A DNA stretch of 64,000 nt from Hartmannibacter diazotrophicus (GTDB lineage: Bacteria; Pseudomonadota; Alphaproteobacteria; Rhizobiales; Pleomorphomonadaceae). The DNA is taken from assembly GCF_900231165.1 (NCBI RefSeq), contig NZ_LT960614.1:3036550-3100549 (forward strand), written 5' to 3'. Below, piece after piece: positions 1 through 64,000 of this stretch. How positions within the stretch are numbered: position 1 is the stretch's first letter; every line of letters begins with the position of its first letter. A program made the translations under genes and the position numbers. The notes below the pieces were generated by a model, which worked only from the letters and a program-made list of their open reading frames with translations, was not told the DNA's origin and searched no databases.

Positions 1-359
1 ATCCCCCCATCCTCGCCGCGATGGGCGCCGAGGCAGGCAATTTCAGCATCGGAGCCGAGCGTCAGAAAGGCGAAGGGATGCGGCTGCTCCAGCAGCGCTC
101 CGGCAAGGCCGGATGCATTCGCGCCCGCAAGCCCCAGTCCCGCGGCGGTCGCTTCCATTGCCTCCGCGCCAAGTCCGGCCGCTTCAAAAGCGTCCCGCGC
201 GGCGCCAAGCACCGAGGCGATCACCGGTGCAACTCCGGCGGTCAGGTTGGCCGGCCCGCCGCTTCCAAGCCCGAGCACGCGCCCGGCAGTGTCGGTCAGC
301 CGCGCGCGGCATCCCGTGCCGCCTCCGTCGACCCCGAGAAAATAGATCACCTGGTCCAA
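1..359 (-). CDS. BadF/BadG/BcrA/BcrD-family kinase (N-acetylglucosamine kinase-like), partial
   Basis: The gene runs off the left edge, so only the first ~118 codons are present. The N-terminus reads YFLGVDGGGTGCRARL, the phosphate-binding DGGGT motif of the BadF/BadG/BcrA/BcrD (ASKHA fold) ATPases. Further on, FLTLGSDAEIACLGAH matches the region that in N-acetylglucosamine kinases of this family precedes the second phosphate motif. I infer ATP-dependent phosphorylation of an amino sugar in the cytoplasm; the exact substrate is not visible. I chose the TTG at 359 because a GGAG lies 8 bases upstream; the GTG at 350 is the alternative. No ATG is available near the motif. Confidence 0.75.
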   Translation of the reverse strand, partial: MDQVIYFLGVDGGGTGCRARLTDTAGRVLGLGSGGPANLTAGVAPVIASVLGAARDAFEAAGLGAEAMEATAAGLGLAGANASGLAGALLEQPHPFAFLTLGSDAEIACLGAHRGEDGG

Positions 360-580
360 GATGCCGGCTCCACTGCCCCTCGCGTTCGGCGCCTGAGGAA
401 TCAGTCGGTTCAGGCCGTCCGGGGGTTCCAGAAAAGCCTATACACCAGACCGGGCGGCAGGAAGTCATCCGCAACGCGCGGGGCCGTAGAAGAGGCGAAC
501 GGTCGCCATGACAACGCCGAGGCGCCTCACGGCCGGCATCCGGCCATGGTGCGGCCCCCTCCCCCATCCCCGCAAAACCA

Positions 581-615
581 ATCAGCCCGGCGACACGACT
601 GTCCGCCGGGCTGAT
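581..615 (-). terminator. Rho-independent terminator of the PAP2 gene
   Basis: A perfect 12-bp inverted repeat (ATCAGCCCGGCG at 581-592, CGCCGGGCTGAT at 604-615) with an 11-base loop lies 46 bases past the stop of the PAP2 gene. On the minus strand it is followed by TGGTTTTG. The rest of the stretch 360-660 shows nothing else. Confidence 0.75.
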
Positions 616-660
616 CAAATCTCGAACCGGTCCGTCCTGGACGCGCGTATCGTGCCGCTG

Positions 661-1362
661 TCAGTGCAACAGCGGCAGCAGCGTCATTGCCGATTCACGC
701 AGATCGCCGAACACGGTGGCCACCTCGAACAGGCAGAAGACGACGAACAGCATATAGACGCGTTCGTATCTGCTCGCGAAGAAGGAAACCAAATTCTCGA
801 TCCTCCGCGTGAACAGGTAGTGGGCCAGAACGGTCGAAGCGATGCCGAGTAGTGCGCCGCAGAAGACGTCGCTCGGATAGTGGTAGCCGGCATAAACGCG
901 CGGGAAGCTCACGACGACGATCGACCAGAAGAAAAAGAAGAGGCCCATCCGCCGCGACACGAACCAGATCGCGGTCGCCAGCGCGAAGGCCAGCGCGGCC
1001 GTGTCGCTCGGAAAGGAACTCCAGTCGGACAGGAAATCCGGCGGAACGCCGAACGGAACCACGAACCCTTCGATGCCCGCATAAAGCGGACGCGGATGAT
1101 GCGGCGAAAGATCCTGAATGGCCCGCGACACCACCAGAGCGATGAAAGCGCCGAGCAGCGTGAAGACCGCAAAGTTCTTGTTGCGGTCAGTACGATTGCC
1201 TGCAAAGGACTCGTACACGATGTAAACGACCATAGGCAACATCTTGAAAGAATTCTTGGTCAGTGTATCGACAACAAAGATGTCGAACAACTCGCTTTTC
1301 CGAGAAATACTACTGAGCGCCAAGATGATAGGATAATCAAACAGGCGAAAAAAATCATACAT
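661..1362 (-). CDS. PAP2-superfamily membrane phosphatase
   Basis: A 233-residue polytopic membrane protein of the PAP2 (type 2 phosphatidic acid phosphatase) family. The first motif region is RAIQDLSPHHPRP (residues 80-92), the second FPSDTA (117-122) and the third PRVYAGYHYPSD (154-165), with the expected R155, H161 and D165. The second motif usually carries a histidine (PSGH or PSDH); here that place is Thr121, so the general acid is changed. Such enzymes hydrolyse lipid or polyprenyl (pyro)phosphates at the membrane. The substrate is not predictable from the sequence. It stands alone with its own terminator, and its upstream region (1363-1530) is AT-rich. Confidence 0.8.
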   Translation of the reverse strand: MYDFFRLFDYPIILALSSISRKSELFDIFVVDTLTKNSFKMLPMVVYIVYESFAGNRTDRNKNFAVFTLLGAFIALVVSRAIQDLSPHHPRPLYAGIEGFVVPFGVPPDFLSDWSSFPSDTAALAFALATAIWFVSRRMGLFFFFWSIVVVSFPRVYAGYHYPSDVFCGALLGIASTVLAHYLFTRRIENLVSFFASRYERVYMLFVVFCLFEVATVFGDLRESAMTLLPLLH

Positions 1363-1531
1363 TTTTACTGCCCCAAAAATATATGAGCTGTCATTTTTTT
1401 GTCATATATCGACTTGAATCGCATTGAAAGCTGTTTGGGGTTGCGTGCACCGCAAAAAAGTAACTTTACGTTAACATTCTGAAGAAAAACATTTCAAATT
1501 CAATATCTTGGCATATTCCCCAGCACCCTCC

Positions 1532-2014
1532 TCAACGGCGCCGGCTAATATCGGCATAGGGCGTACCGTCACGATGGGTATAGATCGCCGGCACGCCGCC
1601 TGCGGGCGCCAACATGTCGATGTCGGAGTAATGGGCGGCGTCGGTCCCGATCCGTGAGCCGACCTCCAGCACCAGCGCATCCTTGTCCGACCTGTTCTGC
1701 AGGTGATGGCCATCGGCCTCTCCGGCCTTGAAGCCGGCGCAGTCCCCAGCCTCGAGGGTCTCCTCGCCGTCGTCCGTCACCAGCACGACCTTTCCGGCAA
1801 CGACATAGACGAACTCGTCCTCTTCCGTATGCCAGTGCCGCTGGCTCGACCATGCCCCGGGTGGCAGGCGCAGGAGGTTGACACCGAATTGCGTCAGCCC
1901 GGCCGCATCGCCGAGCTTCGTTCGTTCCCGCGCAAGGCAGGGATCGCAGAACGGCGGCGGATAGAGCGTGCCGATGAACGGGTCGAGAGCGAGGAGATTG
2001 ATCTTCCTGGGCAT
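1532..2014 (-). CDS. Cupin-domain protein
   Basis: A 160-residue small beta-barrel protein. The cupin core is visible as WHTEEDEFVYVVAGKVVLVTDDGEE followed by GDCAGFKAG and DGHHLQNRS, with His and Glu residues in the places of cupin metal ligands. The frame stays open to 2146, but I chose the ATG at 2014 because AAAGGTG precedes it and the extra 44 residues have no cupin character. The family is functionally diverse (isomerases, dioxygenases, sugar-binding proteins), so I assign no substrate. The early PPPFCDPCLAR stretch carries two Cys residues that could be structural. Confidence 0.8.
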   Translation of the reverse strand: MPRKINLLALDPFIGTLYPPPFCDPCLARERTKLGDAAGLTQFGVNLLRLPPGAWSSQRHWHTEEDEFVYVVAGKVVLVTDDGEETLEAGDCAGFKAGEADGHHLQNRSDKDALVLEVGSRIGTDAAHYSDIDMLAPAGGVPAIYTHRDGTPYADISRRR

Positions 2015-2152
2015 GGGGCACCTTTCGCGTGGCGGCATGGCGAGGATGCGAGCAATGCCCAGGGGACTCAAGCCGGTTGAGCCAACGATCCTGACAAGGC
2101 CTGTCAGGAATGTTGCGGCGCCAATGTCGCTCCCCCAGCGCCTCACACCGCC

Positions 2153-2575
2153 CTAGACAGCGAAAAACACATGACCGGCTTCATCGATCGTCCACGCCGG
2201 GTTCCACGCGATCTCCCAAGCGTGTCCATCCGGATCGCCGACATACCCGCGAAAGCCGCCATGGGGAGGCGCGTCAGCCTCGCGAAGCAAAGTGCCGCCT
2301 GCCTTCACGAGCCGCCGAATGACCGCCACGACCTCGCCCATACCGGAGACATTATGGGCCAGGGCATAGGAGCCCGCCCCTGCGGAACAGTCGCGGGTCA
2401 TGTCCGCGGCCAGGGCATCCCGGTTCCACGTTCCAAGCACAAGGCCATTCATCTGGTAGAAGATGATGTCTTCATTCTCGAAGACAGGTGTCCAGCCGAA
2501 ACCATGCACATAGAAGTGCCGCGAGCGGCCGAGGTCCGAAACGCCAAGAGTTATGACGGAGATTTGCTGTTGCAT
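2153..2575 (-). CDS. VOC-family (glyoxalase/bleomycin-resistance fold) protein
   Basis: A 140-residue protein of the vicinal oxygen chelate superfamily. It begins ISVITLGVSDLGRSRHFYVHGFGW, the first beta-alpha-beta-beta-beta unit, and ends with the second unit containing GYVGDPDGHAWEIAWNP, where DPDGHxWE is the typical C-terminal metal-ligand motif. Single-domain members act as dimers in lyase, isomerase or antibiotic-binding roles; nothing here defines the substrate. The ATG at 2575 is preceded by AGAGGA at good spacing; an in-frame TTG two codons upstream is less likely. It lies 138 bases upstream of the cupin gene on the same strand, so the two may be cotranscribed. Confidence 0.85.
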   Translation of the reverse strand: MQQQISVITLGVSDLGRSRHFYVHGFGWTPVFENEDIIFYQMNGLVLGTWNRDALAADMTRDCSAGAGSYALAHNVSGMGEVVAVIRRLVKAGGTLLREADAPPHGGFRGYVGDPDGHAWEIAWNPAWTIDEAGHVFFAV

Positions 2576-2898
2576 GCCCAAGTCCTCTCATTCGTTTTCG
2601 CGCGATAGCTGCGAAACGTGAAAGTCTTGGGCCGTCACCGCAATGACGGAAGGACCCGCAAGTGCGGGGGCCGGGCCAACCGCACCGACCTAACCTGTTT
2701 CAGACCCCTTGATCTTCCGCCAATCGGAACGACAAATCAAGATTCTCGTCTTGCGGCGATGTCGCCAGGGGCCAGACCCTTGAAATGACAGGCGTCTGTA
2801 ATGGTTTGTGATTCCTGCCGATGGTAGGCAGTCAGAGTGCGGCCGGCGGCGGAGGCGCTCAAGCGAAAAGGCGACTCCCTCCCGACACCGTGTGAGGA
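2576..2898. other. Intergenic stretch without recognisable gene
   Basis: This 323-base gap separates the VOC gene from the stop of the HD-GYP gene. Short reading frames exist, but none has coding character, and no tRNA-like or terminator-like structure stands out. Confidence 0.5.
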
Positions 2899-4029
2899 TC
2901 ATGCACGGGCAGCGACCGGATAGTGTTTCGTCGGCAACGAGGACGGCTCCATTCGGCTGCCGGGAAAGGAAATGGCTTCGGCCAGGGGTCCAAACAGCGC
3001 CACGAGATCGGGGTCGAGTTTACCGTCGTCGGCCATTGACTTCAAAATCGCGAAGGCCTCCTCCGCCGGCATCGGCGGCTTGTAGGCCCGGCGCTCGATC
3101 AGGGCCGAGAAGATATCGCAGATGGTAATGATGCGAATGAGATCGGAGATCTCCGATCCCTTCAGGCCTTGAGGATATCCAGAGCCATCCAGCATTTCGT
3201 GGTGGTGCAGCGCAACGTCGGCGATCTCGCCAGCCGTCTCCGGAAACCGCGACAGCATGTCGTAGCCGACAGAGGCATGCGTGCGCATGAGGCGCATTTC
3301 TTCCGTGGTCAACCGCGACGGCTTGTCGATGATGGACTTTGGAATCGCCACCTTGCCGATATCGTGAAAGAAGGCCGCCATGAAGATGCGCTTGTTTTCT
3401 TGCGCCGAAAGGCCCAATGCACCGCCAAAAGCAACGGCGACGGTCGTGACCAGCGAACAGTGCTGTATCGTCGTGTCCTGATTCCTGGCAATCGCGTCGA
3501 TCAGGTGAAAGAGCGGCGTCCGCTCGATCTGGGAAGCAAAGTCGTCTCCCAAGCCCAGATAGAAATCGCGGTTGAAGGTCTCCTGGGAACCGAAAAGCTC
3601 GAATGACGCGATCGTGTTGTGGAAGATCGATTGTGCCGCATGCTGGGCATCTTCCCTTTGGCGCACCGCCGCCATCATCGACGTGGCGTCGAGCGTCCCG
3701 AGGATTTTGAGGACTGCGTCGATCTTGGGCCCGGCCTTGCAGACATATCCAATGCCATACTGCTGCAAATCGCAGATATCCCGGCCGCTGATATTCCGTC
3801 CCCAGACCATGGTGCGTCCGAGCGCCTTGGAGCCGGCGCGCTCGGTCCAGGTCCGGGAGGCATCAAGACCCCTCTCCTCGACAACGATATAGGCGGATGC
3901 AGGAGGAATGTTGACCAGCCTGTCCAGCGAACAGAGTTGCACGGTCAATCCCGACCGCCCGAGAATAACGGCAAGCTCTCGTGCAGGCTCTTCAGAGAAG
4001 TAAAGAATTGGAACACAGGAAATTTGCAC
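2899..4029 (-). CDS. HD-GYP domain protein (putative cyclic-di-GMP phosphodiesterase)
   Basis: The C-terminal half carries an intact HD-GYP domain: HDIGK at residues 222-226 and HHHEMLDGSGYPQGL at 275-289, numbered from the start used here. HD-GYP proteins hydrolyse cyclic di-GMP to GMP, so a signalling role is likely. The first ~140 residues (CVPILYFSEEPARELAVILGRSG...) resemble a degenerate receiver-like fold but lack a recognisable phospho-acceptor, so the input is unknown. The frame is open to 4452. That extension is AT-rich and encodes a low-complexity Phe run, so I prefer the GTG at 4029. The start remains uncertain. Confidence 0.75.
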   Translation of the reverse strand: MQISCVPILYFSEEPARELAVILGRSGLTVQLCSLDRLVNIPPASAYIVVEERGLDASRTWTERAGSKALGRTMVWGRNISGRDICDLQQYGIGYVCKAGPKIDAVLKILGTLDATSMMAAVRQREDAQHAAQSIFHNTIASFELFGSQETFNRDFYLGLGDDFASQIERTPLFHLIDAIARNQDTTIQHCSLVTTVAVAFGGALGLSAQENKRIFMAAFFHDIGKVAIPKSIIDKPSRLTTEEMRLMRTHASVGYDMLSRFPETAGEIADVALHHHEMLDGSGYPQGLKGSEISDLIRIITICDIFSALIERRAYKPPMPAEEAFAILKSMADDGKLDPDLVALFGPLAEAISFPGSRMEPSSLPTKHYPVAARA

Positions 4030-4656
4030 GAGCCAAACCAACAGGTTCAAATGAAAAGCATCTCTAGAATTATTGCCCTGCAACTGTTCAAAATTGCTTA
4101 AATCGAAATGACGCAGTTCGATCAATTTCCAAAAAAAGATGTCAAATTTGTAAAGTATGAGTGGGCTGAGAGTGTTATCTCGGAAATTGTTTTGAAGAAA
4201 AAAGAAAAAACAAGTCGCAAGCGCGACCTCCATGGAATTTAAAACTGAGACGCGCACTCCGAATTCGTCATTGGACGGTGGCGAGAGGCGTCGACGCACG
4301 TCCGGCAAATGCGGATGCCGGATCTGCCCCGGCCATTCACCAGCAGCCGGAGTATCTCCCCGTGTAACTTTCTTATGGGATGGAAGCGCTCTGGATGCTG
4401 CGAGGAGGACCGCCGATGGCACTCCAGAGCCCATCTGGGACATTGTGCCCAACCATCACGCTCGATGGGAAAATCGAAAATCACGATAATGCAAACCCAA
4501 ACAATACAATAGACCACGTAACAATAAATCATAATATAAACAAAATTTATTATATTGGGCTTTAAATAAAAACTATTGTATAAATGTTAGATCGACAGAG
4601 AAATAAATGAAGAACCAAAATATCTCTGCGTCGACAAATCCAAGGGAGCAAATTCA
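4030..4656. other. AT-rich intergenic region
   Basis: Between the HD-GYP gene and the GYD gene the base composition drops sharply (runs such as AAATTTATTATATTGGG near 4545-4560). It probably holds both divergent promoters and perhaps an upstream extension of the HD-GYP gene. No other gene is supported. Confidence 0.4.
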
Positions 4657-4989
4657 ATGCCTTTTTATATGTTTCAGGGTCGCTATACGGCCGCTGCGCT
4701 GAAGGCGATGGTCGACAAACCCCAGGATCGCGAGGCCGCAGCGCGTCCGATGATCGAGGCGATGGGAGGCAAGCTCCATCATCTGTTTTTCTGTTTCGGA
4801 TCGGAAGACGTTGTTGCGCTGGTCGAAGCGCCCGACGACAAGGCCATGGCAGCGGCAGCGCTGACCATCGGCGCATCCGGCGCATTTTCGGCGGGTGCCA
4901 CGACAAAACTCATGACGCCGACCGAAGCCATGGCAGCGATGACAGTCGCCCAGAAGACAGCGGCGATCTACAAGCCCGCGACAAGCTGA
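4657..4989 (+). CDS. GYD-domain protein
   Basis: A 110-residue protein beginning MPFYMFQGRYTAAALKAMVDKPQDR, with the FYMFQGxYT opening and the central LFFCFGSEDVVALVEAPDD typical of the GYD domain (a ferredoxin-like small domain). The family has no settled biochemical function. An AGGGAG sits 8-9 bases before the ATG. It stands alone, divergent from the HD-GYP gene. An inverted repeat after the stop (GCCCCGG near 5010, CCGGGGC near 5030) may end its transcript, though no T-run follows. Confidence 0.85.
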   Translation: MPFYMFQGRYTAAALKAMVDKPQDREAAARPMIEAMGGKLHHLFFCFGSEDVVALVEAPDDKAMAAAALTIGASGAFSAGATTKLMTPTEAMAAMTVAQKTAAIYKPATS

Positions 4990-5152
4990 TATCGCACCAA
5001 GGAGACGACGCCCCGGGCAATCTTGAACCGGGGCGGCCCATACGCGATTTCGATTTGCCGGGCTGCGCGAAGTCCGAGAGGCGCGCGATGGCGTCCGATC
5101 TCGCCATGATCACCAGGCGACCCTGAATCGGAACGCCCTACGCCAAAACACA

Positions 5153-5179
5153 AACGGCGCGGATTGTCTCCGCGCCGTT
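5153..5179 (-). terminator. Terminator of the DAHP synthase gene
   Basis: An 11-bp perfect stem (AACGGCGCGGA / TCCGCGCCGTT) with a 5-base loop lies 34 bases past the stop of the DAHP synthase gene. It is followed on the minus strand by TGTGTTTT. Confidence 0.8.
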
Positions 5180-5212
5180 CGTCTGAAGTCAATCGAGCTG
5201 TCAGCCCGACGC

Positions 5213-6592
5213 TTACCCGTTCGCGACCTGCGCGAACTGCTTGTCCTCGCGTTCCTTCTTCAGGTTTTCCGCAACGAGGAAGGCAAGTTCGATCGCCTGG
5301 TCGGCGTTGAGGCGCGGATCGCAATGGGTGTGATAACGGTCGGAGAGGTCGTCGGCGCTGATCGCCTTCGCACCGCCCGTGCACTCCGTCACGTTCTTGC
5401 CGGTCATCTCGATGTGGATGCCGCCGGCATAGGTGCCCTCGGCGCGGTGGATCGCGAAGAAGTCCTCGACCTCGGACAGAACCTTGTCGAAGGGGCGCGT
5501 CTTGTAGCCGGCCATCGTGATCGTGTTGCCATGCATCGGATCGCAGGACCACACGACCGAGCGTCCTTCCCGCTCCACAGCCCGCACCAGCGGCGGCAGA
5601 TGGTCGCCCACCTTGCCCGCGCCGAAGCGGCCGATCAGCGTCAGGCGGCCGGGCTCGTTCGCCGGGTTGAGCATGTCGATCAGGCGCAGCAGGCCGTCCG
5701 GCGTCATCGACGGGCCGCACTTGAGCCCGACCGGGTTCTTGATGCCGCGGAAATATTCCACATGCGCGTGGTCGGCCTGACGCGTGCGGTCGCCGATCCA
5801 GATCATGTGGCCCGACGTCGCGTACCAGTCGCCGGTCGTGGAATCGACGCGCGTCAGCGCCTGCTCGTAGCCGAGCAACAGCGCCTCGTGACTGGTGTAG
5901 ATGTCGGTCGAGCGCAGTTCGGGATGACGCGCCGGATCGATGCCGCAGGCCCGCATGAAGGCCAGCGCCTCGGAAATCCGGTCCGCGATCAGCTGATAGC
6001 GGCTCGCCTGCGGGCTGTCCGACAGGAAGCCGAGCATCCACTGGTGCACGTTGTCGAGGTTGGCATAGCCGCCCTGCGCGAAGGCGCGCAGAAGGTTCAG
6101 CGTCGCCGCCGACTGGCGATAGGCCATTTCCAGACGGTTCGGATCGGGAATGCGCGCCTCGGGCGTGAACTCGATGCCGTTGATGATGTCGCCGCGGTAG
6201 GACGGCAACTCGACCTCACCCTGGCGCTCGATATTCGACGAGCGCGGCTTGGCGAACTGGCCGGCGATGCGGCCGACCTTCACCACCGGCTGCGACGCCG
6301 CATAGGTCAGCACCACCGCCATCTGCAGGAACACGCGGAAGAAGTCGCGGATATTGTCCGCGCCATGCTCGGCGAAGCTCTCGGCGCAGTCACCGCCCTG
6401 AAGCAGGAACGCCTTGCCCGCCGCAACGTCGGCAAGCTGCGCCTTCAGCGCCCGTGCCTCGCCCGCAAAGACCAGCGGTGGATAGCTCGCAAGCCGGGCT
6501 TCCACTTCGGCGAGCTTGCCCGCGTCGGGATAGTGCGGGACCTGTTCGATCGGCAGCGATCTCCAGGTGTCGGGCTTCCAGGTCTTGGTCAT
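5213..6592 (-). CDS. Class II 3-deoxy-7-phosphoheptulonate (DAHP) synthase
   Basis: A 459-residue enzyme that condenses phosphoenolpyruvate with erythrose 4-phosphate, the first step of the shikimate pathway to aromatic amino acids. Class II (plant/mycobacterial type) hallmarks are clear: the [19 protein letters not shown] start, [30 protein letters not shown], and the C-terminal [10 protein letters not shown] and GGIHIEMTG segments with metal and PEP ligands. The length matches the family. The ATG at 6592 starts the conserved N-terminus; the frame stays open 20 codons further upstream without similarity. No leader peptide or Trp/Phe attenuator is visible upstream. Confidence 0.95.
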
Positions 6593-6783
6593 GGCAATGG
6601 TCTCATCAACTCCGGGTGACAGCCATTTGGTGTCCGGCACCCGGAAAGTCAAAAGCTAAGGTTACAACGCAGACCGGCCTTATAAACGGCCTTTCCAAGT
6701 ATTGCCACTTTTCATACATGGGTGACGCCAATTCAGGCAAGGCGAGCCATGCGGCATTCGGCCCATATGGCTAACGCGCGGGG

Positions 6784-7395
6784 TCAGGCCCTTGCGGCCG
6801 CCATGAGGTCGTCGACAAGGGTTTCGAGGTCCGGATCGCAAGCAATGGCGCGCGGATAGGTCGGCGCGGCGCGGTCGTCGAGACGCGGAACGTCCCACCC
6901 GTCGGTCGAGGCGACGAAGCGCTGGGCCCCTGCCCGGCCGAACAGCCGCACGTAACCCGCCATCACCACATCCACATAGGAGAGCGGCACCGGATGGCTC
7001 TCTTCCGGCCCGCCAAGATGCGGCGAACGGGAAACATAGACATAGAGATCGATCTCTGGCGGAAGGATGCCGTCGATCTCCAGCATCGACCGGTCGACCG
7101 GATGGCGGTCATAGCCGCGCTCGCGCGCGTCGACGAGCGGCAGGTTGTCCAGCCGGTCGAGCACGACCACCCCGTCGATCGAGGCAGCCGCATCGGCCAT
7201 CGCCGTCAGCACGGTCTGCGTCTGGCCGGAGGATCGAAGGATGCGGTGGCGCCAGGCCCGTCGCCAGCCGGAAAGCCGGCAGGGAACGAGATCGACGAAA
7301 TCGGTCCGCAGCGTTTCGCGGTTCACCAACGATCCGTAGCCGACATACCCGACGATCCGGTCGCCGGCCGCCCCGTCCTTGTGCTGTCTCGTCAT
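6784..7395 (-). CDS. Gamma-glutamylcyclotransferase-like (GGCT fold) protein
   Basis: A 203-residue protein that opens IVGYVGYGSLVNRETL, the YGS(L/N) substrate-loop signature of gamma-glutamylcyclotransferase/AIG2-like proteins. It later contains GVVVLDRLDNLPLVDARERGYDRHPV, matching the strand-helix region where GGCTs carry a catalytic Glu (here within DARERGY). Such enzymes release 5-oxoproline from gamma-glutamyl peptides; the substrate here is unknown. Its ATG at 7395 overlaps the stop of the upstream gene as ATGA, which fixes the start and indicates translational coupling to that secreted-protein gene. Confidence 0.7.
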   Translation of the reverse strand: MTRQHKDGAAGDRIVGYVGYGSLVNRETLRTDFVDLVPCRLSGWRRAWRHRILRSSGQTQTVLTAMADAAASIDGVVVLDRLDNLPLVDARERGYDRHPVDRSMLEIDGILPPEIDLYVYVSRSPHLGGPEESHPVPLSYVDVVMAGYVRLFGRAGAQRFVASTDGWDVPRLDDRAAPTYPRAIACDPDLETLVDDLMAAARA

Positions 7396-7883
7396 TTCAG
7401 GCCAATGGTCCACGTCTTCTTGCCCGTCGGACAGCATCGCGGATCGCCGGGCTTCGGCATGGTCGTTGTGATCGCCAGCTTGCCCTTGGAGAATTTCGCG
7501 TTGCGCGGCTCCGTGCCGAAAACGTCCTGAACCTCGCGATCGAAGGCAAAGCCGCCAGCGGCGCCCTTGAAGGCCCAGATGTTGATGTCGAAGGAATTTC
7601 CGCCGCCGGCATTCTGCATATAGAGGAACGCCACCGCGTCATCGACGCCATCGCCCGAATAGTCGCCGTAGAAGACGCTTCCGTTCAAGAACAGCTCCGA
7701 CATCTTGCAGGGCTTTTCCTCGCCCATCGAGAAGCATTGCAGGATGGTTTTTTCGAGCTGGTCGTTGATCGCCGCGGCCGCCGGTCCGTCGACATCGGCA
7801 CGGGCCGGAAGTGCGAAACCGGCAACCGCAATCAGCGCGGCGAAAACAGAAGCAAATGTCTTTCCGAGTGCGGGGACCGCCAT
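7392..7883 (-). CDS. Secreted protein of unknown function
   Basis: A 163-residue protein with a Sec signal peptide (hydrophobic FASVFAALIAVAGFALPARA, cleavage near ARA-DV). The mature part contains FYGDYSGDGVDDAVAFLYMQNAGGG, similar to an FG-GAP/calcium-loop type DxxGDGxxD turn, and a Cys pair near the end (DPRCCPTGKKTW). This points to a periplasmic protein, but I do not recognise a named family. It is translationally coupled to the downstream GGCT-like gene. Confidence 0.75.
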   Translation of the reverse strand: MAVPALGKTFASVFAALIAVAGFALPARADVDGPAAAAINDQLEKTILQCFSMGEEKPCKMSELFLNGSVFYGDYSGDGVDDAVAFLYMQNAGGGNSFDINIWAFKGAAGGFAFDREVQDVFGTEPRNAKFSKGKLAITTTMPKPGDPRCCPTGKKTWTIGLK

Positions 7884-7977
7884 TGCCGAACCTCCCGATC
7901 AGGATGCTGCATTATGTTTTCCGGCACCGGCTGCGGCAAGTTCCCGAAAATTCGATCTGCGGGACAGGCTTGCAGTG

Positions 7978-8412
7978 TCAGATCAGCCCCAACTCGCCCA
8001 GCGCCCGGCGCATATCCTCCGGCATGCCGTCGTCCACCCCGACAAGGCCGATGTCGCGCGGCGCGTCTTTCGGCGTCAGATAGCGCCAGCCCTGGAACGG
8101 ACGCCTCGGCTGCGGCGCCGTGCGGGTCAGCACCGGTTCAAGCACGATCTCGCAGCGGGAAATGCCGTCTTCGCCCTTGACCGGGCGAAGATCCGCGATT
8201 GGCTGCCGGACCAGAACGAGCCCCTTGATCACCCAGTAGAGCGACCCGCCGTCGAGAATCTCGGAAACTCTCTTGGGAAACATCCGCGTCGTGTGGATCT
8301 GCTCGATCGGCCGTCCGTCGCGCCGGCGCACGGCCATGCGCTCGTCGATCCACGACTGCAGATCCTCGACGCTTTCGGCCCCGACGCAAAGCTTGATGAG
8401 ATGGATGGTCAT
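7978..8412 (-). CDS. DUF1489-family protein
   Basis: A 144-residue cytoplasmic protein with the features of DUF1489: start IHLIKLCVGAESVEDLQSW, the central FPKRVSEILDGGSLYWVIKG, and the end FQGWRYLTPKDAPRDIG. The family is widespread in Alphaproteobacteria and has no established function. It sits 85 bases downstream of the glutathione reductase gene on the same strand, so it may share that transcript. Confidence 0.9.
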   Translation of the reverse strand: MTIHLIKLCVGAESVEDLQSWIDERMAVRRRDGRPIEQIHTTRMFPKRVSEILDGGSLYWVIKGLVLVRQPIADLRPVKGEDGISRCEIVLEPVLTRTAPQPRRPFQGWRYLTPKDAPRDIGLVGVDDGMPEDMRRALGELGLI

Positions 8413-8497
8413 GTGCCGAATGGAGCCGAGCGGGCCAAAAAGGTCAAATCAATCCGGCGGAACGTCCACAGCAATCAGGCGGCTTGAGGCCGTTCCG

Positions 8498-9901
8498 TCA
8501 CTCCATGTTGACGGGGCTCGGTTCGAGCACTTCCTCGCGGCGGATGCTTTCCGACGGCGTGCGCATCGTCACCAGTTCCTCCGTCGCCGTCGGGTGAACG
8601 GCCATGGTCCGGTCGAAGTCCGCCTTGCGCGCGCCCATGGAAATGACAATGCCCAGAAGCTGCGCGAACTCTCCGGCATCGGGGCCCATGATGTGGGCGC
8701 CGAGCACCTTGTCCGTCTCCATGTCGACGAGAAGCTTCATGAACATCTTCTCGTCGCGTCCCGCCAGCGTCATCTTCATCGGCCGGAAGCGGGCCCTGTA
8801 GATGTCGAGCGCGCCGCAGCGCTCCAGCGCCTGCTCCTGCGTCAGCCCGACGGTGCCAAGCTCCGGCGTCGTGAAGACGGCGGTCGGAATGAGCGAATGG
8901 TCGACCACGACCTCCTTACCGCCATAAACGGTATCGGCGAAGGCATGGCCTTCACGGATCGCCACCGGGGTCAGGTTGACCCGGTCCGTGACGTCGCCGA
9001 CGGCGTAGATGTTCGGCGCCGACGTCTGCGACATCGCATCGACGGCGATAGCCCCATTGGCCTTGGTCTCGACACCGGCGGTCTCAAGCCCGAGACCGTT
9101 AGTATTGGGCACGCGGCCGGTGGCGGCCATGACGCAATCGGTTTCGATCGTATCGCCCGTCGTGGTGCGAACGCGGAAGCCCGCGTCGGTCTTTTCGACC
9201 GACACGACATCCGTCCCGACGCGCACGTCGACACCGCGCTTGATCATCTCTTCCTGGACCGCGCCGGCAAGCTCGACATCGAAACCGCGCAGGATCTGCT
9301 TGCCCCGGTAAAGCTGCGTCGTCTTGGCGCCAAGACCGGCGAAGATGCAGGCGAATTCGCTGGCGATGTATCCGCCGCCAAGGACGACGACACGCTTGGG
9401 CAACTCGGCCAGATGAAAGGCCTCGTTGGAGGTGATCACATGCTCGCGGCCCGGAAACTCTGGCACGAACGGCCGCCCGCCGGTCGCAATCAGGATCCGT
9501 TCGGCGGTGACGCTCCGCCCCGTCGACAGGCGGACGGTGTGCGCATCAGTCAGCTCGCCCCGGGCGGGAATGATCTCGACCTTGGCCTTTTCCAGATTGC
9601 TGACATAGGCCCTCTCGAGCCTGTCGATTTCCTTGTCCTTGTTGCCGATTAGCGTTGCCCAGTCGAAGGACGTCTCGCCCACGCTCCAGCCAAAGCCGGC
9701 CGCATCTTCGAACTCGTCACCGAAGCGGGATGCGTAAACCAGCAGCTTTTTCGGCACGCAGCCGCGAATGACGCAAGTCCCGCCGACCCGGTACTCCTCG
9801 GCGATCGCCACCCGCGCGCCATAGCCGGAGGCGATACGCGCCGCGCGCACGCCGCCAGACCCTGCCCCGATGACGAAGAGATCATAGTCGTAGGTCGGCA
9901 T
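8498..9901 (-). CDS. gor: Glutathione-disulfide reductase
   Basis: A 467-residue flavoprotein disulfide reductase that reduces glutathione disulfide with NADPH in the cytoplasm. Visible features in order: FAD-binding FVIGAGSGGVRAAR (residues 9-22), the redox-active pair in GGTCVIRGCVPKK (C43 and C48), the NAD(P)-binding VVVLGGGYIASEFA, an arginine-bearing LYRGKQILRGFD loop consistent with NADPH preference, the FAD-contacting IYAVGDVTDR, and the C-terminal HPTATEE His-Glu dyad. Length and motifs fit the Gor subgroup rather than mercuric or dihydrolipoyl reductases. The DUF2059 gene lies 48 bases upstream and DUF1489 follows downstream, suggesting one transcript. Confidence 0.95.
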   Translation of the reverse strand: MPTYDYDLFVIGAGSGGVRAARIASGYGARVAIAEEYRVGGTCVIRGCVPKKLLVYASRFGDEFEDAAGFGWSVGETSFDWATLIGNKDKEIDRLERAYVSNLEKAKVEIIPARGELTDAHTVRLSTGRSVTAERILIATGGRPFVPEFPGREHVITSNEAFHLAELPKRVVVLGGGYIASEFACIFAGLGAKTTQLYRGKQILRGFDVELAGAVQEEMIKRGVDVRVGTDVVSVEKTDAGFRVRTTTGDTIETDCVMAATGRVPNTNGLGLETAGVETKANGAIAVDAMSQTSAPNIYAVGDVTDRVNLTPVAIREGHAFADTVYGGKEVVVDHSLIPTAVFTTPELGTVGLTQEQALERCGALDIYRARFRPMKMTLAGRDEKMFMKLLVDMETDKVLGAHIMGPDAGEFAQLLGIVISMGARKADFDRTMAVHPTATEELVTMRTPSESIRREEVLEPSPVNME

Positions 9902-9949
9902 GGCTCATCCCGGATGTTCGGCAGTCAGACAATCGGCGGCAACTTCGGA

Positions 9950-10453
9950 TCAGAAGTTGTAGCCGCGCTTCTTCAGCTCCTCGCGCGACTTCGTCACGAT
10001 CTCGCTCGACAGCGCATCGCGCCAGACGCCGGCGACACGCACCGAGTCCTGCAGGATGGCCGGCATCAGTTCGCCGAACTTCTTGCCCGTCGGCGACTCG
10101 TAGAACGCCGTCACCGTCTGCAGTTCTTCTATGGAGAGCCGTGCGGCCCAGACCCGCTGCAGCTCGGCCTGCAACTCCGGTCGGCGCTTGGCAAGGTTCA
10201 GCGCGACCGAATCGACGACTTCGTCGATGTCCTTGATCGCCGCCGGATTGGAGCGCTGGAACAGCGACTTGGTCTGGTCGGCCAGCACGGGGAGAATCTG
10301 GTCGAAGGTCTCCGAAGCGTGGGCCGCTTGGATGGCCTTTTGCGCGGCGGCGAGATGCTCGGGGGTGAAGTCCTCGGCAGCCGCCGGAAGCGTCATGAGG
10401 GACGCGGCCAGCAGGAAAGCGGCGGCGCTGCCGAAAATCTTGAAAGTCTTCAT
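9950..10453 (-). CDS. DUF2059-domain secreted protein
   Basis: A 167-residue protein with a signal peptide (IFGSAAAFLLAASLMTLPAAA, cleavage before EDF). The mature part is alpha-helical and carries the DUF2059 signature LSIEELQTVTAFYESPTGKKFGELMP. Function is unknown; family members are periplasmic and common in Alphaproteobacteria, often next to rpiA and gor as here. A GGAGG lies 6 bases before the ATG. It is followed by gor 48 bases downstream and preceded by rpiA 103 bases upstream, all on the minus strand. Confidence 0.9.
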   Translation of the reverse strand: MKTFKIFGSAAAFLLAASLMTLPAAAEDFTPEHLAAAQKAIQAAHASETFDQILPVLADQTKSLFQRSNPAAIKDIDEVVDSVALNLAKRRPELQAELQRVWAARLSIEELQTVTAFYESPTGKKFGELMPAILQDSVRVAGVWRDALSSEIVTKSREELKKRGYNF

Positions 10454-10556
10454 TCATGTCCTCCAGGGACGTCTCTTTTGTCTGTTACCTGAACGGGCCG
10501 ACACAGGACGATAGACCCTTTGCCTTCAGCGGGAATACACGGCTTCGGTCGAAGGC

Positions 10557-11255
10557 TCAAACCGGATCGATGCGCTCGACGCCACCGGCGCCGGCGAGAA
10601 TGATCATGGACGCAAGATCGATGAAAAGCCCGTGCTCCACAACGCCCGGAATGCCCGAAAGCGCGAGGGCGAGCGCTTTTGGGTCCGAAATCTGGCGAAA
10701 TGATGCATCGACAATCCAGTTGCCCTGATCGGTGACGTAACGGCTTCCGTCCGCCCTCGACCGGAAGACCAAAGGCCCGGAAAGCCCGACACTTGCGGCT
10801 GCCTTTTCGACGGCACGCAGCGTCGCGCCGGCCCCGAAGGTGACCACTTCGATCGGCAGCGGAAAGGCGCCGAGGGCCTTCACCCGCTTGCTGTCGTCGG
10901 CAATCACGATCATTCGCTCCGAATCGGAGGCAACGATCTTCTCGCGCAGAAGCGCCCCGCCGCCGCCCTTGACGAGGTTGAGGGCCGGGTCGAACTCGTC
11001 CGTTCCGTCCACGGTAAGATCCAGGCCGCCAACGTCGTCGAGCGTCGTGAGGCGCACGCCAACCTCCCGGGCCAGCGCCGCCGTTGCCTCGGAGGTCGGC
11101 ACGCCGATGACATCGAGCCCGCCCTTCACCTTGTCGGCGAGCAGCCGCACGAACCACGATGCCGTGGAGCCGGTGCCGAGACCAAGACGCATGCCGCCCT
11201 CGACATGGTCGAGCGCCATCGCGGCGGCTTCTCGCTTCAGGGCATCGGCACTCAT
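10557..11255 (-). CDS. rpiA: Ribose-5-phosphate isomerase A
   Basis: A 232-residue enzyme interconverting ribose 5-phosphate and ribulose 5-phosphate in the non-oxidative pentose phosphate pathway. The RpiA pattern is complete: [15 protein letters not shown] (phosphate loop), [29 protein letters not shown] with catalytic Asp and Glu and the Lys of KGGGGA, and VADDSKRV-like [12 protein letters not shown]. Length matches the family. The gene heads a minus-strand run rpiA - DUF2059 - gor - DUF1489. Confidence 0.96.
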
Positions 11256-11392
11256 GGGCTAAGGTTCCTCCTGGATCGATCGGGACCGGTTCAGGCCCGA
11301 TCCGAAAACTGCGGGCTCCTTACCACGATGCGCAGCACGGGCAAAGAGTCTGCCGACCTGTCGCCGGGCCAATTCACGGCTATGGAGGTTCC

Positions 11393-12001
11393 ATGACGCT
11401 CGATCTCTATCTCGGCTTTCTTCTCGTCTCGACCCTCGTCATTCTGGTACCCGGCCCCAACGTCACTCTGATCATCGCGGTCGCCGCCTCACATGGCGTC
11501 AGAGCCGGTCTGATGACCGTCCTCGGAACGACCCTCGCCCAGACAGTTCAGGTTCTCATGGTCGCGCTCGGCTTGACGTGGCTGGTCGCGGCCTATGGTG
11601 CAGCCTTCGAGGTCATCCGCTGGGCCGGCGCCGTCTATCTGGTATGGCTGGGATTGAAGACCTGGCGTGATGCTTCCCGGCCAATGCCATCGGATGCCCG
11701 GTTCGGCGGCGCGACGAGGCGAGGCTTTCTGATCGGTCTAGCCAACCCGAAGAGCCTTGCCTTTCTGGCGGCCTTCTTCCCGCAGTTCATTTCCCCGTTG
11801 CAACCGGCCGGTGACCAGTTCGCCCTCCTGGCCGTGTCCTATCTCACGCTGGCCGCGCTCTTCGACAGCGGCTATGCGGTCGTCGCGGGCGCAAGCCGCC
11901 AGCTGTTCTCGACCGAACGCGCCCGACGGCTGATCGGCCGGATATCGGGCGCCGTGCTCATGAGCGGCGGGCTCTGGCTTGCGGCCCTTCGCCGGAGCTG
12001 A
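11393..12001 (+). CDS. LysE-family amino-acid exporter
   Basis: A 202-residue membrane protein with about six hydrophobic segments. It opens with the LysE/RhtB pattern LLVSTLVILVPGPNVTLIIAVAASHGVRAGL, and the second half has GFLIGLANPKSLAFLAAFFPQF, the NPK motif of the family. LysE proteins export basic or other amino acids; the substrate cannot be told from sequence. A GGAGG sits 5 bases before the ATG. It is divergent from rpiA and followed 46 bases later by the HAD gene. Confidence 0.9.
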   Translation: MTLDLYLGFLLVSTLVILVPGPNVTLIIAVAASHGVRAGLMTVLGTTLAQTVQVLMVALGLTWLVAAYGAAFEVIRWAGAVYLVWLGLKTWRDASRPMPSDARFGGATRRGFLIGLANPKSLAFLAAFFPQFISPLQPAGDQFALLAVSYLTLAALFDSGYAVVAGASRQLFSTERARRLIGRISGAVLMSGGLWLAALRRS

Positions 12002-12047
12002 CAAGACCCCACCGTGAAACAGGGACAATGAAACGAATGAGGCAGCG

Positions 12048-12758
12048 ATGAGCCTTGCGGACGTGACCACCATCGGCTTCGACGCCGACGACACGCTCTG
12101 GCAGAACGAGCACTTCTTCAAGATGACGGAGGCCCGTTTCGCCGAACTCCTTGCCGACCATGCCGACATGGAGACGATAACCGCCCGGCTGCTGGAGACC
12201 GAGCGCCGCAACCTTTCCTATTTCGGTTTCGGCATCAAGGGTTTCGTCCTCTCCATGATCGACACCGCCATCGAGGTGACGAGCGGCCGGGTCGATGCCG
12301 CGACCATCGCGGAGATCATGAACTACGGCCGCGCTCTCATCGACCACCCGGTCGAGACCCTGCCCCACGCCCGCGAGACGCTGGAGGCCCTGAGCGAGAC
12401 CCACCGGCTCGTGCTCGTCACCAAGGGCGATCTCTTCGACCAGGAGCGCAAGCTCGCCCAGTCCGGCCTCGGCGACTTCTTCGATGCCGTGGAAATCGTC
12501 AGCGACAAGACGATGGCGACCTACGAGCGCGTCTTTGCCCGCCATGGCGACGGCCCGGACCGCGCCGTGATGATCGGCAATTCCCTGAAGTCCGACGTGC
12601 TGCCGGCAATCGCCGCGGGCGCTCACGGCATCTTCGTGCCGCATCCGCTGAGTTGGGCGCTGGAACACGCCGAGCCGCCGCAGAACGAGCCGCTCTATCA
12701 CGAGATCGAACATCTCGGCGAACTCGTGCCGCTGTTTCATCCGCATTCGTCCGGCTGA
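12048..12758 (+). CDS. HAD-family hydrolase
   Basis: A 236-residue HAD-superfamily phosphatase. Motif I is FDADDTLWQNE, with the nucleophile and acid Asp pair. Motif II is LVTKGD, motif III has the Lys of VSDKTMATYERV, and motif IV is MIGNSLKSDVLPAIAAG. The helical cap lies between motif I and motif II. The substrate is unknown; it could be a nucleotide or sugar phosphatase. It lies just ahead of gph, a second HAD gene, on the same strand. Confidence 0.88.
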   Translation: MSLADVTTIGFDADDTLWQNEHFFKMTEARFAELLADHADMETITARLLETERRNLSYFGFGIKGFVLSMIDTAIEVTSGRVDAATIAEIMNYGRALIDHPVETLPHARETLEALSETHRLVLVTKGDLFDQERKLAQSGLGDFFDAVEIVSDKTMATYERVFARHGDGPDRAVMIGNSLKSDVLPAIAAGAHGIFVPHPLSWALEHAEPPQNEPLYHEIEHLGELVPLFHPHSSG

Positions 12759-12806
12759 CGCTCCAATCGCCTTGCAGCCCGCCAAGGCTCCAGCTATCGA
12801 TGACGC

Positions 12807-13499
12807 ATGACCCGCCCGCCTCTCGTCGTCTTCGACCTCGATGGAACCCTGCTCGATACGGCCGCCGACCTGATCGGCGCCGTCAACCATCTGATGGCCG
12901 AGGAGGGCCTGCCTCCCCTCGACCCGAACGCCCACAAAGTCACCGTCAGCCGCGGCGGCAAGGCCATGGTCGCCGCCGGGCTGGAGGCTGCGGGCGTGAC
13001 CGTCGACGATGCCGCGCTGGAAGCACTGACCGAGCGCTTCGTCGATCTCTATATCCGCCACGTTGCCGACGAGACGCAGCCCTTTCCGGGAACCCTCGAC
13101 GCCCTCGATCGGCTCGAACAGGCCGGCATCCGCCTGGCGGTCTGCACCAACAAGCGCCACGTGCTCGCCATCGAGCTTTTCGAGAAGCTCGATCTTCTCT
13201 CCCGTTTCGCGGCGATCTGCGGCGGCGACAGCTTTGCCGTCCGCAAGCCCGATCCGGGCCATATCTTGAAAACGATCGAAGCGGCCGGCGGCGATCCCGC
13301 GACATCGGTGATGGTGGGGGATTCCTACGCCGACATCGACGCAGCAAAAGCGGCCGGCGTGCCGGTCATCGGCGTCAGCTTCGGCTATACGGACATTCCC
13401 GTGCGCGACCTCGGCGCCGACGCCGTCATCGATCACTATGACGAGCTTTGCGACACCCTCGCCCGCCTGTCGCCCGCCATGGCGGCTCGGCTCGGCTGA
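12807..13499 (+). CDS. gph: Phosphoglycolate phosphatase
   Basis: A 230-residue HAD phosphatase. It opens VVFDLDGTLLDTAADLIGAVNHLM, followed by a helical cap, then LAVCTNKRHVLAIELFEKL (motif II), FAVRKPDPGHIL (motif III lysine) and VMVGDSYADIDAAKAAGVPVIGV (motif IV). This pattern and length fit Gph, which removes 2-phosphoglycolate arising from DNA repair or oxygenase side reactions. Other sugar-phosphate phosphatases look similar, so the exact substrate is inferred. Confidence 0.85.
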   Translation: MTRPPLVVFDLDGTLLDTAADLIGAVNHLMAEEGLPPLDPNAHKVTVSRGGKAMVAAGLEAAGVTVDDAALEALTERFVDLYIRHVADETQPFPGTLDALDRLEQAGIRLAVCTNKRHVLAIELFEKLDLLSRFAAICGGDSFAVRKPDPGHILKTIEAAGGDPATSVMVGDSYADIDAAKAAGVPVIGVSFGYTDIPVRDLGADAVIDHYDELCDTLARLSPAMAARLG

Positions 13500-13548
13500 A
13501 GCTCCGGATGACGGCGTGGAAAGTGCGGCATTGACCGCCTGACGGTGC

Positions 13549-13578
13549 TTGACTTGCCCCCCGCTCGCCCCTTATATC
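13549..13578 (+). promoter_or_regulatory. Sigma-70-type promoter of tRNA-Val
   Basis: TTGACT at 13549-13554 and TTATAT/TATATC at 13572-13578 are spaced by 17-18 bases, about 50 bases ahead of the mature tRNA. This is the expected form of a strong stable-RNA promoter. Confidence 0.65.
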
Positions 13579-13627
13579 GCCGCACGATTTGTCCGGGCCG
13601 CGCGAAGCGCCGCTTCGGAACCGGATC

Positions 13628-13702
13628 GGGCGCGTAGCTCAGCGGGAGAGCACTCCCTTCACACGGGAGGGGTCACAGGTTCAATCCCTGTCGCGCCCAC
13701 CA
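13628..13702 (+). tRNA. tRNA-Val (anticodon CAC)
   Basis: A complete 75-base cloverleaf with encoded CCA. The acceptor GGGCGCG pairs with CGCGCCC, the D-arm is GCTC/GAGC, the anticodon stem CTCCC/GGGAG encloses TTCACAC (anticodon CAC), and the T-arm is ACAGG/CCTGT with loop TTCAATC. A degraded accessory stretch begins directly after its 3' end, a common integration site for mobile elements. Confidence 0.97.
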
Positions 13703-13789
13703 TATTTTTCAATAAGATAGACAGATGGCGACCTAAATTCCGGACAGAAATGCGGACAGGAACACCGTCCGTTCCAGGCTCGACTTGGC

Positions 13790-14214
13790 TTAACCGTCGT
13801 CCCGCCTCTCGCCCCGCGCCACGATTTCGAGCGTCCCATCCGCAACGGCCGCTGCAATTCTGTCGCCTCGTCCCTTGGCGCGTCGAGCCAGATATCGATT
13901 TCCTCCGGCTTCGTCAGGATGACGGGCATCGCCTTCGGATGGATCGGTTTCATCTCGGCATTCGGCTCACAGGTCAGAAAGCCGTAGAAGTCGGCCGTCA
14001 CCTCCCCTTCCTTCACCTTGCGCACGGATGTCCACTCGGTCCAGAGACCAGCGAAGAAGGCGAGCGGACGGCTCTCGTCGAGAGCGAACCAGACCGGCAC
14101 CTTCTTGCCGTCGACGGTGTCGTACTCGCTGAAGGAGGTGAACGGCACCACGCAGAGGTGCGGCTCGCTCAGCCAGCGCCGCCAGTGAGTGTTTGAGAAG
14201 CGGTGTTCGACCAT
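13790..14214 (-). pseudogene. SRAP (SOS response-associated peptidase, YedK/HMCES family) remnant
   Basis: The protein starts at what should be the middle of an SRAP protein: RFSNTHWRRWLSEPHLCVVPFTSFSEYD corresponds to the central RRCLVPADGFYEW region, then LAFFAGLWTEW and the PIHPKAMPVIL motif with its conserved His. The N-terminal third, including catalytic Cys2 (MCGRF), is missing, and an in-frame TAG lies six codons upstream of the only ATG. Near 13838-13845 one base seems lost: the family ending PLPDGTLEIVARGE is found in the next frame and stops at 13790. Intact SRAP proteins cross-link to abasic sites in single-stranded DNA; this copy cannot. Confidence 0.8.
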
Positions 14215-14232
14215 CGACCGCGCTGTTAGTCG

Positions 14233-14598
14233 CTACAAAAGCAGGTGGGCCATGGCGTCTACGATGACGTGGTCGTTGTAGGGCTTTGCGAAAAACCTGC
14301 TCCCCGTGGGCAAACTGCTTTCGTCAAGAATTGCATTGCCGGACGCAATCAGCAGCTTCACCGGTGGCCATCGATCGCGGATGTAGTGGGATAGCTTGAT
14401 GCCATCCATTGTGCCCGGCATCTGAACATCGGTGAACACCAGATCGATATCGGCGCGCGACTCCATGATGCGTATCGCTTCATCCGCATCGCCCGCCTCT
14501 AGCGCTTCATAGCCGGCTGATATGACCAGATCGACGGCACCCATGCGAATCATTGCGTTGTCTTCGACAACGAGGACGACTTTTTTGCCGTTATTCAT
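14233..14598 (-). CDS. Single-domain response regulator (receiver only)
   Basis: A 121-residue CheY-like receiver with no output domain: VVLVVEDNAMIRMG (acidic pair), phospho-acceptor D57 in LVFTDVQMPG, LLIASGN for the switch Thr/Ser position, and FFAKPY with the conserved Lys. The ATG at 14598 gives the normal receiver start; an upstream in-frame start at 14640 adds only 14 unconserved residues. It lies 77 bases downstream of an HWE/HisKA_2 sensor kinase on the same strand, and the pair probably forms a phosphorelay acting through protein contacts. Confidence 0.88.
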   Translation of the reverse strand: MNNGKKVVLVVEDNAMIRMGAVDLVISAGYEALEAGDADEAIRIMESRADIDLVFTDVQMPGTMDGIKLSHYIRDRWPPVKLLIASGNAILDESSLPTGSRFFAKPYNDHVIVDAMAHLLL

Positions 14599-14674
14599 TG
14601 GCCACTCGGATTGCGTAGGCAGGCAGGGCAGTTCCGTCACTAGCTGCTTAAGTGCTTCGGACTGAATTAAGTTC

Positions 14675-15727
14675 CTACGCAGTCTCCGGGAGGTCGGGCC
14701 GGAGACCGGTGCTTTCCTGATGGCTTATAGTTACGGCGGTGCCCGGATCAGTATCGCTTAACTGGATTTCGCCTTGCAGATTCTTGGCCAGCGCCTCGAC
14801 AATGCCGGTGCCGAGCCCCGCCTTGGGTGCATCGTCCCCCACAGGCATGCCGATTCCGTCATCTGTGACCGAAAGCGTCCAGTCCTTGCCCGCCGATCCA
14901 TAGTTGATCGCGATTGTGCCCGCTTGTTCATCGGGAAAGGCGTGCTTGAGCGCGTTGATGACAAGCTCGGTCACGATAAGCCCCAGACTGACGGAAATGT
15001 CCGCGTCCACGGTGCTGTCATCGACCGTCACCGATATGGAGAGCCGCTCTGGATCGGATATCATCGAAGCGCCAAGGCTTTGGCTGAGTTGCGTGAAATA
15101 GCTGCGCAATTCAACAGTTCCCCCGCTGGCCATGGAGAGGTGCCGCTGGAGGGCTGCAATGGACATGACCCTGTGATGGGCGTTTTGGAGGTGCCCGCGC
15201 GCTTCCTCGGACTGAACCCGACGCGCACTCTGCATGAGAACACTTGCAATGATCTGGAGACTGTTGGCCACCCGATGCTGGACTTCCTGCAGAAGAATTG
15301 CCTTTTCGCGAACCAGATCATCCTTCAGACGGGTTTCAGCGCGCGCATTGGTTACATCAGTCACCGCCAGCAGAAGGCGAATATGATCTTTGTCTCCATC
15401 ATCGAGCGTGCGAGCGTTGACGACCAAACTCCGTGTTTTGTGGTTTTGCCGTTTCAGGTCGATTTCGTAGGCTTCGATCTGCGCGCTTCCTGAAGCCGTG
15501 GCTCTCAGCAGTGAGGTAAGCTTGGGCATTGCCCATTCGCCGTCGCCGAGTTCACTCAATCCCTTGCCAGAAACCGTCGCTGGGTCGATCTCGAAAGTCT
15601 GGCAAAATGATGCGCTCGCTGCGATAACCTTTTGGTCTTCGGACAGGAAAAGCAGCGGTTCGTTTGATGAGACGACGATGGCAAGCGTGCTAGCCGCCTC
15701 GAAACGAACAGTCTGGGTCATTGACAT
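14675..15727 (-). CDS. PAS-HisKA_2 (HWE-like) sensor histidine kinase
   Basis: A 350-residue soluble kinase without membrane segments. An N-terminal PAS-like domain (residues ~15-130, LLFLSEDQKVIAASASFCQTFEID ... AVTDVTNARAE) precedes the HisKA_2 dimerisation region with phospho-acceptor H151 in LLQEVQHRVANSLQII. An HATPase_c domain follows, with the N-box ELVINALKHAFP, the G1 motif DDGIGMP and GLGTGIVEAL. This architecture is typical of alphaproteobacterial stress or light kinases that signal through stand-alone receivers. The ATG at 15727 is preceded by AAGGA at 8 bases. It is likely cotranscribed with the receiver downstream. Confidence 0.88.
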   Translation of the reverse strand: MSMTQTVRFEAASTLAIVVSSNEPLLFLSEDQKVIAASASFCQTFEIDPATVSGKGLSELGDGEWAMPKLTSLLRATASGSAQIEAYEIDLKRQNHKTRSLVVNARTLDDGDKDHIRLLLAVTDVTNARAETRLKDDLVREKAILLQEVQHRVANSLQIIASVLMQSARRVQSEEARGHLQNAHHRVMSIAALQRHLSMASGGTVELRSYFTQLSQSLGASMISDPERLSISVTVDDSTVDADISVSLGLIVTELVINALKHAFPDEQAGTIAINYGSAGKDWTLSVTDDGIGMPVGDDAPKAGLGTGIVEALAKNLQGEIQLSDTDPGTAVTISHQESTGLRPDLPETA

Positions 15728-15985
15728 GGAAAGGGTCCTTGAGAGCTGAAGACTCGCAGAGCGAGCCATCACTCAACGGAACCGCCGTCAAATGCAGCCG
15801 ATTGGCTGATGCTCTGAGTAATCATATCACGCGCTGTCTGGATCGGCTCTACACTTTGTTGGGATGACCGGCCGATGAATTGCGAATCCTCTAATTGTCC
15901 ATAGATAATAGGTTGTATTCTAAAATAGAATAGGAGTATTTTTTTCCAATTTCATAGCAATTTAATTACGGACCATGAATCCTAA

Positions 15986-16200
15986 TCAAAGAAGCCTCCC
16001 CGCAACCTTCCGGTTTGATATGATAATTTCTTGCGCAGCAGTCCCTGCCCCGTCACTGACGGTGTATTTGAGCTGCACGCTCTGAAGGTGGAAGGCACCG
16101 AACCACTCCCGCACCTCCGGCCGATCGTTGATCGAAAGGACGAAGGCGCCCTTGATGCCGGCGAGGATGTCCGCCATGCGGGAGAAGTCCTCCGGCGCTA
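15986..16200 (-). pseudogene. C-terminal fragment of a DNA adenine methylase (D12 class)
   Basis: The translation DFSRMADILAGIKGAFVLSINDRPEVREWFGAF followed by QLKYTVSDGAGTAAQEIIISN matches the C-terminal end of Dam-type D12-class N6-adenine methyltransferases, where an aromatic residue, LSxNDxPEVR and (E/K)xxISN are conserved. The catalytic DPPY motif and the N-terminal AdoMet-binding region are absent, and upstream sequence in the three frames shows no continuation. It is a remnant, most likely from a lost phage or island; the boundaries are approximate. Confidence 0.65.
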
Positions 16201-16264
16201 AGGTCCTGGCGACTTTCATGGAGCAACACGCCGGCAAACTGGCCAACTCGCCGGACGTCCACAT

Positions 16265-16918
16265 CGCCGAGATTTACGAACCGAAGTAGCCGGCAGGCAG
16301 AAGAAGTGGCCGCCAACGCGATGGCCGTCTCTCCATCGCCAATGATGTCGATAGACGGCCGCCGTTTCTTAACCCTGCCCCCGTCCATGGGAGTGTGCCG
16401 AGGACCGATTTACATGCATGGCTGCTCATTATTTGGCGCATAGCACCCAGCTTGACGCATGCGCAAACACGAGTCGAATTGTGACGTAAATTGCACCGAA
16501 TCGCCACATTTCGCCTTATTTTCCGAGGGTTACAATGACCGGAGGAAAATTTATTCAAGACCGCTTTTGCGCATGATTCCCGCCACTTGCGGATATCTCG
16601 TTTACGCTTGATTAACCATTACGCAATTGGTTGAATTTTCGCCACAAATATCAGTGATATGTCTCTCCGCAGGCCAAAAAATGCAGCGGAAAACAGCCCT
16701 TTTTCGGCCAAACGTTAATGGACCGGAATCGGCCCATAATTTGCTTGAAAGTTCGGAACTTCTCCTAGGCTGCCGCTTTATTCCCGCATGAAGGCCTGTT
16801 GTCGGAACCTCGCGTTTCGATCGCAGGCGGAAACGGCGGGAAAAAACGGGCACCCCGAAGGCGGAAGTGTGCGTTTTGGCCTTGCACGCGAAACCTCGCT
16901 GCTAGGGAGTGAAGTCTC
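16265..16918. other. Intergenic region without supported gene
   Basis: This 654-base stretch follows the methylase remnant. It has several short frames but none with recognisable protein character. Composition becomes AT-rich around 16540-16720, consistent with decayed island DNA plus the promoter of the small membrane protein downstream. Confidence 0.4.
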
Positions 16919-17152
16919 ATGGTGTATTTCATCCGAGAGAGGCTTTTGCCGAAGAGCGTCAGTGTCGTCTTCGCTGGACTGCTCTTTTTGCTGATTTGGG
17001 CGGCTCTCGTCATCGTGATGTCGGTGTCGACTCTGGCGCTTTATGCGTTGTCCGAGCACCCGGTGTTCATGTCCATCAACCAGAATGCCGGTCTGATCGC
17101 TGCCGCGATCGGAGCGTCCGGTTTCGCCATAGCGGCCTTCGCGCGCGACTGA
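16919..17152 (+). CDS. Small two-helix membrane protein
   Basis: A 77-residue protein with two hydrophobic segments, roughly residues 13-45 (VSVVFAGLLFLLIWAALVIVMSVSTLALYAL) and 59-74 (GLIAAAIGASGFAIAAF), joined by a short polar loop. An AGGGAG sits about 10 bases before the ATG. I recognise no family; the balanced length, the membrane pattern and the ribosome site are the only support. Confidence 0.55.
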   Translation: MVYFIRERLLPKSVSVVFAGLLFLLIWAALVIVMSVSTLALYALSEHPVFMSINQNAGLIAAAIGASGFAIAAFARD

Positions 17153-17330
17153 CGCGCGGCGTCCTTCCGGACGGGCCGCAAAATCCCCTCGCATCGTCTC
17201 GCCCTGCCGGCGCGGTGAACCGCACGGGCATCACGGTCGCGTGCCTTGGATCTGTCCCTGCGACCTCCATCCTGGAGTCGCACCGGACGCCGATTCCGGC
17301 AGCGGCACCGCTTTCAGCGTGTGCGGCCGG

Positions 17331-17597
17331 TCAGTGCAGCGAAAGCCACTCGCGCGCCTGGCGCTGGGCCTCGGCAACGTCGGACGGCGACATCTCGGCC
17401 GAGATTTCCTTGCGATAGGCGGCCGCATCCTTGTTGCCCCGGAAGGCGGCAAGGTTGAACCACTTGTGCGCGGCGACGAAATCCACGTCGACCGAGCGGC
17501 CGATCATGTACATCATCCCCATTTCATAGAAGATGTCGGCGGAGGCCGCCTGGCCATCCATGACGAATTCCGGGTTGTTCAGTTCCAAACGAGCCAT
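17331..17597 (-). CDS. Sel1-repeat-like protein (SEL1-type TPR)
   Basis: An 88-residue cytoplasmic protein. The core DIFYEMGMMYMIGRSVDVDFVAAHKWFNLAAFRGNKDAAAYRKEIS is one Sel1-type helix pair (YxxG...D...AxxWFxxAAxxG). Small versions with the tail SDVAEAQRQAREW are typical of Hyphomicrobiales. Sel1 proteins act as protein-interaction scaffolds; no partner is indicated here. GGAG lies 7 bases before the ATG. Confidence 0.85.
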   Translation of the reverse strand: MARLELNNPEFVMDGQAASADIFYEMGMMYMIGRSVDVDFVAAHKWFNLAAFRGNKDAAAYRKEISAEMSPSDVAEAQRQAREWLSLH

Positions 17598-18079
17598 GAC
17601 GCAACTCCTGTCCAGTTATTTGCCAAATTTCTTTCGGCCATCAGGCTTATCGCCTTTCGATGACTGGATTTTGCGACGAGCCGCTGAATCGGTCGTTAAA
17701 TGACGAGATTAATTTACTTCAAACAAACTTCAAATGATCCGTAAATTTTACTTGTCGTTGACTCTGGATATCGCGGAATTTCGCGAAATTGGCGTCAAAT
17801 TATCGGAAGTTTTGTGAGGTTGCCGGAAAGAACTTGTTCACCACGATAATGCGTTCACACAGCGGACCCCCGCAACACAGGCAGCGATCGGCGACTGGAG
17901 GCTGGAGACTGGAGGCCCCCTCACGTCCGGTGTCACGGCCCCTGCTCCGGCCGCTGCCCCGCCCGCGAGCGCACACGGGAATGCGTTGAGCCCTGCCCCG
18001 ATGGCGACCTGTATAAAGGAGACGGCAGAAGACCGCGCCTGTACGAATTCTTTAAGGGAAGTCCTGTAGTCATCGACAC
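17598..18079. other. Intergenic region between Sel1-like and GGDEF-EAL genes
   Basis: A 482-base gap with AT-rich sequence around 17690-17800 on the Sel1-gene side and GC-rich sequence near 17900-18000. It must hold the divergent promoters. I see no gene, RNA or clear operator in it. Confidence 0.4.
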
Positions 18080-19660
18080 ATGATGAAGAAAAGTTTGGTT
18101 TCTTGGGGTGATTCAGAGTCGCGCAGTCGCCGCGACAAATGGATCATCGCGATTACAGGCATCCTGGTCTGGATACTCGCGCACAAGTTCAATTTACACG
18201 AGTATCTGGACAATTTTCTTGCCGGGCACGAACGCTGGCAACTGGATGAAGCGATGCTTGCCATCCTGCTCACCGGCGTGGGCGGCTTCGTCTACGGGTG
18301 GCGCCGTATTCAGGATCTGCGCAAGGAAATCGTGCGCCGTGACGCGGCCGAGATGCAGGCAAACTATCTGGCCAATCATGATGCCCTGACCGGGCTGTTC
18401 AATCGCCGCTACATGGAAAGGGTCAAGCAGGCCGACGATCCGCCGTTGCACGCCCATCCCGCGATTTTTTCCATCGATCTCGACGGCTTCAAGAGGATCA
18501 ACGACCTCATGGGCCACCACGGCGGCGATGAGCTGCTGCGCGTCGTTGCCGAGCGTTTGCGCAACAGGCTGCCGCAGGCGACGATTGCCCGCATGGGAGG
18601 CGACGAATTCCTGATCGCCGCCGAGAGCGATGGCGACGACGCCGCCCTGACGATGGGACGCGACATCGTCGCCGCGATCTGTGAGCCGATCGCCCTGGAC
18701 AAGACGATGTGCTCGGTTGGCGCATCGGTCGGCGTTTCCACCAAGGCCAGCAAGGACGGCTCGCTCGGCGAGGCGGAGCGACAGGCCGATGTGGCCATGT
18801 ATGTCGCCAAACGCAACGGACCCAACAACGTCTGTCTCTACGACCCCTCCATGAATTCGGTGCTCGACGAGAAGATCAGGATCGAGCGGGATTTGCGGTC
18901 GGCCATCGCTGCAAACGAGATCACGCCGCACTACCAGCCTCTCATCAGGCTGGAAACCGGCGAGATCATCGGCTTCGAGGCATTGGCCCGCTGGCCCAGG
19001 GCCGACGGCACCGTCATGCAGCCGGCGTCCTTCATCGGAGTTGCCGAGGAGGCAGGCCTGATCACCGACCTCTTCAGCAATCTGCTGGAAAAGGCATGCC
19101 GGGACGCAGTCGAGTGGCCCGCCGGGTTCCTGCTGTCCTTCAATCTCTCGGCCTCCCAGCTGACCGATCGTCTGCTCGGGCTGCGCATCGTCCAGATTCT
19201 CGGCAAGACAGGCTTCCCGGCAAGTCGTCTCGAAATCGAACTGACCGAGAGCGTCGTCGTGCGCGAGATGGACGCGGCGCTCGCCATCATGACCGACCTG
19301 CGAAACGCGGGCGTGCGCATTGCCATCGACGATTTCGGCACCGGCTTTTCAAGCCTCTCGCAGATCGCCAAGATCCCCTTCGACAAGATCAAGATCGACC
19401 GCAGCTTCATCTCGGCCTTCGGCGACGACGACCGGCAGATGAAGATCATCAAGCTCATCGTCGGTCTCGGCCATGGCCTCGGCGTCACGACCCTCGCCGA
19501 GGGGATCGAAAATGAAGGGCAGCTTGAGATCCTGAACCGCCTCGGCTGCGAATACGGCCAGGGGTTCCTCTTCGCCAAGGCGATGCCATCAGAAGAGATC
19601 GCCGAGTTCCTGAGAACGCACGAACCGGCGAGCATCGCCACCGGAACGACGGCGCGCTAG
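18080..19660 (+). CDS. GGDEF-EAL membrane protein (cyclic-di-GMP turnover)
   Basis: A 526-residue protein with two N-terminal membrane segments (about residues 21-35 and 58-74), a GGDEF domain with intact GGDEF at 173-177, and an EAL domain with EAL at 300-302 plus the metal-site stretch AIDDFGTGFSSL. Both active sites look intact, so diguanylate cyclase and phosphodiesterase activity are both possible. The position where an inhibitory I-site (RxxD) would sit, just ahead of GGDEF, reads LPQA, so product inhibition there is unlikely. It may work against the HD-GYP protein at 2.9-4.0 kb, but that link is only inferred. Confidence 0.92.
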   Translation: MMKKSLVSWGDSESRSRRDKWIIAITGILVWILAHKFNLHEYLDNFLAGHERWQLDEAMLAILLTGVGGFVYGWRRIQDLRKEIVRRDAAEMQANYLANHDALTGLFNRRYMERVKQADDPPLHAHPAIFSIDLDGFKRINDLMGHHGGDELLRVVAERLRNRLPQATIARMGGDEFLIAAESDGDDAALTMGRDIVAAICEPIALDKTMCSVGASVGVSTKASKDGSLGEAERQADVAMYVAKRNGPNNVCLYDPSMNSVLDEKIRIERDLRSAIAANEITPHYQPLIRLETGEIIGFEALARWPRADGTVMQPASFIGVAEEAGLITDLFSNLLEKACRDAVEWPAGFLLSFNLSASQLTDRLLGLRIVQILGKTGFPASRLEIELTESVVVREMDAALAIMTDLRNAGVRIAIDDFGTGFSSLSQIAKIPFDKIKIDRSFISAFGDDDRQMKIIKLIVGLGHGLGVTTLAEGIENEGQLEILNRLGCEYGQGFLFAKAMPSEEIAEFLRTHEPASIATGTTAR

Positions 19661-19663
19661 AGA

Positions 19664-19787
19664 AAATCCAGGAAAAGCATGCCCTCGCGAAGGCGAGGGT
19701 GGGAACCGGATTGCTGCCCGAATTTGCGTGAAAACAAAGATATAGAGTATTTCCGCGACTCAATTTCTGAACGGAAATGCTCTGGCG
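19664..19787. repeat. Dispersed intergenic repeat, copy 1
   Basis: About 120 bases directly after the GGDEF-EAL stop match a second copy at 50718-50838. The first ~45 bases (from AAATCCAGGAAAAGC) are identical, and the rest aligns with scattered changes. The identical part contains a 7-bp stem, CCCTCGC-GAAG-GCGAGGG. The copy ends one base before the stop of the remnant on the opposite strand. Confidence 0.85.
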
Positions 19788-19955
19788 TCATGCGTTCGTT
19801 TTCGTCCTCGACGCGCGCAGCCAGTCCGTGAGTGTCGAGTTGAATTCCGCTTCCGGGATGACCGCATATTTCCGGGCGCGATCGGCAAGATTCTTGTCGA
19901 TGCCAGCTTCCGCCAGCGTTGCGCCGCGTTTGAAAAATGAGTTTCTTCTACCCAT
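19788..19955 (-). pseudogene. Short gene remnant, possible C-terminal tail of a phage or ParB-like protein
   Basis: A 55-codon frame contains FKRGATLAEAGIDKNLADRARKYAVIPEAEF. This resembles C-terminal stretches of the form LAexGIDKxLadRArKlAaipExeFE that I associate with ParB-like or phage DNA-processing proteins. The frame has an ATG at 19955 but no clear ribosome site or upstream conserved sequence, so it is more likely a fragment than a gene. The assignment is from pattern memory only. Confidence 0.35.
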
Positions 19956-20350
19956 TGTCTTGCTGCGCTGACATTTCCGACAGGTGCCTTAACAGAAGGG
20001 CTTCCTGCATCGCGTGGAACCGGCATCATCTCGCCGAGGCAATCTTCAACACGCCTTGCGGACCAAAGCCAGCGGCGCCTTTTCCGCGTGATGGGAGCTG
20101 ACGCCCAATCAATATGTGCTTCTCTCAAGTCTATTCAGCGATAGAGTTTGCATCATCTGGATGATTGCTCTTAGTGACCCACTGCTTTTGTCACAAAAAG
20201 GAACGTTCTTATACGCTCTACTCGTCCCTGGATTCAGACTCTCCACATCCCAAGCATCGCATAAAAGTGCATATTCAAATTAAGGCTCTCGACGTGAGCC
20301 TGCGCAATGATGCCATGTGCCAGATGCGCGAACTGGGAATCCAAGACATA

Positions 20351-21136
20351 ATGAATAAGTGTATTCGAAAAATCGGCCAAAACATAAAAGATGTTTTTAG
20401 TCTCGGTCCGTCATTTCTGAAATATTATTTATCCGCATTTTCGAGAAACGGGGTCTATAAAGTCTCGATCAAAAATTTCGGTGATATGTATATCCGCCAT
20501 GACAACAGCGACATAGATGTCATTCGTCAAGTTTTCAGGTATCGCGAATACGATATCAAACGACCGCAATTTCTTCGCAGAAGAATTGAAGAAAAATACA
20601 AGTCCATAGTAGATTCTGGCGGGACTCCAATTATTGTTGATGCCGGCGCCAATATCGGAGCTTCAAGTGTCTGGTTTGCAAAAACCTATCCCGAAGCAGT
20701 GATTGTTGCAATTGAACCTGATCCGGAAAACGCAAAACTGCTTAGAATCAATACTGAACGTTTCCCAAACTGCAAAGTATTGGAAGCCGCGATCGGCGCA
20801 GAATCTGGCTTTGTATCCCTGATAGAAAACAAACTCGGGTGGGCCGTACAGACGGAGCGCTCAGAGACTGGGATAAAAATCGTGACCATGAACGATGCGT
20901 TTGAAGCATCTGGGGCGGATACGCCCTTCATGGTCAAGATCGACATCGAAGGATTTGAGAAAGATCTGTTTCAATCCAACCTGGATTGGCTCAATTCAAT
21001 TTATATACTGATTGTGGAGCCGCATGATTGGATGCTCCCGGGACAATTGAGCTCCAGCACCCTTCAAAAAGCAATCGCAGCCCATGACTTTGAACTATTC
21101 TTGGTCGGTGAAAACATTGTTTATGTCAAAGTGTAA
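20351..21136 (+). CDS. FkbM-family methyltransferase
   Basis: A 261-residue protein with a Rossmann methyltransferase core. The AdoMet-binding motif is IIVDAGANIGASSVWFAKTYP, followed by VIAIEPDPENAKLLRIN and the late KIDIEGFEKDLF motif, all FkbM hallmarks. FkbM proteins O-methylate polyketides, sugars or glycans; the acceptor here is unknown. The frame stays open to 20165, but the ATG at 20351 gives a normal family length; 20315 is an alternative. The gene is clearly AT-richer than its neighbours and stands alone, suggesting horizontal acquisition. Confidence 0.85.
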   Translation: MNKCIRKIGQNIKDVFSLGPSFLKYYLSAFSRNGVYKVSIKNFGDMYIRHDNSDIDVIRQVFRYREYDIKRPQFLRRRIEEKYKSIVDSGGTPIIVDAGANIGASSVWFAKTYPEAVIVAIEPDPENAKLLRINTERFPNCKVLEAAIGAESGFVSLIENKLGWAVQTERSETGIKIVTMNDAFEASGADTPFMVKIDIEGFEKDLFQSNLDWLNSIYILIVEPHDWMLPGQLSSSTLQKAIAAHDFELFLVGENIVYVKV

Positions 21137-21491
21137 GTCGCAAGAATGATTTTCATAATGCCGACTTCGCCAATTGACATCCAGTTCAGACGATCAATGC
21201 TGCATTGTCAAAATCAAACCTGAAGCGACGTATAGTGCTTCAGTAAAACATTGCCCATCGTTCTGCCCTGCCCATCAAACTTTTGACGGCATCGGGCACC
21301 AGTCCCGACACCGCACGTCCTGATGCAATGCGCGTTCAATCGCATGACCGAGGCGACCGTTCGACCTCCAGTCGCTGATGCAGTGGCCTGCGTGTTACCC
21401 CGAGAGTGACCCAAACGCAGAAGCCTGCCGATAAGCTCCCGAAATCTTGCTCGCAAAAACAAAAAGCCCCGGTTTCCCGAGGCTTTGTGAA
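21137..21491. other. Intergenic stretch holding the tRNA-Lys terminator
   Basis: Apart from the terminator at 21456-21487 this 355-base gap shows no gene. Base composition changes from AT-rich beside the FkbM gene to GC-rich towards the tRNA. Confidence 0.4.
21456..21487 (-). terminator. Terminator of tRNA-Lys
   Basis: On the minus strand AAGCCTCGG-GAAA-CCGGGGCTT forms a 9-bp stem (one G-T pair) with a GAAA tetraloop, followed by TTTTTGTTTTTG. It lies 5 bases past the tRNA 3' end. Confidence 0.85.
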
Positions 21492-21567
<76 letters not shown>

Positions 21568-21615
21568 GCCCGCAGGGAGAAGCGTTTGAAGCGCGTTCCC
21601 TCGTGCGATGGGGGG

Positions 21616-21644
21616 CTTATAGTCGGCGGCTTTCCCCTCCGCAA
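21616..21644 (-). promoter_or_regulatory. Sigma-70-type promoter of tRNA-Lys
   Basis: On the minus strand TTGCGG (21639-21644) and TATAAG (21616-21621) are separated by exactly 17 bases, about 50 bases upstream of the tRNA. Confidence 0.65.
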
Positions 21645-21793
21645 CCCCTTTCATGACGTTTTTTCGACTTTTGCAGCAGGCTGTTGGCGGACTGGCGGAA
21701 GACTGCGGTTTTCCTGAAGGATCTGGCCTGCTGTCGCGGTCCGCGGCCGCGGACCATCCGCGTTGCCTGTGCCTCCCCTGCCCCACACATGCA

Positions 21794-21816
21794 AAAGGCG
21801 CCACGCGGGCGCCTTT
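21794..21816 (-). terminator. Terminator of leuA
   Basis: A perfect 9-bp stem AAAGGCGCC/GGCGCCTTT with a 5-base loop lies 28 bases past the leuA stop and is followed on the minus strand by a T. Confidence 0.8.
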
Positions 21817-21843
21817 CACTCTCGTCCCCTGGCTCCGCCGGCT

Positions 21844-23412
21844 TCAGCCGACCGTCGCCATCGTCTTCTGGCGGCCGAGCGCCTGGCGGTTCAGCAGCTT
21901 GTTGATCGCCGAGACATAGGCGCGCGCCGAGGCGGCCATCGTGTCCGTGTCGGCGGCCTTGGCCGTCACCATGCGGCCGTTGTCCTCAAGCCGCACGGAA
22001 ACCTCCGCCTGCGCGTCGGTCCCTTCCGTGACCGCGCTCACCTGATAGAGCCTCAGCACGGCGTCGTGGGGCACGATCGCGCGGATAGCCTTGAAGGTGG
22101 CGTCCACCGGGCCGTCGCCGGTCTCCTCGCGGGTGATGTGCTGGCCGTTGACGTCGAGCGTCACGATGGCCTTCTGCGGCCCGCCGGTGCCGGCGATGAC
22201 GGTCAGCGACAGCATCTTGATGGCCTCGCTGCCGGTTGCCATCTCGTCGGAGACGAGTGCCTCGATATCCTCGTCGTAGACGTGCTTCTTGCGGTCGGCC
22301 AGATCCTTGAAGCGGCGGAAGGCCTCCTGGAAGGCGTTGTCGCCCAACTCGTAGCCGAGGTCCGCCAGCTTCTCCTTGAAGGCGTGGCGGCCGGAATGCT
22401 TGCCCATGACCAGCGAGGTTGCCTTCACGCCGACATCCTCGGGACGCATGATCTCGTAGGTCTCGGAGTTCTTCAGCATGCCGTCCTGGTGGATGCCGCT
22501 CTCATGCGCGAAGGCGTTCTTGCCGACGATGGCCTTGTTGTACTGGACATCGAAGGACGAGACCGCCGCGACCAGCTTGGACGCGCGGGTGAGATACACC
22601 GGATCGACGCCGCAGGTGTAGGGCAGCACGTCGTGGCGGGTCCGGAGCGCCATAACGACCTCTTCCAGCGCCGCATTGCCCGCGCGCTCACCCAAGCCGT
22701 TGATCGTGCACTCGATCTGCCGCGCGCCGCCGGCAACGCCCGCCAGCGAGTTGGCGACCGCCAGCCCCAGGTCGTCATGACAGTGGACGGAGAAGACCGC
22801 CTTGTCCGCGTTCGGCACGCGGGCGCGGATTTCCTCGAACATCTTGCGGTATTCCTCCGGCACCGAATAGCCGACGGTGTCCGGCAGGTTGATCGTCGTC
22901 GCGCCGCAGGAGATCGCGGCCTCCACGCAGCGGCAGAGATAGTCGATCGGCGTGCGCGTGGCGTCCATCGCCGACCATTCCACATCGTCGATCAGGTTGC
23001 GCGCGCGGGTGACGGTGGCGTTGATGATCTCCAGCACCTCCTCCTGCGTCTTGTTCATCTGGAACTGCAGGTGGATCGGCGAGGTGGAGACGAAGGTGTG
23101 AATGCGGCCGCGTTTGGCATGACGTACTGCCTCGCCCGCCCGGTCGATGTCGGCCGGGATGGCGCGGGCGAGACCGGCAATCACCGAATTTTCGGTGACC
23201 TTGGCAATCTCGCAGACGGCCTCAAAGTCGCCGTTCGAGGCGATCGGGAAGCCGGCCTCAATGATGTCGACGCCCATGGCGTCGAGGATTTCGGCGACCT
23301 GCAGCTTCTCGTCCAGCGTCATCGACGCGCCGGGAGACTGTTCGCCGTCGCGCAGCGTCGTATCGAAAATGACGACGCGGTCCTTGTCGCTGGGCTGGTG
23401 GGTCGTGGTCAT
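21844..23412 (-). CDS. leuA: 2-isopropylmalate synthase
   Basis: A 522-residue enzyme making 2-isopropylmalate from acetyl-CoA and 2-oxoisovalerate, the committed step of leucine synthesis. The catalytic DRE-TIM barrel shows FDTTLRDGEQSPG near the N-terminus, SVHCHDDLGLAVANSLAG with the metal-binding HxH, and NGLGERAGNAALEEV. The last ~130 residues form the LeuA regulatory (leucine-feedback) domain. Length matches the ~520-residue proteobacterial form. It is monocistronic with its own terminator, and its leader carries a leucine-rich ORF described separately, suggesting attenuation by charged tRNA-Leu. Confidence 0.96.
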   Translation of the reverse strand: MTTTHQPSDKDRVVIFDTTLRDGEQSPGASMTLDEKLQVAEILDAMGVDIIEAGFPIASNGDFEAVCEIAKVTENSVIAGLARAIPADIDRAGEAVRHAKRGRIHTFVSTSPIHLQFQMNKTQEEVLEIINATVTRARNLIDDVEWSAMDATRTPIDYLCRCVEAAISCGATTINLPDTVGYSVPEEYRKMFEEIRARVPNADKAVFSVHCHDDLGLAVANSLAGVAGGARQIECTINGLGERAGNAALEEVVMALRTRHDVLPYTCGVDPVYLTRASKLVAAVSSFDVQYNKAIVGKNAFAHESGIHQDGMLKNSETYEIMRPEDVGVKATSLVMGKHSGRHAFKEKLADLGYELGDNAFQEAFRRFKDLADRKKHVYDEDIEALVSDEMATGSEAIKMLSLTVIAGTGGPQKAIVTLDVNGQHITREETGDGPVDATFKAIRAIVPHDAVLRLYQVSAVTEGTDAQAEVSVRLEDNGRMVTAKAADTDTMAASARAYVSAINKLLNRQALGRQKTMATVG

Positions 23413-23485
23413 GGACTGTCCTCTTGCATCTTGCCGGTGCCGGGCGATCGCGGCCTCAAGGTGTCATCGATCGCAGCCAAGGGCA

Positions 23486-23571
23486 CCGCTATTCATTGAA
23501 TCGTGAGCGGTTCTGCCGATGGTCTTCTCCCCTGAGTGCCTGCCCATGCGTGGGCCAGCCGGCGCTCAGGG
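23486..23571 (-). promoter_or_regulatory. leuA leader RNA hairpins (putative attenuator)
   Basis: Read on the minus strand, CCCCTGAG overlaps the stop codon of the leucine-rich leader ORF and pairs with CTCAGGGG downstream (8 bp), enclosing an inner GCCCA-CGCA-TGGGC hairpin. A second stem ACCGCT/AGCGGT follows. No clear T-run ends the structure, so control could be on transcription or on leuA translation. Confidence 0.5.
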
Positions 23572-23634
23572 GCCGGTAAGGAGGAGGCTGAGGGCAAGGC
23601 AAAGGGTCCGCGCGGAGCTGTGCTGCGCGGTCAA
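23566..23634 (-). CDS. leuA leader peptide (leucine-rich)
   Basis: A 22-residue frame ends RTLCLALSLLLTGP then TGA. Six of nine consecutive codons are leucine (CTT, CTT, CTC, CTC, CTC, CTT), directly before a strong hairpin that covers its stop codon and 154 bases upstream of leuA. This is the layout of ribosome-mediated attenuation. The start is uncertain: TTG at 23634 is used here and TTG at 23670 (34 residues) is possible; neither has a strong ribosome site. Function is inferred from codon content and position only. Confidence 0.55.
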   Translation of the reverse strand: MTAQHSSARTLCLALSLLLTGP

Positions 23635-23795
23635 CGCGGTCGGCCATGTCGTGCGGCACGTGTGCGTCAACGGAGGGATCCCGTCCTTAAAGACCTTTGA
23701 TGGAGCAAGTGGATACTCTCTGGCGCCAAGGTCTGGCAAGAGAAAATTGCGGTCCGGCCGCCAGTTTGGCCGCTTGCGGGCATGAAGAGAGGCCC

Positions 23796-24551
23796 TCAGG
23801 CGGGCTCGCGCACGCGGCTTGCGGCAAAATCCCGCCAGGCCCGCGCCTCGCGGCGAAAGCGCGACGGCGTGCCCTTCACCCGGCGGTTCATGTCGGCGAG
23901 CACCGCCTCGGCGTCCTTCTCCCGTCCGCGCGCGGAGAGCAGCGCCGCATAGCGCGCCATGCCCTCCAGCCCCGGCAGGTGCAGCGCCGCCTGCTCATAG
24001 GCAAGCTCCGCTTCGTCGAGGTTGCTGAGCGCTTCCTGCGCACGGCCAAGCGCCAGCGCCGCCTGCGGCGTGCGGCCTTCCTCGCCAAGGTCGTGCAGCC
24101 GTTGCAGAAGCTCCAGCGCCTCCTGCGGCCGCTTCAGTTCAATGAGGGCCCTGGCTCTTCCGAGCAACAGGGCGGGATCGTCGGCATAGATGCCTTCGGC
24201 GGACTCGCGATAGAGCCGCTCCGCCTCCTCGTAGCGGCCGAGATCGAACGCGGCAGTGGCGAGCTGGATGCGGTTGTAGACGCTGGGATTGTCGTCGACA
24301 GCCCGCGCCGCCTGACGGTAAGCGCCGGCCGGATCGAGCTGCGCGCTAAGCGCCCGCCCTGCCCGCTGCGCCCGCCCGCCACCGAAAAGCTCCGGCAGCA
24401 CGATCGCAACGCTGTAGATGATCGCGCCCAGCGGCTGGAAGATGAGGATCAGCAGCAACCAGTAATACTCGCGGCCCGTTCGCACGACATGGACGCAGGC
24501 AACAATCGAAATGATGAGCGAAAGACCGATGCTGGAATAGGCAGGAAACAT
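23796..24551 (-). CDS. TPR-repeat membrane protein
   Basis: A 251-residue protein. Two hydrophobic segments at the N-terminus (about residues 5-22 and 29-50, YWLLLILIFQPLGAIIYSVAIVLP) resemble the PLDc_N/cardiolipin-synthase N-terminal hairpin. They are followed by TPR-like helix pairs: NRIQLATAAFDLGRYEEAERLYRES, RARALIELKRPQEALELLQRL, ALGRAQEALSNLDEAELAYEQA. The TPR part probably faces the cytoplasm and scaffolds other proteins. I recognise no named function. It is transcribed towards leuA, and the gap up to PhzF (24552-24908) holds no gene. Confidence 0.8.
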   Translation of the reverse strand: MFPAYSSIGLSLIISIVACVHVVRTGREYYWLLLILIFQPLGAIIYSVAIVLPELFGGGRAQRAGRALSAQLDPAGAYRQAARAVDDNPSVYNRIQLATAAFDLGRYEEAERLYRESAEGIYADDPALLLGRARALIELKRPQEALELLQRLHDLGEEGRTPQAALALGRAQEALSNLDEAELAYEQAALHLPGLEGMARYAALLSARGREKDAEAVLADMNRRVKGTPSRFRREARAWRDFAASRVREPA

Positions 24552-24908
24552 AAGCCGGCTCCATGGAAAACAGCGCCCATGGCCTCAGGATGATGACCGT
24601 TTCTGAGGAGTAGATAGGAATGTGCGTGGTCCGATGCAAACGTGTCCGGCTGGCGACCATGGCGATCCGCATGCCGCATGCATATCGAGCCGGCCGGTCC
24701 GGACACGGTGGAGTCACGCCCGGTCGCGAACCAAACCCGAAGGTCGACCGTTTATCGCGCCTCGCCCATGACTTGGCGATCTCGTGTTGCAGAGGCCGAT
24801 GCATGACACAGTCACGCCCACTCGCGCGCCCGCGCCAATGTTCACGCGCCGGGTGCCGGATTCATTGCGGCCACCGTTGCGCGCCGCGTCGACCTGCAGG
24901 CAAGGAAA
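24552..24908. other. Intergenic gap between TPR and PhzF genes
   Basis: A 357-base stretch with no supported gene or RNA and no convincing terminator for the PhzF gene. It presumably carries the promoter of the TPR gene. Confidence 0.4.
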
Positions 24909-25820
24909 TCAGATGCGAAGGCTGCCTTCGGCGACCACGACCGCGCTGCCGGCAATCCGGGCGCCGGAGAGCTTGCCGCCGGCCACCAGAAGTTCCAGCT
25001 CGATATGGCTCGGCCGGCCCATCTCGTAGCCCTGCTCGATCACCATCGGATGCTCGCCGTCCGTCGCCCCGTCAAAGCGCATGATGGCACCGGCAAAGGC
25101 GGCGACCGCCGATCCCGTGGCCGGATCCTCGCCAACGCCCATGCTGGCCGACATCATCCGGGCGTGGAAATCATTGGCCACATGCTGCGTGTCGCGCGTG
25201 TAGAAATAGAGCGAACTGGTTCCTGTCGAGGTGAGGGCCCTGAGCACCTTGTCCGCGTTGACCTTCACCCGGCGGATCACCTCCAGGTCGGTGACCGGGA
25301 TGAAGACATAGGGCACGCCCGCCGAATAGGCCGAAACGCAGTGGTTCTCGAATCCGATTTCGTTCGGCTCCAGCCCGACCGCATCGGCGACGACGTCCTT
25401 CGGCACCTCGACCGGGATCGCTTCCGGCAGCTTCGGCAGGTCGAACAGGGCGCGGCTCGCCTTGCCCGGCATCAGTTCCACCGCGCAGCGCACGGCCCCG
25501 ATGTTTTCTTCCAGCACGATCACGGCGTCCTGCCGCTCCGCGACTCCGTCGAACCGCCGTTCGGCCAGCGCGATGGCCGTGCCGATGGTCGGGTGTCCGG
25601 CGAAGGGCAGTTCGTGCGCGGGCGTGAAGATGCGGATCTTGGCGGAATGGCCGGGATGCTCCGCCGGCAGCACGAAGACCGTCTCGGACAGATTGAACTC
25701 GCGGGTGATCGCCTGCATCGTCGCCGTCGACAGCTCCTTGCCGTCAAGGACGACCGCCAACGGGTTGCCGGCCAGCGCCCGATCGGTGAAGACATCGAGG
25801 ACCATGTAGTCGCGCTTCAT
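24909..25820 (-). CDS. PhzF-family isomerase
   Basis: A 303-residue protein of the PhzF (diaminopimelate-epimerase-like) fold. It starts DYMVLDVFTDRALAGNPLAVVLDG, has the Glu-bearing REFNLSETVFVLPAE, FTPAHELPFAGHPTIGTA, and the C-terminal GVGEDPATGSAVAAFAG, all family hallmarks. PhzF itself isomerises trans-2,3-dihydro-3-hydroxyanthranilate in phenazine synthesis, but isolated homologues like this one have no known substrate and no phenazine genes are nearby. A GGAGG lies before the ATG at 25820; the frame extends 18 codons upstream without support. Confidence 0.9.
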   Translation of the reverse strand: MKRDYMVLDVFTDRALAGNPLAVVLDGKELSTATMQAITREFNLSETVFVLPAEHPGHSAKIRIFTPAHELPFAGHPTIGTAIALAERRFDGVAERQDAVIVLEENIGAVRCAVELMPGKASRALFDLPKLPEAIPVEVPKDVVADAVGLEPNEIGFENHCVSAYSAGVPYVFIPVTDLEVIRRVKVNADKVLRALTSTGTSSLYFYTRDTQHVANDFHARMMSASMGVGEDPATGSAVAAFAGAIMRFDGATDGEHPMVIEQGYEMGRPSHIELELLVAGGKLSGARIAGSAVVVAEGSLRI

Positions 25821-26012
25821 TCCACCCTCCGTTGAGCATAACGCGTTCAAGCGATCACGCATGAACGGGAACATGATGCTCCCGATCTAGAAACACAGAG
25901 CGGCGTGAAAGGCACTCATATGAACCATATGACTGAACGCCGCTCCAGGGCCCGGCCGCTGAGCAAAAGAGTGGGCACACTACAAGAAAAGAGCCGGCAC
26001 ATTACAAGATAG

Positions 26013-26753
<741 letters not shown>

Positions 26754-26977
26754 AGAGGGCCAGTCACCCCTCCGGGGTCTTGAGCCGTCGTTGAAATACC
26801 GGACAGGCCCCGAACCGAAGGCCAGGCAGACATTGAGCGCCTCCTCTATGATCTTCGGTCCCCTGATGCGCCAGATCAGAAAATCACCACAGAGTGTTGC
26901 GGGCCATCGACGGAAGGCAGGCGCGAAACCAGCTTCGAAGCGGCGCGAAGGGCTGAAAGACGATAAGCATGCCGCCG

Positions 26978-27724
26978 TCAGTCCAGCAGGTGTCGGGCGA
27001 GAGCCATCGCATAAGCCGGCGTCCGGTCTTGGTCGAGGTCGGCTGGCGAGCGCAGGATGACGAGGTCGTCAAGCTCGGGGTGCGTGTCGGCCGCGATGTG
27101 GGCCCGGGCTCGCGCCTGCAGGTGTTCGGCCGAAACGTCGAAGCGCAGCACCTCGGCGAGCGACACACGCGGCCCGTCGAAGACCGCAAGAAGCTCCCGC
27201 CGCAAGGCATCGTTCGCTCCAAGCCCCGTCTCCTCCAGAAGCTCCGTTTCGATGGAGCCTAGGACATCAATGACGCCGTCCGAGCGAATGTCGCGCGGCT
27301 CCAGCGAGCCGCCGGGCGGGTAGATCATGCCCGCGTTCGCCGTCCACCCCGCCATGAGGCCGTAGAGCAGACAGCCGTCCGCCGAGAGGATCAGCGGCGA
27401 GCCGAAGACGTTACGGAACCCCATTTCGGGAAAGCCCCAGTCGCGCCAGGCGAGGAAGGTGGAGAAATCGACATCGACCGCCTCGGCGGAAAAGACGCCG
27501 TTCGCCACTGCGATGCCGCCCTCCGTTCCCGGTGCGAGCGTCATCAGTACGCGCCCGTTCCAGAGCCGCGGGTTTCGAGCCGCCGCCTCTGCCCAGTGTG
27601 CGGCAACACGCGCTTTCAGGTCGTCCGCAAGGTCGAACGGATGCGACTGATGTCGCAAATCAACCTGCTCGATGATCTGAATAACGACGTCCGCCTCTTT
27701 TCGAGACTCTTTTCCAGTCTCCAT
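26978..27724 (-). CDS. NUDIX-fold hydrolase-like protein
   Basis: A 248-residue protein. The C-terminal half carries a Nudix-like box in GGSLEPRDIRSDGVIDVLGSIETELLEETGL: the EExG part is present, but the usual RE before it reads TE, so catalysis may be altered. The N-terminal half (SHPFDLADDLKARVAAHWAEAAARNPRLWNGRVLM) is typical of longer Nudix proteins with a leading recognition domain. The substrate is not predictable. I start at the ATG at 27724; the frame also offers 27739. The 224-base gap up to bluB shows nothing convincing. Confidence 0.75.
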   Translation of the reverse strand: METGKESRKEADVVIQIIEQVDLRHQSHPFDLADDLKARVAAHWAEAAARNPRLWNGRVLMTLAPGTEGGIAVANGVFSAEAVDVDFSTFLAWRDWGFPEMGFRNVFGSPLILSADGCLLYGLMAGWTANAGMIYPPGGSLEPRDIRSDGVIDVLGSIETELLEETGLGANDALRRELLAVFDGPRVSLAEVLRFDVSAEHLQARARAHIAADTHPELDDLVILRSPADLDQDRTPAYAMALARHLLD

Positions 27725-27842
27725 GGAAGAGCCTCTCAAAATTGGCTGAAAGAGCTAAAAACAAAGGAGAATCTCACGTGATCCGTGACCGGATCCTCCT
27801 CCGGACAGACGCTAGCGGCTCAGGGTTAATGGATTGACAACG

Positions 27843-27872
27843 AAAAAAGGGCCCCGCGCGAGCGGGGCCCTT
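27843..27872 (-). terminator. Terminator of ilvC
   Basis: On the minus strand GGGCCCCGC-TCGC-GCGGGGCCC is followed directly by TTTTTT. This is an unmistakable intrinsic terminator, lying ~190 bases past the ilvC stop; the bases between show no gene. Confidence 0.9.
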
Positions 27873-28063
27873 CTGATTCTGGAGCGGCATACGGTCAGGT
27901 GGCTTCACATGACCGCTTCTTCACCGCTCGACGCATTTCGATCCAGTGCCCGGCGCATTCAAGCTCATCCGCTTGAGCACGCCATGCTCCAGGTCCGGCG
28001 GCCGGAAAAAGAACGCTTGGGCGCCCCCTCCCCGGACTGTTCGGACCCGTCGTCAGGCCAGGA

Positions 28064-29167
<1,104 letters not shown>

Positions 29168-29174
29168 TCACTGA

Positions 29175-29852
29175 CTAGGGTCTGCCGGCTCCATAGAGCC
29201 GAAAGAACTTGTCCACTGCCGCCTCGGAGCGGCGCTTCAGCGCCGCGGCATCCTCCACGGGAGCACCAAGCAGCAGCTGCACGTGGCTGTCTCCGACGAC
29301 GAGGCCATAGAGCGCTTCGTAGGCTTCGCTGACATCGTCGAATTCCAGATGCCCGAGCCGGCGGCCAAGTTCGATCAGCGCCCGGGCGCGCGTCTCGATG
29401 GTGCGCCGGCCGCGCTCCATCAGGATATGGCCGAGGCGCGCACCCTCACCGCTCGCCTGCCCGATGGCAAGGCGGTTGAGCGCGATCGACACCTTGCCGG
29501 AGAGAACGGTCAGAAGATCCTCGGCAAAGACGGCGAGCGCGCGGCGGAAGGACGCCTCGTCCGGCATCGCCTCTGCAGGTGCGGGCGTGCGCACCTTGCT
29601 CGCCTGATAGGCGACCATCGCCGCAAGCAACCCGTCCCGGTCGCCAAACCACTTGTAGAGGCTTTCCTTGGAACAGCCGGCGGCCCGCGCCAGCCCCGCC
29701 GTCGTCAGCCCCTTCTCCCCGCCTTCGACCAGAAGATCGAGCGCGGCCGACAGCACGTCGCGCTGGCGCGGCGTCAGTTCGCTGGCATCGATGGGCGAAT
29801 GCGAGGTCATCGGTATCGACGGGTCCGGGCCGGCCAAAGATGAATTGGCCAT
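29175..29852 (-). CDS. TetR/AcrR-family transcriptional regulator
   Basis: A 225-residue regulator. The N-terminal helix-turn-helix is clear: TPRQRDVLSAALDLLVEGGEKGLTTAGLARAAGCSKESLYKWFGDRDGLLAAMV. The C-terminal ligand-binding domain (AFRRALAVFAEDLLTVLSGKVS...) has no recognisable ligand signature. The ATG at 29852 lies 36 bases after the predicted transcription start; 29810 (MTSHS) is an alternative. The upstream palindrome suggests self-repression. ilvC follows 92 bases downstream, so read-through control of ilvC is possible but unproven. Confidence 0.85.
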   Translation of the reverse strand: MANSSLAGPDPSIPMTSHSPIDASELTPRQRDVLSAALDLLVEGGEKGLTTAGLARAAGCSKESLYKWFGDRDGLLAAMVAYQASKVRTPAPAEAMPDEASFRRALAVFAEDLLTVLSGKVSIALNRLAIGQASGEGARLGHILMERGRRTIETRARALIELGRRLGHLEFDDVSEAYEALYGLVVGDSHVQLLLGAPVEDAAALKRRSEAAVDKFFRLYGAGRP

Positions 29853-29866
29853 TGCTGCGCTGCAAA

Positions 29867-29880
29867 GTACCGTACGGTAC
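29867..29880. promoter_or_regulatory. Palindromic operator of the TetR gene
   Basis: GTACCGTACGGTAC is a perfect 14-base palindrome lying just downstream of the -10 box and 15 bases before the ATG of the TetR gene, where a bound repressor would block transcription. The neighbouring GGTT extends a second, overlapping half-site. Confidence 0.7.
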
Positions 29881-29894
29881 GGTTCTTGGATGCG

Positions 29895-29924
29895 CTTATA
29901 GTGAACCGGCTTCGAGCCTGTCAA
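29895..29924 (-). promoter_or_regulatory. Sigma-70 promoter of the TetR gene
   Basis: On the minus strand a consensus TTGACA (29919-29924) and TATAAG (29895-29900) are separated by 18 bases, pointing to a start near 29888. Confidence 0.75.
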
Positions 29925-30037
29925 TCCTTGCCAATCACAATACGCCCGTGGATGGTCCACTGAAGCGGATCGCCCGCGATTATAGTTGGCGATGCCGTTA
30001 CTCGTACGCCCGCCATCGCCAATGGCGCTTCTGCCCC

Positions 30038-30265
30038 CTAGGTCCGGCCGGCATAGCGTAGTGACCTGGTGACACGTTTTGCTTCGCCACATTCGGAGCA
30101 TTTGCCGAGTGCTCTATCGAAATCCGTAGTAAGAGCAAGTGATCGAGCAATAACATTGACCTGTTGTCGCGGCGAAATTCCAGAGCCAGTCGCAATGCAA
30201 TCATCACAGATTGGTTCAGGAGTTCGTTCCGTCAGAAGGTGGTGGATTTTCTCAGGGTTATCCAT
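30038..30265 (-). CDS. Small C4 zinc-ribbon-like protein
   Basis: A 75-residue protein with two CxxC pairs: PEPICDDCIATGSGISPRQQVNVIARSLALTTDF then LGKCSECGEAKRVTR. The CDDC...ISPRQQVN(x)I(x)R(x)LA...C(x)xCG layout matches a family of small bacterial proteins in which a helical, winged-helix-like segment is flanked by a zinc ribbon. I infer zinc binding and possibly nucleic-acid contact; no function is established. No strong ribosome site precedes the ATG. Confidence 0.65.
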   Translation of the reverse strand: MDNPEKIHHLLTERTPEPICDDCIATGSGISPRQQVNVIARSLALTTDFDRALGKCSECGEAKRVTRSLRYAGRT

Positions 30266-30347
30266 GGTGCTAGACTTTTTCAGGCTCGACTAAGAATTCA
30301 GAGGTCGTTCAGACTTCTTCACAATGCAGACCAGGATATTCCCTCTT

Positions 30348-31165
30348 TCACGCAGGTCGGACGTCTCTGACCACCGCCGCACGGTAAAGATGCCAGGTCG
30401 TGTGCCCGAGGATCGGCAGCGTCACGATCAGGCCGGCGAAGAACGGCACCAGCGAAACGACGAGGACGAGGGTCACGATGAGCCCCCATCCCAGCATAGG
30501 AATGGGCGACAGGATGACGGCCTTGACGCTCGTGATCATGGCCGTGATGAAATCCCTGTCCTCTTCCACCAGGAGCGGAAAGGAGATCACCGTCAGCGAA
30601 AACAGGATGAGCGACAGCGCGGCGCCGACGAGATGCCCGATGGCGAGAAACATCAGGCCGTCGCCGGTAGTCAGCACCTTCATGATGAAGACGTCGAAGC
30701 TCGCAAAGGACTGGAAGCCCATGAAGATGGCGAGCAGCAGCCGCACCTGGTACATCCACATGAGCATCACGAAGAGCACCACGAAGGCCATCCAGGAGAG
30801 CTCCCGCCCCTTCTGCGCCCACATGGCGGAAAAGAGGCTCCCCCAGCTCAGAGGTTCCCCGGCTTCCAGGCGCCGGCTCACCTCGTAGAGGCCGACGCAG
30901 GCGAACGACCGATCAGCACGAAGCCGGCGGCGAGCGGATAGCTGAGGTAGCTCATTCCGAAGCGGGCCGCGCTCAGCACCACGAAGAGCCCGCCGAGGGT
31001 GAAGAAGGCACCGAAGCCGAGGCCGTAGAGCGGTGCGCGCTGAAAATCCCTCAGTCCGGCCTGAAGAGCGGCCTTGATATCGGCGACGCCGATGGGCCGG
31101 ACGACCGGCATGGGGCGATAGCTTGCGGACGGCGGCAATCCCGCCGCACTTGGGTTCTCTGGCAT
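30348..31165 (-). pseudogene. DUF2189 membrane protein, frameshifted
   Basis: Two frames together make one DUF2189 protein. The first (31165 to 30878) carries RPIGVADIKAALQAGLRDFQRAPLYGLGFGAFF and ends in frame at SYPLAAGFVLIG-RSP. The second continues FACVGLYEVSRRLEAGEPLSWGSLF with four further membrane segments to 30348. The family needs FVLIGPFACVGLYEVSRR, so one base has been lost near 30908-30912 (GGTCGTTCGCC where GGTCCGTTCGCC is expected). It is either a recent pseudogene or a sequencing error; the rest of the second frame is well preserved. Confidence 0.85.
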
Positions 31166-31294
31166 GATGATCCTCCCTGTCCTCTTTTGGGACTTGCCTC
31201 ATCATGCCGCCAAGGGAAGGAAAATGTCGACACCGCAGGCGCAATTGCGCCCTTCGGTAAGCGGTACTCCTGATCCCTGATCGGCGCCGACCGA

Positions 31295-31939
31295 TCAGAT
31301 CCGTGCCGTCAGCAAACGTAGACCGGCAAAGCCGAAGACCAGAGCGAGGGTGCCTTCGATCCATCGGCGCGCACGGCGATAGACCCCGACCATGCGGGCG
31401 GTCGAAAACAGCAGGGCATATCCCCCGAAGACCGTGACCGCCAGCAACGCGCAGCCGCCCAGGATGGCGGGAAGTGTCGAGGCCGGCGCTCCGGGTGGAA
31501 GGCCGAGCGACATGATCGCCGTCCAGCCGAGAACGGCCTTGGGATTGCCGAGGTGGAGAAGCAGGCCGCGCCGGTAATAGGTTGCGAGGGGCGCGTCGGC
31601 GGATGCAGAGGCGTCGCCGGGGCCTGCCTCGCCTTTGCGCAGCGCCGACCGGGCCGACTTGAAGGCGAGGTACAGGAGATAGATCCCGCCCGCGATCTTG
31701 ACCGCCGTCAGCACCTCGGCAAAGGCGGCCAGCAGCGCGGAAATGCCGGTGGCGGCGAGGACGGCCCAGAAATAGCTGCCCGTGATGACACCGCCGGCGA
31801 GCGCCAGCGCTGGCGGCCGGCCATGGCGCATGGCAACGCCCATGATCGCCATGGTGCTCGGCCCGGGACTGGCCGTTGCCACCACATAGGCGACATAGAC
31901 AAGGGCCAGGCGATGCATCTCAACGACGTCGAGGACCAT
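31295..31939 (-). CDS. LysE-family translocator
   Basis: A 214-residue membrane protein of the LysE/RhtB exporter family: VVATASPGPSTMAIMGVAMRHGRPPAL near the start (the SPGP motif), and GLLLHLGNPKAVLGWTAIM in the middle. About six hydrophobic segments are visible. The substrate is probably an amino acid but unknown. The start is ambiguous between 31939 (used) and 31918; neither has a strong ribosome site. It shows only general family similarity to the LysE gene at 11.4 kb. Confidence 0.88.
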   Translation of the reverse strand: MVLDVVEMHRLALVYVAYVVATASPGPSTMAIMGVAMRHGRPPALALAGGVITGSYFWAVLAATGISALLAAFAEVLTAVKIAGGIYLLYLAFKSARSALRKGEAGPGDASASADAPLATYYRRGLLLHLGNPKAVLGWTAIMSLGLPPGAPASTLPAILGGCALLAVTVFGGYALLFSTARMVGVYRRARRWIEGTLALVFGFAGLRLLTARI

Positions 31940-32193
31940 GGGCAAATTCTCAAATTTCAAGGGCTTCCAGGCTTCCACAACCCAGCGCGCACGACAAGCT
32001 TCGTTTCGGCCCGGCGGGTGAAATCAGTCCGGCCGAAGTGACGTCAGTCACCCTCAGCCGATTTGCAGCGCCCGGATCGCGTGTGAGGCTCGCGTTTCGT
32101 CGAAAAGGCCTGCACGCAGGTGTCCAGCTCCAGTTCGATGGCGCGTTCATATGCGACGCATGCGTCGGCCGGACAATTCGTGACGTCCGCCCT

Positions 32194-32775
32194 TCAGCCG
32201 GCCAAACCTCCCCGGAATAATTTCATGGACTCCTCGGCAACCTGCCTGGCGAATTCGGCATCCAGCGGCAGATGCCCGACAAGGAGCCTGTAAAACACCG
32301 GCGCGTAGATCATATCGAGGAGCACCTCGATATTCTGAGGCCATTCGATTTCGGATCGCTCATGGGCAGCGATCATGAGACGCCGCCCGTTCTCCCTGCT
32401 GGACAGGATGACCCTGTTCCGGAACGCCTTCGTCATCTCGCTTTCCGGATCGGATGCAGCCAGCGTCAAGGCGATCTGACGTCCCCTGGTCGTGGCGAAG
32501 GCGGTGACGATCGTCCGCATCTGGGCTTGCAGAGCCTCGGACAATGGCCGGTTATCGCTGAGAATTTCACTGTCCGCGTCGACCATCAAGGCGGCCATCG
32601 CCAATTCGCTGGCGTTGGCCCAGTTGCGATAGATCGTCGGCTTCCCGACACCCGAACGAAGTGACACCGCTTCGACGGTCAATCGACCGAACCCTTCCTC
32701 GATGAGAATATCATGGGCGGCCAGCAATGCTTTTTGCCGCGCTTCCCGGCTTGGCGGGCGACCCCTTGCTTTCAA
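32194..32775 (-). CDS. TetR/AcrR-family transcriptional regulator
   Basis: A 193-residue repressor-type protein. The DNA-binding part reads RQKALLAAHDILIEEGFGRLTVEAVSLRSGVGKPTIYRNWANASELAMAAL, and the C-terminal part is a TetR_C-like helical domain. The start is a TTG at 32775 with GGAG 8 bases ahead. It is divergent from a VOC gene with a shared 74-base region carrying an inverted repeat, so it probably controls itself and that gene. Confidence 0.87.
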   Translation of the reverse strand: MKARGRPPSREARQKALLAAHDILIEEGFGRLTVEAVSLRSGVGKPTIYRNWANASELAMAALMVDADSEILSDNRPLSEALQAQMRTIVTAFATTRGRQIALTLAASDPESEMTKAFRNRVILSSRENGRRLMIAAHERSEIEWPQNIEVLLDMIYAPVFYRLLVGHLPLDAEFARQVAEESMKLFRGGLAG

Positions 32776-32802
32776 CCGTCAATCTCCAGGTTGACTATTT
32801 AT

Positions 32803-32822
32803 ATTACGTATCGTAACGTAAT
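32803..32822. promoter_or_regulatory. Inverted-repeat operator between TetR and VOC genes
   Basis: ATTACGT (32803-32809) and ACGTAAT (32816-32822) form a perfect 7-bp inverted repeat with a 6-base spacer in the AT-rich divergent promoter region. This is the usual form of a TetR operator. Confidence 0.65.
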
Positions 32823-32849
32823 TATAAACGAGCGGCAAGAGGTTTCGCC

Positions 32850-33296
32850 ATGTCAGGAATCAAGACCGTTGTTCCCTATATCGTCGTCCGGGGTGCTGAA
32901 GCCGCCATCGGATTTTACCGCAAGGCATTTGATGCGGAGGAGATCTTCAGGATGACGGACCCTACCGACGGGCGCATTGGCCATGCCGAACTGCGCGTCG
33001 GATCGAGCATCCTGATGCTGGCCGACGAATATCCTGACTTTGGTGCGGTCAGTCCGGACACGATCGGCGGAACCGCGGTGACATTGCACCTTGCCACGCA
33101 AAGCGTTGATGCGGATCTGGAGCGGGCAAGGCAGGCAGGCGCGACTGTGCTGCGCGAACCGGCCGACCAGAGTTTTGGAGAACGCGTGGCCCTGATTGTC
33201 GATCCATTCGGTCACCGCTGGATGTTGTCGCAAACCATAGAGCAGGTCAGCCCGGCGGAAATGCAGCGGCGGTGGGAAGAGGAAACCCGCGCCTGA
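32850..33296 (+). CDS. VOC-family (PhnB-like) protein
   Basis: A 148-residue protein with the PhnB/VOC pattern: TVVPYIVVRGAEAAIGFYRKAFDAEE, GHAELRVGSSILMLADE, VTLHLATQSVDADLERARQAGATVLREP and the C-terminal FGERVALIVDPFGHRWMLSQ with the DPFGHxW ligand motif. Members bind small molecules or antibiotics or act as lyases; the target is unknown. AAGAGG precedes the ATG. Divergent from a TetR gene, it is probably the regulated partner, as in many small detoxification pairs. Confidence 0.88.
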   Translation: MSGIKTVVPYIVVRGAEAAIGFYRKAFDAEEIFRMTDPTDGRIGHAELRVGSSILMLADEYPDFGAVSPDTIGGTAVTLHLATQSVDADLERARQAGATVLREPADQSFGERVALIVDPFGHRWMLSQTIEQVSPAEMQRRWEEETRA

Positions 33297-33582
33297 CCGA
33301 CGAAAAGACCGCGTTGCGGGTTGCGGAGGACGCTTCCAATCCCGCCGTGATCAGCAATGATGCCGACAGGATGCGCGCTCGCCTCACCGCGAATTGCGTG
33401 CTGGCGACGGAGGAATGCAGGCCCGTTCGGCTCGAAGACGTCCTTTGAGCGACGCCATTGGCGTTCCGGGCCGGCACTCGATGACGAGGAAGAAACAGTC
33501 GCCCGCAGTGCGGGCGACTTTGGTCATGCAACCGGGCGGGGCCAGAAAAGCCGAGCGGCAATGCTGGCCCTATCGAGGCTGA

Positions 33583-34359
33583 CTACAGCGCTGTCGCGAC
33601 CGCCTGCTCGCCGTCGCCGGGGCCGAGTACCCGCACCTTGGCGTCCACCTCGACGCGCTTGAAGAGATCCATCGCGTCCTGGTTCATCATGCGGATGCAG
33701 CCGGAAGAAACGCTGGTCCCGATCACATAGGGCTCGACGGTGCCGTGGATGCGGTAAAGCGTGTCCACATTGTCCTGCCAGAGATAGAGCCCGCGCGAAC
33801 CGATGGGATTGCGCGGTCCGCCGGCAATGCCCCGCCCGCTCTGAAGTTCCTGCAGTTTCGCCGGCAACTCGGGATGGCGCGCGATATATTCGGGCGCGGG
33901 ATACCAGTCCGGCCACTCGCGCTTGAACTTGATGTAGGCGTCGCCGCTCCAGGTGAAGCCCGCCTTGCCGGTGCCGACGCCATAGCGCACCGCCCATCCG
34001 TCCGGCTCGATGAAGTAGAGAAGATGCGCGGACGGATCGACCACGATCGAGCCCGGCGGCATGTCGGTGTAATAGCGCACCCGCTGGCGCAGGAACTTCG
34101 GATCGAAGCGCGTATAGTCGATTGCGGGGATCGGATAGGGCTCGGTAAAGACAGGGGCATAGATCGCCGCATAGTCCGGCGTTCCCACGAGCGCCTGGTC
34201 AAGCACGGCGTTGATGGCGAGAGGAGACGGCAAAGCGTTGTCGCTCGGCGCCCACGCCGTCGGTTGGACCGACGTGGTGGTGCTGCAGGCGCCGAGAGCG
34301 GCAAGGGCTGCTCCCTGCCCAAGCGTTGCGACGAAACGGCGGCGGGACATCAGGGACAT
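33583..34359 (-). CDS. L,D-transpeptidase (YkuD), Tat-type lipoprotein
   Basis: A 258-residue exported enzyme. It begins MSLMSRRRFVATLGQGAALAALGAC: a twin-arginine motif (SRRRFVA) followed by a lipobox (LGAC). The catalytic domain carries GSIVVDPSAHLLYFIEPDGWAVRYGVGTGKAGFTWSG, then YRIHGTVEPYVIGTSVSSGCIRMMNQDAMDLF with the HGT and SxGCIRM motif that holds the catalytic Cys. YkuD enzymes make 3-3 cross-links in peptidoglycan or attach proteins to it. It follows the M15-like gene by 146 bases on the same strand, suggesting a cell-wall pair. Confidence 0.92.
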   Translation of the reverse strand: MSLMSRRRFVATLGQGAALAALGACSTTTSVQPTAWAPSDNALPSPLAINAVLDQALVGTPDYAAIYAPVFTEPYPIPAIDYTRFDPKFLRQRVRYYTDMPPGSIVVDPSAHLLYFIEPDGWAVRYGVGTGKAGFTWSGDAYIKFKREWPDWYPAPEYIARHPELPAKLQELQSGRGIAGGPRNPIGSRGLYLWQDNVDTLYRIHGTVEPYVIGTSVSSGCIRMMNQDAMDLFKRVEVDAKVRVLGPGDGEQAVATAL

Positions 34360-34505
34360 GGCAATCCACTCTGAAACCGGTGCGTGAAAATGATTGTGTT
34401 CACTCCACAAGCACTGAACCGCGGTGATTTGAAAAGCCCCCAGAGGCGAAGAACGCGCGTCAAGGCAAACGCTTTCTTCCCATGTGTTCTTTGCGCAACG
34501 GCAAT

Positions 34506-35153
34506 TCAACGGCGGTCAAGACCGATATTGTCGCGATGCGCCCGCAGGTTTGGGAATTCCGGATAGAATTCGGCGTGCGAGCCCGCATGGTTCGCCATGC
34601 CCGGCTTGGTGAGGCAGCCCTTCGGCGCGATGTAGCTGTCGATCCGGCGCTTCGGGCGTTCGTGCCAGGACAGATTGAAGGCGGCAAGCTTGGGAAAGAA
34701 ACACATGTCCGAATAGGGCAGATGGTCGTGCACCCACCAGGCCATGGCCTGCCAGTCGGCACCCCGGGCATAGCGGTCGGCAAACCAGGGAATGACGATC
34801 GAGGCGGTCGCACCCATGCAGCCATTCCCGTCCCGCCGGTCCCAGATGTGTCCGGCAAAGCTCGCCTCGTTGCGGCTGCAATTGAGCTTGTTGGCAGCGC
34901 CGAAACCGTTCACCTCGACGGAGCGATAGGCCGACCGGATCGCGATGCGCCCGAAGGTCGCCTGAAGCGGCTCCAGAAGGTCTTCGCACAGCCGCCGGCC
35001 CGCCTCGATGGCCAGATCCGGATCGGTGGGGCTGTTGTTGAGGCCATAGGTCGCGGCGATCTCCGAATAAAGGAAATCGCGCATGAAGAAGCTTTCCGAC
35101 AGCCTGACCCGGCCCAGCGTCTCCAGCGACCACATTGATTGGGGTCTTCGCAT
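34506..35153 (-). CDS. Conserved protein, peptidase M15-like
   Basis: A 215-residue protein without an obvious signal peptide at the chosen ATG (35153). FGRIAIRSAYRSVEVN resembles the SGYRS stretch of D-Ala-D-Ala carboxypeptidases of family M15. HIWDRRDGNGCMGATASIVIPWF and FNLSWHERP supply His and Asp residues in plausible zinc-ligand order, but the classical HxxGxAxD is not exact. I infer a cell-wall peptide role supported by the downstream L,D-transpeptidase; activity is uncertain. The frame stays open to 35258, but its first 35 residues are unconserved-looking. Confidence 0.6.
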   Translation of the reverse strand: MRRPQSMWSLETLGRVRLSESFFMRDFLYSEIAATYGLNNSPTDPDLAIEAGRRLCEDLLEPLQATFGRIAIRSAYRSVEVNGFGAANKLNCSRNEASFAGHIWDRRDGNGCMGATASIVIPWFADRYARGADWQAMAWWVHDHLPYSDMCFFPKLAAFNLSWHERPKRRIDSYIAPKGCLTKPGMANHAGSHAEFYPEFPNLRAHRDNIGLDRR

Positions 35154-35317
35154 TCGCCTCTTTCCTCCGAAAAACCTCGCAGACCGCTGCGCCTGCCCGC
35201 CGGAACGTCTGTGGAAAAGACCAGAAACTCCAGTGTGTTGCGGCATTTCGCCCAGCATTGGCGCCGCATTTCAATCCCGCCGCGGCCAAAGGCAATCCTG
35301 CGCGCCAAATTCCTATT

Positions 35318-35335
35318 GAAATGTTATAACATTAC
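35318..35335. promoter_or_regulatory. Zur box upstream of the zinc ABC operon
   Basis: GAAATGTTATAACATTAC contains a perfect 14-base palindrome, AATGTTATAACATT. It closely matches published alphaproteobacterial Zur operators (GTAATGTAATAACATTAC in Agrobacterium-type and GATATGTTATAACATATC in Rhodobacter-type genomes). It lies 26 bases before the first small gene of the operon. Confidence 0.8.
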
Positions 35336-35360
35336 ACTTATACCCATCCGTGAAATCACG

Positions 35361-35510
35361 ATGCTCCAACGGATAGCCTTCATGCTGCGCCCACGCGACC
35401 CGTTTCAGTCCTCCCTCCTCAGTCACTCCGCGTTCCAGCGTTTCCTGGGGGCGGCCGCCCTCCTCGCCCTCCTGTGGCTGGCGGTTCTCTGGGCGGTCTC
35501 GCTGCCATGA
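35361..35510 (+). CDS. Small single-pass membrane protein heading the zinc operon
   Basis: A 49-residue protein starting MLQRIAFMLRPRDPFQSSLLSH with one hydrophobic helix (FLGAAALLALLWLAVLWAVSLP). Its stop overlaps the start of the ABC ATPase gene as ATGA, implying translational coupling, and it lies directly after the Zur box. I recognise no family. It may only serve as a coupling ORF, or it may be a small subunit or regulator of the transporter. No strong ribosome site precedes the ATG, and 35382 is an alternative start. Confidence 0.55.
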   Translation: MLQRIAFMLRPRDPFQSSLLSHSAFQRFLGAAALLALLWLAVLWAVSLP

Positions 35511-36328
35511 GCAACGCCGCGATCCAACTGCAGGACGTGACCGTCACCTACGATCGCCATCCGGCCGTGCATCATGTCTCGGGCAGCTTTGCGCCGGGCA
35601 GCCTGACGGCCGTCGCCGGCCCCAACGGTGCGGGCAAGTCGACCATGCTGAAGGCGATCATGGGCGAATTGCCCGTCTCCGAAGGCAGCATCGACCTTGG
35701 CGGACTGAAGCGGCGTGATTTCGGCTACCTGCCGCAGGCCGCCGAGATCGACCGCACCTTCCCCATCAGCGTCGCCGAAACCGTCATGCTCGGCGCCTGG
35801 TGTCGCTTCGGCGCATTCGCAGCCATCCGCGGCCCTTCATTGCAGCAGGCCCGGCGCGCGCTTGCCGCCGTCGGCCTGGAGGGCTTCGAGCGCCGTCCGG
35901 TCGGCACCCTGTCGGCCGGCCAGTTCCAGCGCGTGCTCTTCGCCCGTCTTCTGCTTCAGGACGCCAGGGTCATCCTCCTCGACGAACCCTTCACCGCAAT
36001 CGATGAGCGCACCACGCGCGACCTTATGCTGATCGTGCGCCGCTGGCACGCCGACGGACGCACGGTGATCGCCGTCCTGCACGACTTCGAACAGGTCCGC
36101 ACCCACTTCCCTCAGACCCTGCTGCTTGCCCGCCACAAGATCGGCTGGGGACCGACGGCTGAGACCATGACATCGGAAAACCTGCTCAAGGCGCGCGCCA
36201 TGGCCGAGAAGTGGGACGAGACGGCCGACGCTTGTCATGTCCATCTCGACGCTCTGGGCGAAAGCCGGGACAGCGAGTTGGCATCGGCCAATGGTCATGA
36301 CCATCACCACCACCATCATGCCCATTGA
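35507..36328 (+). CDS. znuC: Zinc ABC transporter ATP-binding protein (ZnuC/AztA type)
   Basis: A 273-residue ABC ATPase powering zinc uptake. Walker A is GPNGAGKST (residues 38-46). The signature LSAGQFQRVLFARLL precedes the Walker B VILLDEPFTAID, and the switch His follows in AVLHDFEQV. The C-terminus is His-rich (NGHDHHHHHHAH), consistent with zinc handling. The opening VTVTYDRHPAVHHVSG resembles AztA of AztABCD zinc systems. It is the second gene of the Zur-box operon, translationally coupled to the small gene upstream and followed 15 bases later by the permease. Confidence 0.88.
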   Translation: MSNAAIQLQDVTVTYDRHPAVHHVSGSFAPGSLTAVAGPNGAGKSTMLKAIMGELPVSEGSIDLGGLKRRDFGYLPQAAEIDRTFPISVAETVMLGAWCRFGAFAAIRGPSLQQARRALAAVGLEGFERRPVGTLSAGQFQRVLFARLLLQDARVILLDEPFTAIDERTTRDLMLIVRRWHADGRTVIAVLHDFEQVRTHFPQTLLLARHKIGWGPTAETMTSENLLKARAMAEKWDETADACHVHLDALGESRDSELASANGHDHHHHHHAH

Positions 36329-36343
36329 GCCGGTCTCAGAGTC

Positions 36344-37219
36344 ATGACCCTCTACGACATCGTTCTTGCCCCCTTCGCCGATTACGGCTTCATGCGCCGG
36401 GCGCTCGTCGCCTGTGTCGCGCTCGGCCTCGGTGCCGGCCCGGTCGGCGTCCTCCTGATGCTGCGGCGCATGAGCCTCATGGGCGATGCGCTCAGCCATG
36501 CGATCCTGCCCGGCGCCGCCATCGGCTTTCTCATCGCCGGCGGTTTTTCCCTGCCGATCATGGGCCTTGGCGGCCTCGTCGCCGGCCTTGCCGTGGCGCT
36601 CGGCGCCGGCTTCGTCAGCCGCATGACGAAGGTCAAGGAGGATGCGAGTTTCGCGACCTTCTACCTGACGTCTCTGGCCGCCGGCGTCCTGATCGTCTCC
36701 GCGCGCGGCTCCAACGTCGACCTTCTGCACGTCCTTTTCGGTTCGATCCTCGCGATCGATACACCCGCCCTGCTGCTGGTCGCAGGCATTGCGTCCGTCA
36801 CGCTCGTCGTGCTGGCGCTGATCTACCGGCCATTGGTCATCGAGTGTTTCGACCCCGGCTTCCTGCGCGCGGTTGGCGGCGGCGGACCTGTCTTCCACGT
36901 CGCCTTCCTGGCTCTGGTGGTCCTGAACCTCGTCGCCGGCTTCGAGGCCCTCGGCACCTTGATGGCCGTCGGCCTGATGATGCTGCCGGCCACGGTCGCG
37001 CATCTCTGGACCAACCGCCTCGGCGTGATGATGGCCATCGCTTCCGGCACGGCAATGGTCTCCGGCTTCGCCGGTCTCGTCATCTCCTTCCACCTCGAAA
37101 CGGCCTCCGGCCCGACGATCATTCTCGTGGCGAGCAGCCTCTACCTGCTGTCGCTGCTGCTCGGGCCTGCGGGGCTGCTGCACCGCCTCATACCGAAGAA
37201 GGCACATCTTCAAGGATGA
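36344..37219 (+). CDS. znuB: Zinc ABC transporter permease (ZnuB/AztB type)
   Basis: A 291-residue ABC-3 family membrane permease with about eight hydrophobic segments. Family features are RRALVACVALGLGAGPVGVLLMLRRMSLMGDALSHAILPGAAIGFLIAG (the LRRMSLMGDALSHA motif), TFYLTSLAAGVLIVS, and EALGTLMAVGLMMLPATVAHLWT. It forms the membrane channel for the ATPase upstream and the binding protein downstream. Its stop overlaps a possible ATGA start of the next frame, but the binding protein more likely starts at 37246. Confidence 0.9.
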   Translation: MTLYDIVLAPFADYGFMRRALVACVALGLGAGPVGVLLMLRRMSLMGDALSHAILPGAAIGFLIAGGFSLPIMGLGGLVAGLAVALGAGFVSRMTKVKEDASFATFYLTSLAAGVLIVSARGSNVDLLHVLFGSILAIDTPALLLVAGIASVTLVVLALIYRPLVIECFDPGFLRAVGGGGPVFHVAFLALVVLNLVAGFEALGTLMAVGLMMLPATVAHLWTNRLGVMMAIASGTAMVSGFAGLVISFHLETASGPTIILVASSLYLLSLLLGPAGLLHRLIPKKAHLQG

Positions 37220-37245
37220 CAACGCTTTACAGAAGGATTCTAAAC

Positions 37246-38142
37246 ATGAATCAAAACTTCAAGTCAGGCCTTGCCGCGGCACTCGCCCTTCTTGCGCTCA
37301 CAGCGTCCCCGGCCTCGGCGAAAGAGCTCAAAGTCGTCGCAAGCTTCACCGTGCTGGCCGACGTGGCTCGCGAGATCGGCGGCGACAAGGTGACCGTCAC
37401 CAGCCTGATCGGGCCCAATGGCGACCCCCATGAATTCTCGCCCTCGCCCAAGGACGCCAAGCTGCTGGCGGACGCGGACGTGGTCCTCGTCTCCGGCCTC
37501 GGCCTCGAGGGATGGATGGATCGCATGGTCGGCGCCGCCGGCCAGGTCAGCCCCGTGGTCGCATCGAAAGGCATCGAGACGCGCGAGATGGACGAAGACG
37601 GCCATATGGTCATCGATCCGCATGTCTGGAACAGCCCGCGCAACGTCGAGGTCTGGGTCGACAATATCGAAGCCGCCCTTGTGGCAGCGGACCCGGAGGA
37701 CAAGGCGGCCTATGAGTCCAACGCCTCCGCCTACAAGGCCAAGCTCGAGACGATCGACGCGGACGCCAAGAAGCGCTTTGCCGCCATTCCGGCCGACAAG
37801 CGCAAGCTGCTGACGAGCCACGACGCCTTCGGCTACTTCGGCAAGGAATACGGGATCGAGTTCCTCTCGCCCGTCGGCCTTTCGACCGAAAGCGAGGCAT
37901 CCGCCGCCGGCGTCGCGAAGCTGATCGACCAGATCAAGAAGGAGGGCGTGAAAGTCTACTTCTTCGAAAACTCCAACGATCCGCGTCTTGTCAATCAGAT
38001 CGCCGAAGCGACGGGCGCCGAGCCGGGTGGCGAACTCTATGTCGAGGCCCTCTCCGGCAAGGACGGCCCTGCGTCGACCTATCTCGACATGATCCGCTAC
38101 AACATCAACACGGTCCTCGACGCCATGAACAAATCCGTCTGA
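37246..38142 (+). CDS. znuA: Zinc ABC transporter substrate-binding protein (ZnuA/AztC type)
   Basis: A 298-residue periplasmic cluster 9 binding protein. The signal peptide is FKSGLAAALALLALTASPASA. Metal-ligand segments are GPNGDPHEFSPSP, GHMVIDPHVWNSPRN, LLTSHDAFGYFGKEY and a final acidic residue in YFFENSNDPRL. The acidic loop EMDEDGHM is short and not His-rich, unlike classical ZnuA, which fits AztC-like proteins; no aztD chaperone gene follows. AGAAGGA precedes the ATG. The 3' end overlaps the convergent miaA stop by 46 bases. Confidence 0.9.
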   Translation: MNQNFKSGLAAALALLALTASPASAKELKVVASFTVLADVAREIGGDKVTVTSLIGPNGDPHEFSPSPKDAKLLADADVVLVSGLGLEGWMDRMVGAAGQVSPVVASKGIETREMDEDGHMVIDPHVWNSPRNVEVWVDNIEAALVAADPEDKAAYESNASAYKAKLETIDADAKKRFAAIPADKRKLLTSHDAFGYFGKEYGIEFLSPVGLSTESEASAAGVAKLIDQIKKEGVKVYFFENSNDPRLVNQIAEATGAEPGGELYVEALSGKDGPASTYLDMIRYNINTVLDAMNKSV

Positions 38143-39032
38143 CCGGATGACGGATCGATCCGCGACCAGTCGGTGAACTGGTTGCGGAACCAGGTCTCCT
38201 GCCGCTTGGCATAGCGGCGGGTGGCAGTCACGGCTGCCGCGATGGCCTCGTCCAGCGTCATGGCGCCCGAGGCCGCCGCCATCATCTCAGGAACGCCGAT
38301 TGCCTTCATGGCGGGAAGCGCCGGATCAAGGCCGAGTGCCGCAAAACGCCGTGCCTCCTCCAGTCCGCCCTCGGCGACCATCTTGCCGAAGCGAGCCTCG
38401 ATCCGGCCGTGCAGCCAGGCGCGATCGGGCGCGAGCACGATCCCTTCGAAAGCACCGGCTGGAAGCAGCGGATCGCCGGGAATGGCCTGCCAGTCGAGCA
38501 GGGAGCGCCCCGTGCTCTCGATCACCTCCAGCGCCCGCGTCACCCGTTGCCGGTCGCTTGGACGCAGCCTCTCTGCCATCGCCGGATCGCGCGCGCCAAG
38601 CTCCGCATGAAGCTCGGGCGCCGCAATCGCCTCCGCCCTCGCCCGCCAGTGTGCCCGCACCGCGTCGTCGACCGGCGGCACCGGCGACAGGCCTTTCGTC
38701 AGCGCCGAGAAATAAAGCCCCGTTCCGCCGACGAGGACAGGCAGCCTGCCCCGCGCCATGACATCGCCAATGACCCTCGCCGCATCATTGAGATAGCGCG
38801 CGACGGTATAGCTCTCCGACGGCGGAACATGCCCGAAGAGATGGTGCGGAATGTCGCCCATCTCGTCCTCCGTCGGGCGCGCCGTCAGGATCGCAAGCCG
38901 GTCATAGACCTGCATAGCGTCGGCGTCGATCACCTCCCCGCCGAGAGCGCGCGCCAGATCGATCGCAAGCGCCGTCTTGCCGCTGGCCGTCGGTCCGGCT
39001 ATCAGGATCGCGCGCGGCGCGTTCCCGGTCAT
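38097..39032 (-). CDS. miaA: tRNA dimethylallyltransferase
   Basis: A 311-residue enzyme that adds dimethylallyl to A37 of tRNAs reading UNN codons. The P-loop is GPTASGKT (residues 13-20), followed by VIDADAMQVYDRLAILTARP, IPHHLFG, PVLVGGTGLYFSAL and the C-terminal RRYAKRQETWFRNQ, all MiaA signatures. Length is normal. It is divergent from serB and convergent with the zinc-binding protein, with overlapping 3' ends. Confidence 0.96.
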   Translation of the reverse strand: MTGNAPRAILIAGPTASGKTALAIDLARALGGEVIDADAMQVYDRLAILTARPTEDEMGDIPHHLFGHVPPSESYTVARYLNDAARVIGDVMARGRLPVLVGGTGLYFSALTKGLSPVPPVDDAVRAHWRARAEAIAAPELHAELGARDPAMAERLRPSDRQRVTRALEVIESTGRSLLDWQAIPGDPLLPAGAFEGIVLAPDRAWLHGRIEARFGKMVAEGGLEEARRFAALGLDPALPAMKAIGVPEMMAAASGAMTLDEAIAAAVTATRRYAKRQETWFRNQFTDWSRIDPSSGQTDLFMASRTVLML

Positions 39033-39126
39033 CTCTGGCTCCTTTCAGCCCGCATCCGTGGACCATCCGCCACAGCCTGACTGTCTTTCGCCGACCCAGG
39101 CTTACTTCGCAAGGGACCTCGCAAAA

Positions 39127-40023
39127 ATGCCCGCCGGATCGCTCCTCGTTGCAACGCTCGTTTCCTCGCAGGAGGCCGCCTGCCTCATGCCCGCGCTCGT
39201 CGCCGAAGCCGCCGGGACCATCGCGGCCGAGGCAGCCGTCATCCTCCAGGAAGACGTCGCGGCCGATCTCTTCTTCGAGGGCGATGCCGCGACCGCCGAG
39301 GCGCGCCTGCGCGGCCTGATCGATACGGCGCCGATCGATGTCGTCGTTCAGCCCGCCGCCAGCCGCCGCAAGCGGCTGCTGCTCGCCGACATGGATTCGA
39401 CCATGATCGGCCAGGAGTGCATCGACGAACTTGCCGCCGAGGTCGGCCTCAAGGACCATATTGCCGCAATCACCGAACGCGCCATGCGCGGCGAGATCGA
39501 CTTCGAACCGGCCCTGCGCGAGCGCGTCGGCCTGCTCAGGGGCCTCGATCTTTCCGTCGTCGACCGGGTGATCGCGGACCGGATCACGCTCACCCCCGGA
39601 GGGCCGGATCTGGTGCGCACCATGCGCGCCAACGGCGGCTACGCGGCCCTCGTCTCCGGCGGCTTCACGGTCTTCACCGGCCCTTTGGCCGCCCGCATCG
39701 GCTTCAACGAGAACCGCGCCAACCTTCTGATCGCCGAAGGCGGCAAGCTGACCGGCGACGTCGACGAACCGATCCTCGGCCAGCAGGCCAAGCTCGATTC
39801 CCTCGTCGAATTGCGCAGCTCGCTGGGCCTGCACGCTCTTGAAACGATGGCCGTCGGGGATGGCGCCAACGATCTCGCCATGATCGGCGAGGCCGGCCTC
39901 GGCGTTGCCTATCATGCCAAGCCGAAGGTCGCCGCCAGCGCCGCCGCCCGGATCGACCACGCCGACCTCACCGCCCTGCTCTTCATCCAGGGCTATGCGG
40001 CAAATGATTTCGTGTCGGGCTAA
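39127..40023 (+). CDS. serB: Phosphoserine phosphatase
   Basis: A 298-residue HAD enzyme making L-serine from O-phosphoserine. After an N-terminal ACT-like region (residues ~1-75), motif I is LLLADMDSTMIGQECIDELA (D88, D90), followed by AMRGEIDFEPALRERV (substrate Glu/Arg), LVSGGFTVFTG (motif II) and MAVGDGANDLAMIGEAGLGVAYHAKP (motif IV). The frame is open upstream to 38977 across the miaA promoter region; the ATG at 39127 matches the family start. The GNAT gene begins 4 bases after its stop, so they are cotranscribed. Confidence 0.96.
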   Translation: MPAGSLLVATLVSSQEAACLMPALVAEAAGTIAAEAAVILQEDVAADLFFEGDAATAEARLRGLIDTAPIDVVVQPAASRRKRLLLADMDSTMIGQECIDELAAEVGLKDHIAAITERAMRGEIDFEPALRERVGLLRGLDLSVVDRVIADRITLTPGGPDLVRTMRANGGYAALVSGGFTVFTGPLAARIGFNENRANLLIAEGGKLTGDVDEPILGQQAKLDSLVELRSSLGLHALETMAVGDGANDLAMIGEAGLGVAYHAKPKVAASAAARIDHADLTALLFIQGYAANDFVSG

Positions 40024-40026
40024 CCT

Positions 40027-40581
40027 ATGCGTATCGAGACCGAACGCCTGCGCCTGCGCCCTTTCGAGGAGCGCGATCTTCTCCCGCTTGGCGAAATGAG
40101 CGCCGATCCGCGTGTCATGGAGTTCTTTTCCGACCCGCTCGACCTCCACGGCACGAAAGAGCTGATGCAGCGTCTCGTCGGCCGGCAGCAGCGCGAGGGG
40201 ATCGGCATGGTCGCCGCCGAACGCAAGTCCGATGGCGCTTTCGTCGGGATCATCGGCCTCCAGCATGTTCCCTATGAGGAACGCTTCACACCCGCCGTCG
40301 AGGTCGGCTGGCGCCTCGCCCATCCCTTCTGGGGTCAGGGCTATGCAACGGAGGGCGCTCGGGCCTGCCTTGCCCACGCGTTTGAGCAGCACAGCATGAG
40401 CGAGGTCGTCGCCATCGCCCATGTCGGCAACGTCAACTCCCATCGCGTCATGGAGCGGCTCGGCATGCGGCGCGACGAGGGCGCCGACTTCGATCATCCC
40501 AGCGTCTCGCCGGAAAGCCCGCTCGCGCGGCATGGTCTCTGGCGGATTGCCAAGGCCGATTGGCTCGCGGCCAGATCCTGA
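40027..40581 (+). CDS. GNAT-family acetyltransferase (RimJ/RimL type)
   Basis: A 184-residue N-acetyltransferase. It starts RIETERLRLRPFEERDLLPL, contains VEVGWRLAHPFWGQGYATEGARACLAHAF with the acetyl-CoA loop (WGQGYATEG), and VVAIAHVGNVNSHRVMERLGM (the NxxSxxxxEKxGF-type end). This is the class acting on protein N-termini or small molecules; the substrate is unknown. It directly follows serB and is followed by a bidirectional-looking terminator. Confidence 0.9.
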   Translation: MRIETERLRLRPFEERDLLPLGEMSADPRVMEFFSDPLDLHGTKELMQRLVGRQQREGIGMVAAERKSDGAFVGIIGLQHVPYEERFTPAVEVGWRLAHPFWGQGYATEGARACLAHAFEQHSMSEVVAIAHVGNVNSHRVMERLGMRRDEGADFDHPSVSPESPLARHGLWRIAKADWLAARS

Positions 40582-40597
40582 AAACCGCCCTGAATGC

Positions 40598-40627
40598 AAA
40601 ACGCCATCCCCGGTCGGAGATGGCGTT
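40598..40627. terminator. Terminator between GNAT and degP genes
   Basis: A 9-bp stem AACGCCATC (40600-40608) and GATGGCGTT (40619-40627) lies between two convergent genes. The T-run (GTTTT) is on the minus strand, so it ends the degP transcript and may also act on the other side. Confidence 0.75.
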
Positions 40628-40661
40628 CTGATTGTTCATCGCAAAGGATGGCAGTCTCGGC

Positions 40662-42143
40662 CTAGTCGATCTTGACGGCGACGAAGCGCACCTGGCCGTC
40701 AGGATTGGTCACCAGCAACAGGGCCGAGCGTCGATCCATCGACTTGAGCTTTTCGACCGCCTTGGAGACATCCTCCGGCGTCGACACCGACTCCTGCGCG
40801 ACTTCGACGATGGTGTCGCCGGGCATCAGCCGCTTTTCGGCGGCTTCCGAGTTCGGATCGACGGCCGTGATGACGACGCCCTTGACGTCAGGCCCGATGC
40901 TGAACTGCTGGCGCGCCGCATCGTCGAGGGTCGAGAGTGCGAGGCCGAGCACCTTGTCCATCGGCTTGGGCGCATCCGCCTGAGGCTCGTCGACGGTCGT
41001 GTCCGCCTGCGCCATCTCGGTCTCGTCGAGAAGGCCGAGCGTCACCTTGACGTGCTCCTCCTTGCCCTGGCGGAGGATGACGACATCGACCTCCTCGCCA
41101 ACGGGCGTGTCCGCCACGATGCGCGGCAACTCGCGCATCTGGCTGATCTCTCTCCCGTCGAAGGACACGATGACGTCGCCGGGCTTGATGCCGGCGGTCT
41201 TGGCCGGGCCGTCGTCGGAGATGCCTGCAACCAGCGCGCCGCGCGCCGTGCCGATGCCGAGGCTTTCGGCCAGTTCGTCGGTCACCTGCTGGATGCTGAC
41301 GCCCAGCCAGCCACGGCGTGTCTCGCCATACTGGATGAGCTGGTCGACGACACGCTTGGCCGACGACGACGGGATCGAAAAGCCGATGCCGATCGATCCG
41401 CCCGACGGCGAGATGATCGCCGTGTTGATGCCGATCACGTTGCCGAACATGTCGAACAGCGGACCGCCCGAGTTGCCCCGGTTGATGGCCGCGTCCGTCT
41501 GGATGAAGTTGTCATAGGGACCGGAGTTGATGTCGCGGTTGCGGGCCGAGACGATACCCACCGTCACCGTTCCGCCGAGGCCGAACGGATTGCCGATCGC
41601 CATCACCCAGTCGCCGACACGGATCCTGTCGGAATCGCCGAATTTCACCGCCGTCAGCGGCTTCGTCGGCTTGACCCGAAGAACCGCAAGGTCGGTCTTC
41701 TCGTCGGTTCCGATCAGTTCGGCGGTGAGCTTCGTTCCGTCATTGAAGTTGGCGACGATTTCGTCCGCGTCCTCGATGACGTGATTGTTGGTCACGATGA
41801 TGCCGGCCGAATCGATCACGAAGCCGGACCCGAGCGACTGCACCCGCTGCGGTGAGTTGTCCTTGTTCTGCTGGTCGAAGAACTCGTCGAAGAATTCCTG
41901 GAAGGGCGATCCCTCGGGCACCTTCGGCATCGGCACCGAACGGTTGGTCGCAACCTTCTGGGACGTGGAGATGTTCACCACCGCGTCGAGAAGCCCCTCG
42001 GCGAGATCGGCCACCGAGTCGGGTCCCTGCGCATAGGCAGCCCGAACGGGAACCAGCAGCCCACCGGCAAGGACGGAGGCGGCAACCAGGCCACCAAAGA
42101 CCCCTCGCACCAGGATGGTGAGCCCATTCGATTGTCTGGCCAT
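40662..42143 (-). CDS. degP: DegP/HtrA-family periplasmic serine protease
   Basis: A 493-residue Do-type protease. The signal segment ILVRGVFGGLVAASVLAGGLLVPVRAAYA directs it to the periplasm. The catalytic triad is H121 (VTNNHVIED), D151 (KTDLAVLRV) and S225 (INRGNSGGPLFD), followed by two PDZ domains (GWLGVSIQQVTDELAESLG... and the last ~90 residues with GDTIVEVAQESVSTPEDV). It degrades or refolds damaged envelope proteins. The ATG at 42143 starts the signal peptide; the frame is open upstream to 42266. It ends the hflK-hflC-DUF2065-degP series, though a 279-base gap suggests it has its own promoter. Confidence 0.95.
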   Translation of the reverse strand: MARQSNGLTILVRGVFGGLVAASVLAGGLLVPVRAAYAQGPDSVADLAEGLLDAVVNISTSQKVATNRSVPMPKVPEGSPFQEFFDEFFDQQNKDNSPQRVQSLGSGFVIDSAGIIVTNNHVIEDADEIVANFNDGTKLTAELIGTDEKTDLAVLRVKPTKPLTAVKFGDSDRIRVGDWVMAIGNPFGLGGTVTVGIVSARNRDINSGPYDNFIQTDAAINRGNSGGPLFDMFGNVIGINTAIISPSGGSIGIGFSIPSSSAKRVVDQLIQYGETRRGWLGVSIQQVTDELAESLGIGTARGALVAGISDDGPAKTAGIKPGDVIVSFDGREISQMRELPRIVADTPVGEEVDVVILRQGKEEHVKVTLGLLDETEMAQADTTVDEPQADAPKPMDKVLGLALSTLDDAARQQFSIGPDVKGVVITAVDPNSEAAEKRLMPGDTIVEVAQESVSTPEDVSKAVEKLKSMDRRSALLLVTNPDGQVRFVAVKID

Positions 42144-42422
42144 GTGCCAAGTCTCCCAAAAAACGTCAGCCGGCGCCCTCAGCGTTCTCGCGCGCGGATC
42201 CGGATGTTCGCCGATACGCCGATCGCGGCGATTTTCAGCCGCAATCGGCATTATCCGACAATCCACGACCCTCGGACAGGCGCAATCATTCTCTATTCAA
42301 TCACATTGTCACGACAATGGCACGATGCCGCCCCGTCGCCCATGGCTCTCGTGTCGCTCATGGCCGCCGCGAAGCGATCGCGGGCCGCAGGTCCGAAGGA
42401 TGAGAGCGGACATTCGCCGCGG

Positions 42423-42611
42423 TCAGGTTCCGCGGACCAGCCAGACGATGGCGACACCGATCGCCATACCCGCAAGGCCGGCATACCGGAGGCGGGACTC
42501 GTCGAGCCCCGCCACCGACTTGAGATAGCGCTTCACGGCCTTGGGGACGGCTGCATAGAAGAACCCTTCCATGGCAACCGCGAGCCCCAAGGCCACGACG
42601 AAGTCTTTCAT
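42423..42611 (-). CDS. DUF2065 small membrane protein
   Basis: A 62-residue protein with two hydrophobic segments (VVALGLAVAMEGFFYAAVP and LRYAGLAGMAIGVAIVWLVRG), the DUF2065 pattern. It is regularly found right after hflC; its ATG overlaps the hflC stop as ATGA. Function is unknown, but strict linkage suggests an accessory role for HflKC. Confidence 0.93.
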   Translation of the reverse strand: MKDFVVALGLAVAMEGFFYAAVPKAVKRYLKSVAGLDESRLRYAGLAGMAIGVAIVWLVRGT

Positions 42612-43546
42612 TGCGCGGGTGACACCGCAGGCGCCGTTGCACCGCCAGCCGCGGGCTCCGTGGTGCTGGGCGCACCCTCGGACGAACCGAAGAAGCGGAA
42701 GAACTCCGACGTCGGCGACAGAACGAGTTCCGAACTGCCATCCTCCAGCGCCTTGGCGTAGGCCTGCATCGAGCGATAGAACTCGAAGAACTTTTCATCC
42801 TTGCCATAGACATTCGCAAAGATGCGGCTCTTCTCCGCGTCGCCCTTGCCTCGCTCGATCTCCGCGTCACGCTGGGCTTCGGCGACAAGCACCGTTGCGC
42901 GGCGATCGGCTTCGGCCTTGATGCGCAGCGATTCCTGCGTGCCCTGCGCCCGCTCCTCGGCGGCCACGGCGAGACGTTCGGCCCGCATGCGGTCGTAGGT
43001 CTGCGCACGCACGTCCTCGGGCAGTTCCGTTTGCCGGATCCTGAGGTCGACGACGCCGATGCCGAGGCTGGCGGCATCCGGACGGATGAGATCGCGGATC
43101 TGCTCCATCATGCCGGCACGCTCGCTGGTGAAGGCTTCCTCGTAGGAGCGCTGGCCGTAGACCTCGCGAAGACGCGAATCGAGGCGGGTGCGCAAACGTT
43201 CGGCCGCAAGCGTCAGGTTGCCGCCAACCGCTTCACGGAAGATCTGCGGGTCGAGAATGCGGAACGCCGCGAAGGCATCGACGATATAGCGCCGGTCGTT
43301 GCGGAACAGCACTTCCATGCCGTCGAGTTCCAGCGTCAGCAGGCGGCGGTCGTAATACTGGACGGAATCGACCAAGTTCGTCGGCAGCTTGAAATAGATG
43401 CCCGGAGCCTGGATGACCCGCTGGATTTCGCCGAAGCGAAGCTGAATCGCCTGCTCCCGCTGGTTGACGATGAAGGTGGATGAATAGGCAATAACCGCTG
43501 CAACGACGAGAGCGATCACGACGCCTGGAAAAAAGGCCTGGCGCAT
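42608..43546 (-). CDS. hflC: HflC, SPFH-domain protease modulator
   Basis: A 312-residue membrane protein. An N-terminal transmembrane helix (FFPGVVIALVVAAVIAYSSTFIV) is followed by an SPFH/prohibitin domain (QREQAIQLRFGEIQRVIQAPGIYFKLP ... VDLRIRQTELPEDVRAQTYDRMRAERLAVAAEERAQG). HflC and HflK form a large periplasm-facing cage around the FtsH protease. Start and stop overlap hflK and the DUF2065 gene as ATGA, giving tight translational coupling. Confidence 0.96.
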   Translation of the reverse strand: MRQAFFPGVVIALVVAAVIAYSSTFIVNQREQAIQLRFGEIQRVIQAPGIYFKLPTNLVDSVQYYDRRLLTLELDGMEVLFRNDRRYIVDAFAAFRILDPQIFREAVGGNLTLAAERLRTRLDSRLREVYGQRSYEEAFTSERAGMMEQIRDLIRPDAASLGIGVVDLRIRQTELPEDVRAQTYDRMRAERLAVAAEERAQGTQESLRIKAEADRRATVLVAEAQRDAEIERGKGDAEKSRIFANVYGKDEKFFEFYRSMQAYAKALEDGSSELVLSPTSEFFRFFGSSEGAPSTTEPAAGGATAPAVSPAQ

Positions 43547-44637
43547 CAGTTGGCTCCCTTCGTCGCATTGTTCATCGCCGGCAGCGGCAGATAGGGAATG
43601 ACCCCACTGTTGCCCGTGCCGCTGTCGATGATCACCTTGTTCGACTTGCCGAACACATCCTCCATTGTCTCCAGATACATGCGCTTGCGCGTGACGTCCG
43701 GAGCGAGACGATACTGATCGTAGATGGACGTGAAGCGCTGCGCCTCACCCGTCGCCTCGGCGATCACCTGATCACGATAGCCGATGGCGGCCTCGCGCAC
43801 CTGGCTCGCCTGACCGCGGGCATCACCCAATCGCTTGTTGGAATAGGCCTGAGCCTCCTGCTGGAAGCGTTCGCGGTCCTGCTCGGCGCGCACCACCTCG
43901 TCGAAGGCATCGCGCACATCCGCCGGCGGCAGCGCCTGCTCCAGGTTGACGGCCGTAACGCGAATACCCGCGTCATAGGAATCGAGAACCGTCTGGATGA
44001 GGTCGCGCACGGCAACGGCACCAGCCGTACGGCCGGCCGTTCTGACCGTCTCGGCCGGCGTCACGGCGACATATTCGCGCATGGCCGCCTCGGAAACGAT
44101 CCGCACCACGCCGGGCTGGTCGGCCACCTGGAAGAGATATTTGATCGGGTCGTCGATCTTCCAGTTGACGGTGAATTTTACGTCGACCAGATTCTGGTCG
44201 CTGGCGAGCATGATGTTGCCCTGATTGGAGCTGCTGCGCCCGCCGCCGATGGTTTCCTGGTTTTCCTTCAGGATCTGCGGCTTCTCGACGGTCTCGAAGG
44301 GCCACACGATGAAGTGCATGCCCGGACCGTTGATCTCTTTCTTGACCTTGCCGAACTGAAGCTCGATGCCGACCTCGTCGGGCTGCACGACGTAGATGCT
44401 CTGGTAGAGCCAGAAGCCGACGGCGACGAGGAGCACAAGCGGCAGCATCGCGAAGGAGCTACCGCCGCTGCCGCCGGGCAGCACCTGCCTCAGCTTGTCC
44501 TGGCTGCGCCTCAGAAGTTCTTCCAGATCCGGCGGCTGCTGTCCGCCGCCTCCCGATCCGCCCCCGCGTGGCGGTTGTCCCCAGGGTCCATTTCCACCCC
44601 CGCGACCGCCGCCGCCACTCTGGTTGCTCCAAGGCAT
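43546..44637 (-). CDS. hflK: HflK, SPFH-domain protease modulator
   Basis: A 363-residue partner of HflC. The N-terminus is a Gly-rich cytoplasmic tail (SNQSGGGGRGGGNGPWG...), then one membrane helix (MLPLVLLVAVGFWLYQSIYVV) and the SPFH domain (QPDEVGIELQFGKVKKEINGPGMHFIVWPFE), followed by the coiled-coil stretch VRAEQDRERFQQEAQAYSNKRLGDARGQA. First gene of the hflK-hflC-DUF2065 operon, with its promoter at 44700-44728. Confidence 0.96.
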   Translation of the reverse strand: MPWSNQSGGGGRGGGNGPWGQPPRGGGSGGGGQQPPDLEELLRRSQDKLRQVLPGGSGGSSFAMLPLVLLVAVGFWLYQSIYVVQPDEVGIELQFGKVKKEINGPGMHFIVWPFETVEKPQILKENQETIGGGRSSSNQGNIMLASDQNLVDVKFTVNWKIDDPIKYLFQVADQPGVVRIVSEAAMREYVAVTPAETVRTAGRTAGAVAVRDLIQTVLDSYDAGIRVTAVNLEQALPPADVRDAFDEVVRAEQDRERFQQEAQAYSNKRLGDARGQASQVREAAIGYRDQVIAEATGEAQRFTSIYDQYRLAPDVTRKRMYLETMEDVFGKSNKVIIDSGTGNSGVIPYLPLPAMNNATKGAN

Positions 44638-44994
44638 CAGTTCTCGTTCCTCTCCTTTTGGCCCGGTGACCGGGCAATATCTTCAATCGCTGACCTGTGC
44701 TTATAGGCGTTGGCGCAGCCGGGTTCAACGACACCCGCCAGCACGCTCTCTGGGCACAATTCAGGCGACCCCCGCTCGGTCCGCAGAAGCGTTTCACGGT
44801 TATGGCGGTCCATCCGACCGTCATTCGAAACGCCCTAACGTCCTGACTCTCGAACTTTTCTGCCGATCCGGCGGTACGCCCGATCAGAGAATGCTCCAGC
44901 GATGTGACGTGGTGTCACCGGATCGTGAAGTCAATGGCATCTCGCTCGGGCGCGTCGGCCTTTGGACAATTTCGCCCCCTCCCGGATGGCGGCC
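44638..44994. other. Intergenic region holding the hflK promoter
   Basis: This 357-base gap between hflK and the stop of the amine oxidase gene shows the hflK promoter and a GCCCGGTGACCGGGC palindrome near 44661-44675 in the hflK leader. No gene is supported. Confidence 0.45.
44700..44728 (-). promoter_or_regulatory. Sigma-70-type promoter of hflK
   Basis: On the minus strand TTGAAC (44723-44728) and TATAAG (44700-44705) are separated by 17 bases, ~65 bases ahead of the hflK ATG. Confidence 0.6.
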
Positions 44995-46266
44995 TCAGAT
45001 GACCGCTGTCCGCGATGCCACGACACCGGCCGCCGCCTCGGCAGCCGCAATGCCGCTGAGATGCGCCCCGTGCGCGGTCGAAAAGGCATGCTTCGAGGCA
45101 TGCTCGCCCGCTAGGAACATCCGCTCTCCGATTGGCTCCAGCAGCCTCAGGCGCTTGTCGCCCATGCCGGGCAATGCGCAGGAATAGGCTCCCTTGACGA
45201 GGGGATCGCTGATCCAGTGGGTCGTTGTCGTCTTCACGATGCGCTTGCGGATCCCGGAGCCGAAGATGTCGACGAGCCCACCCGTCGCGAAGTCGACCAT
45301 GGCCGCCTCGCCAGCCGCTTCAAGGTCGCGGGCGTGCGAACCGCCGAGTTGCCCGACCGCCATCGGCCGGCCGAAGGGATTGATCGTGAAATTGATCGGC
45401 TTCCTGGACGGGTTCGCGGGATCGAAGGTTTCGACATAGGTCGTCGGCTCGATGCCCTCGATGGGACCGTCGAACTGGAACGCCACCTTCTCGGCCGTGC
45501 CGAGCGGACAGGCCGCGATCGCCTCCTCCACATCCGCCGGCAATCCCGGCAGGAAACGGATCGCGCCGCTTGCGAGCACGCTGGTCGACGCCGTCACGAT
45601 CACCGCGCGGGCCGTCACGGTCCCCCCGCTCGTCGTCACCCGGATGAGCGAGCCGGAGCTGTCGATCTCGGTCACCGGGCAGGACAACCGCACCGGCACA
45701 TCGGCCCCGTGGGCCGCGACGAGCGCGCCATAGCCGTCGACGACAGGATAGTTCTCGTGCGTGTCGTGATAGCGCGAGAGATCGAGCGTCGAGATCTGGT
45801 GCGGGTCGAGCGCCGAGAGAAGCCGCATCCAGTGGTCGACCAGCGGGAACCATTTGTCCGACGGATCGAGCACCGAAAGCGCCGAAACGTCCTCGCCTCG
45901 CTCTCCGGCCGCATCTGCTGCGGCAAAGCCGTCCTCGATTGCCTGCATCGCCTCGGCCCGCACCGCCTCGGGTGCGGGTTTGCCGGAGAGGAAAAGCCCC
46001 ATCGAACGGCGCGTCGTGCGCACCTCGTAAGGGTGGCCGAGGTCGTCGGCGATCCTGCGATAGGGATTGACCGAGGCGGAGTGGAGCCAATGGCAGCCAC
46101 GGTCGAAGGGCATTCCGAAAGTGGCCGTCTCGGTGAAGGCCCGCCCGCCCCGGCGATCGGCCGCCTCGAACACCTGAACGGTCAGACCAAGCTCCATGAG
46201 CCTGCGTCCGGCCGACAGCCCCGCCGCACCTGCGCCTACAACCACCACGTCGAATTCGTCTGCCAT
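44995..46266 (-). CDS. FAD-dependent amine oxidase (flavin monoamine oxidase family)
   Basis: A 423-residue flavoprotein. It opens DEFDVVVVGAGAAGLSAGRRLMELGLTVQVFEAADRRGGRAFT, the FAD dinucleotide fold with the following RxGGR motif, and closes with GERMFLAGEHASKHAFSTAHGAHLSGIAAAEA, the C-terminal FAD site of amine oxidases. A polyamine, monoamine or related primary-amine substrate is likely but not identifiable. The ATG at 46266 begins the conserved part; the upstream 21 codons to 46329 are unlikely. It is divergent from the peroxiredoxin gene, whose product could remove the hydrogen peroxide it makes. Confidence 0.88.
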   Translation of the reverse strand: MADEFDVVVVGAGAAGLSAGRRLMELGLTVQVFEAADRRGGRAFTETATFGMPFDRGCHWLHSASVNPYRRIADDLGHPYEVRTTRRSMGLFLSGKPAPEAVRAEAMQAIEDGFAAADAAGERGEDVSALSVLDPSDKWFPLVDHWMRLLSALDPHQISTLDLSRYHDTHENYPVVDGYGALVAAHGADVPVRLSCPVTEIDSSGSLIRVTTSGGTVTARAVIVTASTSVLASGAIRFLPGLPADVEEAIAACPLGTAEKVAFQFDGPIEGIEPTTYVETFDPANPSRKPINFTINPFGRPMAVGQLGGSHARDLEAAGEAAMVDFATGGLVDIFGSGIRKRIVKTTTTHWISDPLVKGAYSCALPGMGDKRLRLLEPIGERMFLAGEHASKHAFSTAHGAHLSGIAAAEAAAGVVASRTAVI

Positions 46267-46434
46267 CGTCTCACGCACCTGTGTAGCCAACGTGTTCAAA
46301 TATCGAGGTAATGAGGGACGTCCTCTCAAGACACTCCCGCAAGAGCCTGCCCCGGCGACGACGCCGCGAACATGCCTGCCGTGCCGTATCCGGCTTCCAG
46401 GCAGCAGGCGCGCCTCACCTCTGGAGTATCCGAA

Positions 46435-47082
46435 TTGTCCTTGCAGAAACAGCTCGACGACTACAAGGCCTCATTCGAGGCAAAGGCCCCGCCCGAAACC
46501 CTCGCCATCATGCGCGCTGCCACTGCGGCCCTCGCCGCCTCCGGCCAGGCCGAACGCATTCCTGCCCCCGGGAGCACCGCCCCCGCCTTCAGCCTGCCCG
46601 ACCAGACCGGCGCGCAGGTCTCGTCCGCCGATTTGCTTGCCCGCGGCCCGCTGGTGGTGAGCTTCTATCGCGGCGTCTGGTGCCCCTACTGCAACCTCGA
46701 CCTGAAGGCGCTGCAGGCCGTGGTGGCCGAGATCGAGGCCGAGGGCGCCACCCTCGTCGCCATCTCGCCGCAGAACGCGGTCAACAGCCGCAAGACCGTC
46801 GACACGCTGTCGCTGACCTTCCCGATCCTGAGCGATGCCGGCAACGCGGTCGCCGACAGTTTCGGCCTGCGCTTCAAGATGCCGGACGATCTCGTCGCCC
46901 TCTACAAGGGCTTCGGCGCCAACCTGCCGGCGGTCAACGGCGACGAAAGCTGGTCGCTGCCAATGCCCGCCCGCTTCGTGATCGCGCCAGACGGCACCAT
47001 CGCCTACAGCGAGGCGAGCGCGGATTACACCAGGCGTCCGGAACCGGATGCCATGCTGGCGGCATTGAAGTCGATCGTCTGA
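46435..47082 (+). CDS. AhpC/TSA-type peroxiredoxin-like protein
   Basis: A 215-residue thioredoxin-fold protein. After a helical N-terminal region (LQKQLDDYKASFEAK...), PAPGSTAPAFSLPDQTGAQVS leads into VVSFYRGVWCPYCNLDLKALQ. There a CxxC sits where AhpC/TSA proteins carry the peroxidatic Cys, typical of peroxiredoxin-like (Prx-like 2/AhpC-TSA) proteins. AISPQ and FPILSDAGNAVADSFGL follow. It probably reduces peroxides or thiols. I place the start at the TTG at 46435 (GGAG 9 bases upstream); the ATG at 46372 has no ribosome site but cannot be excluded. Confidence 0.85.
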   Translation: MSLQKQLDDYKASFEAKAPPETLAIMRAATAALAASGQAERIPAPGSTAPAFSLPDQTGAQVSSADLLARGPLVVSFYRGVWCPYCNLDLKALQAVVAEIEAEGATLVAISPQNAVNSRKTVDTLSLTFPILSDAGNAVADSFGLRFKMPDDLVALYKGFGANLPAVNGDESWSLPMPARFVIAPDGTIAYSEASADYTRRPEPDAMLAALKSIV

Positions 47083-47103
47083 CGCCATCCGACAGCCGGG
47101 CGG

Positions 47104-47613
47104 TCAGATGCGCTCGTAGATGACAAAGGCGGTCGCGGCACTGTCGCGCTCGCCGCGCGGGATCGGCTCATGCGAAATCCGCTGCCACATCGTCAGATCG
47201 ATGTGGGGAAAATGCGTGTCGCCCTCCGGCTCGGCAGCGACATGCGTCACATAGAGCCTGTCGGCATGCGGCATCAGCCTTGCGTAGATGCTGCCGCCGC
47301 CGATCACCATCACCTCGTCCGCCCCGCTCCTGAGAGCAGCCTCAAGACCTTCCTCTGGGGTCCGGACAATCACCACGTCGTCATGACTGAAATCCGGATT
47401 GCCGGTCACGATGATGTTGAGCCGCCCGTCGAGCGCCCGGCCGATCGACTGAAAGGTCTTGCGGCCCATCAGTACCGGCTTGCCCATGGTCAGCGCCCGG
47501 AAGCGCTTCAGATCGGACGAAAGCTTCCACGGCATGTCGCCGTCGCGGCCGATGACATTGTTCTCGGCCATCGCGACGATCATCGAGACTGAAGGGCGGA
47601 TCAGCGAACTCAT
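47104..47613 (-). CDS. folA: Dihydrofolate reductase
   Basis: A 169-residue enzyme reducing dihydrofolate with NADPH. The family pattern is complete: SMIVAMAENNVIGRDGDMPWKLSSDLKRFRALTMGKPVLMGRKTFQSIGRAL, followed by VMVIGGGSIYARLMPHADRLYVTHV. The ATG at 47613 overlaps the stop of the GNAT gene upstream as ATGA. It regenerates the tetrahydrofolate oxidised by ThyA, encoded two genes upstream in the same operon. Confidence 0.96.
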   Translation of the reverse strand: MSSLIRPSVSMIVAMAENNVIGRDGDMPWKLSSDLKRFRALTMGKPVLMGRKTFQSIGRALDGRLNIIVTGNPDFSHDDVVIVRTPEEGLEAALRSGADEVMVIGGGSIYARLMPHADRLYVTHVAAEPEGDTHFPHIDLTMWQRISHEPIPRGERDSAATAFVIYERI

Positions 47614-48095
47614 GCGCGCCCCTCCGCGAGCTCGGCGAGCGCGGCCCCCGTGACCCGGCAGGGCAGCCACTCGCGCAGCACCTTCGCCCCCTGGCTCTCG
47701 TAGAAATCGATCGACGGCGCGTTCCAATCCAGCACCTGCCAGTCGAGCCGCCCGAGCCCCTCCTCGACGCAGCGCCGCGCCAGATGCACCAGCAAGCCCT
47801 TGCCGATGCCATGGCCGCGCATCGACGGCGAGACGTAGAGGTCTTCCAGATAGATGCCGTGCCGGCCGAGGAAGGTCGAGTAATTGTAGAACCAGAGCGC
47901 GAAGCCGGCTGCCTCCCCTTGCCATTCGGCGATGTCGCAGAAGACATGCGGACGGTCGGAAAAAAGCGCCGCCTCGAAGGAGGCCGCATCCGCCTCCATC
48001 TCGTGCTCGAGCTTTTCATAGATCGCGAGTTCGCGCACGAAACGAGCGATCAGCGCGCCGTCGCCGGGGACAGCCTTTCGAATGGTGAGGGTCAT
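47610..48095 (-). CDS. GNAT-family N-acetyltransferase (diamine acetyltransferase-like)
   Basis: A 161-residue acetyltransferase. It begins LTIRKAVPGDGALIARFVRELAIYEKLEHEMEA and has FALWFYNYSTFLGRHGIYLEDLYVSPSMRGHGIGKGLLVHLA with the acetyl-CoA loop (RGHGIGKG), then LDWNAPSIDFYESQGAKV. The YSTFLGRxGIYLEDLYV stretch is typical of spermidine/spermine or thialysine acetyltransferase-like proteins. It sits between thyA (18 bases) and folA (overlap), so it is cotranscribed with both. Confidence 0.9.
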   Translation of the reverse strand: MTLTIRKAVPGDGALIARFVRELAIYEKLEHEMEADAASFEAALFSDRPHVFCDIAEWQGEAAGFALWFYNYSTFLGRHGIYLEDLYVSPSMRGHGIGKGLLVHLARRCVEEGLGRLDWQVLDWNAPSIDFYESQGAKVLREWLPCRVTGAALAELAEGRA

Positions 48096-48113
48096 GAATA
48101 CGCCGTTCGAAAC

Positions 48114-48908
48114 CTACACTGCCACCGGCGCCTTGATGGCCGGATGGGGATCGTAGCCCTCGACCGTGAAGTGCTCGTAGCGGAAATCGAAGATCGAGCG
48201 CACGGTCGGATCGATCCGCATCCGGGGCATCGGGCGCGGCGCGCGCGACAGCTGCAGTTCTGCCTGCTCGATGTGGTTGAGATAGAGGTGCGCATCGCCG
48301 AGCGTGTGGACGAACTCGCCGGGCTTCAGGCCGGTCACCTGCGCCATCATCTGCGTCAGCAGCGCGTAGCAGGCGATGTTGAACGGCACGCCGAGGAAGA
48401 TGTCGCCCGAGCGCTGGTAGAGCTGGCAGGAGAGCTTGCCGTCCAACACGAAGAACTGGAACAGGCAGTGGCACGGCGGCAGCGCCATGGAGGGCACGTC
48501 CGCGGGATTCCACGCCGAGACGATCAGGCGACGAGAGTCCGGATTGCGGCGGATTTCCTGCTCCACCCAGGCGATCTGGTCGATGGTTTCGCCATCGGTC
48601 GCAGGCCAGGAGCGCCACTGGTGGCCGTAGACCGGGCCGAGGTCGCCCTCCTCGTCCGCCCATTCATCCCAGATGGAAACGCCGTTGTCCTTCAGATAGC
48701 CGATGTTCGTATCGCCGGCGAGGAACCAGAGCAGTTCGTGGATCACGGACTTCAGGTGCACCCGCTTCGTGGTGACGAGCGGAAAGCCCTCCGAAAGGTC
48801 GAAGCGCATCTGATGGCCGAAGACGGACAGCGTGCCTGTCCCCGTCCGGTCGTCCTTGCGCTGGCCGTCCCTCAACACCCGTTCCAGAAGATCGTGGTAG
48901 ACCTTCAT
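48114..48908 (-). CDS. thyA: Thymidylate synthase
   Basis: A 264-residue ThyA making dTMP from dUMP with methylene-tetrahydrofolate. Catalytic Cys lies in [13 protein letters not shown], and other signatures are [58 protein letters not shown] and [18 protein letters not shown]. The length matches the short proteobacterial form. First gene of the thyA-GNAT-folA operon, divergent from ssrA. Confidence 0.97.
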
Positions 48909-49049
48909 GCCGATTGATCCTCCTGATGTGGTCGCGGCCCCATTCAGCCATCAATTGCCCCGCGCTGCGACACAGACAAGGCGCGAACCACCCTTTCCAC
49001 CGATTTTGCCGCCGTCGGCCAGACTGGCCACGACCTGCACGTCACACCT

Positions 49050-49078
49050 TTGCAAAGGAGACAGCAACCCACTATATA
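49050..49078 (+). promoter_or_regulatory. Sigma-70-type promoter of ssrA
   Basis: TTGCAA (49050-49055) and TATATA (49073-49078) are spaced by 17 bases, pointing to a start near 49085, where the acceptor part of the tmRNA begins. Confidence 0.65.
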
Positions 49079-49084
49079 GGGGCT

Positions 49085-49408
49085 GCCGGTGCAAGCCGGC
49101 TATGACGATAAATGGTTGGCGCAATAAACCTATCGGACCCGGGGGCGGTACCCGGCGCCTCCACCCAAGCCCATGGCACTGATTTTCCATGGGTTTCGGC
49201 GGGGGCGAAATAGGATCGACGAGGGCGTAAAGGTCATACTTTCGTTCGGCATGGTACCACCGATATCGGGCCAAACTTGATAGTTGCCAACGACAACTAT
49301 GCTCCGGTGGCTGTCGCCGCGTAATGCGGTGCCGGTAACCGAATCAAAGTCCTGAGGGGTAGCACTTTCAGGCGGGGTCCGGAGGCACCTGGCAACAGAA
49401 GCCTCCAC
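49085..49408 (+). ncRNA. ssrA: Two-piece (circularly permuted) transfer-messenger RNA
   Basis: The acceptor piece comes first (about 49085-49165) and contains a T-arm-like GGACCCGGGGGCGGTACCC and the acceptor CGCCTCC with A then CC. A removable hairpin loop (AAGCCCATGG / CCATGGGTTT, 49167-49198) separates it from the coding piece, which starts GGGGGCGAAATAGGATCGACG at 49201. GGGGGCG there pairs with CGCCTCC. The tag frame 49286-49324 encodes ANDNYAPVAVAA then TAA. Together these are the hallmarks of alphaproteobacterial permuted tmRNA, which rescues stalled ribosomes and tags the products for ClpXP. The 3' limit is approximate, set after the GGAGGC/GCCTCC hairpin. Confidence 0.92.
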
Positions 49409-49704
49409 TCAACTCTCCCCACGAACGAAAGAGCTTCAACCGGCGTTTGCTGCCCGGCAACGACGCTGGCTTCCGCGACGGACTGGAAAAGCCCGGCAAT
49501 TGCGCCATGTTTGCCTTATCGCCCCGGTTCGCGAGCCCACCGGTCCGCGCATGGCTGCCTGCTCAAAAGCATTTTGGCCGCCGAAGATCATCAGATAGGA
49601 TCGGGGCAACGCACCCGGGATGGAGTCGCCATCCCCGATTTCAGACAGAAGAAAATTGTCGGCGCCCGGCAAAGACCGGCGGCGCCGAACGACAGGAAGG
49701 CACG

Positions 49705-50259
49705 ATGTCCGACGACCTGATCCGCTACGACGTATTGACCCAGGAAGCGCTCCGGGGCGTGGTCAAGAAAGTTCTCGGCGAGGTGGCGCGGGCCGGTCTT
49801 CCCGGCGAGCATCATTTCTATATCGCGCTTGACACCCGTGCGCCCGGCGTGCGGATTTCGTCGCGCCTGCGCGAGCGCTATCCCGAAGAGATGACCATCG
49901 TCCTCCAGCACCAGTTCTGGGACCTCGTGGTCACCGAAAATGCCTTCGAGGTGGGTCTGACCTTCGGCGGCGTGCACGAACGCCTGCATGTGCCCTTCTC
50001 CGCGCTCAAGGGCTTCTTCGATCCGTCGGTCGAATTCGGCATCCGCTTCGAGGTGCCCGTCGACGAGAACGCCGAAGCCATTGAGGATGTGGCCGCGTTG
50101 CCGGCGTCGGGCGAGGCATCAGCGCCGGTGGCCTTCGACGCGGCCCGCAGTGCCGAGAAGTCGGCCGAAGCCGCCGAGAACGCCGACGGTGACGACAAGT
50201 CCGACGACGGCAAGGGCGCGGCCGTGGTCTCGCTGGACGCGTTCCGCAAGAAGACCTGA
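49705..50259 (+). CDS. sspB: SspB-family ClpXP adaptor
   Basis: A 184-residue alphaproteobacterial SspB (SspB-alpha). The folded domain is residues ~1-125: IRYDVLTQEALRGVVKKVLGEVARAGLPGEHHFYIALDTRAPGVRISSRLRERYPEEMTIVLQHQFWDL. It is followed by an acidic, Ala-rich linker and the C-terminal AAVVSLDAFRKK, the short ClpX-docking tail. SspB binds the ssrA tag and hands tagged proteins to ClpXP. AGGAAGG lies before the ATG. It lies ~300 bases downstream of ssrA on the same strand, a meaningful neighbourhood. Confidence 0.95.
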   Translation: MSDDLIRYDVLTQEALRGVVKKVLGEVARAGLPGEHHFYIALDTRAPGVRISSRLRERYPEEMTIVLQHQFWDLVVTENAFEVGLTFGGVHERLHVPFSALKGFFDPSVEFGIRFEVPVDENAEAIEDVAALPASGEASAPVAFDAARSAEKSAEAAENADGDDKSDDGKGAAVVSLDAFRKKT

Positions 50260-50279
50260 TCCGCCGGGAGACTTGACCC

Positions 50280-50492
50280 ATGGGCGACGTCGTCAATCTG
50301 CGCATGGCGCGAAAGCGCAAGGTCCGCGCCGACAAGGAAGCGGCCGCCGCCGAAAACCGCGTCATTCACGGTCGGACGAAGGAAGAGAAGACGCGCCTCG
50401 CTGCGGAACGGCGGATTGACGAAACTCGTCTCGACGGTCATCGCCTGTCATCTTCCGGCCAGACCGGCGATGACGGCGAAACCTCCTCCTGA
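50280..50492 (+). CDS. DUF4169-family small protein
   Basis: A 70-residue basic protein beginning GDVVNLRMARKRKVRADKEAAAAENRVIHGRTKEEK, the DUF4169 pattern (VVNLRxARKxxxRAxxxxxAxxNRxxHGRTKxEK). Function is unknown. It follows sspB by 20 bases and precedes the RHH protein by 5 bases, an arrangement usual in Hyphomicrobiales. Confidence 0.88.
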   Translation: MGDVVNLRMARKRKVRADKEAAAAENRVIHGRTKEEKTRLAAERRIDETRLDGHRLSSSGQTGDDGETSS

Positions 50493-50497
50493 AATCG

Positions 50498-50716
50498 ATG
50501 GAAAAGCGCTCCGTCTCGCTAGCCGGACACCGCACCAGCGTCGCTCTTGAACCCGAGTTCTGGCAGGCAATCGACGAGATCGCCGCCGAGCGCGGCGTCA
50601 GCCTCGCGGGCCTGATTGCCGAGATCGACCGCTCGCGGGACGAGACGAATCTGGCATCGGCGCTGCGACTGATGGTTTTGGCTCGCTACCGCCCCAGCCC
50701 CGGGACAGGGGACTAG
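50498..50716 (+). CDS. Ribbon-helix-helix (RHH_4) protein
   Basis: A 72-residue protein whose KRSVSLAGHRTSVALEPEFWQAIDEIAAERGVSLAGLIAEID forms a ribbon followed by two helices. This is the RHH_4 family, a MetJ/Arc-type fold found beside DUF4169 in Alphaproteobacteria. DNA binding is likely from the fold, but no target is known. It ends the sspB-DUF4169-RHH run; the dispersed repeat starts 2 bases after its stop. Confidence 0.88.
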   Translation: MEKRSVSLAGHRTSVALEPEFWQAIDEIAAERGVSLAGLIAEIDRSRDETNLASALRLMVLARYRPSPGTGD

Positions 50717-50717
50717 G

Positions 50718-50838
50718 GCAAATCCAGGAAAAGCATGCCCTCGCGAAGGCGAGGGTGGGAACCGGTTCTCCGCCCGGATTTGCCTGAAAACAAAGGCATG
50801 GAGCATCCCGTGGCTCCACTTTGAACGGAGATACTCCA
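50718..50838. repeat. Dispersed intergenic repeat, copy 2
   Basis: This copy matches 19664-19787 and likewise begins within a few bases after a stop codon. It is more symmetrical: GGCAAATCC (from 50717) and GGATTTGCC further on form a 9-bp outer inverted repeat around the CCCTCGC-GAAG-GCGAGGG hairpin, and GGAGC / GCTCC makes a third stem. It lies between the convergent RHH and AsmA genes. Confidence 0.85.
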
Positions 50839-50845
50839 GACGACC

Positions 50846-53800
50846 CTACTGGCCCGGCGGCGGTGCGACATTCACCGGCGGCGGCAGGGGCTGCATGTCG
50901 AGCTGGTCGAGCTGCCGCTTGATGAGGTCGGTGAAGGCGTCGCTGTCCGGGGGAATGGCGTCCGCCCCCTGCCCGTCTGCAGCCGGTTGGCGAGCTTGCT
51001 CCGCAGCCGCTTTCTCCGCGGCAGCCCTCTCAGCGGCAGCCTTTTCTGCAGCCGCTTTTTCTGCGGCGGCTTTCTCCGCGGCAGCTTGCTCTTCGGCCGC
51101 CTTGGCTGCGGCTTCCGCTGCGGCTTTTTCTGCCGCGGCCCTTTCGGCGGCAGCCTTCTCCGCCGCTGCCCTGGCTGCTTCCTCTGCTGCAGCTTTCTCC
51201 GCTGCCGCCTTGGCGGCCTGCTCGGCCGCTGCTTTTTCGGCCGCGGCCCGTTCGACGGCGGCTCTCTCGGCCGCGGCTTTCTCCGCGGCAGCCCTGGCCT
51301 CGGCATCCCGGGATGCCGCTTCGGCGGCGTCCTGCGCCGCCTTCTCCTGCGCGGCCTGATCCGCGGCCGCCTTTTCGGCAGCAGCCTTGGCCGCTTCCTC
51401 CGCGGCAATGCGGGCGGCCTCGGCATCGCGCGCCGCCTGCTCCTGGTCCTGCTTCATCCGTTTGAGCTGGCGCGTGAAGACCTCGCGCTCCTGAATGTCC
51501 GACTGCATCGCCTCGACGCGCTGCACCTCCCGCTCGAAGGAGCGCAGCGTCAGGTAAGCGGTAAAGGCCGTCACGTCGATGCGGCGCTGCGGGGCCTCGA
51601 TCGGCCCGCGGAACAGGATCGCCGCTTGCGGCGTCGCCCCGGTCACCGCGTCGTCGCCCGGATCGACACTCATGGTCCAGTCGCTCAACAGGCTGTCGTT
51701 GACGAGATCGACGGTCGCGGTCGCATCCGTCTTCGCCCTGACGCCTTCCAGAATGATTCGCGGCGCGCGCAGTGTTCCGGCGGCCGCCGAGAACGCACCA
51801 TCCAGCCTGGAGAAGGCAAGATCGCCGGAATTGACCTGCGCCGCGAAGGCCTTCTCGATTTCGGCGTCGTCCAGCCCAAGACCGGCGTCGACCGCACGGG
51901 TCACCGCATCGAAGGCGGCCGGATTGAAGGACCTGAGGCGGCCGTCCGTCACGGTGACGTTGCCGCCGCCGCCAAGACCCGCGATGATTCCGGCAAGGGT
52001 GCGCCCGGAGCCGGAGAGATCGACATTGAGGTCGAGAGCACCGGTCGCCACCGGCCGGTCGTCGCTGCGCCAGATGACATCCTCCAGCGCCCCGCCGGTC
52101 AGCGAGGCACGCAGCGCCACATGCGCCGACCCGCTGTCCTGGCGCTTGATGACGAGGCTCGCCGTCGTCCGGCCACCCGCGATCCCGCCGGTCATGTCGT
52201 CAATGGCAAAGCCCGTCGCCGAGGAGCGCAGATGGAACGCCGCGTTCGCCAGCGTGAAGCCATCCGCAAGGTCGAGGCGGCTGGTCGTCACCGCGATATC
52301 GCCGTCCAGCCCCTCGACGAGCGACGGCCCGAAGGGAACGTCCGGCCAGACCGTATCCGATGTGACGGGCGGCTCCAGCGTGCCGGAACCGAGCGCCAGC
52401 TCCGCAAACCCCGCAAGGCTTGCCTCGCCGAGCGACAACTGCCCCGTCAGCGACGGGCGCTGCGGCGCCAGATCGAGGGCGAGATCGCCCGTCACCGGCG
52501 TGCCGATCGCCGTTCCCTTGATGTCCGCCAGCGTGACCTTGTCCTGCTGCGAGTCAACATGCACGCTGACGTCGATGGGCAGGGTCTCGACGAGGCTTGC
52601 GAGCGTCGGCCCGCCGAGCGCCAGCACCGGCCCGATGTCGTCGCTGCGGATCGCGACATCGAGCGCAGTCGTCGGCCTCTGGCCTTCCGCGAATGTCGCG
52701 TTCCCCTTCACGGCGACCGACGTATTGCCGAGCGAGGCGTTGGCCGTCACGTCCATGCCCGTGGCCGGCGTTCCATTGGCCGAGGCAACGACCTTGCCCG
52801 CTCCTGGCTTGCCGCCGTCGTCCACGTCGAACCCGAGCTGGCGCATCAACCGCGCGCCGTTGGGTCCCTGAAGGTTGAGGTCGAAACCGATACTGGAGTC
52901 GCGCCACTCGTCGACATGGCCCTCGAAGGTGACGCGCGTGTCGATCTTGCTGGCACCGGCGTCGCCGTCGACCTCGGCCGACAGGATGCTGCCCTTGCCC
53001 CGCGCCCGGGCATCAAGCTTGGCCCTGAGACGCAGCGGCATCAGCACAGGCGCCGACGTCCGGAAGAGTTCGGCCGCCGACGTCCCCGGCATCAGCGCAT
53101 TGACGAGCGCAACCGCATCGGCGGCCTTGTCGGCCGTCAGCGAGGCCTCGATCCGGCCGTCGGGCGCACCGATCACATCGACGATCTTGCCCGAGGCATT
53201 GACGCTCACCCCGCCGACATCGTCGATCTTGAAGCGGTCGAGTGTCACCGCGCCGCCCTCGACGCGTGCATTGATGTCGACACCGCCGGCGGAAAGGTTG
53301 CCCGAGACAAGCGTGCCGGCCGAAAGATTGAGTGCCAGATCCGCGCTCTCGACCGTTTTGGCCGGGTCCTTGCCCGCGATCAGGCCCGCAAGGGCGCGGG
53401 CCGCGTCGAGATCCAGCGTCTCGGCCGAAAGCGACAGGACAAGCAGGGGTTTGCGGCCCCGGATGGCCGGGGTGAAGTCGATCGAGCCGGCAACGTCGGC
53501 ATCGGCAATCGTGGCGCTGAGATTGTCGAGGACAACGTGATCGGCCGACGCCGTGACGTCGGCGCCAAGCGTGAAGGCGGCAAGACGCCCGGTCTCGTTG
53601 CCGGGCCGCCACCAGGCGATGAGCGCCGACGGCTGACGCGAGGCGAGCGCCGCATGCCCCTTGAAGGCAAGGCCGGGCACGAGTTTGATATCGCCGGTCG
53701 CCGCCAGTTCGCTCTGGCCGGGAAGACGGGCTTCAAGCTGCTCGATATGCCATTGGCCGCTGCGAACCGACGCATCGAAGCGCAGGTTCTGAATGAGGTC

Positions 53801-54877
53801 GCCGCCGACGACGAGCCCCGGAATATCGAATCCGAGCTGCCCGGAGATCGGCGGCACCGGCAGGGAGGCGAGCGCTGCCCCGAGCCCCTGCAGCGCCTCG
53901 TCGAAGCCGACGGGCGACTGCGCCCCGCCGCCGAGCGCCCGGTCGACGTCGATCTGCCGCGCCGAAACCACGGCGTCGAAGGTCGGGTCCACCCCGAAAG
54001 TGACATTTGCCGCCCCGGTGAAGACGAGCGACTTGTCCTCGGTACCGAAACGCAGTTCACCGTCTTTCAGAAGCAGCCGGAAGGGATCGAGTTCCAGATC
54101 CGAGGTCAGCCGCAAGGGCCGCGTTTCGGTGTCGTCCTTGGCGATCAGCCGCTGCACCGTGAGCTTGCCGGCAAGACTTGGAACATCGTCTTTGACCGTC
54201 GTCAGGCCGTCGACAACAATCGAGAAGGGATGGTTCGCCGGTGTGATCTCCAGACCCACCCGTGTTCCATCCGCCGCCCCGATCTCGCCTGCCGACGCGC
54301 GGATCATCGCCGGTTCGCCGTTGAAGACGGCCGCCCCTTCCAGTTTGTAGGGCCCGGCCAGCGAGCGGGCATCGACCACGGCATTGAAATCGCTGGCGGT
54401 ATAGGTGGTGCCGCGGCGATCGTCGAGGAGGTTGAGGCGTCCCCCGACGATCTCGACCTTTTCCAGGATGACCTTTTTCGGGTCGATCCGCTGGGTCATC
54501 GTCGTCGACAGCCATTCGAAGCCGCCCTTGTCGTCGATATGGACGTTGGCCGTCGGACGCTCCAGCGTCATGTTGATGACGCGGATCTCACCGGTAAGAA
54601 GCGGGAAAAGCTCCAGCCGGACGGAGAATTTCTTCACCGTCATCAGCGGCGGCGTGCCCGCCTCGCCGATGCGCACGTCGTTGAAGGTCAGGGAGGGAAG
54701 CGGCAGGAACTGGGCATCGGCGGACCCGTCGACCCGAACCTTGTGTCCGATCAGCGCTTCGGCCTGCTTCTCGAAATCCGAGCGGAATGCGTTCCAGTCG
54801 ACAAAAAGGGGCCCCACCAGCGCCGTCAGCAGCGCCAGTACAATCGCGACACCAATACCGAAATAAAGCTTGTTCAG
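50846..54877 (-). CDS. AsmA-family protein with TolA-like Ala-rich tail
   Basis: A ~1343-residue membrane-anchored giant. The N-terminus has a transmembrane helix (YFGIGVAIVLALLTALVG) then FVDWNAFRSDFEKQAEALIGHKVRVDGSADAQFLPLPSLTFNDVRIG, the AsmA N-terminal pattern. Long beta-rich repeats follow, with DLNVDLSGSGRTLAGIIAGLGGGGNVTVTDG near 1000, the AsmA C-terminal domain. The last ~170 residues are an AEK-rich helix (EKAAAEKAAAERAA...) like TolA. AsmA-family proteins bridge the envelope and move phospholipids. No ATG, GTG or TTG gives the membrane helix; the CTG at 54877, six bases after GGAGGAG, does. Confidence 0.9.
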   Translation of the reverse strand: MNKLYFGIGVAIVLALLTALVGPLFVDWNAFRSDFEKQAEALIGHKVRVDGSADAQFLPLPSLTFNDVRIGEAGTPPLMTVKKFSVRLELFPLLTGEIRVINMTLERPTANVHIDDKGGFEWLSTTMTQRIDPKKVILEKVEIVGGRLNLLDDRRGTTYTASDFNAVVDARSLAGPYKLEGAAVFNGEPAMIRASAGEIGAADGTRVGLEITPANHPFSIVVDGLTTVKDDVPSLAGKLTVQRLIAKDDTETRPLRLTSDLELDPFRLLLKDGELRFGTEDKSLVFTGAANVTFGVDPTFDAVVSARQIDVDRALGGGAQSPVGFDEALQGLGAALASLPVPPISGQLGFDIPGLVVGGDLIQNLRFDASVRSGQWHIEQLEARLPGQSELAATGDIKLVPGLAFKGHAALASRQPSALIAWWRPGNETGRLAAFTLGADVTASADHVVLDNLSATIADADVAGSIDFTPAIRGRKPLLVLSLSAETLDLDAARALAGLIAGKDPAKTVESADLALNLSAGTLVSGNLSAGGVDINARVEGGAVTLDRFKIDDVGGVSVNASGKIVDVIGAPDGRIEASLTADKAADAVALVNALMPGTSAAELFRTSAPVLMPLRLRAKLDARARGKGSILSAEVDGDAGASKIDTRVTFEGHVDEWRDSSIGFDLNLQGPNGARLMRQLGFDVDDGGKPGAGKVVASANGTPATGMDVTANASLGNTSVAVKGNATFAEGQRPTTALDVAIRSDDIGPVLALGGPTLASLVETLPIDVSVHVDSQQDKVTLADIKGTAIGTPVTGDLALDLAPQRPSLTGQLSLGEASLAGFAELALGSGTLEPPVTSDTVWPDVPFGPSLVEGLDGDIAVTTSRLDLADGFTLANAAFHLRSSATGFAIDDMTGGIAGGRTTASLVIKRQDSGSAHVALRASLTGGALEDVIWRSDDRPVATGALDLNVDLSGSGRTLAGIIAGLGGGGNVTVTDGRLRSFNPAAFDAVTRAVDAGLGLDDAEIEKAFAAQVNSGDLAFSRLDGAFSAAAGTLRAPRIILEGVRAKTDATATVDLVNDSLLSDWTMSVDPGDDAVTGATPQAAILFRGPIEAPQRRIDVTAFTAYLTLRSFEREVQRVEAMQSDIQEREVFTRQLKRMKQDQEQAARDAEAARIAAEEAAKAAAEKAAADQAAQEKAAQDAAEAASRDAEARAAAEKAAAERAAVERAAAEKAAAEQAAKAAAEKAAAEEAARAAAEKAAAERAAAEKAAAEAAAKAAEEQAAAEKAAAEKAAAEKAAAERAAAEKAAAEQARQPAADGQGADAIPPDSDAFTDLIKRQLDQLDMQPLPPPVNVAPPPGQ

Positions 54878-54982
54878 CTCAACTCCTCCACTCCACGGCG
54901 CTCCCTGAGCAGCACGCGGCGATAATTCAAAGCCCCGGCACCCGCCGGTCCCGATCGGTTCGGGACCTCGGCGGAAAGATCG

Positions 54983-56386
54983 TCACCCCGGCATCTTTCC
55001 CGGGTTCATGATCCCAGCGGGATCGATCGCCATCTTGATACGGCGCATCAGATCCACTGCCCCCTTGCCGTGCTCATGCTCCAGATACTTGAGCTTGCCC
55101 TGCCCGATCCCGTGTTCGCCCGAACAGGTGCCGCCCATTTCGATCGCCCGGTGGGCAATCCGCGAGACCAGGGCCTTGCCCCGCTCCACCATGCCGGCAT
55201 CCTCGGGATTGACGAGCAGGCTGAGGTGGAAATTGCCGTCGCCGACATGTCCCACGATGGGTGCCAGCAAGTTGCTTGCCACAATGTCCTCGGCCGTCGC
55301 CGTCACACAGTCGGCAAGCCGCGAAATCGGCACGCAGGCGTCGGTGGACAGCACCTCCCAGCCGGGCTTCAGGGCCTGCGCCGCCCAATAGGCGTCGTGG
55401 CGCGCCTGCCAGAGCTTGGTGCGCTCCTCTGGCCGCGTCGACCAGGAAAAGTCCCCGCCGCCATATTCGGACGCGATCGCCCCGAAGAGCTCGGCCTGCT
55501 CCTCAACATAAGCCTTCGTGCCGTGCAATTCGATGAAGAGCGTCGGCGTTTCGGTGAGTTCCAGCTTCGAATAGGCGTTGCAGGCGGCCACCTGGGGCGC
55601 GTCCAGCAGTTCGATCCGCGCCACCGGAATGCCGCACTGGATCGTCGCGATCACGGCCTGGCAGGCGCCCTCGATGCTGTCGAACGGGCAGACGCCGGCG
55701 GCGATTTCCTCAGGGATTCCGTGGAGTTTCAGCGTGATCTCGGTCACGATGCCGAGCGTTCCCTCCGATCCGACGAAGAGCCGCGTCAGGTCGTAGCCGG
55801 TCGACGACTTGCGGGCCCGTCCGCCGGTCTTGATGATCTCGCCGTCGGCAAGGACGACGGTAAGGCCGAGGACGTTGTCCTTCATCGTGCCGTAGCGGAC
55901 GGCGTTGGTGCCGGAGGCGCGCGTGCCGGTCATGCCGCCGATACTGGCGTCCGCGCCCGGATCGACCGGAAAGAACAGCCCGGTGTCCCTGAGATGGGCG
56001 TTCAGCGTCTTGCGCGTCACGCCGGCGCCGACCGTGCAGTCCTGGTCCTCGACGTTGACGGCAACGATCTGGTCGAGCCCGGAGAGATCGATCGATACGC
56101 CCCCGAAGGGCGCGTTCAGATGTCCCTCGAGAGACGAGCCTGTGCCAAAAGGGATCACCGGCACATTTTGGGACGCGCAGATCCGGACGATCTCGGACAC
56201 CTCCTGCGTGCTCCTGGCAAAGACCACGGCTTCCGGAGGCTGGTTGGCAATGGAGGTGGTGGTGTGCCCATGCTGCCGGCGAACCGCCTCCGACCGCGTG
56301 AAGCGATCCTGGAACCGTTCGGCCAGCGCGGCAAAGACCTGGTCGCGCCCATCCGCCGATGCCGCAGTAGTCTTTACCTGATCCAT
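54983..56386 (-). CDS. FAD-linked oxidase, D-lactate dehydrogenase (cytochrome)-like
   Basis: A 467-residue flavoprotein with an N-terminal FAD_binding_4 domain (PPEAVVFARSTQEVSEIVRICASQNVPVIPFGTGSSLEGH, then GADASIGGMTGTRASGTNAVRYGTMKDNVLGL) and a C-terminal FAD-oxidase_C domain ending LMRRIKMAIDPAGIMNPGKM, with the metal-site stretch GHVGDGNFHL and SGEHGIGQGK. This matches D-lactate:cytochrome c oxidoreductases; glycolate oxidase GlcD and 2-hydroxyglutarate dehydrogenase are close relatives. The ATG at 56386 fits; upstream codons to 56473 do not look coding. Confidence 0.9.
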   Translation of the reverse strand: MDQVKTTAASADGRDQVFAALAERFQDRFTRSEAVRRQHGHTTTSIANQPPEAVVFARSTQEVSEIVRICASQNVPVIPFGTGSSLEGHLNAPFGGVSIDLSGLDQIVAVNVEDQDCTVGAGVTRKTLNAHLRDTGLFFPVDPGADASIGGMTGTRASGTNAVRYGTMKDNVLGLTVVLADGEIIKTGGRARKSSTGYDLTRLFVGSEGTLGIVTEITLKLHGIPEEIAAGVCPFDSIEGACQAVIATIQCGIPVARIELLDAPQVAACNAYSKLELTETPTLFIELHGTKAYVEEQAELFGAIASEYGGGDFSWSTRPEERTKLWQARHDAYWAAQALKPGWEVLSTDACVPISRLADCVTATAEDIVASNLLAPIVGHVGDGNFHLSLLVNPEDAGMVERGKALVSRIAHRAIEMGGTCSGEHGIGQGKLKYLEHEHGKGAVDLMRRIKMAIDPAGIMNPGKMPG

Positions 56387-56622
56387 GTCTTGGTGCTCCC
56401 TGCCCTGTTCAATCCCGTATTCGCCATGCCGGCGCGGTTTCCGCAACCCCATGGCGCAGCCGGGAGGCCGCAAAAGATGAGAAAAGCGTTAATGGGTCAA
56501 GCTTTTCCAACACCCTTACAGAGGCTCCATCGCAAATTTTCTTTGCCGGTGTCATGCCGCGTCCGGTGGGTTAAGATCGATTTCGCGGGGCGTCGTTCCC
56601 GTCTATCGACCAGGGGACCGTC

Positions 56623-57105
56623 GTGACCTTTCCCGTACCCTTCGTTTCCGCGCCAGCCTCGCTGGAATCGGCTTGGATCGACTATAACGGCCATCTCAAC
56701 GTGGCCTATTACCATGTCCTCTTCGACCGGGCAGTCGACGATCTCTTCGCAACGCTCGGCCTTGGGCCGTCCTATGCGTCAAGACGCCGTCTTTCGACCT
56801 TCACGGTCGAGGCGCATGTCTGCTACCTCGCGGAAGTCCCGGTCGACTCCATCGTGACGGTTTCCTCGCAGCTTCTTGCCGCCGACCCCAAGCGGATGCA
56901 TCTCTTTCAGGAAATGCACAGCGTCGGGTCCGGCACCTTGCATGCGACCTGCGAGAGCCTCAGCCTTCATGTCGATCTGGAACGCCGGCGCGCCTGCGAT
57001 TATCCACCGGAAATCCGGCAGAATATCGAGATGCTTCTGACCGCGCATGCCGGCTTGCCGGTTCCCGAACGTACCGGGCGCAGCATTGCCCTGAAAAAGG
57101 CTTGA
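56623..57105 (+). CDS. Hotdog-fold thioesterase
   Basis: A 160-residue acyl-CoA thioesterase-like protein. The 4HBT-type catalytic segment is WIDYNGHLNVAYYHVLFDRAVDDL (Asp and Asn in DYNGHLN), and the central strand-rich part STFTVEAHVCYLAEVPVDSIVTV is typical of hotdog proteins, including those in carnitine and betaine catabolism. The substrate is unknown. Translation starts at a GTG with AGGGGA upstream. It is divergent from the D-lactate dehydrogenase gene. Confidence 0.85.
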   Translation: MTFPVPFVSAPASLESAWIDYNGHLNVAYYHVLFDRAVDDLFATLGLGPSYASRRRLSTFTVEAHVCYLAEVPVDSIVTVSSQLLAADPKRMHLFQEMHSVGSGTLHATCESLSLHVDLERRRACDYPPEIRQNIEMLLTAHAGLPVPERTGRSIALKKA

Positions 57106-57213
57106 GCCTTATTCTTCTTTGTACCCGTTCAAGGGCATACTTGGCACGATAGACATTCGTCTCGCCCTGGCTTTCAATACGGTATTCAACCTGGTGGAGT
57201 GAAAGAAGACCCG

Positions 57214-58134
57214 ATGCATCCAAGGCATCCCGACCTTCAACACCTTTGCCGTATTGCGGCATTCATCCTCGCTCTGCCGTTCATTGTCGTCCTCTGGGCC
57301 CTTCCGGTCCAGGCCGCCCCGGCCATGTGGGTCGCCCGCGACGACGACAGCACCGTCTATCTTCTCGGCTCCATGCATGTCCTGAAGCCGGGCACCGACT
57401 GGATGTCCGACGATATCGCGCGGGCTTTCGCGGACAGTTCCAAGCTCGTCATCGAGACGGACGTCAGGCAGATGGGCATGAATCTGCTGATGAAATTCGG
57501 CATGAGCCTCGACAATCCCCTGTCGAAGCAACTCGCGGCCGATGAACTTTCGCGCGTCAGGGCGGCGGCCGACAACGTCGACGTCCGATTCGGCTTCATC
57601 GACCCCATGCGGCCCTGGCTCGCCGCGGCGACACTGGGGATGGCCGCCGTCAACAAGGCCGGCTACTCGGAGGCGGCCGGCGTCGAGGCAAGGCTTCTGG
57701 AAATGGCCAGGCGATCCGGAAAACCCGTCAGCGGACTGGAAACGCCGTCCGACCAGCTCTCCATCTTCGCCGACCAGGGCAAGGCGCAGGAAAAACGGAT
57801 GCTGACGGCGATGCTGGACGTGCTGGACGATCCGGACGACACCGCCGCCCTCGCTGACAGGCTGACGGAGGCCTGGAAAGCCGGCCGGGCCGAAAATCTT
57901 TCCGAACTCGTCGATCTGACCTTCACCGGCGTTGACGCCGACCTGCTCGACAGGCTGCTCAAGCAGAGGAACCAGCGCTGGGCGAGCCAGATCTCCCGGA
58001 TGATGCAGGGCTCGGGCACGATCTTCATCGCGGTGGGCGCGGCCCACCTCGTCGGCCCCGACAGCGTGCAGCATTTTCTTGCGCTCAAGGGCATCGAGAC
58101 GGAACGGCTCCAGCACGTGCCCTCGAACCTCTGA
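57214..58134 (+). CDS. TraB/GumN-family protein
   Basis: A 306-residue exported protein. A hydrophobic signal (IAAFILALPFIVVLWALPVQA) precedes PAMWVARDDDSTVYLLGSMHVLKPGTDWMSDDIARAFADS, the TraB/GumN opening with the GSxH motif. The end has GTIFIAVGAAHLVGPDSVQHFL with the second conserved GxxH motif. TraB-fold proteins resemble Tiki-type metalloproteases, so a periplasmic peptidase role is possible but unproven. I use the ATG at 57214; a GTG at 57199 is an alternative. Confidence 0.88.
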   Translation: MHPRHPDLQHLCRIAAFILALPFIVVLWALPVQAAPAMWVARDDDSTVYLLGSMHVLKPGTDWMSDDIARAFADSSKLVIETDVRQMGMNLLMKFGMSLDNPLSKQLAADELSRVRAAADNVDVRFGFIDPMRPWLAAATLGMAAVNKAGYSEAAGVEARLLEMARRSGKPVSGLETPSDQLSIFADQGKAQEKRMLTAMLDVLDDPDDTAALADRLTEAWKAGRAENLSELVDLTFTGVDADLLDRLLKQRNQRWASQISRMMQGSGTIFIAVGAAHLVGPDSVQHFLALKGIETERLQHVPSNL

Positions 58135-58257
58135 CAGGCTGATCCTGACGCTGCATCCCGATCCCGCGACGGACCGGGGAACGGCTTGCGCGAAATCGCA
58201 ACAGGGGCCGGTCGGAGCCCCCTCGCTCCGGCCGCAATGTTGCTCTATTGTTCGCCC

Positions 58258-60663
<2,406 letters not shown>

Positions 60664-60748
60664 GACCCGCGATTTTTCGGATTTTCGCTGTTCTCGCGGC
60701 GTCCTTGATCGCGTTCGAGGTCTCCGGCGGAAGCCGCACGCGCTAGCA

Positions 60749-60778
60749 CCTCGGCAGTCGTCCACCGATCTGCCGAGG
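60749..60778. other. Inverted repeat ahead of the alpha/beta hydrolase gene
   Basis: CCTCGGCAG and CTGCCGAGG form a perfect 9-bp stem with a 12-base loop, ending 11 bases before the ATG at 60790. It could be a weak uvrD terminator without T-run, an operator, or a hairpin controlling translation. Confidence 0.5.
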
Positions 60779-60789
60779 ATATCTGCCCG

Positions 60790-61845
60790 ATGCGCCGCTT
60801 TCTGTTCGCCGCCTGTGTGGCTCTTGCCGCAATCGCAACGGCCCCCGCGCTTGCGGAACCGATCGGAACGGTCGGCGTCCGCCAATTCGCCCTTTCGGTG
60901 CCGGATCGCCCGCAGCCATTGAGTGTCTCGCTCTGGTATCCGGCCTTATCCGACGGAAAGACGCAGGCGATCGGTGGCTCCGGTGTCTTCATGGGCATCG
61001 AGGCTGTTCCCGATGCTCCCTTGTCCGAAGGCTCCCTCCCCCTCGTTCTCATACAATTCGGCGGCCTGCGCGCAGCGCCTGGGCTCGGCAACTGGCTCGC
61101 GGCCGATCTGGCGCGGAACGGCCTTGCCGTTGCAATGATCGATCCGCCGAGGCTGACGCCCGATCAGGCGGCCACGGCCCCATTGGAAGTCGGACACCGC
61201 CCCCGCGACCTGTCGAACAGTCTGACGGCCATCGCCGCGATGCCCGCGATCGCTCCTCACCTCGACATGCGGCGGATCGGTGTCATCGGCTTCTTCCTGG
61301 GTGGAACGTCGGCCCTCCAGCTTGCCGGCGCTGACATCGATCCCGACGCCTACGCCCGGTCCTGCGACAGCGATGCCGGCAACCCGGACTGTCGCTGGTT
61401 CAAGCACAAGGGCGTCGACCTCCACGCCATCGACCTGCAGAGCCTTGCCGCAAGCCGTCGCGATGCCCGTTTTGCCTATGCCATCGCGGTCGATCCGGAA
61501 CTTCTCTCCAGCATCGACAGCACGGGCAAGGACGGAACCGGAGCACCTGTCGACATCATCAGGCTCGGCTCGCCGTCGGACAACTCTGCCCGGAATGCGC
61601 CGGACGCCGTCTTGCACGGCAACCCGGCAGCCCGGCGTCACACCATTTCGGCGAAGAGCCCCTTTTCAGCCTTTCCCGAATGCACGGCAAAGGGCGCGGC
61701 AATCCTGCGCGAGGAAGAGGAAAGCGAGGCCATCTGCTCAGACGGCGACGGACGGCCGCGCAGCGAGGTCCACAATGACATTGCGGGTATGATCCTGCGC
61801 ATCATCGCGGGGCGGCAGGGGAATGGGACCGGCATCGACGATTGA
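60790..61845 (+). CDS. Secreted alpha/beta-hydrolase-fold protein with altered nucleophile elbow
   Basis: A 351-residue protein with a signal peptide (FLFAACVALAAIATAPALA). The fold is recognisable from VSLWYPALSDG, LPLVLIQFGGLRAAPGLGNWLAADLARNGLAVAMIDPP and RIGVIGFFLGGTSALQLAG, the pattern of secreted dienelactone hydrolase-like proteins. The elbow usually reads GFSLGG with the catalytic Ser; here it is GFFLGG (TTC for TCC would be one change), so hydrolase activity is doubtful. A C-terminal acidic stretch (LREEEESEAICSDGD) and several Cys residues suggest a disulphide-bonded periplasmic protein. Confidence 0.8.
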   Translation: MRRFLFAACVALAAIATAPALAEPIGTVGVRQFALSVPDRPQPLSVSLWYPALSDGKTQAIGGSGVFMGIEAVPDAPLSEGSLPLVLIQFGGLRAAPGLGNWLAADLARNGLAVAMIDPPRLTPDQAATAPLEVGHRPRDLSNSLTAIAAMPAIAPHLDMRRIGVIGFFLGGTSALQLAGADIDPDAYARSCDSDAGNPDCRWFKHKGVDLHAIDLQSLAASRRDARFAYAIAVDPELLSSIDSTGKDGTGAPVDIIRLGSPSDNSARNAPDAVLHGNPAARRHTISAKSPFSAFPECTAKGAAILREEEESEAICSDGDGRPRSEVHNDIAGMILRIIAGRQGNGTGIDD

Positions 61846-61865
61846 AGCCCAGGGCCGGCGCGAGA

Positions 61866-61902
61866 CAAAAAAAGACCCGCGCCCTCTCTGGGCACGGGGT
61901 CC
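61866..61902 (-). terminator. Terminator of the PRC-barrel gene
   Basis: On the minus strand GACCCCGTGCCC-AGAGAG-GGGCGCGGGTC forms a long stem followed by TTTTTTT, about 60 bases past the PRC-barrel stop. Confidence 0.88.
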
Positions 61903-61962
61903 AGTGGGAATGGTGCCCCGCTATTCAGCGGTCACCATTCCAGCGCCCAGGTCGGCAACAGA

Positions 61963-62559
61963 TTACTGGGTTGCCGGCTGGGTCGTGGTGTCCATACCGG
62001 TCGCCGGCAGGGGCTTCTCGGCGGCCTTCATGGCCAGCGTCTTGAACTCGGGAGCCTTTTCAAGGGCATCCTTCGTGGTGTCGAGCGTCACCTTGCTCTC
62101 GTTTTCGCCGCTGGCGATCACCGTGAACTTGTCGTAGTTCACCGCGACCTCCTTCGCGCCGATGCCGAGGAAGCCGCCGACGCTGACGACCAGCGCCTTG
62201 ATCTGGCCCTGCCCGTCGGTGACGAAATCGGACACCTCGCCGATATTCTCGTCACTGGCGTTGTAGATGGTCTCGCCGACGATCTCGGACGACAGCACCT
62301 CGCCCGGCTGCTGATCGGCAAAGAACATCTGGTCGCTCTTGCCGGCATCGGCCATGGTCTTCGTGCTGTCCGTGGCCGAAGGCATCTGGGCGCTGTCGGC
62401 CGGCGCCATCTCCGGCATCGTCTTGTTCATGTCGGAGCCGGTGTCAGGGCTCGCCGGCGTCGTCATGTCGGTCGACGGGGCCGGAGCAGTCTCCTGCGCC
62501 ATCGCAGGCGTAAGAGCCAGCATGGCGGCGATCGACGTAGCGGTCAGAAGCGTTTTCAT
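61963..62559 (-). CDS. Secreted PRC-barrel-domain protein
   Basis: A 198-residue exported protein. The signal peptide is LLTATSIAAMLALTPAMA. A Ser/Thr/Pro/Met-rich low-complexity segment (~residues 22-75) precedes a PRC-barrel (EVLSSEIVGETIYNASDENIGEVSDFVTDGQGQIKALVVSVGGFLGIGAKEVAVNYDKFTV). PRC-barrels act in RNA processing or electron-transport proteins; secreted versions in Hyphomicrobiales have no known role. GGGAGACGCATC precedes the ATG and is nearly the same as the leader of the secreted repeat protein upstream. Confidence 0.88.
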   Translation of the reverse strand: MKTLLTATSIAAMLALTPAMAQETAPAPSTDMTTPASPDTGSDMNKTMPEMAPADSAQMPSATDSTKTMADAGKSDQMFFADQQPGEVLSSEIVGETIYNASDENIGEVSDFVTDGQGQIKALVVSVGGFLGIGAKEVAVNYDKFTVIASGENESKVTLDTTKDALEKAPEFKTLAMKAAEKPLPATGMDTTTQPATQ

Positions 62560-62873
62560 GATGCGTCTCCCAGTCTTTCGTGCATGGTCATCGTCTCATG
62601 GAATTCGCCAAAGTAACGATGCCAATGTTCAAACATTAATCTGCCAGATTTTTGCCAAAATCGCTCAAGAGAAAGCAAAGCACTGGCTGACCATAGAAGA
62701 ACATCCGAGCGGCGATATAGTTCCGGATGCAAGTGTGAATAATTGAGTTTGATTGTCGGTCTGACAGACGGAAAGGCCGGCCGCGACATCTGTCGCGACC
62801 GGCCCGGATCGTGACTGTCTGGACGGCGCTTTGCGCGCTCTTCGACATGTCACTCATGAACGACGGAGCCCGG
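62560..62873. other. Intergenic region between two secreted-protein genes
   Basis: Apart from a GC-rich hairpin at 62774-62804, which probably ends the upstream gene, this 314-base region holds the AT-rich promoter area of the PRC-barrel gene (around 62630-62760). No gene is supported in it. Confidence 0.45.
62774..62804 (-). terminator. Probable terminator of the acidic repeat-protein gene
   Basis: A hairpin built from GGCCGG, GCGACA and TGTCGC, CCGGCC with two short internal mismatches; on the minus strand it is followed by TTTCC. It lies about 70 bases past the gene stop. Confidence 0.6.
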
Positions 62874-63200
62874 TCAGTTGACGGAGGTATCCTCCTTCAT
62901 CGTCTCGGTCGTCGTCATGTCATTCGTCGGCGCCTTGATGATGCCCTTGTCCATGTCCGGGGACGGCTGCTCGGCAGCGCCCATCTCGCTCGACTTCGGC
63001 AGCGTGGCATCCACGCCGTCGGCCGGGGCATTCAGGGCACCCGCGTCCATATCGGGCGCCGGCTGGGTAGCAGGCGCGGCGTTGTCAGCCTTGGGCAGCG
63101 TCTGATCGACCTGATTGGTCGGCGCAATCGCTTCTTCTGCCAGCGCAGGATTGATAGCAAAGATCGTCGCGAAAGAGGCGGCAAGAAGAAGTTTTTTCAT
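62874..63200 (-). CDS. Secreted acidic tandem-repeat protein, unknown family
   Basis: A 108-residue protein with a signal peptide (LLLAASFATIFAINPALA). The mature part is two ~31-residue repeats: NQVDQTLPKADNAAPATQPAPDMD... and DGVDATLPKSSEMGAAEQPSPDMD..., each ending in a (L/I)(N/K)AP turn, then a Met/Thr-rich tail. It lacks Cys and aromatics and looks intrinsically disordered. GGGAG sits 7 bases before the ATG. The frame extends upstream to 63332, but those codons are unconserved. I know no family; it pairs with the PRC-barrel gene downstream, whose Pro/Asp/Met-rich segment is similar in style. Confidence 0.75.
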   Translation of the reverse strand: MKKLLLAASFATIFAINPALAEEAIAPTNQVDQTLPKADNAAPATQPAPDMDAGALNAPADGVDATLPKSSEMGAAEQPSPDMDKGIIKAPTNDMTTTETMKEDTSVN

Positions 63201-63475
63201 GATCTGTCTCCCAGATTTGATTTTCATCGAAGAAAATCCGGGAAGTACCCGAATATAACTTCCGAATAACCGGCGACAGATATTCGAACATCGCACATGA
63301 CAATTCCAAATACCGTTTAATCGCTTGGTCATCAGGAAAACAGATGAGCTGGGAGATGGTTCCTGAATTATTCCTCTGAAAGAAAATTCGATTATTCAAC
63401 ACAGCGTGAAAAATCGCTCCGTCCCCGGACTATCCGGGGAAGACCGGCCTCGCCGACAGCGGGGGCCGGAGATGG

Positions 63476-64000
63476 TCAGCGCGGTCCAAGCGGCTCGGTC
63501 GCGGCAAGCAGCCAGCCGCGAACGCCGTCCTCCTCGGAGACCAGCGGCATCAGCTTTTCCCGCACCTCGGCATGATAGCGGTCGAACCAACTGATCTCGC
63601 CTTCGTCCATCAGCGAGACATCGACAAGCCGCTTGTCGATCGGTGCGAAGGTGAGCGTCTCAAAGCCCATCATCGGCCGCTCGCCGCCCTCGATCGGCTC
63701 CTCCGCCGTCACGATGACGAGATTCTCGATGCGGATGCCGTAGGCGCCGTCCTTGTAGTAGCCCGGCTCGTTGGACAGGATCATGCCCGGCTGCAGCTTG
63801 ACGTGACTGGCCTTGGAAATCCGCTGCGGCCCCTCGTGGACCGAGAGATAGACGCCGACGCCGTGTCCGGTGCCATGGTCGAAATCGAAGCCGGCGTTCC
63901 AGAGAGCCTGCCGGGCGAGGATGTCGAGATGCGCGCCTGTGGTGCCTTTCGGGAAGCGCGCCCGCGAGATCGCGATCATGCCCTTGAGAACGCGGGTGTA
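63476..64000 (-). CDS. M24-family metallopeptidase (Xaa-Pro aminopeptidase type), partial
   Basis: Only the C-terminal ~174 residues are present; the gene continues past the right edge. The creatinase/aminopeptidase P fold is clear: FDFDHGTGHGVGVYLSVHEGPQRIS with its metal-ligand His, GMILSNEPGYYKDGAYGIRIENLVIV with two metal-ligand Glu residues (NEPGYY and RIEN), and the tail of PepP-like enzymes (DVSLMDEGEISWFDRYHAEVREKLMPLV). It cleaves N-terminal residues ahead of proline. Confidence 0.92.
   Translation of the reverse strand, partial: YTRVLKGMIAISRARFPKGTTGAHLDILARQALWNAGFDFDHGTGHGVGVYLSVHEGPQRISKASHVKLQPGMILSNEPGYYKDGAYGIRIENLVIVTAEEPIEGGERPMMGFETLTFAPIDKRLVDVSLMDEGEISWFDRYHAEVREKLMPLVSEEDGVRGWLLAATEPLGPR

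Follow-up and report, generated by a model that had tools for sequence, protein, structure and literature searches.

Classical transcription attenuation controls the leu operon of enterobacteria (leuL), with leucine codons placed in the leader peptide. In the antibiotic-induced translational attenuators of the ermC type, a ribosome stalled on the leader displaces a leader strand and frees the Shine-Dalgarno (SD) sequence. The LEU element of Actinobacteria consists of a leuA leader peptide with a run of leucine codons, which forms a base stem with the SD sequence; it folds as a pseudoknot or alternative hairpin and lacks a terminator (Seliverstov et al. 2005, PMC1262725). In Sinorhizobium, trpL / rnTrpL exerts transcription attenuation of the trp genes and gives rise to an sRNA product (PMC10117765).

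The DNA stretch studied here (the window) comprises 64,000 nt of Hartmannibacter diazotrophicus (NZ_LT960614.1) and contains a leuA leader region on the minus strand. The element in this region is probably a leucine-responsive translational attenuator of leuA, to which we assign a probability of roughly 0.7. It shares with the leuL attenuator the use of leader-peptide leucine codons as the putative sensor but differs in having neither terminator nor U-tract and in its predicted output, translation initiation. Release of the SD sequence through a stalled leader ribosome, as predicted here, resembles the ermC type, although the cue would be the availability of an amino acid, sensed through codons whose own bases pair with the SD sequence. 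The closest likeness is to the LEU element: a leader peptide with a leucine run lies directly upstream of leuA, the base stem is formed by the leucine run and the leuA SD sequence (in some species the partner here is just upstream of it), and a terminator is missing. Unlike the LEU element, the leader has a nested hairpin, P1/P2, that encloses the stop codon, a spacer of 30-100 nt, no conserved pseudoknot in the base stem, and L-R-L variants with pairing extended into ANNNG that are not described in PMC1262725. The LEU element belongs to a different phylum; the alphaproteobacterial element is best read as its analogue with a different, hairpin-centred architecture. With Sinorhizobium trpL it has in common the control of an amino acid gene by a leader peptide in Alphaproteobacteria, whereas that system acts on trp transcription and yields an sRNA. 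The features of the locus are as follows.

21844..23412, minus strand: leuA, 2-isopropylmalate synthase, the gene presumed to be regulated (NCBIfam PRK00915, E=8.7e-257, and TIGR00973 leuA_bact, above cut-off)
23566..23670, minus strand: leader peptide ORF MTHTCRTTWPTALTAQHSSARTLCLALSLLLTGP, with a likely TTG start at 23670 and the TGA stop at 23568-23566
23684..23688, minus strand: AAGGA, from its sequence a possible SD of the leader ORF, 13 nt from the TTG
23578..23604, minus strand: leucine codon tract, six Leu in nine codons, the last three (CTN-CTN-CTT) conserved in relatives
23573..23586, minus strand: P0 5' strand CTCCTCCTTACCGG, made up of the final three Leu codons and the ACCGG after them, pairing with the leuA SD region
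23565..23572, minus strand: P1 5' arm CCCCTGAG, which holds the leader stop codon; covarying stem in 44 relatives
23538..23563, minus strand: P1b (GCC/GGC), asymmetric internal loop GGCTG/A, P2 (GCCCA/TGGGC) and loop, from the MFE fold
23529..23536, minus strand: P1 3' arm CTCAGGGG; covarying stem in 44 relatives
23419..23437, minus strand: P0 3' strand CCGGCAAG-ATGCAA-GAGGA, which includes the leuA SD sequence GAGGA (23423..23419)

An earlier note on this DNA had described a short frame with six leucine codons among nine, a stop inside an 8-bp hairpin and leuA just downstream. All three observations are correct: on the minus strand the tract 23604..23578 reads CTT TGC CTT GCC CTC AGC CTC CTC CTT and is followed by ACC GGC CCC TGA, the TGA lies within CCCCTGAG/CTCAGGGG, and the distance from stop to leuA ATG is 153 nt. 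The note overlooked the P0 pairing, the leader start and the breadth of occurrence. The leader frame contains no ATG; the candidate TTG, with AAGGA/GGGA upstream, lies 34 codons ahead of the stop, in agreement with the starts of relatives' leaders, which cluster 33-36 codons before the stop. Assignment of AAGGA as the SD of the leader ORF is tentative because its spacing to the TTG is long. The length of the leader ORF is held near 33-36 codons in relatives and the window despite an unconserved first half. Markov shuffling of the 383-nt upstream region produced six Leu in nine codons in 0.4% of sequences, an 8-bp hairpin in 21% and the two together in 0.1%. Conservation of the element in relatives places it far beyond chance. 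On the same strand, about 5 kb from leuA, an ilvC-like frame that reads as ketol-acid reductoisomerase occupies 28064..29167.

A lack of conservation of the leucine run in relatives had been named beforehand as one observation that would refute attenuation; both run and stem proved to be conserved. Relatives of leuA were drawn from 60 genomes and the leaders of the 30 nearest LeuA loci were read; in 29 of them a frame ending L-L-L-x-x-P-stop, the same ending as in the window, precedes leuA. The leaders share the DNA motif CTN CTN CTT A NNN G CCCC TGA/TAG/TAA plus the hairpin. A search for the exact motif found it, at about one copy per genome, in 202 of the 297 Rhizobiales genomes, and a reversed-pattern control across these genomes was nearly empty, with just a few occurrences. 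When leuA was scored within 700 nt or less downstream of the motif in 120 named public contigs, 113 had a bacterial-type (type-I) and four a yeast-type (type-II) leuA, two ran off the contig, and one match, on a contig labelled Jordarchaeum, was not followed by leuA and looks like chance. Among genomes with this LeuA type the element was found in 15 of the 16 checked, and eight genomes without this LeuA type also lacked the element. One genus of the window's own family (g5) and another family (f23) have neither this LeuA type nor the element.

The principal new feature is P0. The 14 nt that begin with the last three leucine codons (the run and the next five bases) are complementary to the region preceding leuA, and in the window the duplex with its own SD region has an energy of -13.2 kcal/mol. 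Among the relatives, CCUUAUCAG pairs with CUGAUAAGG, the SD sequence, in L020, UUAGGUG and CUUC pair with CACCUAA...GAAGG in L256, and UUCUGCUUAU pairs with AUAAGCAGAA ahead of a yeast-type leuA in L120. A swap test, in which the leucine run of each species was paired with the pre-leuA region of every other species, examined complementarity beyond an SD-like composition. By energy, own pairs were superior to swapped pairs in Rhizobiales (z about -5.5 to -5.7), in 57 leaders of other orders (z=-7.65) and among L-R-L leaders alone (z=-5.5); when the Rhizobiales were thinned hard to n=61, z was -3.4, and shared ancestry partly remains in these tests. Controls with the hairpin loop, the coding region and the upstream leader gave z values between -0.5 and -1.9; pairing of the loop with the spacer was null (loop control, z=-0.5). 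In some species the best 3' strand of P0 is located 15-30 nt upstream of the SD sequence instead of on it, and direct pairing with AAGGA is weaker where the middle codon is CTG or CGA. A strict ungapped register of the run to AGGA gave a weak per-position swap signal, owing to bulges in the helix and to a 3' strand whose position varies, and energy-based tests were therefore used. An anti-SD motif in the leucine run was rejected as the whole explanation, as CTT-A is retained in leaders of the L-R-L class, in which other bases form the pairing.

The same-species complementarity also bears on Rho-dependent transcription attenuation, in which translation of the leader or formation of P0/P1 would set Rho termination before leuA. 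Leucine codons and a stop are conserved although an intrinsic terminator is absent, the spacer could conceivably load Rho, and Rho-dependent leaders have a precedent, for example in the tna operon, as cited in PMC1262725. On its own, however, Rho would leave unexplained why a leucine run matches the SD region of its own species, and we consider this mechanism improbable.

For translational attenuation, pairing of the leucine run with the leuA ribosome-binding site implies that a stall for lack of leucine should switch leuA on. In partition-function folds of 210 leaders, with a ribosome-sized stretch over the leucine run either blocked or free, the unpaired fraction of the SD sequence rose from 0.22-0.26 (free) to 0.42-0.47 (blocked; p=3e-17), whereas a control mask on the hairpin left SD openness unchanged at 0.27. 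In the window, with the upstream RNA removed and the run free, 4-12% of the SD sequence (23423..23419) was computed to be unpaired, as against 50-65% when a ribosome was placed on the final leucine codons. In the full-length fold of the window the SD sequence pairs mainly with the earlier leucine codons, and masking only -12..+14 did not change SD openness; in this computed structure a lock between leucine codons and SD would still exist. The folds predict that a ribosome stalled on the leucine codons would expose the leuA SD sequence. Sequestration of the SD sequence by a leader strand that the stalled ribosome would cover, which defines a ribosome-mediated translational attenuator, is a predicted property of the element.

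The following sequence of events is proposed. The leader ORF of about 34 codons, ending Leu-Leu-Leu-x-x-Pro-stop, would supply the 5' strand of P0 with its last three leucine codons and the five bases that follow, the other strand being at or just before the leuA SD sequence. The P1/P2 hairpin with the stop codon, nested in P0, would draw the P0 strands together. With ample leucine, ribosomes would complete the leader and depart, P0 would form and leuA translation would be low; when charged tRNA-Leu is scarce, a ribosome would stall on the leucine codons and cover the 5' strand of P0, whereupon the SD sequence would be freed. Three steps of this scheme are inferred: translation of the leader, stalling of ribosomes when leucine is low, and a change in leuA output.

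Codon choice in the leader points in the same direction without being specific to it. In all 29 unbiased cases the run has CTT as its third codon, whereas CTT makes up 5.7% of the leucine codons in the leuA genes themselves and 35% of the earlier leucine codons in the leaders. The preference fits a constraint at the RNA level, and it also fits use of the one tRNA by which CTT and CTC are decoded. Many leaders from orders other than Rhizobiales have the ending L-R-L-x-x-P, and the arginine codon is CGA in 31 of 32; this near-invariant CGA is seen in leaders L239-L296 of other orders.

Conservation of the Pro-stop and of LxL across orders would suit ligand-dependent arrest of the ribosome at Pro-stop by the nascent peptide L-(L/R)-L-x-x-P-stop, on the TnaC model. 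Yet the proline codon CCC is replaced by the leucine codon CTC in L255, L260 and L278, where the P1 partner matches via GAG (CCTC/GAGG); it follows that RNA pairing, not proline, is kept. These matched changes weaken peptide arrest as the main constraint, TAA and TAG stops are allowed as well, and we regard arrest as a decidedly unlikely explanation. In one family, represented by L255 and L278 with P1 = CCTC/GAGG, a gene for a small cupin-like protein lies between the leader and leuA.

Pairing in the hairpin (P1, P1b and P2) was assessed by covariation in 44 diverse leaders. Paired cells with changes on both sides numbered 59, versus 22.6 after shuffling, and none of 500 shuffles reached the observed score; a one-base slide of the pairing partner abolished the signal. 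In a wider leader set, 32 compensatory double changes were counted versus 10.1 in shuffled alignments. The P1b pairs covary, and P2 is weaker, with 63% of cells paired. The conserved interior of P0 consists of this single nested hairpin. Rhizobiales hairpins retain, with little change, an asymmetric internal loop in which G(G/A)CNG faces one base (A1 columns 27-31 / 63; window 23560..23556, 23541).

The Rhizobiales hairpin is conserved in sequence beyond the needs of a mere stem, as would be expected of a riboswitch-like RNA in which P1/P2 and the asymmetric loop form a binding site for a protein or ligand and the leucine codons are secondary. Other orders, however, do not keep the internal loop but do keep the leader codons, and the coding frame and its leucine bias are maintained, which makes this reading very unlikely.

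The lack of a clear T-run, and hence a non-classical attenuation acting on leuA translation, had also been suggested in the earlier note; the first is borne out and the second gains support from the conserved run and stem, the pairing of the leucine run with the SD sequence and the scarcity of U-tracts. Classical transcription attenuation, for which a leucine-rich leader peptide and hairpins ahead of a biosynthetic gene could be cited, is largely refuted and scarcely credible, since a terminator scan of the window was empty and a U-tract follows P1 in only 5 of 154 and 4 of 57 relatives; the element is not a classical transcription attenuator. As the window and most relatives have neither terminator nor U-tract, initiation of leuA translation is the most likely output. 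The second stem noted downstream is present (23511..23506 / 23490..23485), and it is probably incidental because inspection of the nearest relatives revealed no equivalent.

Covariance model R1 detected the element in 75 of 289 genomes of the class, nearly always before leuA; model R2, which includes the R1 finds, detected it in 129 of 385 Alphaproteobacteria genomes. Matches on the opposite strand were discarded as palindromic shadows of the hairpin. In a phylum-wide sample outside Alphaproteobacteria, R2 gave no convincing match and one marginal match (E=0.0017). A search of Rfam 15 with the window leader and six loci yielded none above the gathering threshold. In the openly accessible literature only the actinobacterial LEU element was encountered and no report of an alphaproteobacterial leuA leader, although an earlier mention is possible. 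These data make it reasonably likely that the element is an ancient, hitherto undescribed alphaproteobacterial RNA family, in which leucine codons serve as the anti-SD strand, the peptides fall into L-L-L and L-CGA-L classes, the stop resides in a covarying hairpin, and the leader stayed while leuA was exchanged for a non-orthologous gene. A concrete mechanism can thereby be proposed for leucine control in about one third of the sampled Alphaproteobacteria, including Bradyrhizobium, Methylobacterium, Devosia and Bosea. Pairing between leucine codons and the leuA ribosome-binding site is also shown to occur in a phylum besides Actinobacteria. Should the element be confirmed, it would define a new family of the Rfam type and offer a simple system for studying how a single stretch of RNA can be codons and pairing strand at once. 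In L031, L033, L067, L120, L127, L164 and L197 the element precedes a non-orthologous leuA of the leuA_yeast/PRK03739 type (about 27% identical); hence the leader was either kept during gene exchange or moved to the other gene.
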